From: Mycosarcoma maydis
Lineage: Eukaryota; Basidiomycota; Ustilaginomycetes; Ustilaginales
Length of the DNA stretch: 64,000 nt
NCBI RefSeq assembly: GCF_000328475.2
Contig: NC_026491.1
Location: 186,001 to 250,000, forward strand
Reading direction: 5' to 3'
This document shows positions 1 through 64,000 of this stretch, piece after piece. The notes under the pieces are model-generated. The model did no database searches, was not told the DNA's origin, and worked only from the letters and a program-made list of their open reading frames with translations. The stretch's first letter is position 1; each line of letters opens with the position of its first letter. Made by a program: the position numbers and the translations under genes.

Positions 1-2451
1 TTACACCGATGCGTTGACGCGGCTGCAAGCCAAGCTTGTGCCTCAAAGTCCAGGCCAGGCGGCGTGCTTCGCGGACCACCTCACCATGTCTGTTAGCATC
101 GTCGAAGGTTCAGATACGCCAACGACAGAGCGATTTGAATCGTGGTCAATGTGGAATCGGGGACCAGGTGCAAATCGGGTAAGATGGGAAAAAAAGAGGG
201 TCCAATCAAACGATAACATGACAAATTCGAGGGTCAGCATTCAACGTGAAATTGAAAACGACGTATGGGAAAAAGTTTCGAGGTCAGTCAGTATAGAGCA
301 CAAATTGCATCGCAATCATTGCAACCCCAAAATCGCTACGCCAGCACGAGCAACCAATCTCGTTAGAGGGTAGCCTCACAGCCTCGATAGAGTCTTTAGA
401 AGTATGACATGTCCCATCGCCAACCTAGCCATGTTTTGCACGGCAAGCGAACAGGACCGCATGAAGGCAGGTGTGTCGATGAAGAGCGACAAGCGCGACG
501 TCATCTTGACCATTCTCGACTCGAGCGGAAGGCAAAAGAAGATGGAAATTGAGCATGTTCTCTGCACTGTACTGTATGTACTGTATACACAGCACTCGCT
601 GAGTGGAACCGCGCTGTGAATGCCGATCAGCCATCTTCGCCTAAGTCGAGCGGCGCCAGTCAGCTGTTGTCGGATATCCGTGAGGCAAATTCATGCGTCC
701 ACAGCGCGCAGCCGCTTTTCCAATTCTAACGAGTTTGAAAATCGAGTCGAAGAATCCGAAAAAACGACGCGGCTGCACTCTTAAGCCCATTCCAACACAC
801 TGGTCAAGCGCCAGGAGCCCGCCCGAAGCGAGAGGAGGCAAAGACGAACAGATCAAGCGATCCTGAGCAGAGGATTCGGCGTTGGTCTCTACGATTCACA
901 CCGCTTTGATCTGCATAGAACCCACAAAGAGACCGCCTGAAGCAAAAACGCTGCTTTGTCGCTCCAGAGAACCGGACAATCCATCATCTTTTGTGATTGC
1001 CGTCGCAATATCGGCGATCGCAGAGATAACGAGGCAACAGACTTGTGGTGGGAAAGTGATCAGGTGCGCCATGGAATGTCGAGCAACAGCAGAGCAGCGT
1101 TTGACAGCCACACTGAAAGAAGTCACCAAAAATTCCGACAAAGCAGAAGTGATGTGACGCTTTCCGCGATTCAGACGAGCTTTGGTAGATGCTATCCTGA
1201 ACGGACAAAAGCGAGAGAAACCGTCGAACAGCCAGTGATGAACAACAGCGTCAGCTGGAAGCATCAAGTGGGTGCTCAGGCGTAAAAAGCGCTGTCTCCC
1301 AAGCCCACTCTTCGGCACATCAGCGCCAGACGCAACGTCAACTGGTACTCACACATGCCGCTGTGCATCGGCTGTGCAGCAAGCAACATTGCCGCCTCCG
1401 CTTTGTATGCCAACAAACAAGCCATCGCTCATCTGTTGGACACCTTCAAGCTGATCGTTCCGCTGCGAAAACACATGACGACAGTAAGCTCGTATAGGTA
1501 GAGTCCATGGAGTCTGCGCTTACATTGTTTCGTAGCAAACCGAGGGCTGAATCTAGGCGTTCCGATAAAGACGGGACGTGCAAGAGTCCGAAAAATTTCC
1601 ACTCGAGGACACGACGAAATTTCAATGTCCGCCACAAACAGCCTGCTCTGCCAGAGATATTGTCATCTACACTCGGCAAACAATAGACGATAGCTGAGCT
1701 ACCTAGGCAAAGGTGCAGAGCGAGTAGGGGTCTTGGACATAGGATATGAGCCTAGGGATCCAAGTTGCAACGCTGCTCGCTGCTAAAAGCTGTCCAGGCA
1801 AGCCAGCATGCTCTGTTTCTGTCCCTGCGCGACCAGCAGCGACAGCCAGTGCAATGTCAAGAAAAGACAAGTAGACATACCATCGAAACCGAAGGGAACA
1901 ACAGTAGAAACGTCGAGACCAACTACTTACGTGAACTGTTTCCCATCCTGGCGGACAAATTGGACCTTGCCAGCGAGCGACGATTCGGATTCCGAGCTGA
2001 CATAGTCAAAGATGTTGGAATAGCTTGCCTTGGGCAGAGGCGGATAGATCGAAGTGAGGATTTGTGGGGCCATGTTGGACGTTGATGAACGAACTCGTCA
2101 AGATTGTCCGGATCAAAGGAAGGCTCAAACAGGCTATTCGGCGGCAGGGCGCCTGTGGATCTTCTCTTGGTAAAATAGCCGAAGCACTGCTAAGCAAGAA
2201 TGCCCTCTTGTGCACGAATCAGCGTTGATGTGATCTTTCGTGAGCGCGCCAGGTTAACTTGTCAGCAGCAACGAGTATCAGACACGTATTTGCAGGTCCA
2301 AAGTTCCGCTCGATGGTACGGATGTTCAAAAGCTTTTTGCAGGCGCAAGAAGATGGGACGGAGATATGCAACGATGGGAACCGAACCGAATGTTCGAAAG
2401 ATGAACTCGATGTGGGTTGGAAGATAGATGTTCGCTTTGCTAAGGAATAGG

Positions 2452-2461
2452 GCGCGCGCGC

Positions 2462-2502
<41 letters not shown>

Positions 2503-2521
2503 TGAGAGAGTGAGAGAGAGA
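2452..2521. repeat. Compound microsatellite (GC)n(GT)n(GA)n
   Basis: A short GC alternation runs into a perfect GT dinucleotide run, then a GA run with occasional GTGA interruptions. It lies in the gene-poor left region and is not part of a supported ORF. Confidence 0.95.
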
Positions 2522-5449
2522 TGGAGATGAAGATGAAGGATCTGGAATGGGGTATGGGGTGGACGAGGTAGGATGAGAAAGACGAGCTTGGGATATAAGA
2601 ACTTGCCGGGACGGACGGGCTCAGGCAATCGAGTACGTTTAAGATCGTCACAGATGCAGATGCTCGCAGGCGGATAAGGGCCCTAAAATTTGTTTATTGT
2701 TTTAATTTTTGTGCGAGGCGCTTGTCTCAACGAACAAAGCCGATACAGTCAAAAGTCAGAGCTGTACCTGCAGAGCAAAGCATCTTGGCGGTCAAGACGT
2801 TTACAAGCTCTTTGCAAGTTAGCTCGGATAGCCAACTAGCACCAAAGGGTAATAAGGACGCAGGGGCTTCGCAAGCAAGGCAAGTCGAGGACTGGCCACT
2901 TTCAGTCAACCGTGTTGAGGTTGGTGAGGGAGAATGCAGAGCAGGTTAGTCGTTGCGGCTATGGCTGTGGTAGCAGCAAAAGGATTTTACGACCGGATAG
3001 TAAGACACAACGAGGCGCTGACTAACTTCGAGTGGTCGGCAAACTTTACCTCAACTGGCCCATTCTCTGTGTTGGCCATTCGCCTCATCTATGCAACAGG
3101 AGGCGGGGGCTGAACGCCCTTTCGCCAATTGCGAGTGCGAACAACCCTGCAAATCTGAAAGGATACGAATGAGCGGCAGGGGCCAAGAAATTTAGCGAGC
3201 AAAGCCAGTACCTCCTTTACTAGTCAAGTCTTGCTCCCGCCCACCACCACAAATCGTGAATCTGAGTCAATCACGATGAACTTCAGAATTTGCTGAAATC
3301 AAAGGCTACGTGCAATCAAAACCCAGGCTTACAGCTTCTCTAAACGAAAAGAGAAGGGAAAAATAAATAAAAAGACTGATGAACTTCAAGACAATAAGTT
3401 AACTTATAAAAAAAAACTTTAAGAGTGGAAATACTTAAACGAGAGACAAGCGTGGAGGCAGAAAGCAGACCTGGCGTAAGGGCGCAGGGCCGTGCAGGTG
3501 GGAAAAGATTTGCCAGGAAAGAAAAAGTCGGAGCGCACGGCGCGCTTCGGATTTTGTTTGGATCGGCAGCGTGTGCGCAGTACCTCAGCATTTCTGTTTG
3601 TTCTGCTTCCTCCCGCACTTGCCGTGTCTAGCCGCCTTTATTGTGGAGACCCTTTACCTTTTTTCAGTTCCTGATGTTGGGTCCAAAAAGTATGCTCTGA
3701 ACTGGCACGCGGTCGCACCAGATTTGGCTTGCTCTCTAATCTTATCATGTTGATATTTGTCGGCTTGAGCTTCAACGGCTAGGAGAGCAACAACGGATGG
3801 CACTTGACTATTGTCAAACTACGTGCGGGATCGAGTATTCTCATTGGCTGTTGGAGCCAAGAACACGGACAGATTGTGCTCAACACTTGGCGTTTAATCC
3901 CCCCGTCGTCATATCATAAACAATATGCATAACAAGACGATCGGGCGGTTAGAAAGAACTGCGCATGGTTATTCAGTACATTCGGCTCTTGTCTAGTGAC
4001 CCTTCAATTCTCTGTTGGAGCGCGGCCTTTTTGGTGGTAACATGCAGCGCCTGGTGTCAAGTTTTCCGTTTTAGCTTATGTTTCTAACAAGATTCACGCT
4101 CGTTGAAACAAAAGAGAAGCTGTCCGGTCCTTGTCTGGGCGGCTCGCGGCATCTTCTGTCCGGTTAGACAGTTCCGAAAGCGATTTCAAAGCCGGGCACC
4201 AATGACCCAATATTGAGCTACCAACCAGAGCCACAGGCAATCGAGAAACGTGAGAAGGGCCATTGCGCTAGCAATCGGATCGAATAGAATAGTCTGAAAC
4301 CATGACGTCTCGCTCGCAAAACCAAACTTCTGATACTCGTTGCTCAGCTCTAGGGATTTACCAACGACTTGATATGTCTCGAAGTCAAGCAACCATTCAG
4401 TTGTAAGCCGCTAACAATCAGCCGTAGTGTGGGAAAGTATGGACGTGGGCGCCAATAGCGCAATTGCCTTTGGCATTGTCGGCGTTGTGAGAGACCGCTG
4501 AATTTGATTCGAGCTGGACGAGACCGTATATTTGCTTGCCTTGATCGGGTCGTAGCAACATACACCTGCCTATATTTTCAGAGGCGAGTCAGAAAAAAGA
4601 GCTACTGCAGGATCCCATGGCAACCCGTTTCGGATCAGACAGAGCCGGGACAACTTTGCTTGAGAACAAAGCCGGAACTGGGGCCAACAAGAGCAGAAAA
4701 GATGACAAGTACGTTGGCGAACTCAGGATCTGACCTCATATACAGAACGTACAGCATTCCGTCAGAGACAGGAGCTTTGAAAACGCGGTGGTCTTCCGTC
4801 GACGGATGATTGGCTTATTCCTCGCGGGCGTCAAAAAGGCAGACTTATGACAAAATATGCCTGTGCTGGTTCTCAAGTACAGCCCTTGCTTTGCGTTCTG
4901 AAAGATGGACTACAACCTTGATTCAGAGGTTGACGCGGTCATCTTGGGTCCCGATAGCTAGTTGAGCTGCTTCAACAGTTCAGACGCACGTGCAAGCGCA
5001 CCGCTCGATGCACAGTAATGACACCGCTGTAAGCATTTTGTCTGCATCCCGTGTCTCGCCTGAAAGGGTCCTGCGTCGGTCCGAAGAGCTACGCCAGAAA
5101 GATGCGGTTGACCGGCTGTCTCAGCCAAGGATTAATGATCGCCTCGCTTGACCTGAATCAACGGTACTCACGACTGACCAAGCGGAAAGACTGTAGAGTG
5201 AATCGGGAAAAGTCATTATCCGTCAATAGTTCAGTTTCAATATCTGCAGATGGAACAACCATACGCTTTTCTCTTGCACACGCCGCGCTGCACAAGTGCC
5301 GAGATAAGACCCAAGTCCCGGAAGACACTTTCATCGAGACGTCTCCAGCAAGTAGCAAATGTAGCTCTTGCCGAAAGTCTGTGCAAGTTCTGATAGTAAC
5401 ACTCATTGTGTGCCTCGTTCCTAAGCGAGCTATACACATGCAAAATGCA

Positions 5450-5477
5450 AACGCAACGCCAACGCCAACGCCAACGC
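5450..5477. repeat. Short tandem hexamer repeat (ACGCCA)n
   Basis: About four head-to-tail copies of a CAACGC-type hexamer, in non-coding sequence. Confidence 0.8.
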
Positions 5478-7921
5478 GTGAAGCGCGCTTGCACAAGGGT
5501 CGTTTCAAAGGTGTGTCAAATGTACCCTCAATTTTATGCGAAAATCCAGAAAGTCACAACTGCTCGGCAACTGAGTGTCCTGGCGCGCGTCCAAGACCGA
5601 CGCGACTACGTCACCAAAGATTGATCGGAGATCAAAATATACAATAAAGCTGACCCCGGACCCGATCAGGGCTTCGGAGTGAAAGCAAGGTCGGGTTTTT
5701 TTATTTATTCTTTTTTGCTTTTCTTGTCTTGTCTGCACGGAGATCAGCGTAAAGCAGACGAGTTTCTGACCGACTGAAAAGCACAAATTTTGACATTATT
5801 GGGTACGAGATGGCGATTGGCTAGTTTGACATGGAGGTGGGACAAAAGTTGGAGCAAGAAAGCAAGGGGGGAAACAAGCTCATGAAAAAGACGGGGTGCA
5901 GCGCCCCGCGCAGCCCTCTCGAATGTGGACGTGGCTGCACGCCCACAGCGCCATCGCGCGGCGGTAGCTTTTGCTCGCATGAAATTTGGCTGCTGCTTCT
6001 AAAAGTCGCTACTCCACTTGCGAGGTGGCCCTTGCTCATCTGACCATCCCCTTCCCTTTTTAGCGTAAGCAGAGAACATTCCTGCCTCCTGACAGCGGAA
6101 CTCCTCAGCCAATGTTCAGTGCAAGTGTGCTGCCAACCCAGGGTGAGTACTCTGTCGAAACGGTATCTGTGTGCGAGAGCGAGCAATGCTGGTCGGACTT
6201 CCAAAGTTTGCGCTTTAAAATTCTGAATGGTTCTATTCCTTGGTGCACAACTTCCCGCTGCGGCAAGGCTTTCCAAACCTTTTGCAAAAAGCTTCGTCAA
6301 GATTTTACAATTTAGTTACGAGTTTTTGAAACTTGCGAAGTTTCCTATAACTTTCGATCGAGATGAAAGACGAATCATCGCCGATCAAACTCGGTGTCTT
6401 TACTCAACCGCGTAATTCCATTTGCGTATTCACGGGCCATCGTCCTTCACCGATAATTTGCCTCGAATGTCGAGAGAATCTGGTTTGCTCAACGTGATCA
6501 CTGCGGGCCCCGAAGCGTCAGCTGAGACACTACACGAATGGCTTTTTCTTCATGTCTCGAAGTGTAGCACCAAAGGATTACTAGTGTTGTTCGCCCCTCT
6601 TCTCTGAAATCACAGCTTGGAGATACACGCCAAGAGTGACGTACGCGATCCAGGCAAGTCCTGTATATCATCACGCTCTGGTCAACCGATTGGCAAAGGC
6701 TGGTACCAATACGATCGAAAAGAGCATATTCTCCCACGCATTATCGACATGTACAGATGCAGAATACTGGTTTTCGCACCCTATTTCTCGTAGCCTCGTG
6801 GTTCCGAAAGGTCCCGGCTTCGGCTTCAGTCAAGAGCCATAAGTAGGCTGTGAAACAGAACAATTTCTATGAGGCAGGTCTTGTGTTTGGCCCAGCTTCT
6901 TGTTGTGATCCACGTTGTGCTGCCAAATTTGCACAAGATCATCTCGGCAACGTCTGGTTGATCGAAGATTCCAACATGTGGATCGCAAACAATAACCAAA
7001 GCCCGACGCGAGATTGCGATGCCCCTTCGTGCAGATCTGAGTCATGAGTGGGCATCTGGGTGCGACTACGAATTTGATTCAAAGAAAGGAGTTAACAGTA
7101 ATACATAATTCAATTCAGCGTGTAGGCTGACATCCATCCGATCTAGTGCATTCACGATTCACGATTGTGATTGCCGCATGGCAGACCTTCGCGTACGCTT
7201 TCTTTGGCGCCTTGCGCATAAGAAGGGGCTTGAAATGGTGCTCTCTGCTGCATTCTTGCTACTTCTTGCCACAAGGCGTCCAGAGAGACGATTCTTTTTG
7301 GTTCCATTGAGCGCGAAACGGGACAGCATCCTGAGTAGACGCCCCTTTTTCTTCCTCGTTTGCAGTTTGCCCCTCACCTAGAGCTAAAACCTGCCTGGCA
7401 TTGACTGCATCAGACCAGGACGCAGAATTGCCCAACTTATACAAGCGAATATCGCGTGCGCTTTCTGTCGGTGTTCCAGCAGGCAGATCATTAAAGCATT
7501 GGAACAAAGGTGCTGCTGGTTCGGCGCCGCGGTCCATTTTAGTCAAGATGCACCTAAACTGGATAGCCATAACTCACGTACAGTCACCAATCTTTCTTTG
7601 TACAAAACTAGAAGTGACGCTTCGACTTTATACCGTATTAGTTTTGAATGCAGGCGGCGATAGAGCACACTACGTTTGCCGCTGTCCTTCTTGGTACCTG
7701 TTGATCATGGTCACGATCATTTCAAGTTTCATCAGGTGACAGGTGTTTCATGGGCAAAATGATCTGCTCAACTTTTGACCATCGATCGAAGTCCTTTCGG
7801 CTCTCAAGAGAAAGACCAAACTCGCGCATAGTCAGGGTCTAGAACATAACCAAGCGTTGCTTGACCGTTGCTTGAGTCTACAAAAGCCATGGTCGAGATT
7901 CTCGACTGATCTCGATTAATC

Positions 7922-8188
7922 ATGCGCTTGCCTTATGAAAGTGGCAGGGTAAGCTCGGTTCCGTTTCGGTTCGTGTCCTCAGATTTCAGTCTAGTTGATT
8001 CCACCGAAGCTTATCAGCTTTACATGAGGCTTGCCAATTGTCGCTTCCTGATTGCACAGAATGACGTTCGACTCCTCCCCGCTCAAGTAGCCAACTATCA
8101 AGCTTGGTGGTCACCAATACCAAACCACGTCATATTTCACCATTTTGGTAATGATGCTGTGGACATGATTCCCGGCGTCCTTCTTTAA
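7922..8188 (+). CDS. Doubtful small ORF, 88 codons, function unknown
   Basis: An ATG-initiated frame of 88 codons whose translation has balanced composition (including Trp-Trp, several Phe and Val) rather than the low-complexity look of neighbouring chance ORFs. No signal peptide, membrane helix or known motif is visible. It sits alone in the gene-poor region. It could be a chance ORF, one exon of a spliced gene, or a relic. I list it only because nothing better is present in this stretch. Confidence 0.12.
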   Translation: MRLPYESGRVSSVPFRFVSSDFSLVDSTEAYQLYMRLANCRFLIAQNDVRLLPAQVANYQAWWSPIPNHVIFHHFGNDAVDMIPGVLL

Positions 8189-9628
8189 CAAACGCTGACT
8201 CGCCGAATCGGAGCGCTTTGTAGGAATGCTTGAGCGGTAAAGTATAGCTCGATCCAGTAGAATCACAGTATGATCGATCCGGTGTCTCAATTTCGGAAAC
8301 AAGTGAGTCTTCTTCCAAAACATTAATGATTATTTAAAATAAAAAGTGAGACAGCCTAAGTCGTGATTCACGATTGTTTGTCCGGTGCCATGCTGTACGG
8401 CATGAGTTGCGCCGCCTATGACGGGAAAAATGGGTCACCAAGAAAAGATGGTTTGGTTTCCTTTTTTAGTTTCTAAGCTACGTAGGGCGTCGCTCCGTCA
8501 GCCTTTAGCATCAAAGGCCATCTCTAATCAAAGCGTGAAGCTCGTCACACTCTCATGCCTGTGACTGTCACACAGTGCTTGCAGCTGCAATGCTACGCAT
8601 GGCTGCACAACTCTCTGCTGGCCGGCATCGACCCCCTTGTCTCGCCTCCAGCCCTCCTGTCGCTTGCCGCAATTTTCAGCCGAGCTATTCAGAGACTACA
8701 TCTCGCTCGTCCATTCGCAAACTTGCGCCTTGGTCACCTTTGAGCTTTCGCCGACGACACGACAGCTGGTAACGCTAATGGTGAATGATTCGATCGTCGG
8801 GTGCTTTCTCGCACCTGGTTTGAGCAAAGATTTGCACCCACATTCACGATACTTCTGCTTTGCTGCCTGTATGCTACACAATCTGCTGCAACCGCACCCT
8901 CGAAATCATTCGTGTGACGTGTGGAGTCGCATGAAATAAAACATCTCTTAAACACTCGCTTGCTGGTCAGCTAGACGTCCGCTCCTGACAGCCCCATTCC
9001 CCCTTCCTGCTTGCATCTTTACACTACAAATCGTCTTCAATCTTCGCAAAGCTTAATTTCCTTGCAGGCAACGCTCTTTGCCATCGACGGTTTGCGTGAC
9101 GATCTCGAACTCGCAGCCTTCTTTGCCTAAATTGACTGCAGGTGACAACGCCCACATTCACGATTGCTGCTCGCTTCTGACTGCGGCTTGACGCACACCT
9201 GTCGACCTAGCTTCAACTCGTGTTGCGTGTTGCAACCGTCTCGATAGAAGTCTCTAGTGTCGTGTTCCCGTCGTTTCGACACCAGCATTGCCCCCACCTG
9301 TGCCCTCCTTATTACTCGCCACCCCTTTCCTTTCGCTCCATCTACACCCCCTTGCATCTGCCCCACACCTCAACACAGATTGTTACTTTCGCCGCCGTTC
9401 TTGCCATCACGCACGCAACCCACTGCTTCGCCTACACCGCCAAAAAAAATATTCCTGGCGTACACGGTGCAAAGCACGGTCCCGTCGTCACCACTCCAGC
9501 TCAGCTGTATCCCCTTCCTTCCAATTGATCTGCATTTGCGTGGGCCGCTTGCATGGCAGCGAATTTGCAAGATTTGAACGTCAACGCTGGACACAGGCAT
9601 TCTGTTCAAGCCCAACATATTGACAAAC

Positions 9629-12600
9629 ATGCGGGATTCCTCGACAGACGCTTCTTTCCTACGTGCACATCCTCCGTCGGCATTTCATGCGCATTGGTCC
9701 TCTGCTCTCGGCAGGGTCGATACGAAGAATGCGTTGACTAGCGCTGCTTCCTCCTTCAGCGCTTCTCCTTCAACTTCATGTCTATCACCTGCACCCTATA
9801 CTTCGGCTCCTTCAGCCAACAATTCCATCCATCTTGATGGTACAACAAGCTCCTCTCGATCCCCAAATCTGTCAGCCTCAGCTGAACCATACCGCACTAC
9901 TGGTTTCTCCGTCTCATCTCCCCGCAGCGGTTCTGACAAGCATCGAACCCAAAGTCTCGCATCAGAGGCCGGTTCCTCCTTTACCTCCCGGATATCGTCT
10001 TCTTCCCTGAACAGGGCATCGGCCGACTACCAAGGCCACTGCGCCTTTTTCGACGATTACCAATCTCCTGACTCATACGACGACGCTAGCAGGAAGCCAG
10101 CTGCAGCTGTCTTTGGTCTTGGACCGTTGCGTCTCAACTCGTCCAGCACATGCCTGGACGACAACGACGACGACGTCGACGAAGAAGATCTGAAAGATCT
10201 CGGCGCTCTCAAATTCTCAAGATCGATCAGAATGAACCTCGAAGCGCTTACACGCAGCAACACAGACCATCCCACATACCGCGCCGATGGCTACTCGGAT
10301 CCCAACGAGCACTTGGAAGTCAAGGCAGTCAACGAGTTGCACCAGGATCTATCCATTGAAGACTCCTATGCGCAGCTGATCTCGAGACTCGCCTCTGCGG
10401 AAACAACGCACCCCGCTTCTCACGCCAATGCCCTTCAATACCGGCAGCCAACAACACCTAGGACCTTCTCGTTGAAGGACTCGCCGCAGGCCGCTAGTCT
10501 TCTTTCGGGCACGAGCTCCAGCGATGCACACGAGGACGAGCTCAGAACACCTCCTGAGCCCGGCTTCGACCGCTTCGAGTCGTCTCCAGAAGATGATCGG
10601 CGCCACGAACCTTCTGCTCAGCCATCCGAGCGGTCTTTGGATCATCCGTCACTGCCAGTCCATGCGTCATCGACGACATCTATGGTCTCGTCTCCATCAG
10701 CTTTCCGGTTGGATTCTCCTTTCAAACCATCTCAAACGCATCTGCTGCAGAATCAAGGCTCTCAAGATCGTGTTTACCCACAAGCTTCCCATGGCCGCTG
10801 CGACGTCGGCAACAGCTCCGAGCTCGAACTCTTGAGCGACGACGTCAATGACCAGCGTCGCGCGGCCGGAAAGGCGAGGGCGATGCCTTGGCACATCGAG
10901 TCTTCCCCCTCTTCCGAATCCAGTCATCGTAGCGACAAGCGCCCCTCGTTGAACTACCCTGTCATCGATGTTGAGAGCAACAAGCCTTTCACTCGACTTG
11001 GACCGCAAGATATCGCTTTCAGCGCTTCTACGCTCCCAGAGCGCGGTCTCACTGCCGCAGACTGCATCGAGATGGTTGTATCGCGCTACCCATCCATCTG
11101 CGATGCTCCTCTGCGTGAGTTTGGCGAAGACGGTCAGCCCTTGCCGCCTACCAAGAAGCAAGAGACGAGCGAGGAGGAGCGTCAGGCACGACGCGAAGCG
11201 CTCCAGGTGAAATTCTGTGCAAAGCAACGCCTCTCGCTCATCAAGGCCATGGTTGTCATGGAATCGCGTACCGCATCGTGGAAGCGCCTTGGCCCTCTCA
11301 ATGCTAGCAACAAGCTTGTTCATACAGTGTTGAACCCGTCACAGCAGGATCCCTCTGCTCCTTCATCGCATGGAATTGGACGTCTCCCGCCCATGCCAAG
11401 TCCATGGTCGATGGAAATCCAACACGAACAGCTCGACGTTGCGCAGATCAAAGGCAAGTCGAAAAAGACCATCGAGCTCACTTCGCTTCGCACAAATGCC
11501 CACTGTGTCAAGTGCGACGGCAGTGGACTTGGCGCCTGCATCACTTGCAAGGCGGAGAAAGCAGACGAGTGTTTCTGGTGCTGCGGTACAGGTCGTGAAA
11601 AGACGCGTGCACAAGCCTGGTGTCGTCGTTGCCAAGGTGCTGGTGTGCTTAAATGCAACACTTGCCATGGCAGCCTAAAGTCCAGCTGCCGTGCATGCGA
11701 AGGCACTGGCACCGGAGAGTATGGCTTCTTTGTCGAGGTGACCGTCAAGCGCGTCGAGATGCCTTCCGTACCCGTCTCGACTCTGTTCCCGCAGATGGAC
11801 TCTGCCTCGACCTCGTTCGAGCCTTCATACGACGAGGTCAAGGCAGCAGCGACGCTTGCATTGTGGGACTCGATCACCAAGCTGACCGAGGCTCGTGCAG
11901 TGGCTGTGATGGCCAAGGGCAGCAAGTCCAAGAGCAAGGAGATGGTGCCGGTCATGGCGGCGTGCATGTGGGAGAACTCAATTACTCACGTGGTGGCGGT
12001 CGACATTCCACTTGCAGCCAAGTTCAAGAAGGGTGCGACTCCGGCCTTGAGGCCAGAGGGTCTTCACCGAAAGATCCCGACGCAGAGAAGGTTCTTCACC
12101 GTGCCCAACGACGAGGACCTTCGATCGGTCGAGCTGTCGGAAGACGAGGTGAAGAAACTCGGTGCTCCCCAGCCCAGCAACCGACATGTGTACCAGAGCC
12201 GCAGCCACTTCAACTCAGCGTCGCAATCGCCAAGCTATGACGTCTCGCCGGCAGCTAGCACTGTCGATCTGGGTGGCCGGCCACTGCTTGCCACTCCTAA
12301 GTCAGGTGGCGGTGTGTCTGGCTACTCGACACCGTCGCGTGTGCCCAGCCCACGCTCCGAGGTGACGCCCGCTAAACCGGCAGCCAAAGAGTTTGTCCAT
12401 CGCCCAAGCCCTCTGTCGCAACTCGCCACGGCTACACCTGCAGGGTCCCCTCCAGTGCTTGAGCACCCGGCTGAGGTAAGTGAGCCCTACTTCGGCAATC
12501 AAGCGCCGGTGTCTGCAGAACATCACAGTGAACACCAGGGCTTGCAGCCTGCTTTGCAACTCCAGTCGAGAAGACCTTCGGCAGGCCACGTTCTCTCCAA

Positions 12601-12655
12601 GAAGCTTAGCTCCAACCTTCTCAACAAACTCGGTGCTCAGCGTGGCAGCTTTTAA
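9629..12655 (+). CDS. DnaJ-type cysteine-rich zinc-finger protein (SSUH2-like)
   Basis: Predicted 1008-residue protein. The first ~450 residues are Ser/Pro-rich and probably disordered. Around residues 624-700 lies a compact Cys-rich segment with four CxxCxG-type repeats (CDGSG, CCGTG, CQGAG, CEGTG) plus extra CxxC pairs, the pattern of the zinc-binding domain of type I DnaJ co-chaperones and of SSUH2-like proteins. There is no J domain (no HPD motif), so it is not a DnaJ co-chaperone proper. A conserved-looking beta-rich segment follows the zinc domain, then another Ser/Pro-rich tail. The open frame extends a few codons upstream through a TTG at 9620; the ATG at 9629 is the first usable start, preceded by a pyrimidine-rich leader. 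Function unknown; a protein-folding or scaffold role is only an inference from the zinc domain. Confidence 0.8.
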   Translation: MRDSSTDASFLRAHPPSAFHAHWSSALGRVDTKNALTSAASSFSASPSTSCLSPAPYTSAPSANNSIHLDGTTSSSRSPNLSASAEPYRTTGFSVSSPRSGSDKHRTQSLASEAGSSFTSRISSSSLNRASADYQGHCAFFDDYQSPDSYDDASRKPAAAVFGLGPLRLNSSSTCLDDNDDDVDEEDLKDLGALKFSRSIRMNLEALTRSNTDHPTYRADGYSDPNEHLEVKAVNELHQDLSIEDSYAQLISRLASAETTHPASHANALQYRQPTTPRTFSLKDSPQAASLLSGTSSSDAHEDELRTPPEPGFDRFESSPEDDRRHEPSAQPSERSLDHPSLPVHASSTTSMVSSPSAFRLDSPFKPSQTHLLQNQGSQDRVYPQASHGRCDVGNSSELELLSDDVNDQRRAAGKARAMPWHIESSPSSESSHRSDKRPSLNYPVIDVESNKPFTRLGPQDIAFSASTLPERGLTAADCIEMVVSRYPSICDAPLREFGEDGQPLPPTKKQETSEEERQARREALQVKFCAKQRLSLIKAMVVMESRTASWKRLGPLNASNKLVHTVLNPSQQDPSAPSSHGIGRLPPMPSPWSMEIQHEQLDVAQIKGKSKKTIELTSLRTNAHCVKCDGSGLGACITCKAEKADECFWCCGTGREKTRAQAWCRRCQGAGVLKCNTCHGSLKSSCRACEGTGTGEYGFFVEVTVKRVEMPSVPVSTLFPQMDSASTSFEPSYDEVKAAATLALWDSITKLTEARAVAVMAKGSKSKSKEMVPVMAACMWENSITHVVAVDIPLAAKFKKGATPALRPEGLHRKIPTQRRFFTVPNDEDLRSVELSEDEVKKLGAPQPSNRHVYQSRSHFNSASQSPSYDVSPAASTVDLGGRPLLATPKSGGGVSGYSTPSRVPSPRSEVTPAKPAAKEFVHRPSPLSQLATATPAGSPPVLEHPAEVSEPYFGNQAPVSAEHHSEHQGLQPALQLQSRRPSAGHVLSKKLSSNLLNKLGAQRGSF

Positions 12656-13468
12656 TCTTTCTCTTTCCAGTCACTTCGAACATTCCTAGTCACATCGTCA
12701 TTCTCGTTGGTTCAATCTCGCTCTTTCCACCTACTTAGAACATTTCTAGTCATGTCGTCGTTCTCGTTCTTTCATCCTGTAGGTCTTCCGACAACCCACT
12801 CGACCTCGATCGTCATATTGATTCTTTCAGCATTCCATACAACAGGGTTTCTTTCGTTTCTCTTACGCTCGAATTGTCTGTGCGGCATCATGCGTCTTCA
12901 CTGGCCACCGAGTCGACAGCTATGAGCCCGCGGATCACGGACTGCGAGGGCGATCCATCCGCCATTGGCAGATTGGTCATGATAACATCGCTGGAGCTGA
13001 ACCACCAACTCACGACTGTGAAACACGACACACACGACGTGGAACATGCACGATGCGTGATGCACGAGACGTGGATCGAACGTGGAGAAATGCGACCTTT
13101 GTGAATGGTCGAAATGTAACAGAGCCAAAGAGTCACGAGTCACGAGTCACGAGTCACGCGTATGACGAGTCACGAGTGTGCGTGGTGCATGGTGCGTGGT
13201 GCGTGGTCCACCGTTACATGAGAGCTCTGTGACGCCGACTCCCGAAGCCTGAAAAGTTGCAAAAGAGAAAAAAAGTTTCTCGTTGCAATTTACGACAATT
13301 GAGCGTTGGTGAACGCTCCGAGCATAATCCTGAATGACGCCAACCATTCAGGATTCGGACTGTGGTGCACATATACCCTCGACACTCCTCGGCAGATAGC
13401 GCTTCAGAAGCCTCATATCATTGGGCTCATTCTGCTGCTTGCAGTTGAGTAGGCAACGTGGTTCAAAC
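12656..13468. other. Spacer between the zinc-finger gene and KRI1
   Basis: No gene seen. Contains the 3' region of the upstream gene, including a loosely repeated segment around 12670-12760 (two copies of a CTCTTTCCA...CTTCGAACATT-like string). A tandem CACGAGT/GTGCGTG repeat lies at 13131-13206. The 250 bp before 13469 should hold the KRI1 promoter. Confidence 0.6.
13131..13206. repeat. Tandem AGTCACG repeat followed by GTGCGTG repeat
   Basis: About four perfect head-to-tail copies of the heptamer AGTCACG, then one degenerate copy, then three to four copies of a GTGCGTG/GTGCATG heptamer. It is a local expansion of the TCACGA-type word found in many spacers of this window. Confidence 0.9.
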
Positions 13469-15697
13469 ATGGATCTTTTTGGCGAGTCTAGTGACTCATC
13501 GAGCGCAAAGCTCGACATTCGAACGCGACCCGAAGAATCGCTCAACCATTTCACCATCAACAAAGAGTTTGCCGAGCGGTATCTGCACAACAAGCAGCGC
13601 GCCGAGATTCACCAGCTCGAAGCAAAGTATGGCAAAGATGCGCTCGCTTCCGACGACCAAGATTCGGAAACTGATTCAGAGAGCGACGTGACCGAGGACG
13701 AGGACGGAGATCAGGTCAATGCCAATGTAGATGCTGCCATCTTCCGCACTCTTCAGCGTATTCGTAACAAGGATGCGGCTCTGTATGATTCCAACACCGA
13801 CATCTTTGCGCAAGAGGCCGAAGCAGCCGAACGAGCCGCGCGGCTGTCTGGCTCGTCTTCGGTGGCTCCCAAAAAGGCAGGCACCACGAAAAAAGAAAAG
13901 AAGGTCACTCTGCAAGACTACCAGAGGCAAAGGGTGCAGGAGTTGATCGAGACGACAGACAACCCTGCTGAGGCTTTGGCAGAGGCGACCATGAGCGATC
14001 GTGTAAAAGGCATCTTGGATCACGACGAGGATGGCCCAATGCCGTTTGCTCAGGAACAGGAAGAGTTGCGCAAGGAGGTCTCGCAAGCCTTTCATGCTGG
14101 CATTGACGATCAAGACGATCTGTTTGTCAAACGGTCCGAAGCTCAAAATGGCGATGCTTCCTCTTCCTATCGAAACGCGGTCATCGCATCGCTTGGACCA
14201 AATGCGGACGAAGAGACCATTCGCCAAGCCATCCGCCACAATCAGCCTCACCAAGCATCCGCGTCCACTTCTGTTCTCGCCGACGCCGATAACGACGAAA
14301 AGAAAAACGAAGACTTTCTGCTCAACTACATCCTAAATCGTGGCTGGATTGACAAGTCTGCCGACGAGGCACGGCCGGTCAAACCTCGACTCACCAAGGC
14401 TAATTTGAAGAGCAAAGATGATGGACACGCTGCCGAGGGAAACGCGGGCAACAACCGAGTCGCCACAGATCATGCATACGGTCGTGACTGGGAGGCAGAA
14501 GCTGCCGAGCTCGAATCCGAGGCATCTTTCGATTCGATGGCTGATGCTTTCGAGACCGCCTACAACTTCCGCTTCGAGCAAGGACCCGAGTCGCTCACCA
14601 TCCCCACATACTCGCGTACGCCCAAGGACTCGGCACGTCGTGAGGACAACACGCGTAAGCGTAAGCGAGAAGAGCGTACAGCACGCAAAGAAGAAGAGAA
14701 GCGACTCAAGATGCAGGAACTCTCGCGACTAAAGAACCTCAAGAGGCAAGAGATTGTCGATAAACTCAAGAAGCTTCGCGAGGTGACTGGATCGAGTGGC
14801 GTCGATCTCGACAATCTGGATCTGGAAGCAGACTTTGATCCGGACGCGCACGACCAAGCGATGCAAAAGGCATTTGGCGATCAGTACTACGGAGAGCAAG
14901 ACGACGAGAAGCCGAGCTGGGATGATGACATCAACATCGACGACATCATTGCTGATCACGAGGCTGCTACCCCATCTTCGAGCAAGAAGAACAAGAAGAA
15001 CAAGCAGAGTCATGCGGATGATGAGCATACGATCGAGATGGACGCTGATTTCATGCAAGACGGCGATGCTGTGGATGGTCAAGGTAGTGCGGCTGCTGGA
15101 TCGAAAGAAGCCGCATTGCGCGCGCGACTCGCCGACAACAAGCTGAGCAAGAAGGAACGTAAGAAGCTCAAGAAAAAACTCAAAGCTGCTCTTTCGAAAT
15201 CGTCCAGCACGGCCAACGGCGATGATGACTCGGACTCGGACGCCGAAGCCGGCGCTAACGGTGTCGATGTTTCGGCCATGGATGCCGACACGGTCGCACC
15301 CACCCCGTCCTCTTCGTCGGATAAGAAAGCCATGGCCAAGGAAATGATCGACTCGTACTACAACCTGGACTACGAAGACATGATCGGTGACCTCCCCACG
15401 CGATTCAAGTACACGCAGGTAGCACCCGCCGACTACGGCATGTCGGCGGTTGACATTCTGTTGGCAGATGACGAACAGCTGAATAGCGTTGTTGGGTTGA
15501 AGAATCTGCAACCGTACAGGAGGGGTAAGAATCGACCGATGGATCTGGGCAAGAAGCTGGGCCAGTTCAGAAAGGATGTCTACGGAAACACATCCAAGAC
15601 AGCCGATGGAGAGGATAAGCCGGGCAAGAAGAGATTGGGTAAGAAGGAGAGGAACCGGCTCAAGGCTGCAGCGGAAGCAGAGGAGAAGAAAGGCTGA
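13469..15697 (+). CDS. KRI1: Kri1-family ribosome biogenesis protein
   Basis: 742-residue, extremely acidic/basic nucleolar-type protein. Known Kri1 proteins bind the snoRNP factor Krr1 and are needed for 40S subunit assembly. The N-terminus (MDLFGE, then an LNHFTINKEFAERY-like block) and the segment around DAAIFRTLQRIRNKD match the family. So do the middle region with YNFRFEQ and a long KR-rich coiled coil, and the C-terminal domain (EMIDSYYNLDYEDMIGDLPT, then FKYTQV and a PYR-R-K block). Lysine-rich patches (KKNKKNK, KKERKKLKKKLK) are likely nuclear or nucleolar targeting signals. The open frame begins at a TTG 16 codons upstream, but family alignment and a good Kozak context (aaacATGG) place the start at 13469. 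Its end faces the P450 gene with about 140 bp between. Confidence 0.93.
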   Translation: MDLFGESSDSSSAKLDIRTRPEESLNHFTINKEFAERYLHNKQRAEIHQLEAKYGKDALASDDQDSETDSESDVTEDEDGDQVNANVDAAIFRTLQRIRNKDAALYDSNTDIFAQEAEAAERAARLSGSSSVAPKKAGTTKKEKKVTLQDYQRQRVQELIETTDNPAEALAEATMSDRVKGILDHDEDGPMPFAQEQEELRKEVSQAFHAGIDDQDDLFVKRSEAQNGDASSSYRNAVIASLGPNADEETIRQAIRHNQPHQASASTSVLADADNDEKKNEDFLLNYILNRGWIDKSADEARPVKPRLTKANLKSKDDGHAAEGNAGNNRVATDHAYGRDWEAEAAELESEASFDSMADAFETAYNFRFEQGPESLTIPTYSRTPKDSARREDNTRKRKREERTARKEEEKRLKMQELSRLKNLKRQEIVDKLKKLREVTGSSGVDLDNLDLEADFDPDAHDQAMQKAFGDQYYGEQDDEKPSWDDDINIDDIIADHEAATPSSSKKNKKNKQSHADDEHTIEMDADFMQDGDAVDGQGSAAAGSKEAALRARLADNKLSKKERKKLKKKLKAALSKSSSTANGDDDSDSDAEAGANGVDVSAMDADTVAPTPSSSSDKKAMAKEMIDSYYNLDYEDMIGDLPTRFKYTQVAPADYGMSAVDILLADDEQLNSVVGLKNLQPYRRGKNRPMDLGKKLGQFRKDVYGNTSKTADGEDKPGKKRLGKKERNRLKAAAEAEEKKG

Positions 15698-15837
15698 AAG
15701 CAACGTCGTAAATAGATACAAGGTGGGATGATGAATAACATTTGCACTTGCAACTGCAGCAACTTTAAGACATCACGGATTGTGCTTAGTTATTGTGCGA
15801 GTATGTGTGTATGCGAGACAAGGAGCGAGCATTACTA

Positions 15838-17352
15838 TTAGCTTCGAGCCTTGAGTGTGGCAGGCATAGCATCCAAGGGATGCATGACGCCAACCCACCT
15901 CTTTGGATCCGGTCTCGGCGGCTCTGCCACCGCACCCTCGAGCTCAAACCTATGTAAGAACAATAGGATGAAGGCTTTGACCTCGGCCACAGCCCAATAC
16001 CTGCCCGGGCACACCCTGGAGCCGTACCCAAATGGCGTCCAGGTCCTCACCGCCTCGTTGCTGTCCAACTTGACCATGGCCGGTTTCGGAACTCGATCGA
16101 AGCGTGACTCGTCAAATGTTTGGAGCGTTCCTCTGAATTTTTCGCCTTTGCCTTGCGACTCTGGCCACCATTGTAAGTTGAGGGTGGCATCGTGGACGTT
16201 CCAGAAGAGCAGTCGAAGTATGTCGCCTTGCTTGAGTTGGAAAAGCCTGACTCGTCCGGGACCGACCATAGCGCGAACTACGGTATCTTTGAGGCATAGC
16301 CGAGGGACGCTCTGCGCGCTGTAAACTCGAAGGAGCTCTTGTACGAGGTGGTCCAGGAGAGGCAAGTTTTCGGCTTTCAGCAAGTCGGGGTTGGCGACAA
16401 TCTCTTCTACGTCGTGCACCGCAAGCTTCTGCTTGAGTTGTTGCAACTCGGCTCGAATGCGCGCCACTTTGGTAGGCTGGCGCGAGAGGATGCAGAGCAA
16501 CCAAGCGCCACTCAAGGGTGACTGGGTGGACCCCAACCAGGCAGTCCTCAAGACCACGCCGACGGCGTCCGCGTGCGTCTGCCCGTGTTCACGTTCAACG
16601 TTGTGCAACTGTTCGCGCACCTGCAACGAGCATTCGGACAGGTGTTGGTCGATCTGCTGCAGAACCAGGTTGTAAAAGCGATCTCTTGACTGAACCGCGC
16701 GTGGAGAGGGGCACGCCATGCAAAACTGATCCAGCTCCGCATCCCATCGTAGAAACTCGGTGTACTGTCCCGGGGGGAAGGTCGGAGTGAAAAGCGCCTC
16801 CACAGTCGCCTGGAAAAAGGTTTCGCTAGCCAAAGCGAAAAGGTCTCCTTTGTGACCAGGCTCGAGTGCATCAAACTGCTTCGAGAGGGCGCAAACGAAT
16901 CTCTGCTGCAAAGAAGCGAGCCTAGCTCCGGAGAGGAGATGCGAGCTGTGCTGAAGAGTTGCCTGCCCACCCGTGTGCGCAAACCACACGCCGGCGGGGT
17001 TCGAAATGTTCCACATGGGTGCAGCTGCGGTGTGCAAGGATGAGATGTCGAATGCATCCGGTCGGTCGATGATGTCTTTGATGGTGAGCGCGTCGCCGAT
17101 GTAGGTTACGGTTGCACCGTGCGGTTCGATAGCGCGAAAGACATTGCCGTAGCGGGATCGACGGTGCAGGAATGTGTCGCGAACGTTGTATGGGTCGGAG
17201 GAGGGAGCGTCGACGAGAGGTGGCAATGGAGGAGGTCCGCTTGGTGCAGCTTTTGAGGCGAGTCTGTGTTTTGCCAGGACGAGAGCGACGAGAAGGATGA
17301 ATGTGAGGCCGATAAAGACGGGGCTGTGGCTAGACAGGTGTACTTCCAACAT
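15838..17352 (-). CDS. Cytochrome P450, CYP7/CYP8-like
   Basis: 504-residue haem monooxygenase. A hydrophobic N-terminal anchor (about residues 11-30) and a Pro-rich hinge indicate ER membrane attachment. The ExxR motif of helix K is E339-LL-R342, and the haem-binding loop FGYGSRVCPGR has the axial Cys at 448. The helix I region (about 264-290, GVVLRTAWLGSTQSPLSGAW) lacks the usual AGxxT oxygen-activation motif. That is a feature of the CYP7/CYP8 (sterol 7-alpha-hydroxylase/prostacyclin synthase) type and its fungal relatives. Substrate cannot be deduced; a sterol or fatty acid derivative would fit the family. It is convergent with KRI1 and has no biosynthetic cluster around it. Confidence 0.9.
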   Translation of the reverse strand: MLEVHLSSHSPVFIGLTFILLVALVLAKHRLASKAAPSGPPPLPPLVDAPSSDPYNVRDTFLHRRSRYGNVFRAIEPHGATVTYIGDALTIKDIIDRPDAFDISSLHTAAAPMWNISNPAGVWFAHTGGQATLQHSSHLLSGARLASLQQRFVCALSKQFDALEPGHKGDLFALASETFFQATVEALFTPTFPPGQYTEFLRWDAELDQFCMACPSPRAVQSRDRFYNLVLQQIDQHLSECSLQVREQLHNVEREHGQTHADAVGVVLRTAWLGSTQSPLSGAWLLCILSRQPTKVARIRAELQQLKQKLAVHDVEEIVANPDLLKAENLPLLDHLVQELLRVYSAQSVPRLCLKDTVVRAMVGPGRVRLFQLKQGDILRLLFWNVHDATLNLQWWPESQGKGEKFRGTLQTFDESRFDRVPKPAMVKLDSNEAVRTWTPFGYGSRVCPGRYWAVAEVKAFILLFLHRFELEGAVAEPPRPDPKRWVGVMHPLDAMPATLKARS

Positions 17353-17878
17353 TGGTTCCGAGATGGGCTATTGCAGCGCCGGTTGAGACAGGTGGTCCAA
17401 CAAAAGATTGATAGCGTGAAGCGAGATGGGCGATCCGGTATAAGCAAACAAGAGCTTCGTCGGTATTGCAATGCCACGCTCGCCAGCTTGCTTTGACGAC
17501 GAGATACGCCTTGAATGACAGCAAAGGTAGGTTGGAAGGGCTATTTCCAGTATCGTGACTTATCTCCTTTACTACTTATACAGTCTCGAGGTGGAAGAGC
17601 ACCAGCTCAGCCAAAGGCAGCACATTCACGATTGCAGTCGAGGCCGTCCACTCACGACTGCTGGCAGAAGGAGTGTGTATCACTCACGACTGCCCTCTGC
17701 TGTGCTTAGAAACCGCGACGTGATGGCAAAATCGAAAGGATCTGAATCGATGCAGGTCGCCATGTGGCCAAGCGCATAGAAGCGCTTCGCGTAAACGGCG
17801 TGCAGCTTTCGATTCGTGTTTCGTGGTTGAGATTTGTATTAAATATTTACCGCCTGCCAGCTCCAAGTCTGACTGCTA

Positions 17879-17975
17879 CAATCACGAATCACGAATCACA
17901 AATCGTAACTGGTGAACAAGTCTGTGAGTTATCACGATTCATGATAAGTTATTCGCTCATTCACGACTTGCGCCA
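17879..17975. repeat. Cluster of AATCACGA / ATTCACGA words
   Basis: AATCACGAATCACGAATCAC in direct tandem, followed within 80 bp by TATCACGATTCATGAT and ATTCACGAC. Both orientations are present. Non-coding. Confidence 0.85.
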
Positions 17976-18567
17976 ATAACAACCCCGCTCAAAAACAAAG
18001 CTTAAGTTATTTGAAATACACGCTACACCAATCATCGTGCATGATTCCCTAACTTTAAAGAGACTGCCGGGAGCGTGAGAAAAAAAAATTAAGACGCGCC
18101 CGACATGCCTCCTTCCTGTGTGTACTGTAATGATAAATGACACACTGAGGAAGAGGATGGCTACGGCTTAAGGTTTGCCAAGCATTCGTGATTGGTGATT
18201 GGTGCCTTAGCAGTTCGGGCAGTTTCCTTTTTAGGTTCAGCTTGAAACGGGAATCGAACTATCTTCTTGTTGTCAACCTTGTCGAAACACGTTGTGCAAG
18301 TCGAAACACGTTGGGCAAGTTTTGAGACGGCCACTATGTACAGTATGTAGCGCTTTGCATTTCGTGCTTTCCAATCGTGAATCGTGAATGGCGCGAAAGA
18401 CTTGAAATCACTTGGGCGCATTATGGGAGAAAAGTCACGAGCAAATTTGTTTTTAAGGTCCATTCACAATTCGATATTGCAGAATCGATTGATGGCGGCA
18501 AGATACGTTCAGTGTCCGCTCATCTATGCTTTCCATCAGGCCTGCAAACGCCGCGTGGAAAGTGAAA

Positions 18568-18602
18568 ATATCGGAAATCGGCAATCGGCAATCGGCAATC
18601 GG
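18568..18602. repeat. AATCGGC heptamer tandem repeat
   Basis: Four near-perfect copies of the heptamer AATCGGC in a row, in the spacer upstream of MTG2. Confidence 0.85.
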
Positions 18603-18710
18603 ATATTCAGTCTGCCAACTGCCATAACATTCGTGATTTTTGGCTGAGAGGGTGAGAGAGAATCTTGAGAAATAGAAGAAAAGCCGCACAAGACGATCTT
18701 TGAATCACGA

Positions 18711-18748
18711 TGTGTGTGTGGAGAGAGAGAGAGAGAGAGAGAGAGAGC
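18711..18748. repeat. (GT)n(GA)n microsatellite in the MTG2 leader
   Basis: A TGTGTGTG run followed by about 14 GA dinucleotides, 100 bp before the MTG2 start codon. Confidence 0.95.
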
Positions 18749-18849
18749 TCTTCAAGTAATCTCATCCTGTCACCACCATTGATTCCTTTCAGTCGCCTTT
18801 CAGCCACGAGACACCTCTCCGTGCTCAGCTCGCCCCATTCTACTCCGGC

Positions 18850-21822
18850 ATGGCACCAAAGCGCGCCTTGCTCAGCTTGCAGCCTTTGCTAGCTGTCCGA
18901 TATGGCACCCGCAAGCTTTTCCTTTCTGGCACTGTCCGTCCCCTTACATACTCGCCTCTGAGAAAATCGGACAACTACAAATTCGACGAATCACTGGCAC
19001 CACCGCCTTCGATAAAGTCTTCATCGTCGTCCGTCGGGTCGTCCTCCTCCGGGCCAAGGCTGTCGGTCACTTCGACCAGGATCGACCAGCACGAGCCATG
19101 TGACTCGACTCTTGCCAGAACCATCTTTGTACGTACCAAGGACGGCAAGCACCTCGTCTCTGTCGTACACACGCTATCACTACTCTCCCAGCTTGCTTCC
19201 AAGTTTGGTCCTATTCAGCACTTTCACTTCCCACGCGAGCCCTCTTCGCAAAGACTGCTCGGCTATGGCAGCGTCACTTTTTTCGACAAACAAAGCCTCC
19301 AAAAGGCGCTCTCCAACGATGGCATTCATACCGTCATTCTGCCGCCCATTGTCCCGTCTAGAGCACCCCGCTCCTATCTTTCCGACAAAGAGCATGCACG
19401 TCTCGTAGGCATGCAACCCTTAGTCAGCTGCCAAGCTCCGAGCGAGCACGCCTCCGCTTCACAAACCCATCTTTCCTCTCGCTCTCTTCAAAACCCTGCA
19501 GCCATGCGTCCGGGTTGGAACGACGTTGCTCCGCTGTGTAACATGCAAGCAGCGACTGGCTCTCGTTATTTTGTTGATCAGTCCGAAGCCACAGACGAAA
19601 CGCCTCAGGACGCTATCATTGCCCACAACTCTGACTTTTACCTCTCTACTTCACACGTTCCCGTCGAGATCAAGATGGAGCGTAGAACCTCTTCTCTCAC
19701 TACACGTCCAGGTGCAATTGCTACGGCCCGCCTCAGTGGCAACGCTCATCGCGCCAGTTTGCATGTCAAAGTACGTGATGCTTTGCGCCAATTCGGCGGG
19801 TTCAGCAACATTGTTCAGGAGCAGCGCCTGCTCGACGAATCTCTTGACTACTCGTACGACGAGCGAGACGCTCGTCCTCGACCCGCAGCTCGCAGTCATG
19901 CGCGACGTCAGCACACCAAGGCAAATCCGCAGTGGCGAGCCAATCGTTCTGCACCATCCTCTTCCTCCAGAAACTTGTTCACTTCAGCGGCCCTACCCAG
20001 CGCCGAACAAACAAAAGCCAAACGCAAGGCAGAATGGCAGCGCAACCGACATTCCAGCTTTGTCGATCAGCTCTACCTGCGTCTCACGGCTGGCAAAGGG
20101 GGTGACGGCTGTGTTTCCTTCCATCGCGAAAAGTTTGTTCAATTTGGCCCTCCCTCGGGAGGCAACGGAGGCTCGGGAGGCTCTATCTACATTCGTGCCG
20201 TCGATGGCCCAACCACCCTCGCTCGCATTTCGCGTCGCTTTCGGGGCGCCGATGGGCCTCATGGGCAAGGCAGTTTTTTGCATGGTAAGAAGATGGAGGA
20301 CAAGTTCATCGAGGTTCCTGTTGGCACTGTCGTGACCGCTACTCGACGTCTCCGCATCCCCGAGGAGGAGGAAGCCGAAGAGTACTATCACGACCTGCTC
20401 AAGCGTGCGGCCAAGGCCAAATGGGATCCTACCGGTGTTGTCGCCAAGGACGACGTGGTGCTTGCTGCCGAGGAAGAGGAGCGTAGACGACTGGCATGCA
20501 CAAAACAGCCGCCGCTGGAGCTCGAATATGACATTGATGAGGCGACAGCTGAAGAAGCAACTCACAAGCAGACTGCCACTGTGGCAAAGGCAAACAAGCT
20601 GGAAGAGGACGAGATCGACGGGGAGGATCTCTTGGATCCGGAAGCAGCGCGTCAGCTTCAAACGCTTCGCGACCGCGTATGGCGTCATTATCCACGTGCA
20701 GAGGAAACCAACTACCGACGCAACGAGTTTCGAGCGGCCGAAATGCGTCTCGCGCTCGACCGCCGTCGTCGACGACGATATCTTGCCCAGTCCCAGGCAG
20801 CTTCCAACGCCGCATCCGGCCTGGTAACTGTGTCAGTGGCGTCCTCGGCGGATCAGCCTTCGGCAGCCTCGGTCACGCCATACGAAGACGAGACGCCCTC
20901 TTCAGTGCCATGGCGTGTCGACCTCAACGAGCCCACACCCGCCGATTCTCCTGGCATCCTGCTTGCCTCTGGTGGTCGCGGCGGTCTCGGCAATCCCACC
21001 TTTCTATCTTCCGCCAATCGATCACCCAAATTCGCCACACGGGGTGAGTGGGGAGAATCACTCGAGGTCATGCTCGAGCTCAAGCGACCATCCGATATCG
21101 GCCTGGTGGGCTTGCCCAATGCAGGAAAATCGACCATCTTACGAGCCATCTCGGCCTCCAAGGCACAAGTTGGCCATTGGCGCTTTACCACGCTTTCACC
21201 AAATCTTGGTGTCGTGCGACTCGGCTCGGACGGCAACGTGATCGGAGTCGACGACTCCGAAGTGCAAGAAGGTTACGGTGACGATCGAGCCATCTACTCC
21301 AAGTGCGCATCGACGGGTGAAGCTTGTGTTGATGCAGAAGAAGAGTTCCGCCTCGTGCTCTCCGACATCCCTGGCCTGATCGATGGCGCAGCCGACAACC
21401 GTGGTCTCGGTCACACGTTTTTACGGCACATCGAACGCTGCTCCCTCCTAGCCTATGTTCTTGACCTTACCGAGCCGGAACCGTGGCGTGACCTGAAAGT
21501 GCTGCACAACGAACTCGCATCTTATCGAAACGATCTCCCTACCAAAGCGCGCCTGGTCATCGTCAACAAAGCCGATCAATTCGAAACGCCAACAGAAATC
21601 CAGGACGCCAAGACCAAGCTGGACAGAATCCGTCGTCAAGCTCTCGAGATCTTCCAGGATCAACAAGCGTTGAGTGGTCGCGTCGTAGCTGTTCCAATGA
21701 AAGTTGTGACGCTCTCGGCCAAGAAAAAGCAGGGAACGGCCATGTTGGCAAAAACTCTGGTCGATTTGCTAAGCGCACAGCGTGACGCCGAGAATGACAC
21801 TTCAGAGCAAACATCTGTGTAA
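18850..21822 (+). CDS. MTG2: Mitochondrial Obg-family GTPase Mtg2
   Basis: 990-residue GTPase; known Mtg2/ObgH proteins act in assembly of the mitochondrial large ribosomal subunit. The N-terminus is basic, hydroxylated and poor in acidic residues, as in a mitochondrial presequence. About 400 residues of low-conservation extension precede the glycine-rich Obg fold (from about residue 402, with the GGDGC and GGxGG motifs). The Obg fold is split: after a VPVGTVV segment there is a ~200-residue acidic/Arg-rich insertion before the closing GGRGGLGN segment. The G domain is complete: G1 GLPNAGKS (about 754), G3 DIPGLIDGA (about 839), G4 NKAD (about 907) and an SAKK-like G5. The usual length for the family is 350-550, so this is roughly twice normal. 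Start ATG 18850 is the only one giving a presequence. Confidence 0.92.
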   Translation: MAPKRALLSLQPLLAVRYGTRKLFLSGTVRPLTYSPLRKSDNYKFDESLAPPPSIKSSSSSVGSSSSGPRLSVTSTRIDQHEPCDSTLARTIFVRTKDGKHLVSVVHTLSLLSQLASKFGPIQHFHFPREPSSQRLLGYGSVTFFDKQSLQKALSNDGIHTVILPPIVPSRAPRSYLSDKEHARLVGMQPLVSCQAPSEHASASQTHLSSRSLQNPAAMRPGWNDVAPLCNMQAATGSRYFVDQSEATDETPQDAIIAHNSDFYLSTSHVPVEIKMERRTSSLTTRPGAIATARLSGNAHRASLHVKVRDALRQFGGFSNIVQEQRLLDESLDYSYDERDARPRPAARSHARRQHTKANPQWRANRSAPSSSSRNLFTSAALPSAEQTKAKRKAEWQRNRHSSFVDQLYLRLTAGKGGDGCVSFHREKFVQFGPPSGGNGGSGGSIYIRAVDGPTTLARISRRFRGADGPHGQGSFLHGKKMEDKFIEVPVGTVVTATRRLRIPEEEEAEEYYHDLLKRAAKAKWDPTGVVAKDDVVLAAEEEERRRLACTKQPPLELEYDIDEATAEEATHKQTATVAKANKLEEDEIDGEDLLDPEAARQLQTLRDRVWRHYPRAEETNYRRNEFRAAEMRLALDRRRRRRYLAQSQAASNAASGLVTVSVASSADQPSAASVTPYEDETPSSVPWRVDLNEPTPADSPGILLASGGRGGLGNPTFLSSANRSPKFATRGEWGESLEVMLELKRPSDIGLVGLPNAGKSTILRAISASKAQVGHWRFTTLSPNLGVVRLGSDGNVIGVDDSEVQEGYGDDRAIYSKCASTGEACVDAEEEFRLVLSDIPGLIDGAADNRGLGHTFLRHIERCSLLAYVLDLTEPEPWRDLKVLHNELASYRNDLPTKARLVIVNKADQFETPTEIQDAKTKLDRIRRQALEIFQDQQALSGRVVAVPMKVVTLSAKKKQGTAMLAKTLVDLLSAQRDAENDTSEQTSV

Positions 21823-22118
21823 TCACCTGGCGAGCTTTGGGACATGGTTAGGCACAGCAAAGAGGCAGTCCTGTCAACGATCAACGCAACAAGTGATAGC
21901 GAGGATGAAGTTCACATACAATTGACAGATGTGCCGTGCAGAGACAGTTGATCAAAGAAAACGTGAAACAGCGGAAGAACAGCCAAAGAGTAATCGTGAA
22001 CGTTGAGACTCACGACTGTAGCAAAGGCGAATCAGACCTGTTAGCTATTCAAGTCTACGGCGCTCAAAGGCCAAACGAGGCGTCAAAAAGACCTCTTACT
22101 GCATGTGCTTCTGCTGGA

Positions 22119-23711
22119 TTACATCCCGTATGTAGCAGGATTGTCGCATATCACACCCTGAGGTCTCTGAGTTGGGTCTCTAGGAATCCACCCGTACTGC
22201 AAGCCCTTTTGGTAGCTCCAATCCTCGGCCGCCTTCGCTTCGGTCTTCCACGTCCACATGAACCAGCCTTTGCCACCTTCACTCGAGTCCACCTGAGCTT
22301 CCCACATCCTGCCCAACATCTTCTTGTAATCCGTGGTGAAGGTGGATGCGTCACCGGTTCTGGCGTAGCAATCCGCAGATGTGCCGGCCTTGCTGCCGGC
22401 GTTACGACCGTTGACGCCGTTGGCGCAGTCCGTGTAGGCGGGCGTCCATTCGCCAATAATCTGCGGGTGCACGCTGTTGGCAATGGCCCATTTCAGTTTC
22501 AGCGAGCAATAGAAGGCCAGTCGTTCGGAGGGCGAGAGAGCGATCTGTTCCGCAGAGAAGATCGTGTAAACGTGAGAGTCGATAGCAACACCTTCGTACT
22601 GTGGGGGCAGCGCCTTGTTGTTCCAGTAGTCGGAAACAGCTGGTGAGATGAAACCATCGCTAATCGCAATCAACAGTGGTGAAACTGGGCCGTTACGTCC
22701 AGTGGGATAACGAACGACCTCGTAGGCACGTATGTAAAAATCGATGAGAACGTTTTGATCTTGAACCGGTTCGTTGAGCAGTTCAATCGCGGTGACCGAG
22801 TTGGCATACTGCGACTGGGAAAATTCTTTCGACATGGTCTGCAAGATGTTGACGGTACGGTTGATATTCGAAGCATCGTTGGCCCACTGGTTGACACCGG
22901 CGCGACCACCGTGTTCGAAACCATTCTGATTGCCTGGTGCAGTATGCAAATCCACCAACACCTTGATGTTGTACTTAGCACACACACGAGCCGCCTGCTT
23001 GAGCAGATCCCACTGGTTGAGCTTCAGATATGGCTCTCCCGCTGCCACTTCAAAAGCCCAGTAACCAATGGGGATGCGAACGTGGTTCAAACCGGCAGAA
23101 GCGATCTGTCTGATGTCGCTCTCGCTCAAAAACGTGTTGAGATGGTTTTGCAAGATCTTTGTGGCCTGACCCCGGGGCTGAAGCGAACCAAAGGTCCACT
23201 CATCGACAATATTGGCGTTGCCCGTAGCAGCAAAAACGCCAGGAGTAATAAAGGGCTCTATGACAAGCCAACCGCCGAGATTGACGCCACGGATCTTGGA
23301 GGAGGTACTCGTGTATGGCCATCGGAGCGCAGGCATAGCTCGCGAGAAGAGGCGATTTGCGCTTGTCTTTACTTGTTGGACACGTCGCCTGAACCTCACA
23401 AAGGGGATGCCAGGCACCGAGAGTGTCGAGAGAACGCTGCGAGCAGCATCGAGTGTCACAGTGGCAATCACCTTTGGCTTGACCGACGCAGCACCGCGTG
23501 AGTTGGCATCAGTAACGCGGAGGACGATCTTTCGACCCGTAACTGAAGCAGCGCGAGCGCTCGAAGTGGCGCCGGGTAGACCGCTGGATGTGACAACGGA
23601 AGCATTGCCAGAGACAGCGTTACGGGGAACAGGTATGTTGAGGAGACCAGAGGCGAGACCGAACGCCAAGACAGTCAAGACGGCACTCTTGACGAGCGTT
23701 GTGATCTTCAT
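22119..23711 (-). CDS. Secreted GH5 exo-beta-1,3-glucanase
   Basis: 530-residue glycoside hydrolase family 5 protein of the fungal glucan 1,3-beta-glucosidase type, acting on cell-wall beta-1,3-glucan outside the cell. Residues 1-22 form a signal peptide (MKITTLVKSAVLTVLAFG...). The GH5 domain starts with RGVNLGGWLVIEPF and contains HVRIPIGYW and DLHTAPG. The acid/base Glu is in LLNEP (E314) and the nucleophile in IGEWTPA (E421), and the domain ends with FMWTWK and a WSYQKGLQYGWIP block. About 130 residues between signal peptide and catalytic domain are Ser/Ala/Arg-rich and not part of the family. The frame stays open 63 codons upstream of this ATG, but that translation is low-complexity leader, so 23711 is preferred. 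Confidence 0.93.
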   Translation of the reverse strand: MKITTLVKSAVLTVLAFGLASGLLNIPVPRNAVSGNASVVTSSGLPGATSSARAASVTGRKIVLRVTDANSRGAASVKPKVIATVTLDAARSVLSTLSVPGIPFVRFRRRVQQVKTSANRLFSRAMPALRWPYTSTSSKIRGVNLGGWLVIEPFITPGVFAATGNANIVDEWTFGSLQPRGQATKILQNHLNTFLSESDIRQIASAGLNHVRIPIGYWAFEVAAGEPYLKLNQWDLLKQAARVCAKYNIKVLVDLHTAPGNQNGFEHGGRAGVNQWANDASNINRTVNILQTMSKEFSQSQYANSVTAIELLNEPVQDQNVLIDFYIRAYEVVRYPTGRNGPVSPLLIAISDGFISPAVSDYWNNKALPPQYEGVAIDSHVYTIFSAEQIALSPSERLAFYCSLKLKWAIANSVHPQIIGEWTPAYTDCANGVNGRNAGSKAGTSADCYARTGDASTFTTDYKKMLGRMWEAQVDSSEGGKGWFMWTWKTEAKAAEDWSYQKGLQYGWIPRDPTQRPQGVICDNPATYGM

Positions 23712-23798
23712 GGCGGGTCGAGGATGGACTTTGAGTTGAGAAAGGCGTGACTGAACAAGGTATTGCCGCAAGTATAAATGTATGATTGTGGATGGGGA

Positions 23799-23832
23799 AG
23801 AGAAGAGCGAAGAGCGAAGAGCGAAGGGGGAA
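23799..23832. repeat. GAAGAGC heptamer tandem repeat
   Basis: About four copies of GAAGAGC in the region upstream of the GH5 gene (minus-strand leader). Confidence 0.85.
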
Positions 23833-25535
23833 GGGGGCAAGCGTAAGCGGGAGGGTAGAACAAGACTCAGGAACAAGCAAAGTACAGAGCGTCGGAGCAA
23901 TCAAGCAATCACGGCAGGAATATGGGAATCATATATACTTGGTTGTCAAGGAGCGCCTATGACCGGAGACGACAGCAAAGACATATGCGTGCACGAAACG
24001 GGTCGGAATCATGGCAACAGCCAGATGCTGTCGCGAAACAACCGACGATTTCGCACATTTGGAGTGGACTTTGAGAGGTCTGTGAGAGGCGAGTCGCCAG
24101 CTTTGTTCCATGAGGCATGGTTGTGGCGATTTGCGAAGCATCAAAATCGGAAGCCACAGGCGGAGAGGGGGAGAGGGGGGGATGTGAGTAGCATCGCAAG
24201 CTGAGCTTAATCGGCAATCGTTAATGAGATATCGACGTCAAGGCAATGAAGCGTGTCCGGCGGTACTGCGGTCGCCTGCATCCAAGTAGCCTAAGCGCTG
24301 CATTCATGCAGCCGTTTCTGGTGCAGAATACTCTTACCTCCAAGGTATCTATCGAGGCAAATCACGAATGGCTCTTTGAGTAGTGTCGCGCGATTCTTGA
24401 TTGCCAAGAGTTTTGAGGTAAAAAGACCGGATTGGGAACCGTGTTTTGGATGGTGCAACGAAGACAACACATGCTACTGTGTCGACCGTATCTGACACCC
24501 GAGAGGTTTTACTAGCAACTAAACCACGAATCGCGGCGTTTGTTCGGAGAAAGAAAGGGACCTGTCGATGGTGACGGTTCCTTGAACGGGGTAAGTCGTG
24601 CACAGTCACGTAGCTACAGAACACAGTGAAGATCAGCGTAAGCGCAAGCGATGGATGTTATCTTATCCGAGATCGCGCGTCAAGCCATGCGACGTCTGTT
24701 GCCATGGCTCGAAGACGCCCAGCCCAGGGTTCTGAATGGATCGAGAACATCTAAAAGACAATCATCAATCATAATGCCAAGCGCTGCTATGAAAAAATGT
24801 ACTATAATTTGTACAGCAGCTTTTGGACTGGCGAATGGCTTCTGCTGATGCTTTAGCCGAAGAGGAGTTCTTTCACCGAACTGTCCATGGCAATACCATC
24901 CAGTAACTGACTGCTCTTCGGGGATTAGAGCAAGACAGCAAGAGAGGGTTCAGCAGCCACACAAGTACCTTCTTGCACTTTAGGGCGTACGCGCCAGGCA
25001 CGCGTCCAGTACGGCTTACGCGCCACTCATGACTCATACTCGTTCAACTCCGCTCTGTCGCGTGTCTCAGCCTGCAACGTTAATGAGAAGACTCCCACAC
25101 ACTGTCTCACAAAAAAACTCTAGCTCAATCGCGGCCATGCCCCGTTCCTGTCGAGGCTTTGATTAAGTTAGCATGAGATTGCAACACAATCGTGTATGCA
25201 AAAGGCGGAGCAGTCGCTAGCACATTCACGATTCCCGATTCCCGATTCCAATCAAGATCGTGGATAGATGTGTGCATCAACACGGCAGAGCGCATGAACA
25301 CAGATTGATTCTGGCATGCACTGTAAATTGTCGCCGACCATGAAGGGTGAGAAGCACACTGTCCGATTCGAGTCTGTCACTGATTGAAACTACTACTACG
25401 ACTGAAACTCGTGACTACTGTGCAGCGTGGGTGACGAGTACTCGTCGCACGACCCTCGACTTGGACGCACGACGCGTGACGCGTGACGAGAAGTGTACAC
25501 TGTCAGCCAGAGTAGCTCTAACAACAGTCGCATAT

Positions 25536-25912
25536 ATTTGTGATTCACGATTCACGATTCGTGTCGATGCACCGTCTCGTGCGAGTTCTAGACTACATTC
25601 TGTGCTTCACGATTAATGAATACTCTCTCTGCGCGTCGCGGTCAGATTCACGATTCACGATTGACTGTTGGTTGGGCATCTCTGCTTGTGTGCCTCTCTC
25701 TCCACGCGACATCTTTCCAACACGAAACTCACGACTCTTGGTTTGTCGTGTCGAGGTGAGAGGGAAACACAAACATGAAAAGGAATCACGAACCACGAAT
25801 CACGAATCGCTGTAATTCTTTGATTCACGATTGGAGCGAGCAGGCTCAACATCATCTCGACAACGTCAAAGCGTGAATTGTCGTCAATCACGAATATTCG
25901 TGATTCCACCTT
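25536..25912. repeat. Dense cluster of ATTCACGA / TCGTGAAT words with a palindrome
   Basis: At least ten copies of the core TCACGA or its complement TCGTGA lie within 380 bp, several as direct tandems (GATTCACGATTCACGATT at about 25540-25560 and 25646-25665; AATCACGAACCACGAATCACGAATC at about 25784-25809). One pair forms the perfect inverted repeat AATCACGAATATTCGTGATT at 25886-25905. None lies in a supported CDS; the next gene starts 250 bp downstream. Confidence 0.9.
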
Positions 25913-26162
25913 TGCATCCATCCTTTCCTTTTTGAAACCTGCGACCCGCGTTTCACCATCTCCTCGTCTTCTCTCTGGAATCCTCAAGTCGCGTCTCTCG
26001 CAGCCCACACAGCAAGCGCGCCACGTTCTGGGCTCGATACTCTTCTTCCCTTTTCATTTGCGCTGGAACCAACATCCAACCGTTTCGCCGTTTCGCACTC
26101 GAGTCTGCACAAAGTTTCGCCCAACATCTTAGTCTTGCCTCTCTATATCATAGCTGTACAAC

Positions 26163-27809
26163 ATGTCTAAATCTGACCTTCCTCAGTGGGGCAGAGTCCT
26201 CGTCGCCGGCGGTATCGACTGGCCAACATTGGGCCGAAAAGCCACAAAGAGCGGTCCACCCCTCACTGTCAATCCTGATCATCCAGATCTACCAGCTCCA
26301 CACATTTTGCGGTCCGTGTCCAATGTCCGCATGAAGCGCGTCTTCTCCTCACATTCGTCCTGTCACGCGGTGCTTTTATCGGTCGATGGCAATGCCTACA
26401 TTATCGGTCGAAACGAGCAAGGCCAATGTGGACTTCCTATCCGCCCAATTCCGGCATCTTCCAAACCGTCCGGTCCGGCTGTATGGGACGCCTATCTTCT
26501 GGACCATGCTACCGACTTTTCACCCGCTCTTCCCACTGGTGCCAACGGCCAGATCGTCTATGCAGCGTGCGGTCGCTCCCATACACTCCTTCTCACCGCT
26601 TCTGGCTCCGTCTACTCGGCCGGCCTCAACACGTCCGGCCAGTGTGGTCATCCAGAATCTCAAACCGTACCCATCTTTACGCGCATCGAGACTGCGCCAT
26701 TCATCAAGGAGCGCGACGCAATCGTCGCCGCCTCGTGCGGCCTCACCTTTTCCATGCTCCTTACCCAATCCGGTAAAGTCTACACTATGGGCAGCTCAGA
26801 AAAAGGCCAGCTTGGCAATGGCCGTACGGGTGAGCACTTTACTTCGAGCAACCGGCTTGCATTCAACACGTTTTCAGAGCCGTTCCTCGTCAAGCAGTTA
26901 GCAGACAAGAAGATTGTCCACATTGCGTGTGGACAGCAGCACACGATCGCGCTCGACGACCAAGGCTTTGTCTACGTCTGGGGTTTTGGTGGATATGGCC
27001 GTCTGGGTCTAGGCTCGCAGCAGGATCAACTTGTGCCAACGCTAGTGCCGCAGTTTGCGCGTGAGAATGTCGTCATGCGCGCCAAAGCCATCTATGCGGG
27101 TCCGACCAACTCTGCGGTGGTGGATGGACAGAGTATGTTCTGGCTCGCTGGTAAATGGAAGACGTCCGGTGACGGATCGGCAGGACAAGGCTTCATGACG
27201 TTCAAGTACCTTCCTGACATGATGGGCGTCAAGGTCACCAACGTAGGTCTCGGTGGAGTAACGCTGCTATGCACGGCGATCGAAGAGCCTTCGCTTTCAG
27301 GCGACCATGGCGCAACGATGAACATCTGCTGGGGTCAAAATGCAAACTGCGGTGAGCTGGGTCTAGGTGAAGGCAAGCCACGCTCAGCGACCAAACCGCT
27401 TCGTTGCGAGACGCTCGATGGTATCGCCATCATCGACATTGCCGCAGCGCAAAACACGACGTTCTACCTTGCGAGAAACATGGGCGAACGATACGGCGAA
27501 CTTCCAAGATGGCCTGAAGTGGTGCCCAGCCAAGAGGTATGCATGGTGTGTGGCAAGGAGGAGGGAGAAGGTGGAGACGACAATGCGCTGTTGGAATGTG
27601 AAAAGTGCGAAAACCCGTGGCATTTGCACTGCCTGCAGCCCAAGCTCACGGAGATCCCCGAAGGCGAATGGCACTGCCCCAACTGTCAACCGCCAGCGCC
27701 TCAGACAGACACCAATGGCAACAGCAGCAACAACAGCAACAACAGCAACAAGAGGGGCAATGAGGACGACGACGAGCAAGCGTCACAAACCAAGAAGCGA
27801 AGGGCGTAG
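26163..27809 (+). CDS. RCC1-repeat protein with C-terminal PHD finger
   Basis: 548-residue protein. From about residue 60 to 430 it carries repeated RCC1/beta-propeller blade signatures (YIIGRNEQGQCG, YSAGLNTSGQCG, YTMGSSEKGQLG, YVWGFGGYGRLG, WGQNANCGELG), each preceded by a CGxxH/T-type segment. A canonical C4HC3 PHD finger follows at about 460-508 (C460-x2-C463, CEKC, HLHC, CPNC ending at C508). The tail contains an Asn/Ser run encoded by CAACAACAG repeats and a basic KKRR nuclear signal. Known RCC1 folds act as Ran exchange factors or nucleosome binders, and PHD fingers read histone H3 tails. A chromatin role is therefore an inference. It is unlikely to be the main Ran-GEF because of the domain combination. 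Confidence 0.88.
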   Translation: MSKSDLPQWGRVLVAGGIDWPTLGRKATKSGPPLTVNPDHPDLPAPHILRSVSNVRMKRVFSSHSSCHAVLLSVDGNAYIIGRNEQGQCGLPIRPIPASSKPSGPAVWDAYLLDHATDFSPALPTGANGQIVYAACGRSHTLLLTASGSVYSAGLNTSGQCGHPESQTVPIFTRIETAPFIKERDAIVAASCGLTFSMLLTQSGKVYTMGSSEKGQLGNGRTGEHFTSSNRLAFNTFSEPFLVKQLADKKIVHIACGQQHTIALDDQGFVYVWGFGGYGRLGLGSQQDQLVPTLVPQFARENVVMRAKAIYAGPTNSAVVDGQSMFWLAGKWKTSGDGSAGQGFMTFKYLPDMMGVKVTNVGLGGVTLLCTAIEEPSLSGDHGATMNICWGQNANCGELGLGEGKPRSATKPLRCETLDGIAIIDIAAAQNTTFYLARNMGERYGELPRWPEVVPSQEVCMVCGKEEGEGGDDNALLECEKCENPWHLHCLQPKLTEIPEGEWHCPNCQPPAPQTDTNGNSSNNSNNSNKRGNEDDDEQASQTKKRRA

Positions 27810-30324
27810 ACGCTAGATCCGTACTAAGGAGAACCAGCAATCGTGAATGGAAGTCAGCGGCGAAAAGAGATCGCCGAAAATCGCATGTAACACTAGCTCG
27901 ATGAGCCACCCGATCGATCTTCAGTTGAGCAACTTTTCATCCATCAGAAGCGGACGTGCATGTACTGTACCGTGTATAGTACGGTGGGTGGCTGAGTGGA
28001 GACACACGTACGACCCACTAGCGTGCACACGTAACAAGTAACACGTAAGATGTAAGACGTACATGGTAAGGTCTTTGTCCTTATGAGATCTTGACAGTTC
28101 TATCGAGCGACCAATTTTAAGGCCTACGTTTTGGGCTCTTTTTTTGTGGGGTTTCTTCTTTTGGCTGTTATTTTCAAAAGTGGTCAACAGCAAAACGGCA
28201 AGACGTGAGTGGAACGAACCCCTCCTAGTATCATCGTATCGCAGTTCAACGCATTGCGCGCAGAGAAAGAATGATAACACGCTCAGCCAGACCTCACCAA
28301 CACCAACAATACTCGAGACTGACCTTCGAAACACGGCACGCCAACGGAGGTCAAGAAGCTGTGTGAAAATGCCCGATTCACAATCGGTCTGACCAGGTTC
28401 GATCAAGGGGCGCACAGAAGCACCAGAACACGAAAGGAAACGGTGAAAGCTTTCCAATTTAGCGCGATTCACATTCATCATTCGTGATTGTTTTGAACCC
28501 CGCAAAAGCACAATACACCACGCACGGCTGTGAAGGCACGAGCACGAGCACGCGCACGCGCACGCGCAGCATTTTTTCTACATCCGGATCACAATTCCGT
28601 GTTCCATGTTCACGTCGTCGTGCTTCACGCTTGACTCGTGTTTTGTATGTTTCACTTCAAAACATAGCATGCGACCATTCTCAACGACGCTCGCGCCCCT
28701 CCAACTCCTTTGCAGTCTGCCCAACGTTTGCCACCGTGAGCTGCAGGCCCAAAGAAAGAGCAAACCAAAAATGGTGAGCAACGACACGATAGAAGACTTG
28801 AGCCGAATAACAATCAAGCGAGAACCAACACCATCACGAATCACGAATGCTCGCGTTGCAGTCACGAGTACAGAGGCGCACGAAAAAAAGAAAAAAAAGA
28901 AAGAAAAAAATAACAAGCGGAACTAAGACGAGGCTAACCTGTCAACGGAGCGCTTTAAGGTAGTCACGAGTTGATGTCAGTTACGAGTGGGCTGCAGCGT
29001 TGCTTGATTAATTTGACGTGACAAAGCCGTGAGCCGCTTCTGGACAGGTCGCTTAGCAGAACCACAGACGCTTGCTCGGCAAATAATTCCTAGCCAGAAC
29101 CTTCCTCCTCATCCCTCTCCACTGGTCATCGGCGACCTCGGACAGCGTGCTATGTATATCGAGCAACTAGCCGCGATGCGCCTGTACAGAGGTCATCACA
29201 ATCATCGTCCACTTTAATTCCGACATTTCGGGGCTCAGTTCCAAGTGTCTCGCCTCGCTTTACACTCACCCACACATTCAAGACTCTCTCGTGCCTGCCT
29301 CGATTGACCAGCTGATTGCCGCTTCGACCCTATATCCTCGCTTATTCGTTTAAGCGATAGATGCACCCCTCGCTTCTTTCTGTAGTACTCTGTGCAAATC
29401 GCCATTGTGTCGATCGACAGCTCTTATTGCCATCACAACCACTCCAACTACAACTATGACTCTCTTTTCGCTGAATTCGGCCAAAACATCTGTCTATTCG
29501 GGTCCACTGTACGTCACATGTAGTGAAGGAAAGCTGCTCTCAGGTTGCCTTCACAGCGCTCTTTGTTCTGGACAACTTTGGCGCCAGTGAAAGCATGTTG
29601 GTGCGATCTTCATGCCGAGCATCATGAGCCTAGACGACCTTCAGTCGTGTCTGGGCAGTGAACGGATCCTCCACAAGCCCAGATGCACCGAAAGCACACC
29701 GTCACTCATCTTTCAGCTAAGCGATGGTGCTGCAATCAATGTACACTTCGTGCTGATTCTCGAAGCAACTGCCTTCGAGCAGTGTCTCGTTAGTGGCTTG
29801 CACGGTTAGAGAAGCGTCCCCGTATGAGCAAAGTCGTTCGAACGACTCCAACCCATCTCGCGTCCGTCCTTAAAAGGTGACCGCTAGCTTTTACTCATAC
29901 GCACAAAGACTTTCCGAAGTCTTGTTGCACAGAAGCTCCTCGTCCGTTACATTGTCGGCGAGCCCTCTCCCTTCTCGTTCACCGTCTTCTGAAGGTTAAA
30001 GCGACTCATCATACAGAATAACTCCCTGGGCTTCCGTGCAAGCATCATTGCTGCCACGCGTGCTGACTGCATCCTTCAGCATAACATGAAAGACACCTCA
30101 CAGCCTCCTCAGAAGGCCGAACACGACTCCCCATCCCAAGGCAGCCAGAGCACATCATCTCCCTGCCGCCATCCGCAAATGCTCATCTCTCGCATATCCG
30201 ACAGGCCGCATACGAGTCGTCCGCACCCGTCAATTTGGATCGTCCTCTCTTTCTTCGTGAGAACTCCGAGACCACTGATTCTGCCACACCTCAACACAAC
30301 AGAGTCCCCTCGACAGGCTCGGCC
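27810..30324. other. Spacer and probable long 5' leader of the GT2 gene
   Basis: About 2.5 kb without a supported gene. Contains scattered AATCGTGAAT words (27837-27849, 28478-28490, 28838-28852), a GAGCAC/GCGCAC hexamer run (28537-28570), and an A-rich tract (28880-28912). From about 29220 on, pyrimidine-rich sequence reads like promoter and leader. From 30085 to 30324 the frame of the next gene is open but has no ATG, while a different frame opens with an ATG at 30086, so an unrecognised short 5' exon is possible. Confidence 0.5.
28537..28570. repeat. GAGCAC/GCGCAC hexamer repeat
   Basis: About five hexamer units changing from GAGCAC to GCGCAC, non-coding. Confidence 0.85.
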
Positions 30325-33300
30325 ATGGTCGATCTCGGCAGTGCGATCGGCAACAAAGACCCCCAGCGGCAGGACGAGCCTCCTGCAACTACCTGTGATT
30401 CGAGCGTTTTGAAAAGTTCCGGTCAATCCGACGGCGGTACTCCCCTAAAAGTCCGTCGAAGAGGCATGATCAACGACAAGAAGCTCACCATCAACACCAC
30501 AACTTCTTCCTCATTCAGCTCAAATTCGATCAGGAGGGCAAGTGATACACGTGCATCAACAGCTCCTACGAGACCAGAACGTGCGCTCAGGAAGTCCTCG
30601 GATCGCTCAGTCGAGCTTGCATCAAGCTCGCCTGGAAGCAAAGGTAAGGAGAGCCCAACCACAAGCCCGCTTGCCCCGCCCGCGAGCGCCAGTATCAGAC
30701 GGGCAAGCTTATCTCCCACAGAACGCAGTCCACTCGCCGAAAACAAGTGCAGTCCATGCGTTCCATCCGGCAGCCTTAGCTCTGCATCAGCTGGTGCGAG
30801 CAGTGGCAGCTCGGACAAGCCTCTTCTCTCGGACCCAAGCTTCAGCTTCAATCCCAAGTTCCAGCTTGGTCAAAAAAATGGCATTTCTTCTCCACGACCC
30901 GTCAAGAACAAGACATCACCCACGAAGCCTTCGCCGACTTACATCAGTCCCCGCACTTCCATCGCCCCGAACTCTTCGCATTCCAACGAGGCTTCGAGCA
31001 TGTCGCAAACACCGCGCAGTCCACGAATCCCTACAACACCGCGAATTCCCAGGACGCCCCTCACAGCTCGTCTTCCATATGCCTCAGGCCTTGGTCCTCA
31101 GTCTGCAGCTTCGTACCAAGGTGGGCTTCTCACCACCATCACTCGCGCTGCTTCTGGCGAGAGGGTCGTAACCCAAACTCCATCCGCTGGCTCTGGAACA
31201 GCCAGTGTGGCTGTTGCAGCCAACTGGACAAGGAACCGCAACGCAAGTATCGCTACCGAGATCAAAGAGTTCATGCGAGGTGGTACTTCCGAGGTAATCC
31301 CACGTCTCGAGCTTCGCGTTCTTGAACGGCCGGATCAGCAGTCGGGGTTCTTCAGCTTCGACCCTGAGAAGGTCCAGCTGGAACCGGAGAAACGCCATTC
31401 GCTGGCCGCTGCTCAGCCAAGCATTCTGAAAGAGAAGCCTGAAATCGCTTTGCAGGACCAGACAGATGATTCGTCTCCTCGTGCAAGTGCGTTCGCGAGA
31501 TCTTTGGCTCTCGAGAAGCTCAAGAACAAACGCGTGTCAAGATCGACTTCGATTGGCCGAAGAGGATCTACAACTCGTCACAGTGGAAACTTTGACGGGC
31601 TCTCTTATGTGGGCAAAGACTCGTCTCGCCGCGAGAGGAGACGGACAGGAGCTTCGGTAGTCTCAGGACACTCTCGTCGATCTGACCGTTCAGCCAAGTC
31701 GAATCGCTCTGGGCTTATCCGACGGACTTCCACCCCCATGATAGGAGCCGGAAGCATCGAATCGACTAGACCCTCGTTTGTAGACCGAAGGCTGTCTTTA
31801 GCACCTTCGTATCTGCGCGGACCTCTTGACGAGACCATGCAGCTTGACAGCGAGGAATCTGAAAACGAAGATGACCTCGTCCACGAGCTGCACAGCCGCG
31901 TCACCAACATTCACGAGGCAAAGCGATGGATTCTGAGCCACCACAATCTAAACAATATCAATGTGTCAGCGACCAGCAGAGACGTTCAAGACGAACAGCG
32001 CTCGATATCTGCCATGCGACGTCCTACTTATGCAGCCTCGGTTTTCCAGCAGGCACGCCTGATGGAAGCTGAACGCCAAGCTGTGGTCGCTCCGGCGTCG
32101 TCTTCCGCTCTCGACGTCTACGCATCCGCTGCCAATATGCCCTTCACGCCGTTCCCTCAGACTCCAGGATTTCCCAAGACTCCGCATACTGCCTTTCCCG
32201 GGGGCACTGTGGAAGAAGGCAAAGAGCCCCTCGCTCGTCCAGATACTGCAGCAGCTGTTCTACCTGAACCTACTTGGAAGCAAAAGACGGCTCACTATCT
32301 CACAGCACCTTGGCGCTTCGTCCAGAGACAGATTTCGCCCAAATATGTGCTTACCATGGTGGACCCACGCGAGATTCTGTTCCCGATAACGCTCCGCAAA
32401 ATCGCGCTGTGGTTCATTTACGGAGGTATCATTGCTATGCTCGTACTGCTCGACCGCTACTACCACTGGTGGGCCAAGCTTGATCATGTAGTGCACGGAC
32501 AAAACCTGGCTATCATGGGCGTGCTCTACGGCTTTGAACCCACCATGATTGTCATTATCATGCTTGTGGCGCGTGTTCCCGATGCGCGCATTGTACCCGA
32601 CCGTACCGTACTCGTGCCTCGTGGACGTGAGAGAATCCATTATCTCTCGGACGAAGAGGAGTCGAAACACAGCACGAGCAGCGACGAAGAGTCGGTGGCG
32701 GACGCAGACATGGCAACTCAGATGCACTCGACCATCTTGGAAGAAGAGCACGACGAAGATGGCGGAGCGCAACCCGAGTCGCAGGGTCAGGAAACCAGTA
32801 TCGTTGATCGAAAAAGCCGGCGTAGTTCAGGGGGGTTCCCTGATCTCCAACAGCCACCAATGCATAGTGCGTCGATTTACCATGCGCCTGCCTCTGGTAG
32901 GTCGGACGAGCGAAGAGGTAGCGAAGCGGCGCATAACTCCTGTGCTCTACAGGTACCTCGAACGCCTGGATTTGATCCTCGCAACAGAAGGAGTACCATC
33001 ATCCTCCGTGAGCCTCTGATCATTGACTCTGTGAATGTCGACCTTCAGGCGCTAGGAGAACGTCGACCTAGCACTGCTTCGCATCAACTGGTTCTGGCCA
33101 GGACTGCAAGCAGAGACTCGCGGCGCAATTCGTACTTTAGTATGGTGGCTGCTGCTGCTGGGGCTCGACCCGGCGGCGCTACACTCGGTGCTGAGGCGGC
33201 TGCTGTGAGTGATCTTTACATCAAGAAAGACGGCAAGGACCTCATTGCCAACCACAGCGACTCGAGTGCCGGACTTGACGAGAAGAAAGCTGTCGACGTG

Positions 33301-34719
33301 ATCGACAGCGACAAACCAGACGACGTAAGGATCGCGATGGACTCGATCACGCATCCATCGATGACAGAATCCATCGCGCTCGTGATCCCTTGTCACAATT
33401 CCGACGTTGAAGTTCTCAAAGCGGTTCTCTTTGCAGCATTGGTTCATTTCGACCCGTGGCAGATCTTTGTTGTCGACAATGGCAACTCGCCACAGCCTCC
33501 TACAGACATGGAGAGCTCCATCCGTTCACAACCCATGTTTGCGCGTGTCAACTACATCTGGTTACCCGTGGGTAACAAGAACATTGCCCAGTTTGTCGGT
33601 GCAAAGGCGGCCGCTGTACTCAACCTCGACTACGTGCTCACCATCGACGACGATGTCATCATTCCGGCCAACTTTGCTGCTCCCATGCACATTATCTCGG
33701 AGATCGTCACAGCGGTCTGCTATCCGATCACTGCGGTTGACCACAAGGGCGACCGTCCACTGTTCGTTGGATGGCAGGACCTTGAGTACAAGATGTCGGC
33801 TCTCGCCAAGATGGCCGAATCTAGGATGTGCGGTGTGCTGTTTCCGCATGGAGCGGCAAGCTTCTGGAAGCGCGAAACAATGATCGCTGTATTGCGCAGA
33901 CACGATCTCATCTACTTTGCTGACGATGTCAAGATGGGTCTCGAGCTGCAGGCTATTGGCCAACGTATGGGTATCGATGCTAGCATCTCGTTCGAAACGG
34001 TGGCACCAGAGACGTTCCTCGGACCACCGACGGCTGGAACGCCCAACTACTACAATCAGCGCGTACGATCCTGGGAGATGGCTCGACATACGCTTTACTG
34101 GCAATTCTCGAAACGGTTTCTCTTCTCGCTCAACGGTGCGCGCACTCCAGTCGCCATTGGGTGGCAAAAATTCGCGCAGTTCTACAACTCGACAACCAAC
34201 TTTATCGACTGGATTCGCTTGCCCATGTTCATCTTGCTCGGCGCAAGTGGTCAGTTTTGGCTGCGAAGCTTTGCGTTCATTGTTTTCCTTCCAGTAGTGC
34301 CTCTGCTTCCGTATCGCTTTATCAAGACGCGCAACCGTCCCGATCTGCACCCGCACTTGATCGACATGCTCACCTACGGCATCTACAAGCTTATGTACAG
34401 TGTTGTCTGCGTTTTTGGCGGTATTCGATCCATGCTGGTGTTCTTCCCCAATCACGGACACAAGCCGAACCTGGTCGAGATGGAAAAGAAACAGGATCCG
34501 AGATGCATCTGGTTGAGGGACGACTTCATGAAGAACAGCGGTGGACAGGGCGACTTGAGAGATGAACCTCAGCAGATCATGTTGGATGATGCAGCGGCTG
34601 CAGTGGCTGCAGCAACGGTGGTACAGATGGCCAAAGAGCAGCACGAGGTGGCAGAGGCGGGAAGGGTGAATGCACTGCCTTCGATCGCCGCAACTTCAGA
34701 TGCGACGGTGGCGGTATAG
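30325..34719 (+). CDS. Membrane-bound processive family 2 glycosyltransferase (chitin/hyaluronan synthase-like)
   Basis: About 1464 residues. The first ~650 are Ser/Pro/Arg-rich, contain SP/TP repeats (TPRSPRIPTTPRIPRTP) and look disordered and phosphorylatable. Two membrane helices near residues 692-712 and 735-755 are followed by an acidic disordered loop. The catalytic domain (about 1012-1262) has VIPCHN, VVDNGN, LTIDDDV (metal/UDP-sugar Asp), FADDVKMG and the QRVRSW motif typical of processive GT2 enzymes. C-terminal hydrophobic helices follow. It resembles the polysaccharide synthase-like GT2 proteins of fungi; product unknown. The open frame continues upstream to 30085 without an ATG, so 30325 is the first ATG but a spliced upstream exon is possible. 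The N-terminal disordered region is far longer than in ordinary CPS1-like enzymes. Confidence 0.85.
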   Translation: MVDLGSAIGNKDPQRQDEPPATTCDSSVLKSSGQSDGGTPLKVRRRGMINDKKLTINTTTSSSFSSNSIRRASDTRASTAPTRPERALRKSSDRSVELASSSPGSKGKESPTTSPLAPPASASIRRASLSPTERSPLAENKCSPCVPSGSLSSASAGASSGSSDKPLLSDPSFSFNPKFQLGQKNGISSPRPVKNKTSPTKPSPTYISPRTSIAPNSSHSNEASSMSQTPRSPRIPTTPRIPRTPLTARLPYASGLGPQSAASYQGGLLTTITRAASGERVVTQTPSAGSGTASVAVAANWTRNRNASIATEIKEFMRGGTSEVIPRLELRVLERPDQQSGFFSFDPEKVQLEPEKRHSLAAAQPSILKEKPEIALQDQTDDSSPRASAFARSLALEKLKNKRVSRSTSIGRRGSTTRHSGNFDGLSYVGKDSSRRERRRTGASVVSGHSRRSDRSAKSNRSGLIRRTSTPMIGAGSIESTRPSFVDRRLSLAPSYLRGPLDETMQLDSEESENEDDLVHELHSRVTNIHEAKRWILSHHNLNNINVSATSRDVQDEQRSISAMRRPTYAASVFQQARLMEAERQAVVAPASSSALDVYASAANMPFTPFPQTPGFPKTPHTAFPGGTVEEGKEPLARPDTAAAVLPEPTWKQKTAHYLTAPWRFVQRQISPKYVLTMVDPREILFPITLRKIALWFIYGGIIAMLVLLDRYYHWWAKLDHVVHGQNLAIMGVLYGFEPTMIVIIMLVARVPDARIVPDRTVLVPRGRERIHYLSDEEESKHSTSSDEESVADADMATQMHSTILEEEHDEDGGAQPESQGQETSIVDRKSRRSSGGFPDLQQPPMHSASIYHAPASGRSDERRGSEAAHNSCALQVPRTPGFDPRNRRSTIILREPLIIDSVNVDLQALGERRPSTASHQLVLARTASRDSRRNSYFSMVAAAAGARPGGATLGAEAAAVSDLYIKKDGKDLIANHSDSSAGLDEKKAVDVIDSDKPDDVRIAMDSITHPSMTESIALVIPCHNSDVEVLKAVLFAALVHFDPWQIFVVDNGNSPQPPTDMESSIRSQPMFARVNYIWLPVGNKNIAQFVGAKAAAVLNLDYVLTIDDDVIIPANFAAPMHIISEIVTAVCYPITAVDHKGDRPLFVGWQDLEYKMSALAKMAESRMCGVLFPHGAASFWKRETMIAVLRRHDLIYFADDVKMGLELQAIGQRMGIDASISFETVAPETFLGPPTAGTPNYYNQRVRSWEMARHTLYWQFSKRFLFSLNGARTPVAIGWQKFAQFYNSTTNFIDWIRLPMFILLGASGQFWLRSFAFIVFLPVVPLLPYRFIKTRNRPDLHPHLIDMLTYGIYKLMYSVVCVFGGIRSMLVFFPNHGHKPNLVEMEKKQDPRCIWLRDDFMKNSGGQGDLRDEPQQIMLDDAAAAVAAATVVQMAKEQHEVAEAGRVNALPSIAATSDATVAV

Positions 34720-35164
34720 GCATCGAAAACGCCGGATGATGAACCTCTGCCGACTCTGTACGAAGCTCAATGAGATAAGGAATTGCACTGAAGTACAATA
34801 CATATCTCTTCCAGACTTTGTTCTATCCGTTCTGCCTACCTACAGACCTGTCAGTAGGGTCCAGATTCTGTGCACAGTCCTCTTGTGTCCCGCCGGGATG
34901 TCCTCTCGCACGCGATACCTCGCACGTGACATCCGATGTAGCCTCACCATAGCCCGTACACGCACCCGCAGGCTAGTTGTCAGCTAGCCTGCTCTCCACG
35001 CTCCTATCATGCAATCCATCATCATCGTTATCTATACGTAGGTCATCTGTGTATATATCTATACAAGTGTGACATCTTTTCAGCGATCAATGTCTTGCGA
35101 TGCTGGCCGAGCACTCTGTGCGCAGTTTGGCTCCTGAGACACAGTGTGCACATCTGCGAGTCTA
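34720..35164. other. 3' spacer of the GT2 gene
   Basis: No gene seen. AT-richer sequence with TATATAT-like strings near 35040-35065; probably the 3' UTR and the junction to the retroelement relic. Confidence 0.5.
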
Positions 35165-35774
35165 TGTTACGGGCGTCGTAGCACGGCAAGGTGGCACGGG
35201 TGGGGAATGAACCACAGGGGTTTCAGAATTCGGCTGCCACACGCAGTTCGTGGGTGCAGAGCACACACTTTACAAGACAGCACTTTCCTTGTTGTGGATG
35301 AGCTGGATCTCATCCCTCTACTATTCTTTTATCTCACTGTTTACTCGCCATTGCGAAGCATCTACTGTACTATCTTACGTTTTGTTCGACCAGTGCAGCA
35401 ATCCAATACAATGCTGCCATATACGCTTGCGCCTCTAGGCCTGCGGATCAGCGTGATCGAAAGTCAGAACCTACGCTGAGACTGCAGCACTTACTCTGCC
35501 GACGGACCCTCAACCGTTGTGGTGGAACCTCAAGCATCACTAGACATCATATAGCAGAACATCGTCGTCAAGAATGCTCACGAGGTGCACTGCACACCCT
35601 TTCAGAACCGAGCTACGCCGCATCACCGCTGGGTGAAGCGTTCATCGCATCCAGCCGATACCGAGTCCTGTCGCACATCACCCAACTCATTGCGTCATAC
35701 GCACGGACTGCGGTCTTCAGGCACAGAATTGTGACCTTAGAGTAGAGCTCTCAAGTGATACCTCGTAGCTCAGC

Positions 35775-36410
35775 ATGGACCACCACGTAGCGGGCGAGAC
35801 GACCCGGGAAGGTGTAGACCAACCTCCTTCCGTCCCCGAGCCTCGTCGTGCGGACCCTTTCGACGCGATCGATGCGTTGGCTAAAGAGATGGGACGACTT
35901 GCGGCCGCTTGGACAAGGAACTCGCAGACCGAGATAGGAGAGAGGCAGACCTAAACGCTCGAATCCTTGATTTGATACAGCAGCTGCATCAGACACAATT
36001 GCCTAGTCTTATGTCTCAGGCTAAAGTGCTTGGAGACCGGAAGTCTTTTAGTGATCGTCTCAACGAAGTCTATGGCCACCGAGATGAGGAGGTCGAGGCT
36101 TACACCAAGCTCAGTCAGCTGCGAATGAATACGGGCAGGCAAGGCTACGGAGTACGTCGAAGAATTCCGCAATCTGGCCAGTCGAGCTCACATAGACAGT
36201 CAGTCCCTCCTTATTCACCTATTCAAGTGCGGTCTTACCTCCACCCTCGTCAGGACGTTCCACCGTTCCCCACCCGACAGCATCTGGGACTGGTATCGTG
36301 AGACTCAGTCAATCGATCGATCCCGGGTCCTCATGGAACAGGCAGGGCACACGGGGGTCGACAGTACGTTTCGTCCAACATCGAATGACTCACATGGGAC
36401 AATGTATTGA
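35775..36410 (+). pseudogene. Retrotransposon gag relic (frameshifted)
   Basis: Starts MDHHVAGETTREG in frame 3 and shifts near 35905 into another frame (ELADRDRREADLNARILDLIQQL, coiled-coil like). It returns near 36130 to the first frame with a typical gypsy gag core (ATEYVEEFRNLASRA, then LFKCGLTSTLVRTF and WDWYRET) ending at a TGA. The pair of compensating indels breaks an otherwise continuous capsid-like protein. No CCHC knuckle was recognised. Confidence 0.65.
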
Positions 36411-36479
36411 TGGCATGCCTTGTCCTACAACCCTCATCGCCATCGCCTTGTATATATAGTCAATGTTTACTTCGCTTCT

Positions 36480-36937
36480 CTGCGACTCGTTCTAGGACAG
36501 CTGTTCTTGAGTTTGTCGGCGCCATCAATGGTCAACCAACTCGGATCCTGGCGGACACAGCCGCTTCACTGTCTTTACTCTCTTCTGTTTTCGATGACAA
36601 GTCTCGTGTAAAAACCAAAAACATAAAAAAAGGGTCGGTCCACGGTATCACCGGCCACAGTATGTCGTTCAGTCAAGAAGCTGTGGTACGAATCGGAGTC
36701 GACCTGTCACCGCTGAAGGTATTCGTGGCGGATATCGCCGATTTCGACCTCGTCATCAGTTTCAGCAAAAAGTGTCGCTTCAAGCCGTCCATCGACTGGA
36801 GGGCGTTCCGCATGGATACGAGTTTGTATCCGCCCGGCAACTTACAATTCAGCAGTGGAGGACGGTCCCATTGGTGTCATGCTTGTCGAAACCCTCGCAC
36901 ACTCGCTGCCATCGGTTGGGTTTGTGCCGACAGATGA
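36480..36937 (+). pseudogene. Retroviral-type aspartic protease relic
   Basis: The segment FVGAINGQPTRILADTAASLSLLS followed by [11 protein letters not shown] and [13 protein letters not shown] has the arrangement of gypsy proteases. The catalytic D-S/T-G triad reads DTA, i.e. the glycine has become alanine, and the frame is lost shortly before the RT relic, which lies in another frame. Confidence 0.6.
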
Positions 36938-37668
36938 GGACAAGGGAATCGTACGATGCGAACAAGCTCCCTGCACCATACCAGAATTTCAAGGCAGTTC
37001 TCAGTGAAATCGAGGCAAACAGGTTGCCACCGCGCGGCGAAACCGACCTGGAAATCGAGCTTGTCCCAGAAAGTAAGCCTCGTCAAGGGTCACTATTCCT
37101 CAAAGGGCCCAAAGAGATGGAAGAGCTTCGTAAGTACCTCGACGAGAACCTAGACAAGGGGCTCATCCGCCCGTCGAAAAGCCCAGCGCGATCGCCAGGA
37201 TTGTTCGTGCCAAAGAAGGACGGCGGCCTTCGGCTTTGTGTCGACTATCGGAGTCTCAATGAGGTTACTGTGAAGAACTGAGCGCCCATCCCCCTCATCG
37301 AGGAGCAGCTTTTTCTACTATGAAACGCCAAGATTTACACCAAACTAGACCTCAAAGCTGCTTACAACCTGGTACGAGTCGCTGAAGGCGACGAGTGGAA
37401 GACTGCGTTTGGGACGCAACTCGGTCTGTACGAGTATCTGATTATACCGTTTGGGTTTGCGAATGCCCCACCGCATTTCCGATCATTGGTCAACAGCATC
37501 TTGCGCGACATCATTGGGGTGTACGTAGTTGTCTATTTGGATGATCTCTTAATTTTCTCCAACACAACGCTGAAACACAGCATGGTCGTGAGGTACTCAG
37601 CCGGCTACGACGCCCGTAACACTCTGGCACAATTTATGCGACCCACGGTTACCAGTGAGCAATCGTGA
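36930..37668 (+). pseudogene. Ty3/gypsy reverse transcriptase relic
   Basis: Palm/fingers motifs are clear: [17 protein letters not shown] block, [61 protein letters not shown] and the catalytic YLDD box (37534-37545). Two in-frame TGA codons (37279-37281 and 37321-37323) interrupt it. Similarity stops soon after the YLDD box; the remainder of the open frame to 37668 is not recognisable. Confidence 0.85.
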
Positions 37669-38627
37669 AAATCACACTCGAGACTCCCAGCGGCTTTTGC
37701 TTACCAAGGCATGCGATCACAGAGTCAGAGACAGGCGAGACTTTGACTTGGACCTTGGTCACGATGTCGATGGGCTGTTCTGAACACCTTCTGATGAGGT
37801 TGCCTAGACGATACGAATGGACTGTTCGGCTGAATCAAGCCTTGATAGTGGTCCCCTTTGTGCTTTTAGACTTTTGAGCTAGTGAGTTTCTGAATGGCCG
37901 CGTGTGAGCCGTTGCAGAGCGTAGGGAGAGCGTACATAACGTCTGCGAACCGTGAACACAATCACAATCGTCAGCGATTCACCAGCCGTCAAATATCGGG
38001 CGCTAGTCGTGATTGCCGCAGCCAAGTCGATAGAATCGGTTTCAGCCACACCGAAGGAGCCAAGTGAGCGTTGTCACTTTCAGAGCAAGCCCCGAGCCAT
38101 CAGATTTGCGATTCCTGATTTCTGCCTGCATCCGGCTGCGGCTCAATCGTGAATAGTTATAAGTTATCGTGAATATTCAAGGTGTGAATACCTATTCGTG
38201 CTTGATATTAGACAATCAGCGTCGAACGTGCACAAAGTGTCGAAATTGGCAATATAACTTAATTCTTCGCATGTAGACGAGCGTGGAGCTGTCCACAAGT
38301 GCCACCTCATGCAGAACTCGCCGAATCACCGAGCGTGCGCTTCATGTCCGCTGTCTCCAAATTTCTTTGGTACTTCGAGTGACTTGGAGCCGTTCCTTGA
38401 TTGTCTCTGTGTGCCTGAATTCTCTATCTGTGCTGTTCAGACCAACATGATTCGACGTCTTCAGAGCTAGCGAGCATGAGACACAACTCTAGACAGGTTT
38501 CTCGTATTTGGTCTAAGTTAGCAAAGTCCATGTAGAAAGATGAGATGGTGAACTGCGGAGATGTAAAAATCGTTAGTTCTTGGGCAGCAAATCAGCCTAA
38601 GCATTCATTCAGTTTTCCCACAAGCAT

Positions 38628-38969
38628 ATGCTGACTATCGTGCATACGGTATCGTGGTACGTGTTTGACTCTCCGAACTACGCGGTGCTCTTGTGCGATA
38701 GCATCGGAAAGCGACAAGCTGCGCTTGCTCTCGACGAGCGTTCCTCTGAGTCGTATCGCATCTTCACGTGGTGGGGTAGTGAGCACACCGATGCAGAGCC
38801 CTGCTTCCTCTAGCCACAGCTCGGCAACTCGGTTTTCATGCACTTTGAAGATCCATTCCTCCCGTCAGAAAGCGGTTTCGCTATCGTGTCGATCCTTTCT
38901 ACCTCCCTCGGTCCTTCAAGGACGCTTCACTCCAAGTCGGACGGAGTTCAAATGTTGTCGAACTGAGGG
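38628..38969 (+). pseudogene. Interrupted ORF of unknown origin
   Basis: A frame of about 113 codons starting at an ATG and broken only by one TAG at 38811-38813. Both halves read like ordinary protein (…VSWYVFDSPNYAVLLCDS… and GNSVFMHFEDPFLPSESGF…). No family is recognised. It lies 1 kb beyond the retrotransposon relic, so it may be debris of that or another element, or a broken host gene. Confidence 0.25.
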
Positions 38970-39138
38970 GTCTAACTGCCGCCAAGCCATCGTTGCTGTG
39001 GCTGCTCCTCTGCGTCCGAGCAGCCATGCTACTAAGAGTTGATGTGGAAACAGCTCACTTGCCCTTCAGTGCTTCGGCGTTTTTGTCCCCTCCGGGGTGC
39101 AACCAGCAGTTCATGCACGTCCAACTATTCTGACTGTG

Positions 39139-39393
39139 TCACTTCTTGCGCTTCAACCGTTGCACGAGGTCAACGAGTTTGAACAGTCCCAGTGGTGCCT
39201 CGGACGTCTTGGAACTACGAGCCTTCATAGACCGCCTCATTCTCTGGCCTTTGCGCCGTTCCTTTTTGGCTAAAGGCGTCCAAACCATAATCGTTTCTCC
39301 CTCTGTCATTGCCTTAGCATTGTGAATCGTATCGCCAGCGAATGCTCGTTCCGGCTTACTTCGATGCGAAAAACGATTCGTCCGGCATGTCAT
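39139..39393 (-). CDS. Doubtful small basic ORF, 84 codons
   Basis: ATG-initiated frame on the minus strand ending in a strongly basic C-terminus (KKERRKGQRMRRSMKARSS…, …QRLKRKK). No known domain. It is divergent from the GH16 gene and adjacent to transposon debris. It could be a small nucleic-acid-binding protein, a fragment of a mobile element or chance. Confidence 0.2.
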   Translation of the reverse strand: MTCRTNRFSHRSKPERAFAGDTIHNAKAMTEGETIMVWTPLAKKERRKGQRMRRSMKARSSKTSEAPLGLFKLVDLVQRLKRKK

Positions 39394-39751
39394 AGCTCCG
39401 AGCCTGATCCGGATCCTCTTCTAGCAACGATTCTGCGGAGAGCTACAAAGTCATGGGAGGTATAAGATGATACCTCTCTCCTCTGTCCGGTTGGGTTCAA
39501 AGTCTTTGATTCTGACCCTTGTCTATCTTCGTTTCCTCTTCTCGCTCTCACCATATCACCCTCATTCCGATCCCTCCCTTTCCCCTCTCTTCCATCTCTC
39601 CTCGGAAACGACAGTCAATCGCGGCAAGCTACATTCATTTGATACACACTTCCTCAACAAAGACAACAGCTCCACTTTCACCAATCAACCACCTCAACCG
39701 TACCCGATCTTTTAGAACTTCGATTCATAGCCCGAGTTTACAACTCTCACA

Positions 39752-41902
39752 ATGGTGAATCTGACGATCAGATTGACCGTGCTGGTGCAAGCAGCTTTGC
39801 TCATGCTTGCGCTGCAAAACGTGGCCACGCCCGCCACCGCTTTCTTGGGTCGCAGTCACCCCGTCTTTGCTGATCACGGCACCGAAGTTGCTAAAAAGAC
39901 TGTCAACGTTTCTAGCACCACATTTGAGCATGCCGATGCGGCTCCACTCAAGCGCGCTCCGCTTGGCACCGACGAAAACGACGAGGACGAAGAAGACTAC
40001 GACGAGCTCGAGATCATCACGGTTTTTCTTCCAGAGCAGTCAAGTGAGGAAGAAGGCCACGTTGACGCTCTACACAAGCGCGCTGGTCCTACACCTTGCC
40101 CCGCCAACCTTACCCGCAGAAGCGCAGCAGTCCAAACAGCTGCCGCCAACCACAAACGCGAACCTCAACCTGATCCGAGGATCATTTACAGGACAAGGTA
40201 CAGGACCAAGACTGTCTATGTGACAAGAACCATCTACGAGACTGTCTACCGCAGATGTACCCAGTTTGTTCGCAGGGCCACTACTACCTCAAGGCGAAAA
40301 ACAACCAGCACCAAACGAAAGACGACGAGCACCAAGAGAACATCAACGACGACGAGCACCAGGAGGACTACGTCGACCAGTTCGAAGAGGACGACTTCCA
40401 CTTTGAATGCCGTCAGAACTGCAAGCAGCACCAGAAGGTCCACTACAACAACTTCGACGACGCCAAAACCTTCCACGACGTCGACAACATCTAGGTCTTC
40501 CACTACGTCCAAGCCTTCCACTTCATCGACAACATCCAGGTCTTCCACTGCATCGACAACGTCTAGGTCTTCAACTACTTCTTACTCGACTAGTAGCTCC
40601 AGCACCAACCGTGCATTGACCACCTCGTCCAGCCGATCTTCGACGAGCACCACGAGCTCATCCACTTCCACCTCTACTACTTCGTCAACCACGTCTTCTT
40701 CGACCAGCACCTCGAGCTCCGTCACACCTACGCCTACTCCCAAGGTATACAGCCTGATGGCCAACTACAACGGCCGAAACTTTTACGACAACATGTACTT
40801 CTACACATTCAAGGACCCCACCAACGGCTTGGTTGAGTTTATTGGTCAGAAGGAAGCCTCGTCCATGGGAATGATCAAGACTACCAACGGTGGTCAGGTG
40901 TACATGGGCTATGCCACTACTCGTGTTTACCCTCCCGCGACTACGCCGACTTCCACTACCACTTCCGCTTCCACGTCGACTGCTTCTGCCTCCACCTCCA
41001 CCTCGAAGGCTACAGTGCGTCGTCGTCAGGCTTCGAGCTCGTCGTCGTCTTCTGGGACTCGTTCTGGAAGCGTCAGCACCACGTCGTCTACTTCGACGTC
41101 AAGCGCTGCAGCTACCAGCTCTGCAGCACCCATCCCATACTTGAAATCACTTCGCATTTCCTCTTTCGATACCTTCACCACGGGTGTTTTCATCCTCGAT
41201 GCAACTCACATACCCGTCGGTTGTGGTATATGGCCTTCATGGTGGACCGTCCCCACCAATCCTACTGGTGGCTGGCCGAATGGAGGGGAAATCGACATTG
41301 TCGAAGGAATCGCGTTCACCTCTCAAAACACTTATTCAGTCCACACCACGCCCGGATGCAAGATCAACTCGACGACCAACTCGCAACTCGGTAGCTACCA
41401 ACTTACCAATCTCACCCAGGCGACCAACTGCGCATCTGCCGAGACGGGCAACCAAGGTTGTGGAGTGCAGTCTTCGGTGCGAAATGACTTTGGTGTGGCG
41501 TACAACAATCAAGGCGGCGGAATTCATGCTATGGCTTGGGACAAAGACACGGGTATCAAGACGTGGTTCTTCACGCGCGACCAGACACCTGCCGATATCA
41601 CTGCTGGTAAGCCTGACCCCACCGGTTGGGGTACACCACAGGCCAGCTGGCCGGCTGACAACTGTGACCCCAACAAGTACTTCTTCAACCACGTCAGCGT
41701 CTTCTCCAACACAATCTGCGGCGAATGGGCCGGCGACAAGAAACTTTGGAACAACGCTTACGCAGGCCAAACTCAGAGCTGTGCAAAGCTGACCGGCTAT
41801 CCAACTTGCCAGGCTTATGTGCAGAGTCAAGACTTTGATTTCAGCGAGGCTTACTGGCTGATCAATTCGGTCAAAGTCTACCAGACTAGCAGGACCCCTT
41901 AA
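39752..41902 (+). CDS. Secreted GH16 beta-glucanase with Ser/Thr-rich inserts
   Basis: 716-residue extracellular glycoside hydrolase family 16 protein (endo-1,3(4)-beta-glucanase type). Signal peptide at residues 1-30. An acidic propeptide-like segment (about 70-112) is flanked by dibasic LKR and HKR sites expected for Kex2 cleavage. An Arg/Thr-rich region contains TTSTKR repeats, then a long Ser/Thr-rich tract with imperfect 36-bp DNA repeats follows (about 235-325). The catalytic domain begins near residue 330 and contains WPNGGEIDIVEG with E513, D515 and E518 as nucleophile, helper and acid/base. A second Ser/Thr-rich block of about 75 residues (about 392-466) sits inside the catalytic domain. 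Heavy O-mannosylation is likely; cell-wall or plant beta-glucan is the probable substrate. No C-terminal GPI signal is seen. Confidence 0.92.
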   Translation: MVNLTIRLTVLVQAALLMLALQNVATPATAFLGRSHPVFADHGTEVAKKTVNVSSTTFEHADAAPLKRAPLGTDENDEDEEDYDELEIITVFLPEQSSEEEGHVDALHKRAGPTPCPANLTRRSAAVQTAAANHKREPQPDPRIIYRTRYRTKTVYVTRTIYETVYRRCTQFVRRATTTSRRKTTSTKRKTTSTKRTSTTTSTRRTTSTSSKRTTSTLNAVRTASSTRRSTTTTSTTPKPSTTSTTSRSSTTSKPSTSSTTSRSSTASTTSRSSTTSYSTSSSSTNRALTTSSSRSSTSTTSSSTSTSTTSSTTSSSTSTSSSVTPTPTPKVYSLMANYNGRNFYDNMYFYTFKDPTNGLVEFIGQKEASSMGMIKTTNGGQVYMGYATTRVYPPATTPTSTTTSASTSTASASTSTSKATVRRRQASSSSSSSGTRSGSVSTTSSTSTSSAAATSSAAPIPYLKSLRISSFDTFTTGVFILDATHIPVGCGIWPSWWTVPTNPTGGWPNGGEIDIVEGIAFTSQNTYSVHTTPGCKINSTTNSQLGSYQLTNLTQATNCASAETGNQGCGVQSSVRNDFGVAYNNQGGGIHAMAWDKDTGIKTWFFTRDQTPADITAGKPDPTGWGTPQASWPADNCDPNKYFFNHVSVFSNTICGEWAGDKKLWNNAYAGQTQSCAKLTGYPTCQAYVQSQDFDFSEAYWLINSVKVYQTSRTP
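40290..40575. repeat. Coding tandem repeats in the GH16 Ser/Thr-rich region
   Basis: Imperfect direct repeats within the GH16 gene. First come short units encoding TTSTKR, then longer units of about 36 bp encoding variants of PSTTSTTSRSST separated by TCTAGGTCTTC-like boxes. They keep the reading frame. Confidence 0.8.
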
Positions 41903-42362
41903 ACACCTCTTGCTTCGAGTGATCTGTCTCTTGAATATGATGGACGGGCGACGAGATGGTGGTCTGGTCGGCAGGATAGCGGAGACATGGCTGGTTTCCT
42001 TGTCCACGTAATTTTTCCCTAGATCAATTACCCGTTGCCTGTCCTCTTCCTTTCTCGATACTTGTCACTCTTTTCACACACTGTAGCATAGGCTCTTTCT
42101 TGCCCGGACTATGGAAGCTCAGTTTTTGTTCGATGAGTCATCTGCTGACGTGCGCGTCTCTGAATTGCGTTGTCTATCGAGAGCATGACGATCACGAATT
42201 TGAGTGCCGGAAGCCGGTGGCTGGCCAAAAATACAACCATCATCACTTATTATCGTTCTTCGCCAACACGACGTCGGTCTCCATGCTCTCGAACGAGCGT
42301 GCCGTTCCCAATGCACCACTCGCGACTCTTGTCTTTCACGGCGTTATTCTCGATGCTGATCA
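41903..42362. other. Convergent spacer between GH16 and permease genes
   Basis: 460 bp of 3' flanking sequence for both genes. No gene or RNA feature recognised; a single AATTTGAG/ATCACGAATT-type word is present near 42190. Confidence 0.5.
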
Positions 42363-44024
42363 TCACATCCCTCTCGTAGTCATGCCAGAAGTAAGCTTCG
42401 TCCGCGTACACGGGTCGAGCAGCGACTCTTTCGGCAATGGCCAAACGTGTTTGCACAGCAAACCGTACACCACAGAGGCTACCGCGAAGCCAAAGTACCA
42501 GTTGAAGCTGTAGATGGGAACAACCAAGCTAATGCTCGGATTGATAGCATTCATGAATCCGGGCAAGTTTGGAAAAAAGGCTGTTGCAAAAGCAATGTAC
42601 GCTCTCGGGTGGATCCCCCACTTTCCGTAGCTGAAGATACCGTGCGGATGCTTGTACAGCTGTTGTACGTCGAGGATTTGTCGTCCAAGAAGATAGTAGT
42701 CGACCAGGGAGATGCCGGAGATCGGACCCAACCAGCAACCATAGGCGCCTAGGAAATTGAGGAAGCCTTGAGCAGAGTTGACCAGGTTCCAGGGTGTGAT
42801 GAACACAGCGAGGATACCAGCAATCAAGCAGCCTCGGTGAATGTCGATATATGCAGAGCATACGGCCATGGCGTCGGTGGCGAAGGAGATTGCATTGGCG
42901 GAAATGTTGACGCCGATAGTGGCGATGAGGAACACGAGCGCACCGCACAACGTCCATGCTCGACTCTCCCAAAGCCCTATCAGCTTGGCTGGATCCCAGG
43001 CAGCTTCGCCGTGAAGCGTTAGCGCATAGTCTGCGACGAAGAACCCACAGGCACATGGAATAGTACCTGTGATGGGCAGCAGTAAGACTTGCTGCCACGT
43101 CGGTTTGACAGATTTGCAGAATCGAGTGAAATCCGCAATATTAACCGCAACGGTGCAGTAGATCGTCGTCGCCGCGTTCAAGCCGACAATGATGGACCAA
43201 GCACCCGCCGTTACTGGGCCCCTTACCAATTGTCCTCCGCCATGTGTTCTGTAAAGTCTAAATACCCCTATAGCAATCAAAGCCGTTGGACAGATGTCCG
43301 CCTTGAAGCGGAAGAGCCATTTGAGCTTGTCTACCGGAATCATGGTGATTGCGGTTTGGACCAGCCAAAACATGAAGAAGCACAGAAGCCCACTAGAGGT
43401 GATGTTCGCACCGTCAGGTAGATGGTTCGGTATGTTCGCAAACCTTGGCGAGAGGCAGATCAACAGCTGCTTCGTGAGATGCCCACCCGTGACTGTGAGG
43501 ATGCTGAGCCACATGAGTGCCAAAAAAGCTCTCGCTGCCACCGGAAAAAGGTAGATGCCCCAAGGAGCACGAATGATAACAGGGAAAGCGATGTGGTAGG
43601 TAGCGCCAATTACTCTCGCGGCCCACATGACGAAGCCGACGCAGAGAAAGCCGAGAAAGACGGCAGGGATCGCAGCTCGGGCGGTGACACCGGTAGCTGC
43701 CATGGAGGCTCCGAGATGCCATGTTGCAGGCGCGAACTGGTCCGAGATCCAGTAGGAGATCCAATCGATGGCTCGCCAGGTTCGTCGTTTCGGCGGGATG
43801 GGTTTGAGATAGTGATTGTCGAGAGCGGTTTCTTGCGAGAGGCGAAGCTGGAAGCTACTGTAAGTGTCAACGAGTTTGCCATTCTGGGTCGGCGGGGAAG
43901 AAAACCCATTTTCAAGTGGCAACAGCCGGGATGAAATGGGTTTTGGTGAGCGCAGGAAGGGTTGACAAAAGAAGACGACACGGAGCGAGCAAAGCTTGTA
44001 TATAAGGGCAGCTAAGAATCCCAT
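42363..44024 (-). CDS. NCS1-family nucleobase/allantoin-type permease
   Basis: About 553 residues with roughly 12 hydrophobic helices, related to the yeast Fur4/Dal4/Fui1 group of proton symporters at the plasma membrane. The diagnostic start of the fold is PPKRRTWRAIDWISYWISDQFAPATWHLGAS. It is followed by GATYHIAFPVIIRAPWGIYLF, NIADFTRF, the NISANAISFATDAMAV segment and GCWLGPISGISLVDYYLLG, all typical of the family. Candidate substrates are uracil, uridine, allantoin, nicotinamide riboside or a related heterocycle. The N-terminus is uncertain: ATG 44024 is the first ATG of the frame, but a TATATAA box lies inside this part (43999-44006) and a well-placed ATG at 43909 is in another frame. 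The real start may therefore use a short intron. Confidence 0.88.
   Translation of the reverse strand: MGFLAALIYKLCSLRVVFFCQPFLRSPKPISSRLLPLENGFSSPPTQNGKLVDTYSSFQLRLSQETALDNHYLKPIPPKRRTWRAIDWISYWISDQFAPATWHLGASMAATGVTARAAIPAVFLGFLCVGFVMWAARVIGATYHIAFPVIIRAPWGIYLFPVAARAFLALMWLSILTVTGGHLTKQLLICLSPRFANIPNHLPDGANITSSGLLCFFMFWLVQTAITMIPVDKLKWLFRFKADICPTALIAIGVFRLYRTHGGGQLVRGPVTAGAWSIIVGLNAATTIYCTVAVNIADFTRFCKSVKPTWQQVLLLPITGTIPCACGFFVADYALTLHGEAAWDPAKLIGLWESRAWTLCGALVFLIATIGVNISANAISFATDAMAVCSAYIDIHRGCLIAGILAVFITPWNLVNSAQGFLNFLGAYGCWLGPISGISLVDYYLLGRQILDVQQLYKHPHGIFSYGKWGIHPRAYIAFATAFFPNLPGFMNAINPSISLVVPIYSFNWYFGFAVASVVYGLLCKHVWPLPKESLLDPCTRTKLTSGMTTRGM
43999..44006 (-). promoter_or_regulatory. 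TATA-like element of the permease gene
   Basis: The plus strand reads TATATAAG; on the minus strand this is CTTATATA, followed about 90 bp downstream by a pyrimidine-rich stretch and an ATG in context GAAAATGG (43909). If used, it places transcription initiation downstream of the ATG at 44024 and argues for the alternative start. Confidence 0.4.
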
Positions 44025-45540
44025 GCAACCCACAAGCGCATCGTTCTGTTCGACAGGCTACCCAGTGGGACCAGCAGCACATGAATCAACACCCGCACCA
44101 CTAGCAGAGACAGCGCCGGACGGATGCTTGGACAAGAGTTCAGCGCTGTATGAGTCACTTTCGGCTCGATCGGTAAATTGGGAGGCGACTAGGCTCTCAC
44201 TTCAAGCTCAAGCCCGGCTTTCTTCTTCGATAGGTGGAACCATTCCCACCAGGCACAGCGAGACAAGGTTTCGTCGCGTGCCAGGTTTGAACTAATTCCT
44301 GACTTGCAGCTCGACCTACTTGAAGCTTGTGCTTTTTCAGCAGGAGGGAGGAAGAGGTAACGACAGAGTCGAAGGAGATGTGGCCATATCACAAGCTCCG
44401 TCATTCGCTGAGTTGTCTTGCTCCTAGAAGCATGCTGATCCGACGTACAAAATAAGTGCAAGAAGACGATTTGAGCAACTGGGGAGTGCCTACTAAGCGA
44501 GATGCAGGCTAATCTTTGATCTTTACCGCGTGTTGTGTCGAGGACTATGCGTCGAGTTTTGTAGGCCGTGTAGGACAGGCAGACGGTCTAGCTCGAGTTT
44601 GCGACTGTGTCAAAGTCTATTCAGGAGCAAGCTGCAGTATATCACGAGGTCAACGTTGAAGATGTATCGCTGTTTCTATCGGTGTTTGTTAATACCAAAG
44701 GCTGGCAATCACGAATGGAGCTTCTCATTCCATGTACACGATCGTGGATTCGTGAGTGTCGCGGCGCTCTGATCTTGACAAGGACCCTTCGTGCTTGATG
44801 CGATCAGCGACACGCGACATGGCGACACGCGATAAATCGTTCAATGTCAGATCTAGGTAAATCACATCACTCCCGTAATGCACAAACCTTGGTCATGCTT
44901 AGTAATTGTTTGCAGGGCGGCGAAAGCATTCCGAAGCACGCGATTCTGCGAGTACAAAATCGTGAATGTCGGCGGCTTGGGCGCGCAGAAGCATGCGGGG
45001 GAAATGTCCAAAAGTGCCTATCTTAGCCAAAGCACGCCATCCAGTTAGACTCTGACTTCAGACGCATCGACAGATCGCACAATCACGAATCCAACCTTCA
45101 CTTGCACACTCACAACCATCGAGCGGTGGTGGGTTCTACAGTGTGATGCCATACTTGCACAAAATAGGCAATTTGGCGCACAGCCGCACCCGCTCTGTGA
45201 CGACTCTGTGGTGACGACACAGGTCGCTGCTTCGCTATCGTGAAAATATTTGTTTGTCCAGGCTCGACACTTGTGAACTGTGTGGATGTGAGTTCTTCCA
45301 GAGCGAAATGAGACCCGGTTGAGAAAGTGTTCGTACCACCGGACAGGCAAAGTTGCCATGTGGCGCAGACTGTATAGTCATCCTAGCGTCTCATGATCAG
45401 TGTTGCGTGCTTCCCAAGTCGGCTAAGATCTTCTCGCCTCGATATGCAGCTGGCTCTGTCCATATATACCCATTCCAGCTCCTCTAGCCGCGCCTTTCCT
45501 GTGAACCACCTCCATCTTCCAGTAGAAGGCTATCACAGAA
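44025..45540. other. Shared divergent promoter region of permease and dioxygenase genes
   Basis: About 1.5 kb without a supported gene. Holds several AATCACGAAT words (44706-44718, 44739-44757, 44958-44968, 45080-45090) and the TATA box of the dioxygenase gene. Confidence 0.5.
45463..45468 (+). promoter_or_regulatory. TATA box of the dioxygenase gene
   Basis: TATATA in the context CCATATATACCC, 73 bp before the ATG at 45541, followed by a pyrimidine-rich leader; a good position for a fungal core promoter. Confidence 0.6.
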
Positions 45541-46809
45541 ATGTTGTCCACTCTTCCGCCCATCACTGGTGCATCACACTTTTCCAACAAGTCATCCGGC
45601 GATGGCGATGGTGGCTCCGGTGGCTTCTCCGCGTCCCAGATTGCTGCACAGCGTTCGCTCAAGTCTTCCATCCAGGAGCTCACTTCCGGTCAGCACGACG
45701 CTGATGCATCCCTGCTCACCCCCTACTCCGAGCTGCCCAAGGAGATCACTGGACCCACCGTGTGGGATGCCGCTTCCTACACTGGCGCCGCTAACGCCTC
45801 CAAGTGGGTGCACACGTTCACCGAGCACGAAATCTCGCAACTCGAGTCTGCATCTCAACTCTGGCTCGAATCCGGTCGTGAACTGGGTGAAATCGAACGT
45901 TCTACCTTCCCACTCCCTTCTGACCTCGTAGCCACGCTTACCGAGCTTCGCAGGCGTCTGGTTGAAGGCCATGGATTTTACCTCTTCAAAGGGCTGCCCA
46001 CCAAGCGTTGGGGAAATCGTCTTTCGGCTATCGCCTACCTGGGCTTGGGATCGTACCTTGGAAACGTCGTTTCTCAGAACCGATATGGTCATATTCTCGG
46101 CCACGTGAAAGACCTTGGTGAAGACCCTACTGCGATCGACAAGGTTCGTATCTACCGTACCAACGCACGACAGTTCTTCCACACGGATTCCTCTGGTGGA
46201 ATCGTCGGTCTTCTCTGTCTGCACAAAGCCGTGGAAGGCGGTGAATCCGACATTGTGTCTTCTCACGCGGTTTGGAACCATCTGCAAGCCAACCGTCCGG
46301 ACGTTGCTGAATTGCTCGCTAGCAACATCTGGCACTTTGATCGCAAAGGAGAAGTCTCGACCATCAATGGTGAACAAAATGGTTGGGTTACGCGCCCCAT
46401 TGTTCACCTGCGTCGTGGTCAACCTGCCAACCGTCTGATCCTCACTTACGATCCATACTATCTCAAATCCATCCAACGTCACGTCGATGCCGGTCACATC
46501 CCGCAGCTGTCCGAGAAGCAGAAGGAGGCAATGCAAGTGCTGGAAGATACTGCCAAGCTGCTGAGTCTGCACATGGTCTTGGACGTCGGAGACATTCAAT
46601 TCGTCAGCGACGTACACGTGTTGCATGCCAGGACCGAGTACAAGGACCCCGCTCCGCCAGCTCCAAGGAGGCACCTGTACAGACTCTGGTTGGCAGTACC
46701 CGTGAGCGAGGGAGGATGGCAAAATGCTTACCCCGACAACGATCTGCAGCGACGTGGTGGTATTCAGGTGAATGACACCAAACCGACCTACCCTCTGGAC
46801 GGAGAGTGA
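45541..46809 (+). CDS. TauD/TfdA-type 2-oxoglutarate-dependent dioxygenase
   Basis: 422-residue non-haem iron oxygenase. The iron-binding facial triad is visible: H213-x-D215 in FFHTDSSG and the distal His at 362 in VLHARTEY. An Arg-rich segment (PRRHLYRLWL) follows and should bind 2-oxoglutarate. The segment GLLCLHKAVEGGESDIVSS is the usual post-HxD region of TauD-family proteins. No signal peptide, so probably cytosolic. Substrate unknown. Fungal relatives act on sulfonates, xanthine and other small molecules, and the divergent nucleobase-type permease hints at a heterocycle, but that is only inference. Start ATG 45541 follows a TATA box by 73 bp. Confidence 0.88.
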   Translation: MLSTLPPITGASHFSNKSSGDGDGGSGGFSASQIAAQRSLKSSIQELTSGQHDADASLLTPYSELPKEITGPTVWDAASYTGAANASKWVHTFTEHEISQLESASQLWLESGRELGEIERSTFPLPSDLVATLTELRRRLVEGHGFYLFKGLPTKRWGNRLSAIAYLGLGSYLGNVVSQNRYGHILGHVKDLGEDPTAIDKVRIYRTNARQFFHTDSSGGIVGLLCLHKAVEGGESDIVSSHAVWNHLQANRPDVAELLASNIWHFDRKGEVSTINGEQNGWVTRPIVHLRRGQPANRLILTYDPYYLKSIQRHVDAGHIPQLSEKQKEAMQVLEDTAKLLSLHMVLDVGDIQFVSDVHVLHARTEYKDPAPPAPRRHLYRLWLAVPVSEGGWQNAYPDNDLQRRGGIQVNDTKPTYPLDGE

Positions 46810-47045
46810 TTCAACGTCGTGAGTTTCTCTCGACCTTCTCATCATCATCTTGCATGTGTTTCAAATTTAGATTCGATACGCCAAATCGGGCAGCTCTGTG
46901 TGCGAGGTCGGTGAATGTGTAATGTGCCGCACAGGCAGCGCAAGTGTAGCACTCGTGATTGCAGTTCCCGAAACAAGAATCGACAAGAACGCGGTCGGCG
47001 TATAACACTTGGCCGTCTACACAGCGTCTCTGGTCGTCCTCAGAT

Positions 47046-48965
47046 CTACTCCAACGTAGCAAGATCCCTCCTGACCTCTTGCTCGGCGGCAATCTTGGCG
47101 AGCTGCATAGCTTCGAGCTTCTCACCGCCTGCCTGTCGCAACTTGAGCTCTTCGATGGCCTTCAATTTCTTGTTGAGATTGCGTACCTTTTTTTCCAAGT
47201 TGGCTGCGCTTGAGTTGCCGCCTACCTCTGCAGCACCAGATGAAGCAGTGCCAGCTGATTCTTCTACCACTGTTACACTAGCGCTAGCAGCGTTGGCGTT
47301 CTTGCCATTCTGCTGTTGCTTGCCGCCCTTCTTCTTGCCGTCCTTCTGGTTGGTTGCGGCATTGCCGTTGGTGCGTGGAGCGGAGCCAGGTGCACCGGGG
47401 ATGGCGCGTTTGCGGTTACCTGATCCGGGTGCTTGGTAGGTGCCATTTTGCGAGCCGGAGCGAGCAAGGTCTGGTGTGGAAGCACCTGAGCCACCTTCGT
47501 CGATGCGCTTGTAAATGTCTGGTGTACCTTGACCGCGGGCGCCCGGTGGACGGTAAGTTCCCGTGGGTCGCTTGGTGGCGGCTTTGGTTGCCAGGTACGA
47601 GGCAGCGGCGGCAGAGGCGGCAGGTGCGCTCGGGATCTGAGCAGGGAAAGCGACGAGACCGGCGTTGGAACCTGGACGCCAGCCAGCTTGGTAAAGCTCG
47701 TCGATCATGTCGACGTGAACGAGCTGACCGGTGCAGTGCCAAATCTTGACGCCGTTCTCCACACGCAGACGCGGGCTGAGTGTAGCAGTGAGCAAGAAAT
47801 GGCCATCGGGAGACCACTGACAGACGGAGCTGTTGCTTGCGTCCATAGAAAAGATTTTGCCCTTAGACAGCTCTTGGCGGTCCCAGACGTCGACGGTGCC
47901 AGACAGGTTGCCGAAGCCAGCAATGCAAAAGAGTCGACCCTGTGGGTTAAAGGCGACAAAGTTGCGTGGTTGTGTGCCGAGCTCGGCAATGACGTTGACA
48001 CGATGGCTGAAGAGCACCGCCTTGGCGGGCATGTAGCCGTAGATGACGATGAATTCTTTCGAGTTGGGGTTCCATTCAAAGTCGTGGATGGGACCTTCTT
48101 TGTCGAGCGCAACACGGCAGTCAAAGTCGCCACGAACCGACATGAGGTAAAGGTTAGTTTCACCGTAGTACGATTTGCCGGTCTTGTCATGGTCGGTGGA
48201 GGTCATGAACAAGAGCGCAGAGCCGGCCTTGTTCCACTTGATTTGAATCTTGTCGGCCTTGAAAAACGTCTTTTGCGAGACGGGCGCGGGGGGAGATTCC
48301 GGGCAAGGGATGAGAGAAGCGAGAGAATAGACGCGAACGGAAGCGGGAGCGCCCTTTTTCTCGCCACAAAATACGGCGATGCTGGGCTTGTCGCCTGGAC
48401 CAACTTCAAAGCTGGTAATGCCCTCGAGACGCAACCTGCCAATGACGCCCTTGTCGGTAATATGACGAGGCTCGTAGATCTGGAGCTCGGTGGAAACCTG
48501 CCTTACACAGTACTGCTCGTTGGCGGTGAATTGAAAGAAGCAGCCTTCTTGCGACTTGCGCTCGAAAGCGGCGACGGTCTCTCCAGTCTCGGTGTCCCAC
48601 ATTTTGAGGTTGCGAGCATTGGAGCCGTCATCAAGCTTGGAGGGGCGCTCCCATGTGCTCAGGAAAGCACCTCTAGGTGAGAACTGGAGGTCGACGACCT
48701 TGGGGACCGGAAGATCGCGCTTCACGGACGAGGTGGAGGCAGCACGAGTGTCCACGAGGCGAGTGAAATCGTCCATGGCGGCGGCAAAGGTGCTGCCATC
48801 GGGACTGTACTGAAAGACGCGAGTAGCGCCTGTCACCTGGTCAAAGCCGCTGACGGAGGTGTAAGAGGGCGAACCGGTGTTGAGTCCGATGGATTTTTGA
48901 GCACGGTAGGCCCACTGCGTGGTAGGCTCACCCACAGCGACCGAGACGGCCGATGGTTCGGACAT
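47046..48965 (-). CDS. Eukaryotic translation initiation factor 2A (eIF2A)
   Basis: 639-residue protein with an N-terminal WD-type beta-propeller. Recognisable blocks include FQYSPDGSTFA, LQFSPRGAFLSTWERP and NLKMWDTETGE. Further blocks are IQIKWNKAGSALLFMTSTDHDKTGKSYYGE, the IHDFEWNPNSKEFIVIYGYMPAKA segment (the most diagnostic eIF2A motif), FNPQGRLFCIAGFGNLSGTVDVWD and CQWSPDGHFLLTATLSPRLRVENGVKIW. The C-terminus has Gly/Ala/Lys-rich linkers and a coiled coil (LEKKVRNLNKKLKAIEELK). Known eIF2A binds initiator tRNA on 40S subunits in non-canonical initiation. Its end faces the dioxygenase gene at a distance of about 240 bp. Confidence 0.95.
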   Translation of the reverse strand: MSEPSAVSVAVGEPTTQWAYRAQKSIGLNTGSPSYTSVSGFDQVTGATRVFQYSPDGSTFAAAMDDFTRLVDTRAASTSSVKRDLPVPKVVDLQFSPRGAFLSTWERPSKLDDGSNARNLKMWDTETGETVAAFERKSQEGCFFQFTANEQYCVRQVSTELQIYEPRHITDKGVIGRLRLEGITSFEVGPGDKPSIAVFCGEKKGAPASVRVYSLASLIPCPESPPAPVSQKTFFKADKIQIKWNKAGSALLFMTSTDHDKTGKSYYGETNLYLMSVRGDFDCRVALDKEGPIHDFEWNPNSKEFIVIYGYMPAKAVLFSHRVNVIAELGTQPRNFVAFNPQGRLFCIAGFGNLSGTVDVWDRQELSKGKIFSMDASNSSVCQWSPDGHFLLTATLSPRLRVENGVKIWHCTGQLVHVDMIDELYQAGWRPGSNAGLVAFPAQIPSAPAASAAAASYLATKAATKRPTGTYRPPGARGQGTPDIYKRIDEGGSGASTPDLARSGSQNGTYQAPGSGNRKRAIPGAPGSAPRTNGNAATNQKDGKKKGGKQQQNGKNANAASASVTVVEESAGTASSGAAEVGGNSSAANLEKKVRNLNKKLKAIEELKLRQAGGEKLEAMQLAKIAAEQEVRRDLATLE

Positions 48966-49251
48966 GGTGGAGAAAGAAGCAGGACTGACACAGCAAGCAA
49001 ATACGTATCGGTCTTGTTCGAGAGAGAGAGGCGAAGCCCTGTGGGTTGATGTGATTCCTGCAACGATTAAACCGCGATCTCAGGCTTCACCGCAGAAGAT
49101 CAAGAGCTGTAAGTCAGAGCGAGAAAACGGAGTTCGTCGTTACGTTCTAATGTTGCCTTAGCGATGCAGCGATCCAGGGCGACAGAAAAGGAGCGAGACC
49201 GTAAGAAGGAGGGCAAAGGTGTTGGTACAGCCGAAGGACTTGGAGAAAAAG

Positions 49252-49320
49252 AGGAAGGAGAAGGAGAAGGAGAAGGAGAAGGAGAAGGAGAAGGAGGAGG
49301 AGTAGGAGGAGGAGGAGGAC
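49252..49320. repeat. (GAAGGA)n / (GGAGGA)n tract
   Basis: About seven copies of the hexamer GAAGGA passing into GGAGGA, in the eIF2A upstream region (a CT-rich tract on the gene's own strand). Confidence 0.95.
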
Positions 49321-49384
49321 AATGAATGAAGCAAAGATGCAGTTGGCCGTCAGTCTCGGTGTAGAAAAGAGGAGAGCTGAAACC

Positions 49385-50090
49385 TGATCGTGAATTACGA
49401 ATTTATCAATAAGTTATCACATTAGTTAATTGTGAGTCGTGAATGAATCACGAATTTGGTTGATTATTCCAGAGAACAAAGAGACTCTCTGTTGTGCTGC
49501 TGCTGCTGCTGCTGTTGCTGTTGGCTTTTTGACCAATTCATTCACGATTGTGATTCATGATTCACGATTCGTGATTTGTGGTTCACGACTATTAATTATT
49601 TTTGAGAAGAATCGCCGAATTTCTAAATTCCGTGTGCTTCGTGGCTGACAAGCGTCAAGGTGAAGGCCAATTCAAACCACACGTGATGGTGTAATGCTGA
49701 ATTCAACCTCGTCGTGCGTGCCTCTTTTCATCTGTGCCTTTGGTCCATCAGCTTTCGTGATTCGTGATTCACGATTCACGCTTCACACTTCACGGTTCAT
49801 GATGAAAAATGCTTCCAAGCAAAACTTTCAGGGTCTAACAAGCTCACGTTCAAAATCGCATCCTGCCAGAGTCCAACACTCGTGACTCACGACTCACGCT
49901 CACGACTTTTCGTCTGAAAGCACACGCGTTACTCACTCTCCACGCTCTTTTTCAGCAGCACAAGAGCATAGACACAAGCGCATGAGCCAATCACGAACAC
50001 ACCAACACTCACCGCTCACACTCACCTCACACTCACGACTCACACACCCACTCGTGCATCACGACTCTGGGAAGCTCACGACTGACAGCT
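49385..50090. repeat. Cluster of TCACGA/TCGTGA words in the dynein promoter region
   Basis: More than fifteen copies of the core in both orientations. They include runs such as GATTCATGATTCACGATTCG (about 49552-49571), TTCGTGATTCGTGATTCACG (about 49756) and a looser CTCACGACT variant (about 49880-50080). The cluster ends about 80 bp before the dynein start codon. Confidence 0.85.
49495..49525. repeat. (CTG)n trinucleotide tract
   Basis: About nine CTG/TTG triplets in non-coding DNA upstream of the dynein gene. Confidence 0.9.
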
Positions 50091-50172
50091 ATCCCTCGTC
50101 CTAGCCACCTCATCATCCGCTCTCTGGTCATCTCATCCAGCACGTTGGCATCAGCTGCGTCTCAAGTCCATC

Positions 50173-53100
50173 ATGGACGTAGTCCACGTCGATGGCGCAA
50201 AAAAGGCGCCAGGAGATTGGTCGCCTGATGCGTGTCGCACCGTCGCTGCCGAGCTTACAAACACGCTTGATCTCGGTGCCAATCGTCAGCTCATAGTAGA
50301 GGCGCTTGTCTTTATTCACTTCTCCGTATACACCTTTGCAGAAAGGCTACTTCGACGTCAAGGCCGCAAATTCCATCAGTCGCCTCGTCACTTTCTCAGC
50401 TTCATCGAATACTACGTCCAAGTCTCGAATCAGAAGCGCGACCAGCTCGAGGATCAGCAGCGCTTTTTGCTCGTCGGTCTCGACAAGCTCCGTTCTACCG
50501 TAGACCAAGTAGAAGAGCTCCAAAAGAGCCTCGCTGTCAAGCGCACCCAACTCGAGGCCAAGAACGCACAGGCAAATCAGAAGCTGCAGAGCATGGTCAA
50601 GGATCAGCAAGAGGCCGAACAGAAACGCGCAGCTTCCATCGAGATTCAAGCCGCCCTCGCAAACCAGGAGGAACAGATCGGTCAACGAAGGCAGGTCGTC
50701 ATGGCCGATCTCGCAGATGCAGAGCCTGCCGTTCAAGATGCTCAGGCTAGCGTCAGCAACATCAAGAAACAGCACCTCACAGAAGTCCGTTCCATGGGCA
50801 ATCCGCCTCTTCCTGTCAAAAATGCCATGGAATCCGTCTGCATCATCCTAGGTCATAAAATCGAAAGCTGGAAGACCGTTCAAGCCATTATCCGCAGAGA
50901 TGACTTTATCGCTTCCATCGTCAACTTTGACACGGATCGTCAAATGACGCGCCAGATTCGCGAAAAAATGATCCGCGACTACCTCTCCAAACCTGGCTAC
51001 GACTTTGCCACCATCGATCGTGCAAGTAAGGCGTGCGGCCCTCTCGCAAAGTGGGTTATTGCCCAGGTTCGCTTCTCGGAAATCCTCGACAAAGTCGGAC
51101 CACTCCGCGACGAGGTACAGTCGCTTGAGCAGCAAGCCGAGGATACCAAACTCCAAGCCAGCGAGATTGTCGTTATGATCTCAGAGCTCGAAAACAGCAT
51201 CGCCACTTACAAAGACGAGTACGCCGCCCTTATCAGTGAAACGCAGGCCATCAAGTCCGAGATGGAGCGTGTACAGAATCGCGTCTCTCGTTCTATGCAG
51301 CTCCTTGACAGTCTTTCATCCGAAAAGCACCGTTGGGAAACAGGCAGCCGCACCTTCGACGACCAGATGAGCACCATCATCGGCGATGCTCTTCTCTCCG
51401 CTGCCATGCTCGCCTACGCTGGATACTTTGACCAACAGTACCGCCAATCCATGTGGCAGTACTGGTCAGACCACCTCCGTGAGGCACAAATCAAGTTTAA
51501 GCCCGAACTCTCGTTTGCCGACTATCTCTCTACCGCCGACGAGCGCCTCGAGTGGCAGGCCAAATCGCTGCCCGCCGATACGCTTTGCACCGAAAACGCC
51601 ATCATGCTTAAGCGCTGGAACCGCTATCCGCTCATCATTGACCCCTCCGGTCAGGCTGTTGATTTCTTGCTCAACGAATACAAGGTGCAGAAGCTCACCG
51701 TCTCCAGCTTCCTCGACGAGGCTTTCCTCAAAGCACTCGAAAGTTCGCTTCGTTTCGGCAACCCCCTTCTTATCCAAGATGTTGAGTACCTCGATCCCAT
51801 CCTCAATCCGATTCTGAACAAGGAGCTTCGCAAGACCGGCGGCCGTGTCCTCATCCGTCTTGGCAGCCAAGATATCGACTTTTCGCCCTCGTTCAACATG
51901 TTTCTTACCACTCGCGATCCCTCGGTCGAATTCTCGCCGGATGTCTGCAGCCGTGTCACCTTTGTCAACTTCACCATGACGCGCAGTAGTCTCCAGAGTC
52001 AGTCGCTTGACCAGGTGCTCAAAGTGGAACGTCCAGACACTGACCGCAAGCGTACCGACCTCATGAAGCTGCAAGGCGAGTTTCGCCTTCGACTCAGGCA
52101 TCTTGAGCGATCGCTCCTTACCGCTCTCAATGAGTCGGAGGGAAATATCTTGGACGATGACAAGGTTATTGGCACGCTAGAGACGCTCAAAAAGGAAGCC
52201 GCCGAAGTGACGTCCAAGGTGGAAGAGACAGACGCCATCATGCAAGAGGTTGATCAGGTCACAGCCCAGTATGTTCCGCTCGCAAAAGCGTGCAGCTCTG
52301 TGTTCTTTGTGCTCGACCAACTCCACCTCATTTCGCACTTTTACCAGTTCTCGCTGCGCTTTTTCCTCGACATCTTTGACTTTGTTTTGCGCCGCAATCC
52401 CCACCTCGACGGAGTGACGGATCCAAAGCAGAGGCTCGACATTCTCATGCGCGATCTTTTCCTCGTCGTCTTTCACAGAACTAGCAAGGCGCTTGCACAC
52501 CACGACCACGTCATGCTAGCCATGCTGCTTGCTCAGATCAAAGCGCGCGAAGAGGCTCACGCGGATACCCTCGACAGCGAAGAATACGAGTTCTTGCTCG
52601 AAGGCGGCAACATTGCAGCAGCAGCAGCGGCGGCGGCTGCTGCTGGTGCTGGGAGCGGGGCTGGTGGGTCAGAACAAGCCAGTCACACCACAAAGCTCAG
52701 AGGTGATGGAGAAGTAGAAGCTATGCTCGACGAGGAGCAACTGGTACGCGTTCAAGTGTTCAAACGCCTTGCTTTCTTCCGCACGATAGAGGAACACATG
52801 GAAACCCATACAGAACAGTGGTTGACCTTTCTCGGCTCCAACAGTCCAGAAACGGTGGTGCCTGTCTTTTGGCCTCAAGAAGAGCAGAGCCAAGGGCTGT
52901 CAGACCAGGTGCGCAAAATGTTGGTTGTCAAGTGCCTGCGCCCGGACCGCATCGTTCAGGCCATGGCTGCGTTCACATCTCGCATCTTTGGCCAGGATGT
53001 GCTTGGCGATCCGGGATACGAGCTCGGCAAAATTGTCGCGGAAGAGGTAGATGCGAGTACGCCGATCGCACTCTGCTCTGTGCCCGGCTACGACGCCAGC

Positions 53101-54963
53101 TACCGAGTCGATCATCTGGTCAAGCTTGTTGGTGCGCGATGCACACCTGTCGCCATGGGTTCACAGGAAGGTTTCACATTGGCGGACCACGCAATCACAT
53201 CAGCAGCACGCACTGGCAACTGGGTTCTGCTCAAGAATGTCCATCTCGCACCCAGCTGGCTGTCGCAACTCGAGAAAAAGATGCACAGTCTAAAGCCGAA
53301 CCGCAACTTCCGTCTTTTCCTCACCTGCGAGACCTCGCCTTCGATTCCGGTGAATTTCCTGCGCGCCTCGCGCATTCTGATGAACGAGCCTCCGCCGGGC
53401 ATCCGTGCTAGCATGCTCGACAGCCTCAAAAGTATTGCACCTGCACGGCTGCAGCGCGGACCGGCCGAAACATGCAGGCTCTACTTCCTACTGGCTTTCT
53501 TCCATGCCACACTTACAGAGCGGTTGAGATACACTCCTCTGGGCTGGTCAAAACCATTCGAGTTCAACGATTCGGACGCTGAGGCTGCGCTCGACATCAT
53601 CGAAGGATGGGTAGCTCAAGTTGCCAAAGGTCGTGCCAATGTTGATCCGCAGCAGCTGCCATGGGACGCCATCCGATCACTCCTCAAGCAGAGCGTGTAC
53701 GGTGGCAAGATCGACAATGTTCCCGATCAGACATTGCTCGACTCGTTTGTCGATGAGCTCTTTTGCGCAAGCGCGTACGACGTCGACTTTAGGCTTGTTA
53801 AGGACGAAAAGGATCCGCTCGTGGCTCCCGATGGCACCAAGATGGAGACTTTTATCAGCTGGGTACAGGCGCTGCCGGAGCAGCAACCTCCGCAGTGGTT
53901 GGCGTTGCCGCCGAGTGCTGAAAAAGTGATTGCTGCAGCACAAGGTACAGCTCTGTTGAACAAGTTGGTTAAGATGAAGCAGTTGGCGGATGATGACGAT
54001 GACGAGACTGTTAGTCATGATCGCAGCGGTAGTGGGAGCGGAGGCGCTCAAGAGGCAACTACTGCCAGAAGTACATCGGAAGGTGGCGCAGCGTCGAGTT
54101 CGGCCTCGGTGCAGCCCAGCTGGATGAAGGCACTGCGTGCGAATGCTTTGCAATGGCTAACATTGCTGCCCACCACTGTGACTTTGTTTGGAAGCGATGC
54201 TGGTTCCGTCCACGATCCCTTGTACCGCTTCTGGGCACGAGAGCACCGCACAGGCTCGTCGCTGCTCTGCGCAGTGAGAAACGACCTGCAGGAGGTGGTG
54301 GCTGTGTGCGACGGCGACTCGCGCCAGACGAATCACAACCGAACGCTGCTGACCGACTTACCGAAGGCGGTCATCCCACAATCGTGGCGTCGGTACTCGG
54401 TACCCAAGTCAATGACGCTGGCTGAATGGATTGTCGACCTGCGAGCGCGGCTCGAGCAGTTGGAACGCATCACGCGCGAAGCCAGCGAGCTGGGAGCGGG
54501 CGCTAGTGGTGGCTACGACATGGCTGAAGTCGTGCTTGGACTGCTCTTCTCGCCAGGAGCTTACCTCACTGCGACAAGGCAAAGCGTTGCACACGCATCC
54601 AACGTCTCTCTTGAGAATCTCTCGTTGCGGTTGTTGCTGAACGACGCGAAAGCAGGTCTGGAACCAGGCAAGTTTGCCATCAGAGGGTTGAAGTTGCAAG
54701 GCGCCAACTGGGACCCGGAAGCCAAGCGCATCAAACTCAACGATGGTGGTGTTACAAATCTTGGTCTGACAGCGCTGGTGTGGGAGCAGCAGCAGCAGAA
54801 GCAGGGCGAAGGCGCCGAGGGTGCGGAGCAAGGCAAGGTGCGTATTAGCGTCTACTTGAACCAGGACAGGAGTCAGGCGCTGTTTGCGACCATGTTAGAT
54901 GTCGATGTTGGCGTGAAGGGTGCCACTGTGGCTCAGAGGGCGGTCGCTTTGCGTGCATCGTAG
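50173..54963 (+). CDS. dyn2: Cytoplasmic dynein heavy chain, C-terminal half (split motor, Dyn2)
   Basis: 1596-residue protein containing only the C-terminal part of a dynein motor. It begins at the end of AAA4 (ALVFIH, then SPRHFLSFIEYYV). It runs through stalk coiled coil CC1 (about 85-200) with GLDKLRSTVDQVEELQ, then the microtubule-binding domain (about 205-325) beginning NPPLPVKNAMESV at residue 210 and including GYDFATIDRASKACGPLAKWV. CC2, AAA5 (IDPSGQAVDFL, LIQDVEYLDPILNPIL, FMLTTRDP-like) and AAA6 (NWVLLKNVHLAPSWLSQLEKK, RLFLTCE) follow, then the C-terminal domain. No P-loop GxxxxGK[ST] is present, so it cannot hydrolyse ATP alone. Ustilago maydis is known to encode its dynein heavy chain in two genes, dyn1 and dyn2, and this fits dyn2. 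Low-complexity loops (Ala tract 815-824, Ser/Gly stretch near 1290, Gln/Glu/Gly near 1540) are insertions relative to ordinary dyneins. The partner gene is not in the window. Confidence 0.95.
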   Translation: MDVVHVDGAKKAPGDWSPDACRTVAAELTNTLDLGANRQLIVEALVFIHFSVYTFAERLLRRQGRKFHQSPRHFLSFIEYYVQVSNQKRDQLEDQQRFLLVGLDKLRSTVDQVEELQKSLAVKRTQLEAKNAQANQKLQSMVKDQQEAEQKRAASIEIQAALANQEEQIGQRRQVVMADLADAEPAVQDAQASVSNIKKQHLTEVRSMGNPPLPVKNAMESVCIILGHKIESWKTVQAIIRRDDFIASIVNFDTDRQMTRQIREKMIRDYLSKPGYDFATIDRASKACGPLAKWVIAQVRFSEILDKVGPLRDEVQSLEQQAEDTKLQASEIVVMISELENSIATYKDEYAALISETQAIKSEMERVQNRVSRSMQLLDSLSSEKHRWETGSRTFDDQMSTIIGDALLSAAMLAYAGYFDQQYRQSMWQYWSDHLREAQIKFKPELSFADYLSTADERLEWQAKSLPADTLCTENAIMLKRWNRYPLIIDPSGQAVDFLLNEYKVQKLTVSSFLDEAFLKALESSLRFGNPLLIQDVEYLDPILNPILNKELRKTGGRVLIRLGSQDIDFSPSFNMFLTTRDPSVEFSPDVCSRVTFVNFTMTRSSLQSQSLDQVLKVERPDTDRKRTDLMKLQGEFRLRLRHLERSLLTALNESEGNILDDDKVIGTLETLKKEAAEVTSKVEETDAIMQEVDQVTAQYVPLAKACSSVFFVLDQLHLISHFYQFSLRFFLDIFDFVLRRNPHLDGVTDPKQRLDILMRDLFLVVFHRTSKALAHHDHVMLAMLLAQIKAREEAHADTLDSEEYEFLLEGGNIAAAAAAAAAAGAGSGAGGSEQASHTTKLRGDGEVEAMLDEEQLVRVQVFKRLAFFRTIEEHMETHTEQWLTFLGSNSPETVVPVFWPQEEQSQGLSDQVRKMLVVKCLRPDRIVQAMAAFTSRIFGQDVLGDPGYELGKIVAEEVDASTPIALCSVPGYDASYRVDHLVKLVGARCTPVAMGSQEGFTLADHAITSAARTGNWVLLKNVHLAPSWLSQLEKKMHSLKPNRNFRLFLTCETSPSIPVNFLRASRILMNEPPPGIRASMLDSLKSIAPARLQRGPAETCRLYFLLAFFHATLTERLRYTPLGWSKPFEFNDSDAEAALDIIEGWVAQVAKGRANVDPQQLPWDAIRSLLKQSVYGGKIDNVPDQTLLDSFVDELFCASAYDVDFRLVKDEKDPLVAPDGTKMETFISWVQALPEQQPPQWLALPPSAEKVIAAAQGTALLNKLVKMKQLADDDDDETVSHDRSGSGSGGAQEATTARSTSEGGAASSSASVQPSWMKALRANALQWLTLLPTTVTLFGSDAGSVHDPLYRFWAREHRTGSSLLCAVRNDLQEVVAVCDGDSRQTNHNRTLLTDLPKAVIPQSWRRYSVPKSMTLAEWIVDLRARLEQLERITREASELGAGASGGYDMAEVVLGLLFSPGAYLTATRQSVAHASNVSLENLSLRLLLNDAKAGLEPGKFAIRGLKLQGANWDPEAKRIKLNDGGVTNLGLTALVWEQQQQKQGEGAEGAEQGKVRISVYLNQDRSQALFATMLDVDVGVKGATVAQRAVALRAS

Positions 54964-55070
54964 TATGGTCACTCTTGCGAATCGCACCATTTGGTACTAG
55001 ATCATGAATGTCTGTGTGTGATGCGTCGTGCATTGGGGTATATAGAAATACATCAACATCAGTGAGGTCA

Positions 55071-55718
55071 TTAGGACGATTTTTGCAGATCCGACCAGAG
55101 TTGGGAAAGCTGTTGGAGTTCGTCGTGCTCTTGATCTGATAGCTGCGCTTGCGCGTGTGTGGATGTGGTGGTAGATGCGGGGTTGAGCGTAGCAAAGCTT
55201 TCCTTGATGCCAGCAGTGACTTTGTGCCAACGTTGTGTTAAGCTTGAGCGTGTCTGTGGGTCGCCTAGGAAGATTTCTGACCAAGAGACTTGTTTCGGAC
55301 CTACGACTTCTGGAATTACTGAATAGGAAATTGACTGCCTTGGTGTTGTTGTGGATGCAAGGTACTCGTGTGGGTTGAGCCCGAGCGATTTCCACCGTCT
55401 CGCTAGCGCTGCATGTTGTTCCTGAATCCACTCGGGTTCTTGCGTTACCGATGGTTTTGTGGACAAGGGCCGAGGATGAAACCTGGACAAGAAAGAGTTT
55501 GTCGAGGGTCCACACGGAGGATTCAGGTAGAATAATACGCGAGAATTGAAGTCGATCGTGTCGTCAAGCAGAGCTGTGTGGACACGGTGTGTGCGAACAT
55601 CGGCTTTGCGCTGTGTGGTGATCATAGCATGGTTGAATGCGAACGATGTTACGACGGTGAGCAGAAGGATCGGCGGGATCGACGAGGGGGCGAACCAGTG
55701 TGGTTTCGGCGAAGACAT
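55071..55718 (-). CDS. Small single-pass membrane protein, function unknown
   Basis: 215-residue protein. A short N-terminus (MSSPKPHWFAPSS) is followed by one hydrophobic segment (about residues 15-32), then a conserved-looking RTHRVHTALLDDTI motif, a Pro/Ser-rich middle with EPEWIQEQHAALARRW, and a C-terminal acidic helix. The topology (tiny N-terminal tail, one helix, soluble tail) resembles small mitochondrial inner-membrane or ER proteins, but I recognise no family. The frame extends 85 codons upstream, but that stretch overlaps spacer repeats and the other gene's promoter, so ATG 55718 is preferred. It ends 108 bp from the dynein stop codon (convergent) and is divergent from the GGTase gene. 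Confidence 0.6.
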   Translation of the reverse strand: MSSPKPHWFAPSSIPPILLLTVVTSFAFNHAMITTQRKADVRTHRVHTALLDDTIDFNSRVLFYLNPPCGPSTNSFLSRFHPRPLSTKPSVTQEPEWIQEQHAALARRWKSLGLNPHEYLASTTTPRQSISYSVIPEVVGPKQVSWSEIFLGDPQTRSSLTQRWHKVTAGIKESFATLNPASTTTSTHAQAQLSDQEHDELQQLSQLWSDLQKSS

Positions 55719-56150
55719 TGTGAGATTGGGCTCAATCTGTCTATGAGTATTGCCAGTGCAGATCGTCACTTGATGAGCCCCGTTACGATCTCTGTCTGTC
55801 TGTGTGGCTTGTATAGACGCTATTGACGATGAGGATCGAAGAGCAGAAACGAGATGCATTTCATGATTCGTGATTCTGATTCTGCTTCTTCTCGCTTGCC
55901 AATTGTTAGTCATCACCCGAGTCAAACATCCGAGTTCCGGACCGAGCGCGTATCGGTCACAGTCACAAGTCACGAGTCACGAGCATTCACGATTTGGGTG
56001 GTTCGAGGCTCAGAAAGTCACACAGGTGTCACTTTGCGCCGTGAGCACACGTCTTTTCTGAGTCGTGAGTGTTGGTCTCTCTGCTCTGTGTGTGTGTATG
56101 TAGCTTCCATCTCCACTGCTTCAAATCGCGAGCAACGAGCGATAGTCGAC
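55719..56150. other. Short divergent promoter region
   Basis: 432 bp between the small membrane protein and the GGTase-I beta gene. Contains ATTCGTGATTCTGATTCTG (55863-55881), AAGTCACGAGTCACGAGCATTCACGATTT (55966-55995) and a GTGTGTGTATGT run near 56088. Confidence 0.6.
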
Positions 56151-57365
56151 ATGTCGACCACTGCTTCCGTGAAAGAGCTGACGTCCCGCCTGGAAACCAA
56201 AAAGCACATCTCCTTCCTGCTCAGATGCCTGCGCATGCTTCCTCAACCCTACACTTCGGCTGATGACCAACGAATGACGCTCGGCTACTTTGCTATCTCT
56301 GGACTTGACCTTCTCAACGCAACCAACAAGATCCCCACCGAGGAGAAAGTCGAGCTGATTGATTGGGTGTATGCGCAGCAGCTACCAACGGGCGGATTCC
56401 GCGGCTCGCCCAGCACCACCTCGCCATGCTCTTCTTCTACCACATCGGCCTCAGGAGGAGCAAACATAGCTATGACTTACGCAGCACTTCTCGTCCTCGC
56501 CATACTACGGGATGACTTTGCACGCCTCGATCGTGAGCCGCTCAAACGCTTCATCAGCTCACTTCAGCATCGAGATGGCGGGTTTGCAGCGGAGCAAGCA
56601 GTGGTGGGAGGGATCGTCGATCGAGATCCAAGGTTCACGTATTGCGCTGTTGCGATCTGCTCAATGCTCGGTGAAGCAGAAGAAGGAGTGATGGATTTGG
56701 AAGCGTTGCAAAGCTTTTTGCAAAGGTGTCAGAGGTACGATGGTGGGTTCGGAGCTAGTGAGTCGCACGAAGCGCATGCCGGGATGACATACTGCTGTGT
56801 TGCTGCGCTGCATTTGCTTGCTCGGAATGGTCCTGAATGGGAGAGGAAAAACGAGGCGGTATCCTGGCTTGTGCATCGTCAAGTAGCCCCCACCTTGGAG
56901 CAGGCTGCCACAAAGACAGCACCATCACGAGTCACGCCTCCGGATTCCGAATCAGAATCGTCAGACCAAGAGCAAGAGCGAGAGCAAGACCACCTCACCG
57001 GCGGCTTTCAAGGTCGACCAGCGAAACTGCCTCCAGACGTATGCTACTCCTTTTGGAATGGTGCATGCTTGTCGCTGTTGGAGCAACACGACCTGATCGA
57101 TAGCTTCGCCGATGCGACCTACGTCTTGTCTGCACAGAGCAGAGTCGGTGGGATAGCCAAGATACCAGATGACCATCCGGATCTGTTACATACGTATCTG
57201 GGCTTGGCTTCACTGTCCTTGCACCAAGCAGCATCAACGGAAGCAAAATCGGGAGGTGCAGGAGAAGCAGGGGCAAGCATCGACTTTGGATTGAAACCGC
57301 TCGATGCAGCTTACAACTGCAGTATGACGACCAAAGAGTGGATACGAACGCAGCTAACCAAATAG
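56151..57365 (+). CDS. CDC43: Geranylgeranyltransferase type I beta subunit
   Basis: 404-residue prenyltransferase beta subunit that, with the shared alpha subunit, geranylgeranylates CaaL proteins such as Rho1 and Cdc42. The N-terminus (KKHISFLLRCLRMLP…YFAISGLDLL) matches the GGTase-I type rather than farnesyl- or Rab-GGTase. Alpha-alpha barrel repeats follow with GGFRGSP, MTYAALLVL, RDGGFAAE, YDGGFGASESHEAHAGMTYC and GGFQGRP. Zinc ligands are D296, C298 (DVCYSFW) and H347 (LLHTYLGL). A Ser/Asp/Glu-rich insertion of about 40 residues lies just before GGFQGRP. The frame is open 99 codons upstream, but that part is made of spacer repeats, so ATG 56151 in context GACATGTCG is chosen. Confidence 0.92.
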   Translation: MSTTASVKELTSRLETKKHISFLLRCLRMLPQPYTSADDQRMTLGYFAISGLDLLNATNKIPTEEKVELIDWVYAQQLPTGGFRGSPSTTSPCSSSTTSASGGANIAMTYAALLVLAILRDDFARLDREPLKRFISSLQHRDGGFAAEQAVVGGIVDRDPRFTYCAVAICSMLGEAEEGVMDLEALQSFLQRCQRYDGGFGASESHEAHAGMTYCCVAALHLLARNGPEWERKNEAVSWLVHRQVAPTLEQAATKTAPSRVTPPDSESESSDQEQEREQDHLTGGFQGRPAKLPPDVCYSFWNGACLSLLEQHDLIDSFADATYVLSAQSRVGGIAKIPDDHPDLLHTYLGLASLSLHQAASTEAKSGGAGEAGASIDFGLKPLDAAYNCSMTTKEWIRTQLTK

Positions 57366-58345
57366 GTGACTGCAAGATCGGGACCATGAAAACCATGAAA
57401 TTCTCACAGAGTGAGTGCATGCGGAAGGGGCTGTAGTTGATGCTGCTTCTGTGCAGCTGGATTAGATGGTACAACTCAGCGCCTTGTGCTTGCTCAACGG
57501 ACAGTCACTGGGTATTGCGAACTTGGTCTAATTGGAACTCGAGCAATCAGCCAATTTCGGGCGCCGGACAGTGTGCAAAGTAACGGTCAGCCCTTTCCTA
57601 GATCTGGACGAGACCAAGGCGGCGCTGCTTCTCAGAAAGTTGGATCTGCTCAAGCTCCTCTGCGCCTCGTCCATTCTCGGGCTTGCATGTTCAGTCAAAG
57701 CTCTTGGAAAGCAAGTGTTCCGGGCAGTGTCTGGACAGTGGCAAGTGGCTTTCTCACACGCAGCAGCTGTTTTTTTGAGTGAAGATATATACTAAACATC
57801 ATGGCAAAAGCGGTCTACCTTTCTCGATCCTCTCTGCACCACATTCGTGACTGGTCATACATACATTCATGATTCTCTCATCAGAGTTGCAGAGTTGTGA
57901 ATCGTGAATGCAGTCGAGCCTCAGCGAATGCGGACAAAGTGAGGATGACGAATCGGGTAAATCGTGCTCCCCGATACGAGTGAGGTTTGTGGCGCGAGTT
58001 TTGCACGTTACGTGTGTGTGATTTTGGCCTGATTCAGTCACTGAATGGTGAATAATCAATCACAGAGTGAATCGCGCGACGCACCGACCAAATTCAAAAC
58101 CAACCAACCCCAACGCTTGCTCTGCCTTTGTGCGCTGCTGCTGCTGCTGCTGCTGGTAACAAAGTTGACTTTAGAACTGGAAGAAACACGAACGGGCAGA
58201 ACACACACACACACACATATACCTCTCTTCCGCTCGCAATTCTCTGCCCTGCCAACACCACCCTGCTCCTCGATCTTGACCGACATCTACGTGTGGCCGC
58301 ATCTCCTCTACAGGGACAGCTGCACCTCGGCCACATTCTGTCATC
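57366..58345. other. Spacer and leader of the squalene synthase gene
   Basis: 980 bp without a supported gene. Contains AATCGTGAATG words (57841-57851, 57898-57909), a GCT trinucleotide tract and a CA tract in the presumed 5' leader. A hydrophobic 87-codon frame at 57532-57795 has no family resemblance and is not annotated as a gene. Confidence 0.55.
58134..58218. repeat. (GCT)n and (AC)n tracts in the squalene synthase leader
   Basis: About eight GCT triplets at 58134-58157 and about ten AC dinucleotides at 58199-58218, 130-210 bp before the start codon. Confidence 0.9.
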
Positions 58346-60064
58346 ATGGGTCTCCTCTCGTACATCCTCTTGGGGTTCACCCACCCGTCTGAACTTCGTG
58401 CCATGATCGGATACAAAGTGTGGCGTGACCCTCTCAACGATATCAAAGCCAACCCGCAAGCATCCGGTTGGGATCGCCAACGCATGCGAGACTGCTGGGG
58501 CTTCCTCGATCTCACCTCTCGCTCGTTTGCCGCGGTGATCAAAGAACTCAAGGGCGAGCTATCGCGCGTCATCTGTCTCTTCTACCTCGTTCTGCGTGCC
58601 CTCGACACGGTCGAAGACGATATGACGATCCCTGCGCAACGCAAGATTCCCCTGCTAGTCAACTTTTACAAGTATCTTGAACAACCTGGTTGGAACTTTA
58701 CCGAGAGCGGGCCCAACGAGAAAGACCGTCAATTGCTCGTCGAATTCGACAAAGTCATCGCAGAGTACCAGCTGCTCGACGTCGGATACAAGACCGTGAT
58801 TTCGGACATCACCGCAAAGATGGGCGCCGGTATGGCGAGTTACATCGAGTTGAGTGCTAAAGGCCCCTTGAAGGTGGCCATGTGGAAGCACTTTGATTTG
58901 TACTGCCACTTTGTCGCCGGCCTCGTGGGAGAAGGTCTGTCGAGGCTCTTTAGCGAGAGCAAGTTGGAGAGACCTTGGTTGGGACACCAATTGGAGCTGT
59001 CAAATCACATGGGTCTCTTCTTGCAAAAGACCAACATCATCAGAGACTACGCCGAGGATTGCGAGGAGGGACGTTATTTCTGGCCTCAACAATGTTGGGG
59101 TGATGATTTCGCCAAGTTCGAATCACAACCCGATGTCGCCAAGGGAATCATCGAGATCAAACCAGGACATTTCCGACCAGCCGACAACGAGCTGGGTCAA
59201 CGTAGCATGTACGTGCTATCGTCGATGTTGCTCGATGCCATGTCACACGCCACACATGCATTGGACTACCTCGCTCTTCTCAAGGAGCAGTCGGTATTCA
59301 ACTTTTGCGCCATTCCGCAAGTCATGGCGATTGCCACGCTTGAACTCATGTTTAACAACCCGGACGTGTTCAAGAAGAATGTCAAGATCCGCAAAGGCGT
59401 CGCGGTCGGCTTGATTCTACGAGCGGTCAATCCACGCGATGTTGCCTACACGTTTTTGCACTACTCCCGCAAGATGCATGCGCGCTTATCTCCCGCTGAT
59501 CCCAACTTTACACGATGGTCCGTCGAATTGGCACGCATCGAACAGTGGTGTGAGACTTACTATCCGTCGTTTATCGCTGCTGCGAGCGAAGGCAAACCTA
59601 CCGATATCCGAGCCAATGCGCTGCGAAGCTGGTCCGAATCACGTCGGACCCAAGCACTCATCCTCAAACAAGCCAAGCTCAATGGCAGTGATGCTTCGAC
59701 TCTGGATGCCAAATCGGTGCTCGAAGCGGCGCAAAACTCGGCTCTGGATCCACGTGATCTTATGACCGAGGACGAAAGAGCAGCGCAAGACAAGAGAGAT
59801 CGCGATCAAATGGTCAAGTTCTTCCTCATCATCTTGGTAGGCATGGTGACGTTTATGGGCATCGTGGCATTGATCACGTGGGAGATTGTGTGGTGGTGGA
59901 CCATGGATACCCCGGATCCGCTGAGCGTGTATGTCAAACATGCGTACTATCTCGTCAAGACCCAAGGGTGGTCGACCGTCAAGGAGGTGCTCAGAACCAC
60001 CAGGTTGAGCTTCGAACATGTTTGGAAGCACGGTTTGACGTCGCCGCCCAAGTTGGAGCTGTGA
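58346..60064 (+). CDS. ERG9: Squalene synthase
   Basis: 572-residue farnesyl-diphosphate farnesyltransferase that joins two FPP molecules to squalene, the first committed step to ergosterol, at the ER membrane. Hallmarks are FLDLTSRSFAAVI and the first Asp-rich motif D87-TVED-D92 (LRALDTVEDDMT). Also present are YCHFVAGLVGEGLSRLF, LGLFLQKTNIIRDYAEDC-like second Asp-rich motif (D234-YAED-238), and PQVMAIATLELMFNN. A C-terminal membrane anchor lies near residues 490-515 (FFLIILVGMVTFMGIVALI). Family members are usually about 410-470 residues. The extra length lies between the catalytic core and the anchor and in a 60-residue tail after it. The end faces PRMT3 at about 200 bp. Confidence 0.96.
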   Translation: MGLLSYILLGFTHPSELRAMIGYKVWRDPLNDIKANPQASGWDRQRMRDCWGFLDLTSRSFAAVIKELKGELSRVICLFYLVLRALDTVEDDMTIPAQRKIPLLVNFYKYLEQPGWNFTESGPNEKDRQLLVEFDKVIAEYQLLDVGYKTVISDITAKMGAGMASYIELSAKGPLKVAMWKHFDLYCHFVAGLVGEGLSRLFSESKLERPWLGHQLELSNHMGLFLQKTNIIRDYAEDCEEGRYFWPQQCWGDDFAKFESQPDVAKGIIEIKPGHFRPADNELGQRSMYVLSSMLLDAMSHATHALDYLALLKEQSVFNFCAIPQVMAIATLELMFNNPDVFKKNVKIRKGVAVGLILRAVNPRDVAYTFLHYSRKMHARLSPADPNFTRWSVELARIEQWCETYYPSFIAAASEGKPTDIRANALRSWSESRRTQALILKQAKLNGSDASTLDAKSVLEAAQNSALDPRDLMTEDERAAQDKRDRDQMVKFFLIILVGMVTFMGIVALITWEIVWWWTMDTPDPLSVYVKHAYYLVKTQGWSTVKEVLRTTRLSFEHVWKHGLTSPPKLEL

Positions 60065-60267
60065 GAGCACCCTGGTGTGCGCAAACAAATGCCAGCTTAC
60101 GTGCGCATCAATCGTGTCTGAGTCCTATCGAATCGTATCATATTCTTGTCTCTTGATCACGCATGTTTGTACTCGCGGCTGTCTGTGCGCGCACATGATT
60201 CGAGCGTGAACTACTCAGACACAAGACGTGCATCGACAAGAAGCGCAAATCTGGATTGCATTCGTGT

Positions 60268-62124
60268 TTAACGAACCATGTATACCTGTACGAGCTGAGT
60301 CTCGACTTTCTTCTTGGGCTTGGCTGCGGACGTCTGGTGAGACTCTTGCTGCCTCTGTAGGGGTACGTGCAGATAATGCAGTTCAGCCTCGAGCTGACGC
60401 GAATGTTTGGTGTCCTGTCGGACGACGATTCGGCCTTTGATCTTGTCGCCCTTGGTGACGCCGATGATTGGGTGTTTGAGGACGAACAGCGTTTGTTGCC
60501 AGTGCGTTTCTTTGCTGTACGGCGACGTGGAGAAGCTGACCAACTTGCCAGTGGGTACGTGATCAGGATTTGGATCGGGGACGAATTGATTTTTGGTGAG
60601 GTCGAGACCGTGAACGTCGTTGACTTGGAGCGAGAAGGATGCGCATTCTCGCGTGGCGTCGGCAGGAACTCGAGCCATGGGGAAGAAGAACGTGTCGAAC
60701 CACGAGATGAAGCCATGCACTTGGTCGGAATCGTGCTGGATGGTAAGTTCGAATTCGGCCTCGGGCTCGGGTTGCTGTGGTGGCAAAGCGTACAGATCCA
60801 GGTCGGCAAACACGCTGGAATCCGAGACTACCTCGTTGGCCTCGAGCACATCCACAAACGCCTCGTCCAACAGACCAGTGGTCATGGACGACATGTCAAA
60901 TCCATGCACGTTGTCCCAAAACTTGATCTTTTCGTCGATCAACTTGCGACTTGAAAACGCAGCAACATGCATCGTCATGCGGTTAGGCGCTAGAATCCCG
61001 GTTTCACGATTCAGGTATCGATCGCGCGCCACAAGCACCGAAGGTAACATGTTCTCGTACAGAAGAAAGTATCCCATCCACTCGGAGACGAGCACGTCCA
61101 CTTTACCCTCGTACGGCTTGAGTTCCGAAGAAAGGTCTTCCAGTTTGCCACGGTGAACTTTGACGATATGTCCAAACCCATTGGCTTCGACGTTCTGCTG
61201 TGCACGCTCGACGATGGCCGACGCATCAATGGCGATCACCTGCTTGGCACCGGCACGTGCGGCGAAGAGCGACAGGATTCCTGTACCACAGCCGACGTCC
61301 ATGACGATCTTGCCGCGGATCAGGTGGGCGTTTTGCGGATCGAGCAAGAACTGTGCATAGGAGAGCGTGCGTGCGGAATCGGAGATCATGGTCTGGTGGA
61401 TCGAGTTGGTCGAATACGAGTCAAAGTAGAGCACATCATCGTCGGCGTCGTTGGCGCCACGACGTGTGCGCGCTGCTGCCGACGAGATCGAGGCCGAGGC
61501 GAGCTGAGAGCGTTGAGCGCAAGAGAGTGGTGCAGACGACGATTCGGTGAGATCAGTCGACGAGAGTCCGAGGCTGGAAGCATGCATGGTGCGTAGTTCG
61601 TCGAATGCTGCTTTAGCTGTTGCCAGTTGCTCTTCCAGTTGCTTGATTCGCAGCTTGTCCTCGGAAAGCGGCAGAGGCGCGCAATCAGCTTGCGATTTCG
61701 AAGCCTCCTCCTCGGTCAAAACATCAAAGTCCAACTGCAAAAGCCCATCGTCCTCAAACCCTTGCACCGGTTTCAACTCGTTGTCGTCTTGCAACCACTC
61801 TTCTTGCGCACTCACACCATTCACCTGCTCCACCGTCAACGCGTTCCGCCTGACACGATTGATCAAACGGATCACCTGTAACGTATCCAGCCGCAGCCTC
61901 CTGACAATGTCCACCAAATCGCATCCGTGCTTCTTGGCATCTTCCAGCGCCTCGATCGGAGAAGCAAACGATGCTCGTTGACCTGTCGCAGCATCAGCAA
62001 AAAGTGCAAGCGTCGGTGCAGCCGGATTGCTGTCGTCCGAGCGCCAGTCGTCGTAATCGTTGTCGTCAATCGAGGAGTCCGATTCAGAGGCCGAGATGTA
62101 GTCCGATGGATCTTTGTGTGCCAT
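60268..62124 (-). CDS. RMT3: Protein arginine N-methyltransferase 3-like, degenerate zinc finger
   Basis: 618-residue type I arginine methyltransferase; PRMT3 is known to methylate ribosomal protein uS5 (Rps2). Acidic N-terminus, then a region aligned with the PRMT3 C2H2 finger. The CxxC pair is replaced by Ala (A40-LF-A43), so zinc binding is unlikely. A coiled coil (about 158-180) leads to the catalytic core YFDSYSTNSIHQTMISDSART, with SAM-binding VMDVGCGTGILSLFAARAG (275-293). The double-E loop SEWMGYFLLYENML has E348 and E357, and the THW loop reads KETHW. The C-terminal half is the beta-barrel. ATG 62124 (context CAAAATGG) starts with MAHKDPSDYISASESDSS; the frame is also open from an ATG at 62217 (31 residues longer). 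Confidence 0.92.
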   Translation of the reverse strand: MAHKDPSDYISASESDSSIDDNDYDDWRSDDSNPAAPTLALFADAATGQRASFASPIEALEDAKKHGCDLVDIVRRLRLDTLQVIRLINRVRRNALTVEQVNGVSAQEEWLQDDNELKPVQGFEDDGLLQLDFDVLTEEEASKSQADCAPLPLSEDKLRIKQLEEQLATAKAAFDELRTMHASSLGLSSTDLTESSSAPLSCAQRSQLASASISSAAARTRRGANDADDDVLYFDSYSTNSIHQTMISDSARTLSYAQFLLDPQNAHLIRGKIVMDVGCGTGILSLFAARAGAKQVIAIDASAIVERAQQNVEANGFGHIVKVHRGKLEDLSSELKPYEGKVDVLVSEWMGYFLLYENMLPSVLVARDRYLNRETGILAPNRMTMHVAAFSSRKLIDEKIKFWDNVHGFDMSSMTTGLLDEAFVDVLEANEVVSDSSVFADLDLYALPPQQPEPEAEFELTIQHDSDQVHGFISWFDTFFFPMARVPADATRECASFSLQVNDVHGLDLTKNQFVPDPNPDHVPTGKLVSFSTSPYSKETHWQQTLFVLKHPIIGVTKGDKIKGRIVVRQDTKHSRQLEAELHYLHVPLQRQQESHQTSAAKPKKKVETQLVQVYMVR

Positions 62125-62217
62125 TTTGCTTGCTACAGCTCGGTCGTGATATTCAAAATCAGGTGGTAGTTTCAAGTTGATGCGTTGATGCTGATGAAAA
62201 GCAAAAACATTCATCAT

Positions 62218-62312
62218 TCATCATTCGTGATTCGTGATTCGTGATTCGTGATTGCGTGTCAAAGTCACCAGTCACCAGTCACCAGTCACCAGTCGTCAGT
62301 CGTCAGTCATCA
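62218..62312. repeat. Tandem GATTCGT and GTCACCA heptamer repeats
   Basis: GATTCGT is repeated four times head to tail, directly followed by about four copies of AGTCACC and then AGTCGTC/AGTCATC variants. Both are heptamers, like the AGTCACG and AATCGGC repeats elsewhere in the window. Confidence 0.9.
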
Positions 62313-62338
62313 GTGTGAGTGTGGAGCGGATTTCTCAG

Positions 62339-62396
62339 AGTTTTTTTTGAGTTTTTTTTCTTTGCTTTTTTTGTTTCATTTTTTTCTTCTTGTTTC
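62339..62396. promoter_or_regulatory. Poly(dT) tract upstream of PRMT3
   Basis: Long T-rich stretch with runs of seven to nine T, about 215 bp upstream of the PRMT3 start (poly-A on the gene's strand). Such tracts commonly exclude nucleosomes in fungal promoters; the role here is inferred. Confidence 0.4.
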
Positions 62397-62574
62397 CGGA
62401 TCTTCAGCGTGATTCGTGATTGAGCTGCCAGATTCGTGAATTTTTACCGACTTGTGATTGAAAAGGAACGACGTTCACGGTTGGTGCGTTCGTGTTGTAA
62501 TCGCTAGGATGTTGTATGTACAAGCATGTGAGCGCAAGGAGACATCATGCACGGAGAGAGGCGTTGAAATCGAA

Positions 62575-64000
62575 TCACGCCTCGAAAACACCCGCGACGA
62601 CGGTTAGCATCATGACGTCGATCTCTGGATGGTTGTCTTGCATGTATCTGTCCATCTGTATGAACGTGTTCATTGCTGGTCTATCAGCGGCGGTATTTGA
62701 CTTGTGCTGAGGGAACATTTCGTCGGCCACGAGACCAGAGGCGTCGATCCACAATTTCGAAGCGTCCCTCGGCTCGGTCGAGTCTAGCTTGACGAGTCTA
62801 CCTGAACTAGGTGCGGATTTCTTCAACTTGTCAATAATTCGCGAGCTAGTTCTTGGTTTGGCAGCAGCCAGTTGATCTGGTTCAAGACGAAGCACTAGGT
62901 CAATGGACCACGAATAGATGCCGTGACGAGCGACGCTCTTGAGGTGGTGACGCTGGTATCCGGCGGGTGGAGCGCTCGGAAGATTCCAGCTGAGAATCTC
63001 AGCATCAAACGCGACAACCGACCAGATAACCCCAGGATGGTTCATCTCTAACGTCAAGCTGCGCGTGCGCGCCTCGAGATCGATTACCTCGTTGACCGCT
63101 TTTACAGTGAAGTGGTACGTTTCTGGTGCAGGATCGGCGTACTTTGTGCTGAAGGAAGCGGGTGGGCCGGGCAACTGGAACTTGTACGGCGTGAGGAAGG
63201 CCGAGACGGGGTAGAGGATGTCAAAGTCTGGATTGTAGTCGTTCATCTCCATCAAGCTCGCCTGGCTCTCGGACGAGATGCCAAATTGTGACTGAAGCTC
63301 GTCAGAGAGTGCTTTGAAGCCGGGCGCCGGATCGGCAGCACCGACGTTCATAAACCACTGGTTCGAGGTGATGTTCTCCACCTGGTGAACAAAGAGTCGT
63401 TTCGGGTGCGCTTCGTCGAAAGGTTTCCATCCAGGACTGGCAAATACGGCCATGACGGCGGCGGTGACGGCGAGCAAACCTAGGATGGTGCGTTGCAGGT
63501 TCTCAGACGTGTATCGATGAGCGAGAGGAATAGCGAAGGGCAGGCTGAGGAATGAAAGAACAGCAACGATGCTGGCGATGATGTGATCGGCAGGTGATAT
63601 CTCGCCCATTCTACCCGTGAGAGGCACAAAAAGGTCGAGGAAGCTCGCCATGCCCTCGGCACCGACGATACCCGGGATAATGGTCATCAGCGGGTAGATG
63701 TACGCCGAGACGCGCTTGTCTGGCGCAATCAGCTTATCCTCGATCTGACCTACACCGATCAGTACAAAGTCGTTAAGCGTGGTAGCGAGCGTGAACGTCA
63801 ACGAGGACAGCGCCATGAGATAAGCGCTTCCGATACCAAACGCATTCATACCGAGCAGGCCGAGGTTGAAAAAGATGCCGAGACCCGACAGACTGGAACG
63901 CTCCAAGTACGGTCGCTGGTACGGCTTGCACAGCTTGGCGGTGAGAAGCTGCACGATCAACACACCAGCAACCGCAGGGGGCGCATAGAGGAGGATAGCA
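62575..64000 (-). CDS. ERMP1-like M28 membrane metallopeptidase, C-terminal part (5' end outside window)
   Basis: At least 475 residues, open to the right window edge, so the N-terminal part including any M28 zinc-peptidase domain is not visible. The visible part starts with several hydrophobic helices (AFGIGSAYLMALSSLTFTLA, YIYPLMTIIPGIVGAEG, IIASIVAVLSFLSLPFAIPL, LLAVTAAVMAVFA). It continues with a lumenal-type C-terminal domain bearing HPKRLFVHQVEN, as in ER-resident ERMP1/FXNA-like and vacuolar Pff1-type peptidases. Identification rests on this topology and the KRLFV-HxxN motif. Family members are type M28 peptidases with an N-terminal catalytic domain followed by many helices. Confidence 0.7.
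   Translation of the reverse strand, partial: AILLYAPPAVAGVLIVQLLTAKLCKPYQRPYLERSSLSGLGIFFNLGLLGMNAFGIGSAYLMALSSLTFTLATTLNDFVLIGVGQIEDKLIAPDKRVSAYIYPLMTIIPGIVGAEGMASFLDLFVPLTGRMGEISPADHIIASIVAVLSFLSLPFAIPLAHRYTSENLQRTILGLLAVTAAVMAVFASPGWKPFDEAHPKRLFVHQVENITSNQWFMNVGAADPAPGFKALSDELQSQFGISSESQASLMEMNDYNPDFDILYPVSAFLTPYKFQLPGPPASFSTKYADPAPETYHFTVKAVNEVIDLEARTRSLTLEMNHPGVIWSVVAFDAEILSWNLPSAPPAGYQRHHLKSVARHGIYSWSIDLVLRLEPDQLAAAKPRTSSRIIDKLKKSAPSSGRLVKLDSTEPRDASKLWIDASGLVADEMFPQHKSNTAADRPAMNTFIQMDRYMQDNHPEIDVMMLTVVAGVFEA

Follow-up and report, generated by a model that had tools for sequence, protein, structure and literature searches.

A smut fungus dynein heavy chain encoded by two genes, with a predicted joint at the fourth AAA module

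Introduction

How can a dynein motor be built from a gene that opens shortly before the stalk, and where is the rest of the heavy chain encoded? These questions are raised by an uninterrupted reading frame in a 64,000-nucleotide stretch of a smut fungus genome (C14:186001-250000, hereafter the window). The original prediction, made from the letters of the window, was that this frame is one of two genes that share a single heavy chain between them. The split-motor interpretation is supported by the present analysis. The frame is dyn2, most likely the same gene as Ustilago maydis dyn2. To judge from sequence comparison, its product and that of a second gene, dyn1, are very probably separate proteins that form one AAA+ ring. 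The AAA4 module of this ring has most likely lost its ATP cycle and become a joint.

The two-gene split of smut dynein is already known since 2001; the split itself was a surprise then and is one no longer. U. maydis Dyn1 and Dyn2 had been invoked in the original prediction as an analogy. The split inferred from that comparison holds, whereas the genome is most likely that of U. maydis itself, that is, the known case. The AAA4 pattern described below would matter because the role of this module is disputed: in the accessible part of PMC7683685, blocked ATP binding at this site stops the yeast motor and slows the Dictyostelium one. Fungi whose AAA4 has been altered in nature offer a ready experiment on this point, and the alteration suggests why the ring can be cut there. 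The two AAA4 alterations, a changed Walker A motif and a lost loop, were not found in listings of dynein papers or in the accessible parts of PMC4540427, PMC7373426, PMC8950801, PMC7683685, and PMC4879348; Straube et al. (2001) may have them.

The dyn2 locus

The open frame is real and exactly placed (Table 1). Its product, Dyn2, is 100% identical over its full length to database protein P0002 and 59-92% identical to named Ustilaginomycotina proteins, the closest named relatives among the matches listed being those of Pseudozyma hubeiensis (92%) and Sporisorium scitamineum (91%). Dyn2 aligns with residues 3138-4628 of human cytoplasmic dynein 1 (1560 bits). Pfam recovers the stalk and microtubule-binding domain, AAA5, AAA6, and the C-terminal domain that had been predicted for the frame, every one above cut-off, and a pattern scan of the translation for [AG]xxxxGK[ST] is empty, in agreement with the predicted lack of a P-loop. 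The further claim that none of AAA1-AAA4 is present stands for AAA1-AAA3 and fails for AAA4, since residues 14 to about 92, the latter boundary being an estimate, align with the AAA4 small subdomain. The leader that precedes the conserved GDW measures 8-17 residues in most relatives and is longer in a few predictions.

Table 1. Features of the dyn2 locus, in window coordinates
Feature	Position	Strand	Extent or basis
dyn2, encoding the C-terminal third of the cytoplasmic dynein 1 heavy chain	50173..54963	+	1596 aa, one open frame, ATG to stop
N-terminal leader, 13 residues ending KAP, ahead of conserved GDW	50173..50211	+	comparison with relatives
AAA4 small subdomain (residues 14 to ~92), without the 21-residue loop; PRxFL	50212..50448	+	alignment
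Stalk coiled coil and microtubule-binding domain	50473..51465	+	PF12777, residues 101-431
AAA5	51550..52209	+	PF12781 (AAA_9), residues 460-679
AAA6 large region	53053..53376	+	PF03028 (D6), residues 961-1068
AAA6 lid	53476..53919	+	PF18198 (AAA_lid_11), residues 1102-1249
Dynein C-terminal domain	54103..54951	+	PF18199 (Dynein_C), residues 1311-1593
eIF2A-dyn2 intergenic region (divergent genes)	48966..50172	.	
eIF2A gene, divergent neighbour, outside the motor	47046..48965	-	PF08662, E 1.2e-84

The divergent eIF2A gene expected upstream is present. Downstream of dyn2 lies a prenyltransferase alpha-alpha toroid gene (window 55854-57365, plus strand; PF00432, E 3.5e-97). Two sequence features stand out on the upstream side. 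A GAAGGA repeat of 11 copies occupies window positions 49254-49319, upstream of eIF2A, and the near-palindrome CGTGATTCACGA occurs within 49388-50063 as well as at 8361, 13056, 25539, and 25881. The latter gives 12 matches with at most one mismatch against 0.64 expected in shuffles, counted on both strands with some places counted twice, and 7 of the 12 fall within the eIF2A-dyn2 intergenic region.

The partner gene dyn1

The second open frame that had been predicted to end within AAA4 is found on a different contig. It is dyn1, an uninterrupted frame of 3199 aa at C5:145711-155310, whose product contains the tail (DHC_N1), the linker (DHC_N2), AAA1, AAA2, and AAA3, followed by positions 2-187 only of the 259-position AAA4 model. 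The tail, linker, AAA1-AAA3, and AAA4 large subdomain absent from the Dyn2 polypeptide are thus encoded elsewhere in the same genome. Across 19,664,356 bases in 27 contigs, searches with DHC_N2, stalk, D6, and AAA_8 return one match each, and a 2640-residue dynein query reaches the dyn1 and dyn2 loci only. No single-chain dynein is found by these queries, nor is an AAA1-AAA4 sequence spliced to dyn2, which bears out the claim that the heavy chain comes from two genes. Two unlinked genes without a single-chain copy are the arrangement by which the split dynein of Ustilaginomycotina is recognized. The genome also encodes a dynein light intermediate chain. A U. maydis peptide listed in Table 3 of PMC4540427 occurs in this Dyn1, in keeping with the assignment to U. 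maydis, although five close relatives have the peptide as well.

A frame that lacks most of a motor might suggest a pseudogene, a truncation, or an assembly artefact. The chance of this is negligible, given that the GDW start region is shared by 37 of the 40 best Dyn2 matches, that the partner gene exists, and that both genes lie on long contigs, of 1.39 Mb for dyn1 and at least 250 kb for dyn2.

Beyond the dyn1 stop, a tandem array of seven copies of 228 bp extends over L007:207-1814 (C5:155507-157114). The opposite strand of the array holds an open frame (789-1814) that translates into three complete ubiquitin units plus the greater part of another, which indicates a polyubiquitin gene convergent with dyn1.

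Position of the break

Chains not split at AAA4 (hereafter unsplit, a term that takes in the tail-split chains of agarics as well as one Wallemia chain used in the AAA4 small alignment and the Phaffia comparison) read SPALFNR-CVLDWF-GDWS across the break site. Eighteen Dyn1 matches stop 6 (n=4), 7 (n=13), or 8 (n=1) residues past SPALFNR, and Dyn2 proteins restart, behind their short leader, at GDW, which lies 6 residues past SPALFNR in unsplit chains. The same break point is therefore conserved in the relatives compared, and in these alignments the break is the junction of the AAA4 large and AAA4 small subdomains. From the ungapped alignment of Dyn1 2970-3194 with human residues 2866-3090, we infer that the cut corresponds approximately to human F3094/G3095. 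The original prediction had put the break near the boundary between AAA4 and CC1, whereas the large/small junction precedes CC1 by about 80 residues. In Dyn2 the AAA4 small subdomain is short and diverged, and the phmmer match of Dyn2 to human dynein begins at residue 36.

A GT at the end of dyn1 and an AG just ahead of GDW in dyn2, both noted by eye, could hint that the two products are joined into one chain by trans-splicing or protein splicing and that there is no split motor at all. By the same inspection, the phases of these sites do not match and they would join out of frame, which led to rejection of trans-splicing at the GT/AG beside the break. In the compared relatives, too, the stop of the first gene and the start of the second occupy this same position, and separate mRNAs and polypeptides were reportedly observed by Straube and co-workers. 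A joined chain is accordingly highly improbable.

Had the split arisen by duplication and complementary loss, remnants of the missing half would be expected in the flanks of dyn1 and dyn2. None is detectable there by tblastn with pieces of AAA4, and the eIF2A-dyn2 intergenic region likewise holds no detectable remnant of the AAA4 large half; the best E value, 0.094, is no better than chance.

The AAA4 large half in Dyn1

The AAA4 large region was aligned to 281 proteins; a score threshold of 250 retained 202 of them and excluded the other 79. Nineteen of the 202 end within 20 residues past SPALFNR, namely the 18 matches and the Dyn1 of this genome, a near-duplicate of one of them (P0122, its near-twin in the database). 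Nine of the 18 we infer to belong to Ustilaginomycotina; at least two of the 18 (P0140, P0161) are incomplete at the N-terminal end.

In all 18, the Walker A lysine of AAA4 is replaced by arginine. The motif of this genome's Dyn1 reads GASGSGRT and thus departs from the GxxxxGK[ST] pattern of a working ATP site. P0133 (Violaceomyces) has the arginine too, ahead of an unrelated end of 26 residues that is probably a mispredicted exon. The remaining 182 proteins have lysine wherever the motif is readable (170 of 170; not aligned in 12). Among the 202 aligned proteins, neither a chain with the break and a lysine nor an unsplit chain with an arginine was seen. Agaric dyneins, which are split elsewhere, keep the AAA4 lysine, so that dividing dynein between two genes does not in general bring the arginine with it. 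The AAA1, AAA2, and AAA3 motifs are normal in the 18 except in P0262, which has no AAA2 motif fitting the search pattern. Among the 120 best matches of each search, no protein is named Malassezia. One dynein piece, P0123, named as from the ostracod Cyprideis torosa, scores far above what its 63-65% identity suggests and is perhaps an odd repeat or joined protein.

Other elements of the site persist. The Walker B DE is retained in 18 of 18, and both Walker B and the sensor-I asparagine are present in P0122 and in the translation of this genome's Dyn1 (CWTIDESQM, TMNPP). SPALFNR, which from its position would supply AAA3 with its arginine finger, shows no change in any of the 18. The Walker A arginine by itself is no proof that ATP binding is lost, and the Walker B DE is kept throughout. 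The retained Walker B is consistent with an AAA4 locked on nucleotide, in which the arginine would hold the phosphates without hydrolysis and ATP or ADP would permanently pin AAA4 large (Dyn1) to AAA4 small/AAA5 large (Dyn2). Such a lock is a serious possibility, though rather less than probable: the threonine next to the arginine has become alanine in 4 of the 18 (one of them Microstroma), and one of these four has TMVPP in place of TMNPP, which resembles decay and not a preserved pocket.

The AAA4 small half and rates of change

The Dyn2 set consists of the 37 matches with the GDW start region; the three others among the best 40 are P0031 and P0039, in which the start is missing, and P0040, a partial chain that is unsplit there. 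In all 37, GDW is separated from PRx[FY]L by a distance of 57, compared with 77-78 in 17 of 17 hand-picked chains not split at AAA4, all fungal and one from Wallemia. A single 21-column gap in the alignment accounts for the difference, and corresponds to a loop of 21 residues gone from AAA4 small in every one of the 37. The PR of PRxFL, whose arginine is presumed from general accounts of the site to be the sensor-II arginine, is retained in all of them, a further point in favor of the nucleotide lock.

Sequence identity singles out the same two subdomains. Relative to a Phaffia chain, AAA4 large has an identity of 0.902 in unsplit and 0.627 in split chains and AAA4 small of 0.703 and 0.392, while the difference between the two groups in eight other domains ranges from -0.056 to +0.014 (hand-picked chains, 16-17 of them unsplit and 8 or 11 split). 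A Schizophyllum reference gives similar values, 0.936 against 0.652 for AAA4 large and 0.708 against 0.375 for AAA4 small, with differences of at most 0.063 in six other domains. On trees with the topology fixed from other domains (10 or 11 split and 13 unsplit chains), the stem branch leading to the split clade, scaled to the unsplit portion of the tree, has a length of 0.554 for AAA4 large and 0.468 for AAA4 small, and of 0.000-0.069 for seven other domains. On this branch the change in each AAA4 half thus exceeds that in the other motor domains at least about 7-fold. All AAA4 changes fall on one branch and represent one evolutionary event, not 18, in which the decay of AAA4 may have come before or after the split, with or without a causal link.

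Inside the split clade the two halves behave differently. AAA4 large is still fast, its inside/unsplit ratio being 2.80 when four further domains of Dyn1 give 0.53-1.29, and AAA4 small is barely above AAA5 (0.991 against 0.939). Across 140 unsplit chains, 147 columns of AAA4 large show at least 98% constancy; the 18 split chains all keep 71 of these and have all changed at 21, 4 of the 21 being at segment edges. Among 120 such AAA3 large columns, 111 are kept in the 18 and none is lost. The continuing rate and the 21 changed columns would suit an AAA4 that is empty and relaxed, the motor no longer needing nucleotide there and the site drifting neutrally after the split. The 71 retained columns and the near-ordinary rate of AAA4 small argue against it, and relaxation, as far as these alignments go, is conceivable but on the doubtful side.

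A model for the cut ring

Dyn1 would contribute the tail, linker, AAA1-AAA3, and AAA4 large, and Dyn2 the AAA4 small subdomain, stalk, AAA5, AAA6, and C-terminal domain, the two assembling as one AAA+ ring. In the accessible part of PMC4879348, a small subdomain packs tightly on its neighbor's large one, the ATP site lies between a large subdomain, its own small one, and the next large one, and the ring in the ADP state shows a gap at AAA4L/AAA5L. Given this packing and this gap, the cut would follow a natural seam that opens anyway and spare the packed units, with AAA3S/AAA4L whole in Dyn1 and AAA4S/AAA5L whole in Dyn2. The AAA4 nucleotide pocket, however, would be crossed and broken by the cut. 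With its Walker A lysine replaced, AAA4 most likely acts as a joint that still lends its arginine finger to AAA3.

What such a joint does with nucleotide can be compared with engineered sites. In yeast, as described in the accessible part of PMC7683685, the AAA4 K/A mutation halts the motor because linker undocking is blocked, whereas E/Q, with hydrolysis blocked and nucleotide bound, slows it only slightly; in Dictyostelium, AAA4 K/A retains about 40% of its speed. By analogy, an AAA4 that holds nucleotide without hydrolysis would act like E/Q and an empty one like K/A. The yeast mutants therefore make an empty AAA4 surprising and suit a nucleotide-locked one, while the Dictyostelium mutant lends the empty, relaxed site some support. 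If AAA1 alone is strictly required for motility and the other sites are variably conserved, as is held in the same part of PMC4879348, an altered AAA4 is perhaps less remarkable. A nucleotide-holding AAA4 is slightly favored over an empty one.

The change from lysine to arginine, the lost 21-residue loop, the surge of change that both halves show on the stem, and the retained AAA3 finger together incline us, with some reserve, to the view that in Ustilaginomycotina the AAA4 site, formerly a regulatory ATPase, has become a joint of two proteins that does not hydrolyse ATP. If true, an essential dynein would work in these fungi without an AAA4 ATP cycle, on which yeast dynein depends.

Relation to known dyneins

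The closest known system is U. maydis itself. Straube et al. in 2001 (EMBO J 20:5091) reportedly found dyn1 and dyn2 on different chromosomes, with separate mRNAs and polypeptides; the two proteins are said to co-precipitate, to be essential, and to dissociate in extracts, and such dissociation would fit the loss of a nucleotide that staples them. The present genes are like those of Straube et al. (2001) in being two and in the split within the fourth AAA module, and most likely also in that both would be needed and would form a complex; no difference in the gene itself is known. The accessible part of PMC4540427, citing Straube, likewise states that Dyn1 and Dyn2 form a complex in the cell and are both essential.

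Two other basidiomycete splits differ in position. In the Agaricomycetes, dhc1 and dhc2 of Schizophyllum commune are separated at residue 1180, between tail and motor, and their deletions are viable (PMC4540427, accessible part). The Schizophyllum ring lies in one chain and keeps the AAA4 lysine, whereas that of Ustilaginomycotina is cut and has arginine. Wallemiomycetes dynein is also cut inside the ring, a cut placed in the same part of PMC4540427 between the first and second AAA modules. The C-terminal pieces of two Wallemia gene predictions (P0043, P0046) instead start within AAA1 large, before sensor I. Their AAA4 is whole, neither is among the proteins without the lysine, and their start points led to rejection of a general rule that would place every ring split at a large/small hinge.

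The single-chain cytoplasmic dynein 1 of human, Dictyostelium, and many fungi has the same domains in the same order, but in one chain. The 21-residue AAA4 small loop is present in 17 of 17 aligned chains not split at AAA4, all of them fungal. At the Walker A motif of AAA4, human dynein reads GVSGAGKT, against GASGSGRT in the Dyn1 of this genome.
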